A stretch of DNA of 14,251 bases, taken from Candidatus Thorarchaeota archaeon (lineage in GTDB: Archaea > Asgardarchaeota > Thorarchaeia > Thorarchaeales > Thorarchaeaceae). Below the pieces are notes generated by a model. That model worked only from the letters and a program-made list of their open reading frames with translations, had not been told where the DNA came from and searched no databases. The stretch is taken from positions 1 through 14,251 of the forward strand of contig JAEOUL010000235.1 in NCBI GenBank assembly GCA_016839345.1, in the 5' to 3' direction. Shown here in pieces: positions 1 to 14,251 of this stretch. The translations under genes and the position numbers were made by a program. Numbering within the stretch: the stretch's first letter is position 1; every line of letters starts with the position of its first letter.

Positions 1-1
1 A

Positions 2-331
2 GACAGAAACCTCATTCAATTGATAGAACTATATCACACACTTTCCCGATTGGAATCTGTCTTTTTATTTCAGGTTCAATCTTTGAATGACGAGTTAGAT
101 GAAATGGATCCTCTAGGAGCACTTCAGTTCATGGTGAATGTTTCTGAAAAAGTCATGAACGTAAACGATGACATTCGCGAGAAGACAAATGATCTTCTAG
201 GAAGTGACGCACTTCCTAACAATATAGAAGGAATGCTCACAGAGCATTCGCGAAAGAGAAAAGAAACCGAATATCGATTCAGCAATTTAGTTTCAGTGCT
301 AAGCAAAATCGATACTCGTACTTCACAATAA
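2..331 (+). CDS. Unknown helical protein, 3' fragment (paralogue of the next gene's C-terminal domain)
   Basis: I do not recognise this protein. The reading frame is open to the left edge of the window (codons from base 2) and ends at TAA 329-331, so it is probably the C-terminal ~110 residues of a gene that begins outside. A TTG at base 20 could serve as a start, but nothing favours it. The sequence is hydrophilic and helical, without cysteines, membrane segments or a signal peptide. Its residues align with the last ~95 residues of the following gene: a shared L-x-R-L-E start, F-x-x-Q, an LQ near the middle, S-x-E, N-x-x-I, and an R-x-x-E-x-x-F-x-N ending. The two therefore look like tandem paralogues or paralogous domains. 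The next gene starts 53 bases downstream on the same strand, so co-transcription is plausible. The function is unknown. Confidence 0.6.
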   Translation, partial: DRNLIQLIELYHTLSRLESVFLFQVQSLNDELDEMDPLGALQFMVNVSEKVMNVNDDIREKTNDLLGSDALPNNIEGMLTEHSRKRKETEYRFSNLVSVLSKIDTRTSQ

Positions 332-384
332 CCTCTAAATGGCATCAGCTGCAATCTGAGAGTGTCCTAAATATTATTTTGAGC

Positions 385-1386
385 ATGCATAGATTTGAGT
401 TGGAGAAAAAGAACGTGTTTGGAAGTCACAAACAGGAAGAACGACAAGGAACAATTAAACTCATCAGAGGATGTCCCTGTTACAAAGTGTTTGGCGACGA
501 AAAACTATGCGTAAACAATGATAGTGTCCTAGAGATTGATGCTATTGAGATAGATCCTTCAATATTCTCATTTCATTATGACAAGGAGAGCATGGAGGAA
601 GAAAGAGCTACGGATGGAAATGTCTGCTTTGCTTCGATCTTCATCAACTATCCTGACAACAAGGTCTACTGTATCTCTCAAGGATGGGTTTTGAGGATAC
701 ATGGAAAAGATGTACCTGGAAATGACCTCGAGGATGCAATGCAATTCCTATCAACAAAGGAAATCTCAAGTAGTGCTGAGATTTGCTCTGAATGCTTGTA
801 CAAATTCATCTTAACATTAGGCGACACTTTTGCGGAACTCCTCTCCGAGAAAGAGAAGACGGACGAAGTGAAGAAATATGTGGATAAATTCTCACTCATG
901 ATTGCAATAAAACACAGTCAAACCGATCAAATGATGGAACCAATTGGTACTGAAGACGATATAGAGGAGGGCATTGATCACTTTCAATTCCTTCGAAACT
1001 ACTTGGTGCAACTACTCGAGCAACAGAATTACTGGTCGCGGTTTGGGAACGAACTTGAGGAAGAAGAAGCAAATGAGTGGATATGTGATCTCGTTCATAT
1101 GAGGGAACGACTTGACAGACTTGAGTTCCAATTCTATAGCCAGACGCTACAATTGAGAGACATTAATGAGTTCAATATGCTCATCAAGATGCTTCAATAC
1201 ATTCTTCGATCATCAGATGAGATTCTTGAATTGAACAACGAAATTCACTCCAAGATAAGATCAGATAAATTCCGAGAACTAGCTGGGACTGATGAACGTT
1301 TTGAGATTCTTAGGAACTATGCCGAAAAAAGCAGAACAGTAGAGCATAATTTTGGGAATATACTTCAGATTCTTACAAAACTCTAG
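385..1386 (+). CDS. Unknown 333-residue protein with Cys-containing N-terminal part and helical C-terminal domain
   Basis: I do not recognise this protein. I chose the ATG at 385; a TTG at 379 would add two residues, and neither has a clear Shine-Dalgarno. Residues ~1-140 are mixed beta/alpha and contain a GCPC pair near residue 32 and a CSEC pair near residue 136, which could bind a metal, although the spacing fits no ribbon I know. Residues ~150-230 are acidic and helical. The last ~95 residues are helical and resemble the C-terminal end of the preceding gene (L-x-R-L-E, F-x-x-Q, LQ, S-x-E, N-x-x-I, E-x-x-F-x-N in order). No transmembrane segment or signal peptide is visible, so it is probably cytoplasmic. 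Its TAG stop overlaps the TAG stop of the opposite-strand YkgJ gene within one CTAG palindrome (1383-1386). The function is unknown. Confidence 0.75.
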   Translation: MHRFELEKKNVFGSHKQEERQGTIKLIRGCPCYKVFGDEKLCVNNDSVLEIDAIEIDPSIFSFHYDKESMEEERATDGNVCFASIFINYPDNKVYCISQGWVLRIHGKDVPGNDLEDAMQFLSTKEISSSAEICSECLYKFILTLGDTFAELLSEKEKTDEVKKYVDKFSLMIAIKHSQTDQMMEPIGTEDDIEEGIDHFQFLRNYLVQLLEQQNYWSRFGNELEEEEANEWICDLVHMRERLDRLEFQFYSQTLQLRDINEFNMLIKMLQYILRSSDEILELNNEIHSKIRSDKFRELAGTDERFEILRNYAEKSRTVEHNFGNILQILTKL

Positions 1387-1967
1387 AAAGTAAATCTGGG
1401 ATCGGTAAGAATTGTTTCTATTAATTTCTGAGCTGTGGGTTCACTTATGGTATTCCAGTCCTCTGCAAACTCCTTGAAAATAAGTAAATCCTCCAAAATA
1501 GTGTCAGCGAGATTGACGAGGTCAGAGCCAACAACTTTCGGACCACTTCCAAGTCCGGAACAGATGTTATTCTTTGCACTCAAACCCCACTTTCGGTGAT
1601 CTCCAGCATCTTGAAAGACAAATGGAAATGACATACAAACAATAGGTCTAATTGAATGAATCATGCAGAGATCATCTTTCAAGAAGACGCAATCACCGTT
1701 TTCCATCTTCTTGAGGGCTATGTACCCAAGACCTTTCTCTGTATTCAATGCCGGAATGTCACGTAATCCATCATATCCAGCAGTTCCAGAAACTAAATAG
1801 AAGTCAACTGCTCGCATCAATTCATTTGCGTCTAAATCCAAGATTGTGGAAATTCGAACCAAATCTCTACCTGTTACGGTAACTAAGAGTGATTCTTCTC
1901 GACAACAAGCACCACACTTGATACATTCAAAGCGAATAGGTTCCCCGGGTGAATTCAAGAGGTTCAC
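1383..1967 (-). CDS. YkgJ-family cysteine-cluster (Zn/Fe-chelating) protein
   Basis: This is a 194-residue protein of the YkgJ / CxxCxxCC family, named for its presumed metal binding; the family's biochemical role is not settled. The N-terminal C15-x-x-C18-G-x-C21-C22 motif is clear. It is followed by C93, C101 in a CMIH-x-x-RP context and C111 before a FPF, the usual second half of the family signature. C136 lies further on. Length is within the range normal for the family. The start is GTG at 1967-1965, immediately after the TAG stop of the aminotransferase with no base between, which suggests co-transcription and translational coupling. No other ribosome-binding site is obvious. The pairing with an aminotransferase hints at a shared metabolic or repair role but proves nothing. 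The gene ends in the CTAG shared with the convergent gene. Confidence 0.9.
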   Translation of the reverse strand: MNLLNSPGEPIRFECIKCGACCREESLLVTVTGRDLVRISTILDLDANELMRAVDFYLVSGTAGYDGLRDIPALNTEKGLGYIALKKMENGDCVFLKDDLCMIHSIRPIVCMSFPFVFQDAGDHRKWGLSAKNNICSGLGSGPKVVGSDLVNLADTILEDLLIFKEFAEDWNTISEPTAQKLIETILTDPRFTF

Positions 1968-3146
1968 CTAGTATAAGGACTGAATAAAGTCTGACATTTT
2001 CCCCATACCTTCTTGAATATCAGTTAGGCTGGCTGCAAATGAGAACCGAAGATGACTATCATAATTCTTACCAAACACTATTCCAGGAGTTGAACAAACA
2101 CCAATCTTACGGAGTGCTAGTTCAGCAAGTGTGTTGCTGCTTAGGCCAACTGCAGAGAAATCCGGAAATACATAGAACGCACCCTTTGGATTAACACAGC
2201 TAACGCCTGGTATTTTATTCAATAAGTCTGTTATCAAATCCCGTCTCTTTTGGTAATCTTCAATCATTCGAGTTATCGAACTCTGGTCACCAGTGAGAGC
2301 CTCAACTCCTGCGTATTGCACGAACGATGTTGCACATGAAGTTGTATTTTGTTGAATACGTACCATGTTATTGATTGTTTCCTCATTTCCAACTGCAAAT
2401 CCAAGCCGCCAACCGGTCATGGAATATGTTTTTGAAAGACCATTGATAATCAATGTTCTTTCTAGAGACTTGTCTACTTCTAGCATTGATGTCTGTTTGA
2501 ATCCATCATATACAAGTGCTTCATAAATTTCGTCAGAGAATATTACAAAGTCGCGATCCTCTGCTAGATCAAAGATGAATTTCAAATGGTCTCGAGACAG
2601 AACACCACCAGTAGGATTGTTTGGCGTATTGATAATCAATGCTGTAACAGATTTGGTGGCTGCATTCTTGAGAGCCTCCTCATCAAGCTCATACCCATTT
2701 ATAGTGTTGACGTCAACAGGTTTTGCACTCGCGGTCCTAATCAACACACGATATGTGGGCCATCCTGGAGCAAGTAAGAGCACATCATCTCCAGCATCCA
2801 GGGTGCTAAGAAATCCTTGAAACAGAGCCATCTTTGCACCAGGAGTAATTACTACGTTCTTTCCTCCATCAATCTCAATGCCACGTTGTTGATAGAATAT
2901 TTCAACAGCCTCTAATAGAGAGGGTATTCCTCGAGAAGACGTGTATCTTGTAAAACCCTGTTTTAGAGCCTCAATTCCAGCGGAGATAATATTTTCAGGA
3001 GTCGGAAAATCTGGTTGACCCACTTCAAAATGAAAGACACGTTTACCTTCTGCTTCTAATCGTTTAGCTAACTCAAACATCTTGAGTGTGCCTGAAGGTG
3101 GAATTCGTTCCATAGTATGAGATGTCCAGTCCATTTGAAACACCAT
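1968..3146 (-). CDS. Class I/II PLP-dependent aminotransferase (AspC/aromatic type)
   Basis: This is a complete 392-residue fold-type I aminotransferase that transfers an amino group between an amino acid and a 2-oxo acid through pyridoxal phosphate in the cytoplasm. Visible motifs are GQPDFPTP (43-50), the NTPNNPTGG loop (173-181, cofactor-contacting N177), SDEIYE (204-209, D205 and Y208), the Schiff-base lysine K239 in SKTYSMTGWRLG, and R367 in RFSFA, which binds the substrate carboxylate. Everything needed for activity is present. The family covers aspartate, aromatic and branched-chain or alanine substrates, and I cannot choose among them. The start is ATG 3146; a second ATG (M5) is an alternative. 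A perfect 17-bp palindrome 16-32 bases upstream is a likely operator. The YkgJ gene follows without a gap, and DUF362 lies 89 bases upstream on the same strand. Confidence 0.95.
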   Translation of the reverse strand: MVFQMDWTSHTMERIPPSGTLKMFELAKRLEAEGKRVFHFEVGQPDFPTPENIISAGIEALKQGFTRYTSSRGIPSLLEAVEIFYQQRGIEIDGGKNVVITPGAKMALFQGFLSTLDAGDDVLLLAPGWPTYRVLIRTASAKPVDVNTINGYELDEEALKNAATKSVTALIINTPNNPTGGVLSRDHLKFIFDLAEDRDFVIFSDEIYEALVYDGFKQTSMLEVDKSLERTLIINGLSKTYSMTGWRLGFAVGNEETINNMVRIQQNTTSCATSFVQYAGVEALTGDQSSITRMIEDYQKRRDLITDLLNKIPGVSCVNPKGAFYVFPDFSAVGLSSNTLAELALRKIGVCSTPGIVFGKNYDSHLRFSFAASLTDIQEGMGKMSDFIQSLY

Positions 3147-3155
3147 CGGATATTA

Positions 3156-3178
3156 ATTGCGTGCAATCAGTGATTGCA
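3156..3178. promoter_or_regulatory. Palindromic operator candidate upstream of the aminotransferase
   Basis: TGCAATCA (3162-3169), a single central G (3170) and TGATTGCA (3171-3178) form a perfect 17-bp inverted repeat. A further ATTGC at 3156-3160 makes a second inverted pair with GCAAT at 3163-3167, so three ATTGC half-sites lie in 22 bp. The block starts 10 bases and the perfect palindrome 16 bases before the aminotransferase ATG. It lies between a possible TATA element (3205-3213) and the start codon, where a bound repressor would block initiation. The one-base centre makes a DNA-binding dimer site more likely than an RNA hairpin. The cognate regulator is unknown. Confidence 0.6.
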
Positions 3179-3204
3179 GGAGGACTCAATTCAGATTCAA
3201 GAGT

Positions 3205-3213
3205 ATGATAAAG
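3205..3213 (-). promoter_or_regulatory. Possible TATA box for the aminotransferase/YkgJ pair
   Basis: On the minus strand the bases read CTTTATCAT, similar to an archaeal TATA box. Initiation about 26 bases downstream would leave a leader of roughly 35-40 bases containing the palindrome. Another AT-rich element, TTAATAT, lies further upstream near the end of the DUF362 gene and is an alternative. Confidence 0.3.
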
Positions 3214-3235
3214 TCTTTCCTAATGCATATTAACC

Positions 3236-4060
3236 TTAGACCCTGCAAAGCCTTGTTAACTCATCTATCTGATGATCGGTACCTCTTACTCGAATCAAAT
3301 CAGGATGAATCTCTCCAAACCCTAACTTGTGAGCAATTCTGAGATGTGAGATTTCTTGAGGGTTGTATCCTAGCAGACTTGCACAATATGCATCAACTGC
3401 AACAGGATCTGTTCCCACAACAACTCCGCCAACTTGCTTCACAAAGCGGTCTTTTCTCTCGCCAATAATCAATTGTGTAAGGTCAATAATTGATAGATTT
3501 GGTTTATAGACTGACAAGAGGTCCATTAGAACATTATCCATATCTGAGTGGTAAATACTCTTTTCGCGTTCCGGAAGAAGTCCGAAGAGATTCTTGATAC
3601 CAGCCCCAATTGTGGAAATCTTAGGCTCTGCTTTCAATGTGGCTACGTTGATAAAAAATCCGCGAAGACCAAGAAGAACAGGCATTTTGCGATTTTTGAA
3701 ATAATACCCAGGAAAGGTAATAGGAGCCATATCTATGTCGGAGAGGTTGACAAGCTCCATTTCTTCCTCAATCAGCGTGTTATAGCCACAACGAGAGAAT
3801 GCATCTGAGGTTGTTCTTAGTGGATTGTCACTCTCAATTATTTTGACTGAACCCAGTGATACGAACATTCGTGCTACAGCACGAATCATTTTGACATCGG
3901 TATTGCCGGGTAGCGACGGGTCGTAGATTGAGGGTTTGATTATCACAAGTTCTGTATTGTCTGAAGGACCGATGGGAACGGATAATTTTGAAAGAGCAGT
4001 TTTCAACGCTTCTGCTGGATTCCGTTTTACACTAACAGCAACCTCAGATGTGTATTCCAT
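3236..4060 (-). CDS. DUF362 domain protein
   Basis: This is a 274-residue DUF362-family protein. The family is widespread in archaea and anaerobic bacteria, often beside iron-sulfur proteins, and its biochemical function is not established. Family features visible are the N-terminal V-A-V-S-V-K strand, IIKPS (40-44), the central NVATLKAEPKISTIGAGIKN segment running into LFGLLP and a Y-H (138-171), IIDL (191-194), and the C-terminal GTDPVAVDAYCASLLGYNP block (216-234) ending in H-L-R-I-A-x-K-L-G-F-G. There is no ferredoxin-type CxxCxxC cluster here, unlike some family members. No signal peptide or membrane segment is seen. The start is ATG 4060 without a Shine-Dalgarno, which fits a leaderless transcript. 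It is divergent from the ThiF-like gene and upstream of the aminotransferase. Confidence 0.88.
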   Translation of the reverse strand: MEYTSEVAVSVKRNPAEALKTALSKLSVPIGPSDNTELVIIKPSIYDPSLPGNTDVKMIRAVARMFVSLGSVKIIESDNPLRTTSDAFSRCGYNTLIEEEMELVNLSDIDMAPITFPGYYFKNRKMPVLLGLRGFFINVATLKAEPKISTIGAGIKNLFGLLPEREKSIYHSDMDNVLMDLLSVYKPNLSIIDLTQLIIGERKDRFVKQVGGVVVGTDPVAVDAYCASLLGYNPQEISHLRIAHKLGFGEIHPDLIRVRGTDHQIDELTRLCRV

Positions 4061-4086
4061 AATGATTCAGAACAGAGTTCCAAGGC

Positions 4087-4092
4087 TTTAAG
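4087..4092. promoter_or_regulatory. Possible shared TATA element between divergent genes
   Basis: The 59-base gap between the DUF362 start (4060) and the ThiF-like ATG (4120) holds one clear candidate box, TTTAAG, with a self-complementary TTAA core at 4088-4091. It lies about 27-30 bases from both start codons. That is the distance expected for two leaderless transcripts running in opposite directions, and neither gene has a good Shine-Dalgarno. A small inverted repeat GAAC-AGA-GTTC (4070-4080) lies on the DUF362 side. This assignment is inferred from position only. Confidence 0.35.
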
Positions 4093-4119
4093 TGAGCCCC
4101 TGTGTTCATGTATTGCGAG

Positions 4120-5151
4120 ATGAAACTTACAGACGAACAAAGAGATCGATATTCGAGAATGCTTGCCCTCCGTGATTTCTCAGAGGATGATATGGCAACT
4201 ATCATGAATACGACTATTGCACAGATTGGGGCTGGAGGACTTGGAAGTCCCTCACTTCGTCTTCTCACCGCAGTAGGCTTTGGTAGAATTAGAATAATTG
4301 ATCGAGATATCGTGGAACTCTCAAATATACAGAGACAGACTGTTTTCAATACTAAAGATATTGGAATGCCGAAGGCTGAGGCTGCTGCTGCGAATCTAAG
4401 TTTGATGAACCCTGAAGTTAACTTCGACCCAATCTGTGTTTCAATCTCAGATGAAAACGCTAATGATGTCTTGAAGGACACTGACATTATTGTTGATGGA
4501 TTAGATTCATTTGCTGCACGGAGAGCAGTCAACAGAGCCAGTTTATCAATGGACATCCCTTATGTATTCGCAGGTGCAGTTGAATATTACGCAAATTTGA
4601 CAACATTCATTCCAGGAAAGACTGGCTGTTTGCAGTGTGTAATGGGAAATGCCCAAGACAATCCTGAGAACACTTGTGCTCGTATTGGTGTTTCTCCAAT
4701 GCTACTCTCTCTTGCGGCATCAATTCAAGTGAACGAAGTCCTTGAGCTTGCACTCGGAAGAGAGCCAGCATTGGCCAACCGATTGATGACGATTGATACG
4801 AGCTCGCTCAGCTTCGATTTCTTTGACATTGGAAAAGCTGCTGATTGTGAAGTCTGTTCACACCCCATCAAGTACTCCCCAAGTAGAACTAAGGGATTGA
4901 GAGTTACTCAGTTGTGTTCGCAGAGTTTCAATATTGCACCAGAGAAAATAATGAATCTTGATTTGGACGCCCTTGCAAGTAGACTTGAATTAGAAAATTC
5001 TGTGAAACGTATGAAACGATTCTTGGTTGTTGAAACTCCCTCTGAAATTAAAATTACAATCATGCCTGCTGGAAATCTTGTTGTAAAGGGAGTATCGAAT
5101 GCTGATGAAGCTACTAAGCTCTTCCATGATATAATCGATGAGAGTAATTAG
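4120..5151 (+). CDS. ThiF/MoeB/HesA-type E1-like adenylyltransferase with C-terminal extension
   Basis: This is a 343-residue E1-like enzyme that adenylates the C-terminal glycine of a ubiquitin-like sulfur carrier (ThiS, MoaD or SAMP type) with ATP. I chose ATG 4120 because the family start 'LTDEQRxRYSR' follows directly; GTG 4102 or ATG 4108 would add four to six residues. Visible are the nucleotide-binding GAGGLGS (37-43), D61, SNIQRQ with R72, K85, a VDGLD with D126, zinc ligands C170/C173 and C243/C246, and C186 in TCARIG, near the usual catalytic cysteine. Beyond the zinc site, ~90 extra residues end in a beta-alpha motif (ITIMPAGNLVVKG), similar to extensions I recall on some archaeal MoeB/ThiF proteins. 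No carrier, E2 or JAB protease gene is nearby, so the partner is unknown. The stop overlaps the next gene by four bases. Confidence 0.9.
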   Translation: MKLTDEQRDRYSRMLALRDFSEDDMATIMNTTIAQIGAGGLGSPSLRLLTAVGFGRIRIIDRDIVELSNIQRQTVFNTKDIGMPKAEAAAANLSLMNPEVNFDPICVSISDENANDVLKDTDIIVDGLDSFAARRAVNRASLSMDIPYVFAGAVEYYANLTTFIPGKTGCLQCVMGNAQDNPENTCARIGVSPMLLSLAASIQVNEVLELALGREPALANRLMTIDTSSLSFDFFDIGKAADCEVCSHPIKYSPSRTKGLRVTQLCSQSFNIAPEKIMNLDLDALASRLELENSVKRMKRFLVVETPSEIKITIMPAGNLVVKGVSNADEATKLFHDIIDESN

Positions 5152-5984
5152 TCTCCAAAGAAGAGTCTGCGGGCCCGTCTACGACGTTCATCTTCGTCTT
5201 CCTCACTCTCTGGGGGTGGAGGGGGTGGGGGAGGTTCAGTGATGGGTTCTGGCAAATCTGTTTCTTCTATCTCTCCGCCTTCAATAGGAGGTGAATCCAC
5301 TTCTTCAGATAGGCTGTCAAACTCATCTGTTGGTAGTGCAGGTTCTTCTTTTAGGGAATCATCTAGTTCGGAAACTAATTCAAGTGCTTCTTCAAAATCC
5401 TCTTCATCAATCATAGGTTCCTCCTTTACTGGAGAAACAGCTTCTTCATAATCCGCCCAGGTGAAGGATGGCTTTTTCTCTCCTTCAGATTCTTCTTCAA
5501 ACAGAATATCCTCTTCGGGTTCATCTTCTTCAAGAGCTGGAGATTCTACCCCAAGTGGGGTGGGTTCAACGAGTTCAAAGTCGGAGGAAAATTCTCGAGG
5601 TGGACCATCAAGAGCAAGATCATCCATCTCTTCATCATGCAGACGACCCACGGACTCAATTGAGATATCATCGTCAGTTTGCTGTAGGATCACATTATCG
5701 AAACTCTCGTTATCTTCAGAAACTGGCGGGGTTGATTCATAGCCGCGTGGTACTGGAGAATCAATATCCTCGTGAAATGTAAGCCCAAGATCGTCTTTCA
5801 GACATGATTCACATCTTTTTGCAGCAGCAATGAGACCTTCATGAATAAAATCATCCATGTCCTTCGCACGCTCCTTGTTTCTGCGTGCCCATTTGCTGAA
5901 GCTATCTACCATTCGAAGTGCATCACGCACTCCCATCCAATATTCATCTGAACGTTTCTTTTCTGAGTCCACTACTGACACCAA
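5148..5984 (-). CDS. Acidic, mostly disordered protein with a polyproline tract
   Basis: I do not recognise this 278-residue protein. Residues ~10-70 are charged and helical, with a single CESC pair (C58, C61). Residues ~75-248 are extremely rich in Glu, Asp, Ser and Pro and look disordered. Eight consecutive prolines (251-258) follow, then an acidic patch and a basic ERRRRARR ending in LFFGD. No membrane segment is seen. The start is uncertain: TTG 5984, GTG 5981 or GTG 5972 are the only candidates before an in-frame stop at 6021-6023, and none has a good ribosome-binding site. It lies downstream of the pseudo-GTPase on the same strand. Polyproline tracts bind profilin, SH3 or WW domains in eukaryotes, so a protein-interaction scaffold is a reasonable guess only. 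Opposite-strand serine-rich frames here are shadows of the Glu codons. Confidence 0.78.
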   Translation of the reverse strand: MVSVVDSEKKRSDEYWMGVRDALRMVDSFSKWARRNKERAKDMDDFIHEGLIAAAKRCESCLKDDLGLTFHEDIDSPVPRGYESTPPVSEDNESFDNVILQQTDDDISIESVGRLHDEEMDDLALDGPPREFSSDFELVEPTPLGVESPALEEDEPEEDILFEEESEGEKKPSFTWADYEEAVSPVKEEPMIDEEDFEEALELVSELDDSLKEEPALPTDEFDSLSEEVDSPPIEGGEIEETDLPEPITEPPPPPPPPESEEDEDERRRRARRLFFGD

Positions 5985-6005
5985 GCTCTGGTGAATCGAG
6001 AATCG

Positions 6006-6012
6006 AAAAAAA
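6006..6012 (-). terminator. Oligo-T tract, possible archaeal terminator
   Basis: Seven consecutive T on the minus strand lie downstream of the pseudo-GTPase gene and 22 bases before the start of the acidic-protein gene. Archaeal RNA polymerase can stop at such tracts without a hairpin. Its closeness to the next start leaves little room for a separate promoter, so it may only attenuate, or do nothing. Confidence 0.25.
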
Positions 6013-6093
6013 GGTTCGTGTTACATCATGTCAGTTCTTCTTTTTCTTCGGTGGCTTAGCTTTGGGTTCTGCTTTTTTCGTGGCTTTCTCTTT

Positions 6094-6579
6094 CTATTTC
6101 GCTTTCTTTGCTTTTACCTTCAGTTCCTTTTCTCTCTTGGCAAGGATTTCTTCAATGAGATCGTCAAAGATGTGATTTATCTCGGTGCGTTTAAATTCAT
6201 CAAGTGTTGAAGTTATAGAAACAACCCTTGTTGGTACACGGGTTCCCAGATTTTCTCGAATTTCATTTCTATAGACTGTTTCCAACTCTGGATCAGGGTC
6301 TCTTAGTACAATAATAACTGCGCTTGCACCTTTGTAAGTCAAAGAAAGGAGAATGTCCAGTGCAGCATGCTTTGGCGACATGAAAACAGCTCGAACATCA
6401 GAATCATCTGTGTGAGCTTCTGTAGATACAATTCTTATTCCATCAACTTTCACAACGGGATCAAAGATTGAAAGTACATCCTCTAATAGTGAATCATCAG
6501 GACCAACTACAGTAATCTTGAACAAGAATTTTGGTTTTGCCCCCTTCTTGCTTTTCTTTTTCATGTCGTGTGTTGTCAT
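6094..6579 (-). CDS. Ras-like fold protein lacking the P-loop (pseudo-GTPase) with lysine-rich tails
   Basis: This 161-residue protein has the strand order of a small GTPase. Beta-1 is FKITVVG (20-26), where the P-loop GxxxxGK(S/T) should follow, but here it reads GPDDSLLED with no Lys or Ser/Thr. V-D-G-I-R-I-V-S-T (45-53) matches the beta-2 region. DVRAVFMSP (61-69) stands where DxxG would be. LTYKGASAVIIVLRDPDPE (80-98) matches the 'YYRGA-x-A-x-I-x-V-x-D' strand of Ras-like proteins. No NKxD is visible. It is therefore unlikely to bind GTP in the usual way. Both ends are lysine-rich, suggesting contact with nucleic acid or acidic surfaces. The start is ATG 6579, with M6 possible. It ends at TAG 6096-6094, and a tail-like coding stretch continues in frame to TGA 6033-6031. 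The fold assignment is by pattern only; a receiver- or Rossmann-like domain is the alternative. Confidence 0.72.
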   Translation of the reverse strand: MTTHDMKKKSKKGAKPKFLFKITVVGPDDSLLEDVLSIFDPVVKVDGIRIVSTEAHTDDSDVRAVFMSPKHAALDILLSLTYKGASAVIIVLRDPDPELETVYRNEIRENLGTRVPTRVVSITSTLDEFKRTEINHIFDDLIEEILAKREKELKVKAKKAK

Positions 6580-6795
6580 TCTTTCAACCCCCGCACCACA
6601 TTGTAGTCATTTCAGGTGATGGCCACAATGGACGTGCGATACTTTGTATCTGAACTGTTATTGATATGTCTTATGTGCATTTTCTATTACGCTAATTGCC
6701 ATAGATTATTAAGGCCTTAGAGAAGCCGACGATGAGATGAGGGAAATTGTAGTACCTCACGATTGGAATGATGGGTCTTGAGATTGCGGGAACTG
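6580..6795. other. Divergent intergenic region (pseudo-GTPase / zinc-ribbon gene)
   Basis: This gap must carry the promoters of both flanking genes. It contains a perfect small inverted repeat GATAC-TTT-GTATC (6638-6650), several AT-rich candidates for TATA boxes (TTATTGATATG near 6659-6669 and ATTATTAAGG near 6706-6715), and an AAGGCCTT palindrome (6711-6718). I see no RNA gene, no convincing small ORF, and no single dominant promoter. Confidence 0.4.
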
Positions 6796-7143
6796 ATGAT
6801 AATAATTCTGGGTTTTATCATGTTAGGAATGGGAGTAGTATTATTATCAGACTCTGGTCAGGGGGTTTTCTTTGTTTTCCCCTTCTTCTTCTTTGGAGAT
6901 GCAGGATTTGTACCATTTGCAATAATTTTCAGTTTGATGGTCTTGCTTCTCTTCTTCTGGTGGGCAAACTATCAATATCCAGAAGATGCACGTTTCAAAA
7001 GATATCAATCTCCTAGACAGGAATTCCTGAAGGTTGGTTCCCAATGTCAGTTTTGTGGAAGTCCTATGCCTGAGAATGCTTCATTCTGTTCATCTTGTGG
7101 GAATCAAGTGGAATACGGTTTCAGTGATAATGATTCCTTCTAG
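6778..7143 (+). CDS. Small two-segment membrane protein with C-terminal zinc ribbon
   Basis: This is a short protein (121 residues from TTG 6778, 115 from ATG 6796; the ATG fits the hydrophobic start better). Residues ~7-23 form one transmembrane helix, and a Phe/Leu-rich stretch at ~29-62 forms one long or two short ones. A soluble tail follows with C90-x-x-C93 and C104-x-x-C107 in the CxFCGxPMPENASFCSSCG pattern of the common zinc-ribbon (DUF-type 'zinc_ribbon') domain seen at the ends of many archaeal membrane proteins. The ribbon would lie on the cytoplasmic side if the first helix starts inside. The specific function is unknown. The acetyltransferase starts 19 bases after the stop, so the two probably share a transcript. 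Confidence 0.8.
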   Translation: MRLRELMIIILGFIMLGMGVVLLSDSGQGVFFVFPFFFFGDAGFVPFAIIFSLMVLLLFFWWANYQYPEDARFKRYQSPRQEFLKVGSQCQFCGSPMPENASFCSSCGNQVEYGFSDNDSF

Positions 7144-7145
7144 AT

Positions 7146-7152
7146 AGGTGGG
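7146..7152 (+). promoter_or_regulatory. Shine-Dalgarno for the acetyltransferase
   Basis: AGGTGGG lies 10 bases before ATG 7163. It supports that ATG over the GTG at 7148, which lies inside the motif itself. Confidence 0.55.
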
Positions 7153-7162
7153 CAAAGATACA

Positions 7163-7630
7163 ATGAGCTCAATCATCAGACCAGCGATCCTGAATGATCT
7201 CGAAACCATAATGGAGATTGAACGGAAAAGCTTTCGTTTTGCTTGGGAATATTCGGTCTATCTCAAAATCTGTATGCAAGAAGGACGTGTTCGTTCGAGT
7301 GAGAGAGGTTTGCTTCTCATGGATGTTCTTGAGATAGATGGGAGGATAGTTGGATATGCAGTCTGGGAAATAGATTATGTTGGCAGACGGGGACACTTCC
7401 TAAATCTTGCTATCGTAGAGGAAGAAAGACGTAAAGGATATGGGAGAATGCTCGTTCATCATGTTCACAAGAATTTCAAGGATGCAGGAATGACTACTTG
7501 TTATCTTGAAGTACGAGAGAGTAACTTGCCTGCACGTGCACTCTACGAAACCTCTGGATACACAATCTCCGATAGGATAGGTGGATACTATTTCGATGAG
7601 GATGCTGTCGAATACTCTAGAAACCTTTGA
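7163..7630 (+). CDS. rimI: RimI-type GNAT N-acetyltransferase
   Basis: This 155-residue GNAT enzyme transfers acetyl from acetyl-CoA to a protein N-terminus; archaeal RimI/Ard1-like enzymes modify many proteins. The start ATG 7163 is supported by the Shine-Dalgarno at 7146-7152 and gives the family N-terminus 'IRPAxLNDLxxIMEIERKSF'. The acetyl-CoA loop is the E-E-R-R-K-G-Y-G-R segment (R-x-x-G-x-G type) after LNLAIV. The RimI signature LEVRESNLPARALYETSGY follows, and the end is shortly after the usual Y-Y. Length matches the family. The substrate cannot be told from sequence; an Ard1-like broad N-terminal acetyltransferase is as likely as a ribosomal-protein enzyme. Its TGA stop is followed directly by the opposite-strand stop of the giant coiled-coil gene, with no base between. 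Confidence 0.9.
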   Translation: MSSIIRPAILNDLETIMEIERKSFRFAWEYSVYLKICMQEGRVRSSERGLLLMDVLEIDGRIVGYAVWEIDYVGRRGHFLNLAIVEEERRKGYGRMLVHHVHKNFKDAGMTTCYLEVRESNLPARALYETSGYTISDRIGGYYFDEDAVEYSRNL

Positions 7631-10600
7631 CTACACTATACGACTCTGGATAAGCTGAGGTCCAAGAACATCGTGATACAGTTTGAGATAAGCCTCATCT
7701 TCTGAAACCACCGTCAGTAAATCTTTTGAATCATTACTTCCACCAACAAGGATTTCTCGGTCATCAACAACACCAAGAAGCATTGGTGTCTTCGTGTACC
7801 AGATTCGCCAACCAGTTAGAGCTTCAAATTCAGCTCCGGGTTCATCAGGTTCTGGAATAATGAGGACCCTTCGCTTTGCATTTCTCACTTTGGCAAGTTG
7901 TGTCAAATCCAGACAATCTAAATCCGGAACGGAGATTATAATTGATTCTTTTGCTCTCCTCGCCATAGCGCTGATGTGCGCACAAGACTCCTCAAATCCA
8001 CTAAGATACCAGGTTCTGTCTGTTGGAACGTCTAGCAAAATATCAGTTGCTTTATGGATTGCATCAAGAATATCAACAGCCTTTGTTGTGAGTTTAGTTA
8101 CACCTAAAATAGTATCATCAACAGTTTTGCCTAGAGAAGTAATTTTCTTTTTCTGTTCATTTGCGTTTCTTCTGAATACCTTGTCAATGTTGTCGTTGAA
8201 TTCAGTCAAAGCATCATTTCGACTCTGATGCAAGACCGACATTGCTTCAGCAGCTTGATTATTCGCGTCTGTTACTGATTCGGTCAGTAAAAGGTTCTTT
8301 TTCGTCAATTCAGACCTTGCTTTCTCTATCAAATACGAGGATTCGGTGCTCAGTTGTGTCTTGAGATCAAGGCCAATTGTTTCTAATTTCCGTGCAGCGA
8401 ATTGATTTGTGAAGGTTGAACTCTGACGAATAGATTCGATTGCTTCATTCCTTTTTTCAGTAGTCTGGATAGAGGACTGCTCCAATAGATTTCTGAACTC
8501 CTCTGAAGCAGATTCAGAAGACCTCTGGAACTCGGTAAATGATGTCGTAAGTTTATCTACAACGACACTGTAACTTTGGTTTGTTTCCTCGGCTATTGTC
8601 GCATCCAACTCTTCTATACGCTCAGTAATTTTACTTGGTATCTGGGTAAATGCATCATTTCCTTTAGCGAGAGCAGTAGCACAATCTGTACCGAATTCAT
8701 CAAGACGCTCTGCAACTACTGATTCAGAATTCTTTATGAGTTCCGTCGTAATCTCGGTAAAACGATTAATCGCCTCATCTCCACGCTCTGAAATTGAACT
8801 AGCGGCCTCGTTTGCAGATTTTATCAAATCATTTTGTAACAGAGTCAATTCATTTCCAAGCTTGGTTCCAAAGGTATCAAGTGATGTAGCAACATTTGAA
8901 ACCGTTGAATCAACCCAGACTGATGCAGCATCAAATGCTTGTGCAACTTCGGTTCGTCTTTCTTCGATTGCTTTAATGATTTCATCTTTAGCGCTATTCC
9001 TGTTCTTTACACCACCAATTTCGCGTTCAGAGAGAAGTGCATGAAAATCTTCAATACTTGCCGTCGATGCCTTGACTCGTTTGGTTGCTAGACGATTGAT
9101 TTTCTTGCTTGTATCAGCCAGAACTCTCTGCTTGTAATCTTTCTGTTCAGAAATGAAAGAATCAGCTACACTCTTCGCAGCAGCACTGCTTTTCTCAAGT
9201 GATGCAGTTGTAGCCACACGAACATTTTCTAACCGTTCGGCAATGTTATCCCGTGCACCAGCGACAGATTGATTGAATTCTTGGGACACCTGATCCATTG
9301 TATCTGTGAACTGTTTGATGGTACCAGACTCCATATCTCGCAAACTGGTTTCAGTACTCTGTATTGACACTTCAAGTTGACCCAATGCAGTCGCAAGGCT
9401 CTCAGAAATTTCGTGTCGTTTTTGAACAGCGACTTCTTCAAGATTCTTCTTTACACCAGCGACAGACGCAGCAACTTCATCAATTTTCATTCCGAGCTCT
9501 GCAGAGTATTCTTGCTGGAGTTTTTGTGAATCCTCTTTAAGACTAGTCATCTCATTTTTCAATGAAGTTTTGAATTCACTGTGTGCTGATGCAATAAGGT
9601 CTCGAGCTTCTACTGTCTGACTCGAAAGAAGTCCATTAAATGTTGCTTCAAGACCTTGTGTCAATGTGATAAATTGTCTTGTTATTTCTTCCAAATGAGT
9701 GTGGAATTCTTCTCGGATAGCCATAGTATGTTGTTCAATTCGAGCATCCTGCTGATCTATTGTTGAGTCGATTTCAGTTTGAATTCGATTTGCATGAGAA
9801 TTTATCGCGTTAATACTCCTCGTCATCCGCTTGTCTAAACGATCCCTAAGCCGTTCATAGAGCTTCTTTGAATCACGAACCTGTTTTTCAGTAGTAGTCG
9901 TGAAACTACCGATGAGTTCCTCAAGTCTTGCTCCAACACCTGCTTCAAAGTTGTGTGTCGTTGTTTTGACAGAAGTAATTAATGCCTCATTCTTGGTTGT
10001 TGTTGATTTGATAATAGAATTGAATGCAGATTTTATACGACTGTTCATCGTTTCTGCTATACTGTTTAATTCTGAGGTTTCAGTGTTTAAGATATTGCTT
10101 ACATCGATCGAAGTATCACTGAGTTTTTTCTCAATCGATTGGACAGTTGACGCCACCCATCCATCAAGTTCAGTATGTAGTGCTTTGGCAGCGGCATCAC
10201 AACTTTCCTGTTCCATCAGATTTTGGTTCTCCAAGAGTTCGAGGACTAAAACTCGGGTATCAGCAAGAGTTGTTTCACAGTCATTGCCGAGGGTTGTACC
10301 TAGGTTCTGTAGTTCATCATACTCTTCCCTTACCAGATTATTCAATTTCTCAACGTGTGAGGTCAGTGTGTTCTTCATAACTTCAATATAGTTTGCATCT
10401 GTTGAAGCAACTTGGTCGAGCTGTGAAGTCACGGACTGGGATGCTACATCCATGAAGCTAGCCACTTCTTCTTTCCAAGTTTCAACTGCACCAATTACAG
10501 ATTCAGCAATATCAGCGCTGGCATTAATTTGATTTTTTACAAAATTTCCAAAATCTGCGGGAATCGTTCTTGCTTCACCAAGAACTTCTCTTAGGGATTC

Positions 10601-11524
10601 CTGACCTGCTAGGTAGGTCTGACCGAGCTGGCTTTCAACTTGAGTAAGTAGCTGAGTAAGATCTCCAGAAACTGTGTTCAATACTTTGACTCCCTCATCG
10701 GATGCAGAAGAGACCATCGAGCTAAGTATTTTCGTTGTTTTCTGAGAGATATTTTGAAGCACTTCTGATGATGCAGTTAATGTCTTCGTGACAGCATTCC
10801 GAGCCGCTTTAATGAGACTTGCAGATTTAGATTCGAACTCGGTGATTGTTGCCAACGTACCTTTACGCTGGACCTTTAACCATTTATCGAATTCACGCGA
10901 TATTTGTTTGACATCCCGATCTAAGGAAAGTTGACTTTTATCAATCTCTTTCTGTAGTTCAATAATCTTGGAGCCTAATCGGTTATCTAGTGTGTTATCT
11001 AGGTTGTTCATTATACCCTCAAGATCGTCATACAGAGATTCCATCACTGCGCTTGCTGTGGTCTTGACAAGTTCAATTCGAGCACTCACCAACTTAGACA
11101 TATTATCCTCATAGGTAGTCAATGAATCACTGACAGTTTCTATTGACGTATTCTTTGAGTCAATAACCTTCTCAATCGAGTTATCAATCGCCTCAGCATT
11201 AGAGCTAAAAGTCTTCTCAGATATGGTGATAAGATCAGAAACTTCATTGTTGATAACTGAAAGTTCATTCAGGAGTGATAGATTAGGAGGCATTGCACGA
11301 TATATGGGTACAATTCCTCCAACCTCTTTGATCAATCCTTTCTTCACAAGTCGCCCAAGGGTCTTTCTGACTGTGGGTACTGTTTCTCCAATCATTTGGG
11401 AAACTCCACCCGCAGTCATATTTCCTCCGATTAATATTGGGAGAATAGCTTTGGACTCGGCATTTGTGATGCCTAAATTTTTTTTCAATACAGAGATTAC
11501 TTCCGTAACTGCTTCATTACTCAT
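7631..11524 (-). CDS. Giant coiled-coil protein with TrmB-like winged helix and degenerate PLD-like C-terminal domain
   Basis: This is a 1297-residue protein. Residues ~15-80 form a TrmB-type winged helix: an A-E-S-K-A-I-L-P-I-L helix, then GGVSQMIGETVPTVRKTLGRL with the recognition helix at ~48-60, and a wing GLIKEVGGIVPIYRA. Residues ~90-1160 are almost wholly helical and rich in Ser, Thr, Glu, Lys and Ala. They contain only two prolines (in RTIPAD and TQIPSK), as expected of a very long coiled coil. Residues ~1168-1297 are a globular alpha/beta domain ending with GVVDDREILVGGSND, which resembles the second half of a phospholipase D motif (HxKxxxxDxxxxxxGSxN) without the His, as in TrmB effector domains. 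No membrane segment is visible. TrmB proteins are normally 250-350 residues, so the coil is a huge insertion. I infer a DNA-tethered filament or scaffold. The start is ATG 11524, with GGTGGGAT six bases upstream. Confidence 0.88.
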   Translation of the reverse strand: MSNEAVTEVISVLKKNLGITNAESKAILPILIGGNMTAGGVSQMIGETVPTVRKTLGRLVKKGLIKEVGGIVPIYRAMPPNLSLLNELSVINNEVSDLITISEKTFSSNAEAIDNSIEKVIDSKNTSIETVSDSLTTYEDNMSKLVSARIELVKTTASAVMESLYDDLEGIMNNLDNTLDNRLGSKIIELQKEIDKSQLSLDRDVKQISREFDKWLKVQRKGTLATITEFESKSASLIKAARNAVTKTLTASSEVLQNISQKTTKILSSMVSSASDEGVKVLNTVSGDLTQLLTQVESQLGQTYLAGQESLREVLGEARTIPADFGNFVKNQINASADIAESVIGAVETWKEEVASFMDVASQSVTSQLDQVASTDANYIEVMKNTLTSHVEKLNNLVREEYDELQNLGTTLGNDCETTLADTRVLVLELLENQNLMEQESCDAAAKALHTELDGWVASTVQSIEKKLSDTSIDVSNILNTETSELNSIAETMNSRIKSAFNSIIKSTTTKNEALITSVKTTTHNFEAGVGARLEELIGSFTTTTEKQVRDSKKLYERLRDRLDKRMTRSINAINSHANRIQTEIDSTIDQQDARIEQHTMAIREEFHTHLEEITRQFITLTQGLEATFNGLLSSQTVEARDLIASAHSEFKTSLKNEMTSLKEDSQKLQQEYSAELGMKIDEVAASVAGVKKNLEEVAVQKRHEISESLATALGQLEVSIQSTETSLRDMESGTIKQFTDTMDQVSQEFNQSVAGARDNIAERLENVRVATTASLEKSSAAAKSVADSFISEQKDYKQRVLADTSKKINRLATKRVKASTASIEDFHALLSEREIGGVKNRNSAKDEIIKAIEERRTEVAQAFDAASVWVDSTVSNVATSLDTFGTKLGNELTLLQNDLIKSANEAASSISERGDEAINRFTEITTELIKNSESVVAERLDEFGTDCATALAKGNDAFTQIPSKITERIEELDATIAEETNQSYSVVVDKLTTSFTEFQRSSESASEEFRNLLEQSSIQTTEKRNEAIESIRQSSTFTNQFAARKLETIGLDLKTQLSTESSYLIEKARSELTKKNLLLTESVTDANNQAAEAMSVLHQSRNDALTEFNDNIDKVFRRNANEQKKKITSLGKTVDDTILGVTKLTTKAVDILDAIHKATDILLDVPTDRTWYLSGFEESCAHISAMARRAKESIIISVPDLDCLDLTQLAKVRNAKRRVLIIPEPDEPGAEFEALTGWRIWYTKTPMLLGVVDDREILVGGSNDSKDLLTVVSEDEAYLKLYHDVLGPQLIQSRIV

Positions 11525-11530
11525 TTGTGC

Positions 11531-11538
11531 ATCCCACC
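11531..11538 (-). promoter_or_regulatory. Shine-Dalgarno-like site of the giant gene
   Basis: On the minus strand GGTGGGAT lies six bases before ATG 11524 and resembles the archaeal GGAGGTGAT. It supports that start codon. Confidence 0.45.
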
Positions 11539-11555
11539 GCTGAAATGTTTAGACT

Positions 11556-11566
11556 GCATTTAATGC
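11556..11566 (-). promoter_or_regulatory. TATA-like box embedded in an inverted repeat, giant coiled-coil gene
   Basis: GCATT-T-AATGC is a perfect 11-bp inverted repeat. On the minus strand its centre reads CATTAAATG, TATA-like, 32-42 bases before ATG 11524. Initiation ~26 bases downstream would give a leader of about 10 bases containing the Shine-Dalgarno. A repressor bound at the repeat would compete with TBP. Since the gene itself encodes a winged helix, self-regulation is possible but unproven. Confidence 0.4.
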
Positions 11567-11589
11567 GATCTTGCTCCATTTACTCGGTT

Positions 11590-12384
11590 TTACAATTTTG
11601 ACACTTGATCGAATAGATCTTTCAATTGACCAGTTTCGATCATTGAAGATTCACCGCTTACAATAACTTCTGCACGTATCTTGGTGGAGTCTTCAACTTC
11701 ATCAGTGTAGATTGTGTCAAAGGCTCTAGCTGACTCACTCTTCAGAATGTTTTTGACATCCACGGGGTCTTTGCCATCTATATCAAATGTGAGAAGCCAC
11801 CAATTCAAGGTCAAATCGGTAACATTTGTTTTCAGATTATAGTAGTCTGAGAATAGTTCACAGTAGAGTTTGAATGCAATAAAGTCATTAATTCGATCAT
11901 GAAATGGATTTAGAGTGACAATCCCCCTTGTGAAATCAAATCGAAACAAGAGTCCATCTCCTGCAATCAACATTACATCTTTTTCATTCACTGATGAGAA
12001 TCTCTTCCAGATTTTCTTGAATTTGGTCGAGAAGTGACGAATAGAACTCACGTTTAAAGTGGAGAGTAAATCCTTAATTGGAATTCGTCGATCCTGCATT
12101 CCACGACCTTTCTTTTCTAGTATGAAACGTCGTATTTGTTCCATATACTGACTAAAACAGAAGCTGGGCAGATCTCGGGGTTCTACTCCGATTTCTATAA
12201 GCGCATTCAAGAAGTTCCTATTCATACATCTTGGTCGAACAGTACAACTTAGCCTGTCCTCTTGGCAAGCGGTACACTTTTCCTCATGTAATTCAATTAA
12301 TTCTTTAGCCAACTGGTTATCTGCGGCTATATCAAGCAGGCTCATTCTTGTCGCTAATTCGTTTTTGTGCTTCTTCAGTTCCAT
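11590..12384 (-). CDS. Unknown protein with four-cysteine cluster
   Basis: I do not recognise this protein of 264 residues (from ATG 12384; a GTG at 12393 would add three). Residues ~1-55 are helical and end in a cysteine cluster C37-x-x-C40-x6-C47-x5-C53 with neighbouring Arg and Lys, which could bind zinc or, less likely, an iron-sulfur cluster. Residues ~60-130 are basic and helical (FILEKKGRGMQDRRI, FSTKFKKIWKRF), and residues ~135-260 look like a mixed alpha/beta domain with WWLLTFDID near residue 190. No membrane segment is seen. It lies between two coiled-coil genes in the same orientation, 65 bases before the giant gene and 165 bases after the 315-residue coiled-coil gene, so a shared task is plausible. 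Its upstream region shares an 11-bp motif with the latter. The function is unknown. Confidence 0.75.
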   Translation of the reverse strand: MELKKHKNELATRMSLLDIAADNQLAKELIELHEEKCTACQEDRLSCTVRPRCMNRNFLNALIEIGVEPRDLPSFCFSQYMEQIRRFILEKKGRGMQDRRIPIKDLLSTLNVSSIRHFSTKFKKIWKRFSSVNEKDVMLIAGDGLLFRFDFTRGIVTLNPFHDRINDFIAFKLYCELFSDYYNLKTNVTDLTLNWWLLTFDIDGKDPVDVKNILKSESARAFDTIYTDEVEDSTKIRAEVIVSGESSMIETGQLKDLFDQVSKL

Positions 12385-12453
12385 GGAGGTCACAATCCAC
12401 TAAGGTATTGATCTTGAGAGTTGGACATATCTGGCTCTAGTTTCTCTATCGAT

Positions 12454-12474
12454 TGAGTCACTGATTGTGAGTCA
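12454..12474. repeat. Tandem TGAGTCA repeats
   Basis: TGAGTCA occurs twice, at 12454-12460 and 12468-12474, 14 bp apart start to start. Each copy is nearly self-complementary (TGA-G-TCA), and GATTG precedes both copies in slightly different spacing. They lie 70-90 bases upstream of the Cys-cluster gene and could be a paired protein-binding site. Confidence 0.4.
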
Positions 12475-12508
12475 AGTTGCGCATTGTGGTTTCATCGAGA
12501 TAAACCTA

Positions 12509-12519
12509 TGTAACAGGGA
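12509..12519 (-). promoter_or_regulatory. Shared 11-bp upstream motif, copy 1
   Basis: On the minus strand TCCCTGTTACA lies about 125 bases before the Cys-cluster gene. An identical copy in the same orientation lies upstream of the 315-residue coiled-coil gene. On the plus strand ATGTA (12508-12512) and TACAT (12522-12526) also form a small inverted repeat around it. Confidence 0.45.
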
Positions 12520-12529
12520 CCTACATTTT

Positions 12530-12556
12530 GAGTTGATTTCCTGCCACTATCAACTC
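12530..12556 (-). repeat. Hairpin spanning the stop codon of the 315-residue gene
   Basis: GAGTTGAT (12530-12537) and ATCAACTC (12549-12556) are perfect 8-bp inverted arms around an 11-base loop. The TGA stop (12552-12550) lies in one arm. No T tract follows, so it is not a bacterial-type terminator. It could mark an mRNA 3' end or a processing site, or influence termination of translation. Confidence 0.4.
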
Positions 12557-13497
12557 TTTGCCGTTTCTTTTAGCTTACTTGTCCATGCTTTGATTTCTCG
12601 ACTTAAACTAGCAATGTCATTCTCATTCAATGTAGCTGTAGGAGGATAGGATTTGAGCTCACGAGCTCGTTTTCCAAATTGGAATAGAACAGGTGTGTGA
12701 CCCTCAATCTGTGTTGTTAATTGATCACGGACATCCTCTAAGGCTTCAGCCATGTCAGCAGCTTCTGTCTGTGGAATTACGAGATCTAATAGACCATTCA
12801 TCAAACTATCAATTGTGGAGGGAAGACTGACTTCTGATGGCTCTTGGATCTTTGGTGTCTTTGCATCTTTAGGCTTCTTGGGTATCTTTTCGGGTCTAAC
12901 GTCTGAAATCGGACCTTCCTCTATGAACTTTGAAAGGGTTTCAACAGCTTCTGTGACCTTATCTATCCCTATGTTATACTTTCGTTCAATGTCATCAAGT
13001 TGGCGAACAATGATTCCAACAATCTCATTCGTTTCTCCGAATTGTGATGACATGTCCTGAATTTTTTCTTCAATACCAGAGAGTCCAGCAACATAACCCT
13101 CTAGGTCATCAAGTTTCTTGACTAATATATCCAAATCTGCTATGGATACTAGAATATCATCAACTTTCTTTATGATGACCTCAGATTCTTTTGAATCCTT
13201 GACAGCTTTTACATCAGATTCGATAGTTGAAACTGATTTTGCCATATCATCCATTTTTTTAGTTGAATCCATGCCCTTTAGTGATTTAGTGAGGTCGTCT
13301 ACTTTTTTCGAAAGAACTTTGTCAATGTTGACATTAACTTCCTTCAGTTCTGAGCTTAAAGTTTCAATATTCTTATTCATCTCATCAATTGCATTGATTG
13401 CCTTTAGCTCCTCGCGTATCCCCTCAAGCCCTTCTGCTAGCTCGTCAACTTTTTTTTGAATATCATCAATTGCTGCGTTACTTTTCTCCGTTGCCAT
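12550..13497 (-). CDS. Coiled-coil protein with repeated KK-hydrophobic-D-D motifs
   Basis: This is a 315-residue protein of unknown function. Residues 1-195 are a heptad-like coiled coil in which a motif (K/R)(K/Q)-hydrophobic-D(D/E)-hydrophobic recurs at residues 15, 64, 80, 110, 127 and 165. Residues ~200-222 are a Lys/Pro-rich flexible linker (RPEKIPKKPKDAKTPK), and residues ~223-315 form a second helical domain with IPQTEAADMAEALEDV and a final amphipathic helix. No cysteine, membrane segment or signal peptide is seen. The start is ATG 13497 with AGGGGAT only three bases upstream. A strong TATA box lies about 70 bases upstream. It is the first of three same-strand genes ending with the giant coiled-coil protein, so it may be a structural partner. 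A run of eight A in the Q-K-K codons near the start (13450-13457 region) is a possible slippage site. Confidence 0.8.
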   Translation of the reverse strand: MATEKSNAAIDDIQKKVDELAEGLEGIREELKAINAIDEMNKNIETLSSELKEVNVNIDKVLSKKVDDLTKSLKGMDSTKKMDDMAKSVSTIESDVKAVKDSKESEVIIKKVDDILVSIADLDILVKKLDDLEGYVAGLSGIEEKIQDMSSQFGETNEIVGIIVRQLDDIERKYNIGIDKVTEAVETLSKFIEEGPISDVRPEKIPKKPKDAKTPKIQEPSEVSLPSTIDSLMNGLLDLVIPQTEAADMAEALEDVRDQLTTQIEGHTPVLFQFGKRARELKSYPPTATLNENDIASLSREIKAWTSKLKETAKS

Positions 13498-13532
13498 AGC
13501 ATCCCCTACTAAGGTGGCAGTAATGTGCGTCT

Positions 13533-13543
13533 TGTAACAGGGA
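13533..13543 (-). promoter_or_regulatory. Shared 11-bp upstream motif, copy 2
   Basis: This is the same TCCCTGTTACA (minus strand) as at 12509-12519. Here it lies 36-46 bases before ATG 13497 and about 20-30 bases downstream of the TATA box, over the expected transcription start. Confidence 0.45.
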
Positions 13544-13562
13544 GAGTAATTAGCCTTTCGGG

Positions 13563-13574
13563 AATATATTAATT
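13563..13574 (-). promoter_or_regulatory. TATA box for the 315-residue coiled-coil gene
   Basis: AATTAATATATT on the minus strand is the best TATA box in the window. It lies in the gap after dtdA, about 70 bases before ATG 13497. Initiation near 13538-13542 would give a leader of about 40 bases. Confidence 0.55.
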
Positions 13575-13593
13575 CACTTCCAGAATAGGTTAT

Positions 13594-14251
13594 TCATGCA
13601 TTCTTGGCACGGATAACTTCAATCTGCGCATTTTCGAGCAATGGGAACAAGTGCGCTTTGTTTTCTGCATTGGTTCCCTTCCAGTCAATCACTGCTTTGG
13701 TAATTGGACTCGTTGTGTTTTTTATCATTTGATCTACAACTTCAGGAGTTAGATCATTAATTGCATATTTCGGTGCAATGTGGCCAATTTTGAATCCTTT
13801 CTCTAAGACTAGTTTGTTGAATTTACTTGCGTAGTGGGTACCACCAAATCCAATAATCGCATCTCCTCCAAGAGGTTCTTTGAGACATTCCATTACTGCA
13901 GATGATACAGCCCTAGCACCCTCCTTGTGAGTCCAGTATTCTTCTGAGCTTCCCAATTCAATGAATACAAGTGGTTTTCTTAGTGAAGTTGGACCGTGAT
14001 GAGTTACCTCAAGTGTAACATCAAATTCACTCAATCCAAGTTGGTTGCGTTCCTCATGCAGCTTTCTAAGGGCGGTGTTCACGAGCGACGGTGCTGAAAT
14101 AGATAATTGATGCGGATTTCCACCAAATTGTGCTTCACTACCAAGATTTCCTGTGCTATGAACTAGTAATGCGGGTTTCCCAGACTCCGCGCGATGTCGA
14201 GAACAAAATATGAACACTTCAGGGTTGAAGTGCTCTGCAAGGTGATCACAG
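13594..14251 (-). CDS. dtdA: D-aminoacyl-tRNA deacylase, archaeal DtdA/GEK1 type, 5' end outside the window
   Basis: This enzyme hydrolyses the ester bond of D-aminoacyl-tRNA, freeing tRNA charged with a D-amino acid; the archaeal and plant family is metal-dependent and unrelated to bacterial Dtd. The frame is open to the window edge, and upstream codons continue the family pattern (H-L-A-E-x-F-N-P-E-V-F-I-F), so the GTG at 14217 is not the start. About 218 residues are present of a family usually near 270. Signatures seen are CSRHRAESGKPALLVHSTGN, the EVTHHGPT motif, FIELGSSEEYW, GFGGTHYASKF, GHIAPKYA and IDWKG. All belong to the conserved core, and nothing looks broken. The downstream gene has its own TATA box 20 bases after the dtdA stop, so dtdA is probably transcribed separately. 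Confidence 0.95.
   Translation of the reverse strand, partial: CDHLAEHFNPEVFIFCSRHRAESGKPALLVHSTGNLGSEAQFGGNPHQLSISAPSLVNTALRKLHEERNQLGLSEFDVTLEVTHHGPTSLRKPLVFIELGSSEEYWTHKEGARAVSSAVMECLKEPLGGDAIIGFGGTHYASKFNKLVLEKGFKIGHIAPKYAINDLTPEVVDQMIKNTTSPITKAVIDWKGTNAENKAHLFPLLENAQIEVIRAKNA

Follow-up and report, generated by a model that had tools for sequence, protein, structure and literature searches.

TrmB and TrmBL1, the archaeal sugar regulators (PF01978 + PF11495), combine a winged helix with a coiled-coil helix and a PLD-like C-terminal domain. In the TrmB dimer, the helix is reported to be paired through Phe81/Ile91' and Phe84/Leu88'; these pairs have a constant residue sum, and the helix was therefore read here as antiparallel. 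TrmBL2, a chromatin protein of Thermococcales, comprises a winged helix, a helix and a C-domain without the sugar subdomain, and is reported to be a DNA-coating tetramer that forms stiff filaments on DNA without cross-bridging (PMC4877046). In SMC, Rad50 and the archaea-specific SMC-related proteins ClsN and Sph, the N- and C-terminal parts are joined by an antiparallel coiled coil that is long and conserved in length, according to two reports (PMC9389158, PMC5082667).

The window analysed, a stretch of DNA of 14,251 nucleotides from a Candidatus Thorarchaeota archaeon, encodes a protein with the winged helix and helix of TrmB/TrmBL1 and TrmBL2 and a C-domain that is probably of their kind. 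Its chain comprises 1,297 aa, compared with 335–342 aa for TrmB in the PDB, and a coil of ~1,060 residues stands in place of the short dimerisation helix of TrmB/TrmBL1, whose second sugar-binding subdomain is absent. TrmBL2 differs in having a short helix and no long arm. The features of the locus are as follows:

7631..11524, minus strand: long-coil TrmB protein, 1,297 aa, an intact ORF with an ATG start
11282..11488, minus strand: TrmB winged helix, residues 13–81 (PF01978, 33.6 bits)
8078..11257, minus strand: hendecad coil, residues 90–1149, read as two putative antiparallel arms (Fourier peak 3.66, no indels, charge register i+j=1238)
10559..10561, minus strand: Pro322, at a hendecad phase shift, with an AlphaFold2 helix break at 325–326
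9515..9727, minus strand: most conserved part of the coil, residues ~600–670, around the proposed apex or axis at 619, with a low-confidence AlphaFold2 break at 626–636
7634..8077, minus strand: predicted C-terminal PLD-like domain of TrmB/TrmBL2 type, residues 1150–1297 (model m1078aa9fec3a against 5bpd, 2f5t and 3qph)
11590..12393, minus strand: HTH267, a Cys/HTH protein, directly upstream of the long-coil gene on the same strand
12550..13497, minus strand: coiled-coil protein, 315 aa, in the same position in Thorarchaeotal loci

The end domains, the hendecad coil, its length fixity, the antiparallel register and the upstream gene are all supported by sequence. The N-terminal TrmB winged helix named in the original prediction was confirmed by the Pfam scan (E 3.5e-8; 33.6 bits, above the 25.6 required), and a profile search with the N-terminus alone gave 39 bits; PF01978 was also listed for 27/27 N-domains of the long-coil family in a scan at E ≤ 1. 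A C-terminal domain is present as had been proposed. Its fold matched the C-domains of TrmBL2 and TrmB, with TrmBL2 as the best Foldseek match; like the winged helix it thus seems to be of TrmB type, and so is probably no unrelated addition. The match to 2f5t and 3qph spans ~110 residues, equivalent to the first subdomain, and the protein ends ~150 residues past the coil. PF11495 (Regulator_TrmB) was listed for 10 of 28 sequences, the window protein's own not being among these. The ABC head of SMC proteins with its Walker A/B motifs (SMC_N, PF02463) was not found among the Pfam matches of the window protein at E ≤ 1. Membership of ZorA, whose tail belongs to the Zorya defence system, was rejected, as the NCBIfam match was weak and to the coil only (NF033914, 20.5 bits, far under the cut-off of 190).

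Homologue searches yielded 96 sequences, of which 18 were omitted as shorter than 1,270 aa. In 77 of the 78 full-length homologues, which share one layout, no indel was found between residues ~20 and 1229, and the architecture is thus not the assembly fusion that had been considered as a possible artefact. Profile searches bore out its recurrence in Asgard genomes, and a description of the long-coil TrmB architecture was not found in a literature search that mostly did not reach subscription journals. The sole length variant, P0092, carries a 232-aa tandem duplication (21×11+1) centred on residue 619 and was left out of the conservation and register statistics. Length fixity as a unique trait was rejected, since SMC, compared across the same 20 genomes, proved almost indel-free as well: across 190 pairs, SMC had 19 indel events (mean identity 68%) and the long-coil protein 55 (40%), all 55 of which fall outside the coil. 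For 105 pairs, a second SMC-like protein had 101 events versus 26.

Across the Asgard phylum, a C-domain profile had matches in 220 of 227 genomes, at least 114 of them in frames of 700 aa or longer, and 38 families with arms of 500 to 1,839 residues were defined. For this set, any coil with an X in it was dropped, and removal of 22 duplicates took the number of coils from 136 to 114. The register statistics also left out members off the modal coil length of their cluster and coil clusters under 480 aa, the latter being without a strong hendecad. Families were linked solely where coil lengths differed by ≤3 aa, so equal lengths within them are partly by construction. Every organism-named match among those listed in the protein searches (the best 120 of 316 in the last search) was from Asgard archaea, the rest being unnamed or metagenomic, and one scan of viral contigs found no relative of the long-coil family.

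The coil between the domain envelopes was measured as ~1,060 aa on relatives of equal length, and residues 90–1149 of the window protein contain just two prolines, P322 and P963, as had been noted originally. Its repeat is a near-continuous hendecad with a 3.66-residue period (Fourier power of 74.9 in the query sequence by itself; 500 shuffles reached 14.2 at most). The earlier claim of a long helical coil was supported, with hendecads in place of heptads. At Pro322, a jump of ~80 degrees in hendecad phase separates the 55-residue window that ends at residue 341 from the one after it. Structure prediction, likewise proposed earlier, was performed with AlphaFold2 on residues 1–1200 of the chain and returned a helix at 80–1164 with short breaks, at a low confidence (pLDDT 58.8) that did not establish a hairpin.

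Charge complementarity was scored across the window's family (115 non-redundant sequences), for which i+j=1238 was the top of 1,514 registers. This is the full-overlap antiparallel register, with its axis at residue 619, the coil midpoint. Scored on their own, clade A (77 sequences) and clade B (37) each gave this register as the top one as well, and its score was never attained in 20,000 permutations made within hendecad classes; for the query alone it ranked second. In the window's family the signal came from residues ~271–590, with none in the outer arm (93–290). Among 24 further families (coils of 500–1,839 aa), the Stouffer score was 7.2 at an offset of +1 from exact full overlap, and for all 38 families together it was 5.5. 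The 24 include L176 and L177 (kin in the paralog-2 alignment), L164 and L172 (related to earlier families) and ten mutually related Loki-type families; with the former four excluded and one of the ten kept, the resulting 11 families peaked at offset 0 (Stouffer 4.6), the highest value beyond 8 residues being 2.2. The best overall register fell no more than 8 residues from the midpoint in 13 of the 38 families, where 0.59 would be expected, and in 7 of 25 when each supercluster was represented by a single family; in 25 of 38 it lay elsewhere, which was counted against the assignment. Of the 38 families, 10 have a proline no more than 8 residues from the geometric midpoint, against an expectation of 2.6, and 28 have a proline or glycine there (17.4 expected).

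In mutual information, 1238 was the top antidiagonal (z 3.4 among ~1,600 registers, not significant alone) and was not apparent without detrending. Counted against it were ridge inverse-covariance coevolution, which placed it at z 1.7–1.8 only and did not single it out, and hydrophobic matching along antidiagonals, which gave no clear answer on the register. For the 751-aa Loki family, which includes Lokiarch_28300 and is too uniform for coevolution (Neff 12.5), the expected register ranked fifth by mutual information and the nearby 687 fourth by charge. SMC, a known hairpin used as a positive control of the charge scan, was not recovered (top register 904), with an equivocal peak in one local window only. 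On the charge evidence, the two halves of the coil very probably pair antiparallel, which suggests that whole-coil antiparallel pairing is apparently readable from sequence alone.

We consider it probable that the long-coil TrmB protein is a hairpin with its two halves folded back. The coil is most likely of this form because of the midpoint register, the duplication centred on 619, the recurrence across families and the midpoint proline and glycine residues. The TrmB dimerisation helix would have lengthened to a hendecad helix of ~1,060 residues that is bent back upon itself, with residues 90 to ~615 running outward, a turn near 619 and a return strand to 1149. The resulting arm would be a two-stranded antiparallel coiled coil of ~78 nm, at whose base the winged helix of the N-terminus would adjoin the PLD-like domain of the C-terminus. 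Its overall shape would be like that of the SMC/Rad50 arm, with a TrmB head replacing the ABC ATPase; the window protein differs from SMC, Rad50, ClsN and Sph in its hendecad coil and in having no evident hinge or zinc-hook domain. Counted against a hairpin were the lack of a conserved centre in the paralog-2, c1523 and c1156 families, and two coil deletions in paralog 2 with centres ~8 and 21 residues away from the axis.

A domain-swapped antiparallel homodimer, in which two continuous ~1,060-residue helices would lie head to tail as a ~157-nm rod with both domains, winged helix and PLD-like, at each end, and would bridge two DNA segments as a dumbbell, is less likely and, in our estimate, somewhat improbable. 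The charge-register evidence fits it as well, because its contact map is the same as that of the hairpin. TrmB, too, is reported to be domain-swapped through its coiled-coil helix; the hendecad phase is continuous through the coil centre in the window's family, which fits a dimer equally and was counted against a hairpin; and the window protein has no proline close to the axis. We nevertheless infer a hairpin, as proline and glycine are enriched at midpoints across families and overt Pro- or Gly/Pro-containing midpoint segments are present in L104, L162, L172 and L102. The reach would thus be ~78 nm, and ~157 nm only in the swapped dimer. The original prediction of a coil simply reaching out 150 nm, as a DNA-tethered filament or spacer built from a parallel in-register dimer, was not supported: a long helix of fixed length is in keeping with length-conserved molecular spacers, as described in PMC5082667, but neither a midpoint-centred antiparallel charge register in many families nor turn-like proline and glycine at midpoints would be expected if the coil were parallel, and a long-lag scan gave nothing above z 3.4. 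We regard this arrangement as very improbable.

Still less credible is that the 11-mer repeat forms an apolipoprotein-like, lipid-binding amphipathic helix rather than a coiled coil. PF01442 matched at E 4e-24, and there were weak matches to apolipoprotein A-IV chains; however, the PF01442 score of 85.8 bits is below the curated cut-off of 90, on which membership of the apolipoprotein A1/A4/E family was rejected, the hydrophobic face is narrow (positions a, e and h, with Ala the commonest residue at d), the net charge of the query coil is -50, and the antiparallel charge register would be left unexplained. An ordinary ligand-responsive TrmB regulator, whose arm merely positions or oligomerises it with no role in chromosome architecture, would agree with the regulator kind of both end domains and with the upstream HTH gene; we consider it rather unlikely, as simple repression would hardly call for 500- to 1,839-residue arms across 38 Asgard families, although this is an argument and not a test.

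Asgard archaea are the closest known relatives of eukaryotes, and to our knowledge little is known about the organisation of their chromosomes. The best explanation for the window protein is, with fair probability, a TrmB DNA-binding protein with a hendecad hairpin arm, which might act as a non-motor DNA bridge or tether. DNA binding, tip contacts and a chromosome role are what we infer: the head would bind DNA, with two molecules probably acting together as in TrmB, and the arm would hold the conserved tip ~80 nm off, where it might meet a second molecule or a partner, candidates being HTH267 and the 315-aa coil protein. Distant DNA sites would thereby be bridged or tethered without a motor. 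An architectural or tethering role in itself is put forward tentatively. Similarly tentative is the broader proposal of a phylum-wide, undescribed group of ATP-independent, SMC-shaped Asgard chromosome proteins with TrmB heads, hairpin hendecad arms of ~37 to 136 nm of lineage-specific fixed length and, in one branch, a Cys/HTH partner, which may organise or tether chromosomes. If true, such DNA-binding arms would represent a new ATPase-free route to long-range DNA contacts.

The HTH267 gene lies directly upstream of the long-coil gene in 10 of 26 loci, and its product is likely a partner of the long-coil protein. Neither a PDB relative by sequence nor an NCBIfam family was found for HTH267, which contains invariant Cys40/43/50/56 and a weak AraC-type HTH below the Pfam cut-off. 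The gene for the 315-aa coiled-coil protein is a possible third member of the operon.

The sequence evidence supports a protein with TrmB-type ends and a hendecad coil of fixed length and antiparallel overlap, accompanied by a conserved upstream gene. The genes concerned are the following:

7631–11524, minus strand: long-coil TrmB protein of 1,297 aa, an open reading frame with an ATG start.
11590–12393, minus strand: HTH267, with an invariant C-x2-C-x6-C-x5-C motif (Cys40, 43, 50, 56) followed by a weak AraC-type HTH.
12550–13497, minus strand: coil315, a coiled-coil protein of 315 aa encoded between the deacylase gene and HTH267, kept in Thorarchaeotal loci.

The N-terminal domain claimed in the original prediction was recovered as a Pfam TrmB winged helix at residues 13–81, above cut-off, and residues 90–1149 contain only two prolines, as claimed there; they are P322 and P963. 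Column-averaged hydrophobicity over residues 101–1150 peaked sharply at just one period, 3.66 residues (11/3), with a power, for the query alone, of 74.9 against a maximum of 14.2 across 500 shuffles. The hendecad core comprises positions a, e and h, with Ala as the commonest residue at d; the phase deviates from its mean by at most about 35 degrees over residues ~342–1166, and one shift of roughly 80 degrees occurs near Pro322. No indel was found from residue ~20 to 1229 in 77 of 78 full-length homologues (identity down to 33%), the exception being P0092. SMC proteins of the same genomes are also nearly free of indels, but at higher identity, so that the fixed length is read as an SMC-like constraint and not as unique.

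The insertion in P0092 is a 232-aa tandem duplication of query residues 503–735, centred on 619, and the midpoint of the window's coil is residue 620. Given this centring, every antiparallel register (i+j) was scanned, with 1238 corresponding to full overlap. Among 1,514 registers, 1238 had the best charge complementarity (z 4.1) and ranked first in each of two clades taken separately; 20,000 permutations confined to hendecad classes never reached it. With the arm split in thirds, the inner and middle ones again placed it first and the outer one did not, and in the query sequence alone it ranked second by charge. Mutual information likewise placed 1238 at the top, though not significantly on its own, and ridge methods did not single it out in the window's family.

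The three-part architecture recurs in Asgard genomes: 114 distinct proteins with both end domains were gathered from genomes of the Asgard phylum, contigs of Thorarchaeota and protein-search matches. Coils of at least 480 aa formed 38 families, with lengths of 500–1,839 aa and every period within 3.645–3.715. Stouffer sums across these families were 5.5, 5.0 and 4.4 at offsets of +1, 0 and −1 from exact full overlap, with a maximum of 2.9 beyond 8 residues. The 24 families outside the earlier-tested list, which include kin of earlier-tested families and families related to one another, gave 7.2 at +1 (highest beyond 8 residues, 3.4); leaving out four such kin gave 7.7 (20 families), and reducing the ten related Loki-type families to a single one as well gave 4.6 at offset 0 (11 families; highest beyond 8, 2.2). 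In 13 of 38 families the single best register fell no more than 8 residues from the midpoint, where 0.59 families would be expected; each of twelve control positions gave 0–1 families. As their end domains share ancestry, the families are not fully independent; with one family per supercluster (25), the result persisted: offsets −1 and 0 led, and the top register lay within 8 in 7.

The longest relative seen, L086 (G181:C178), has 2,084 aa and a coil of 1,839 aa, and its best charge register among 3,259 is the exact midpoint. In paralog 2, a second Thorarchaeotal long-coil family, the coils of the variants L177/P0105 and L176 (P0106) are shortened from 843–846 aa to 732 and 824 aa; the deletions sit close to the centre, about 8 and 21 residues off axis.

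Such an overlap could arise from a coil folded back on itself or from a domain-swapped antiparallel dimer. A TrmB review describes dimer pairs Phe81/Ile91' and Phe84/Leu88' and regards the dimer as domain-swapped, its coiled-coil helices serving as the hinge loop; on that precedent, hairpin and swapped dimer share one contact map. Around the geometric midpoint, picked without charge data, 10 of 38 families have a proline at a distance of 8 residues or less (2.6 expected) and 28 have Pro or Gly there (17.4 expected), with overt Pro-rich segments in L104, L162 and L172. A basic KRG/SRG/KKG motif near the coil centre is common to nine families, themselves interrelated. Across these families, the midpoint Pro/Gly residues and motifs favour the hairpin over the swapped dimer. 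In the window's family, conservation along the coil is highest at the centre, with Gly624, Asn630 and Gly631 nearby, but there is no proline, and the hendecad phase runs through it continuously. With a helix rise of 0.148 nm per residue, the arm would measure 78 nm in the window's protein and 37–136 nm over the families. A 751-aa Lokiarchaeotal relative has, at its coil midpoint, a motif of basic and hydrophobic residues of the type KKGF..GKKKKYK.

In the proposed working, the head at the base of the long arm would bind DNA, the arm would end in a conserved tip, and the protein might work passively, tethering or bridging DNA. In the Foldseek comparison, the C-domain matched TrmBL2 best, a protein that, according to PMC4877046, coats DNA as stiff filaments; by this analogy, a chromosomal role is plausible.

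Organism-named homologues from the protein search are labelled Thorarchaeota or Promethearchaeota, and Thorarchaeota contigs share the window's gene order, with D-aminoacyl-tRNA deacylase, coil315, HTH267 and the long-coil gene on one strand. Of 25 loci, 19 have HTH267 next to the long-coil gene; another five are truncated on the side concerned, and the order is absent from L025. The cysteine motif of HTH267 is likely a metal or Fe-S site, and sequence search found no PDB relative. Among 26 loci examined, 10 had HTH267 as the immediate upstream neighbour of the long-coil gene and 16 did not, and no other neighbour family recurred as closely in as many. Seven of the 10 fall outside the Thorarchaeotal type (L188, L074, L205, L195, L192, L204, L203). 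The HTH267 profile matched 141 of 227 genomes (E <= 1e-6), frequently with partial coverage, and HTH267 is the likely partner of the long-coil protein in the branch that carries it. Upstream of paralog 2 (coil 843–846 aa; L038, L200, L202) lie two genes named by eye, one winged-helix-like (~108 aa) and the other amino-acid-kinase-like.

The family C-domain profile matched in 220 of 227 Asgard-phylum genomes (E <= 1e-8), some matches possibly being ordinary short regulators; in at least 114 of those genomes, the match lay inside an open frame of at least 700 aa, a count made from the C-domain match. Among named genomes, 25 contigs have the 1,297-aa type; the title is Thorarchaeota for 24 of them and Lokiarchaeota for one. 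On L020 (JALVPN010000031.1), a contig with a Lokiarchaeota title, the 1,297-aa type of Thorarchaeota stands in the gene order of that group, and the label may be wrong. Genomes labelled Lokiarchaeota commonly have a type of 751 aa, with Lokiarch_28300 (P0210) as one example, and 83 of the 120 proteins listed (P0107–P0226) have exactly 751 aa.
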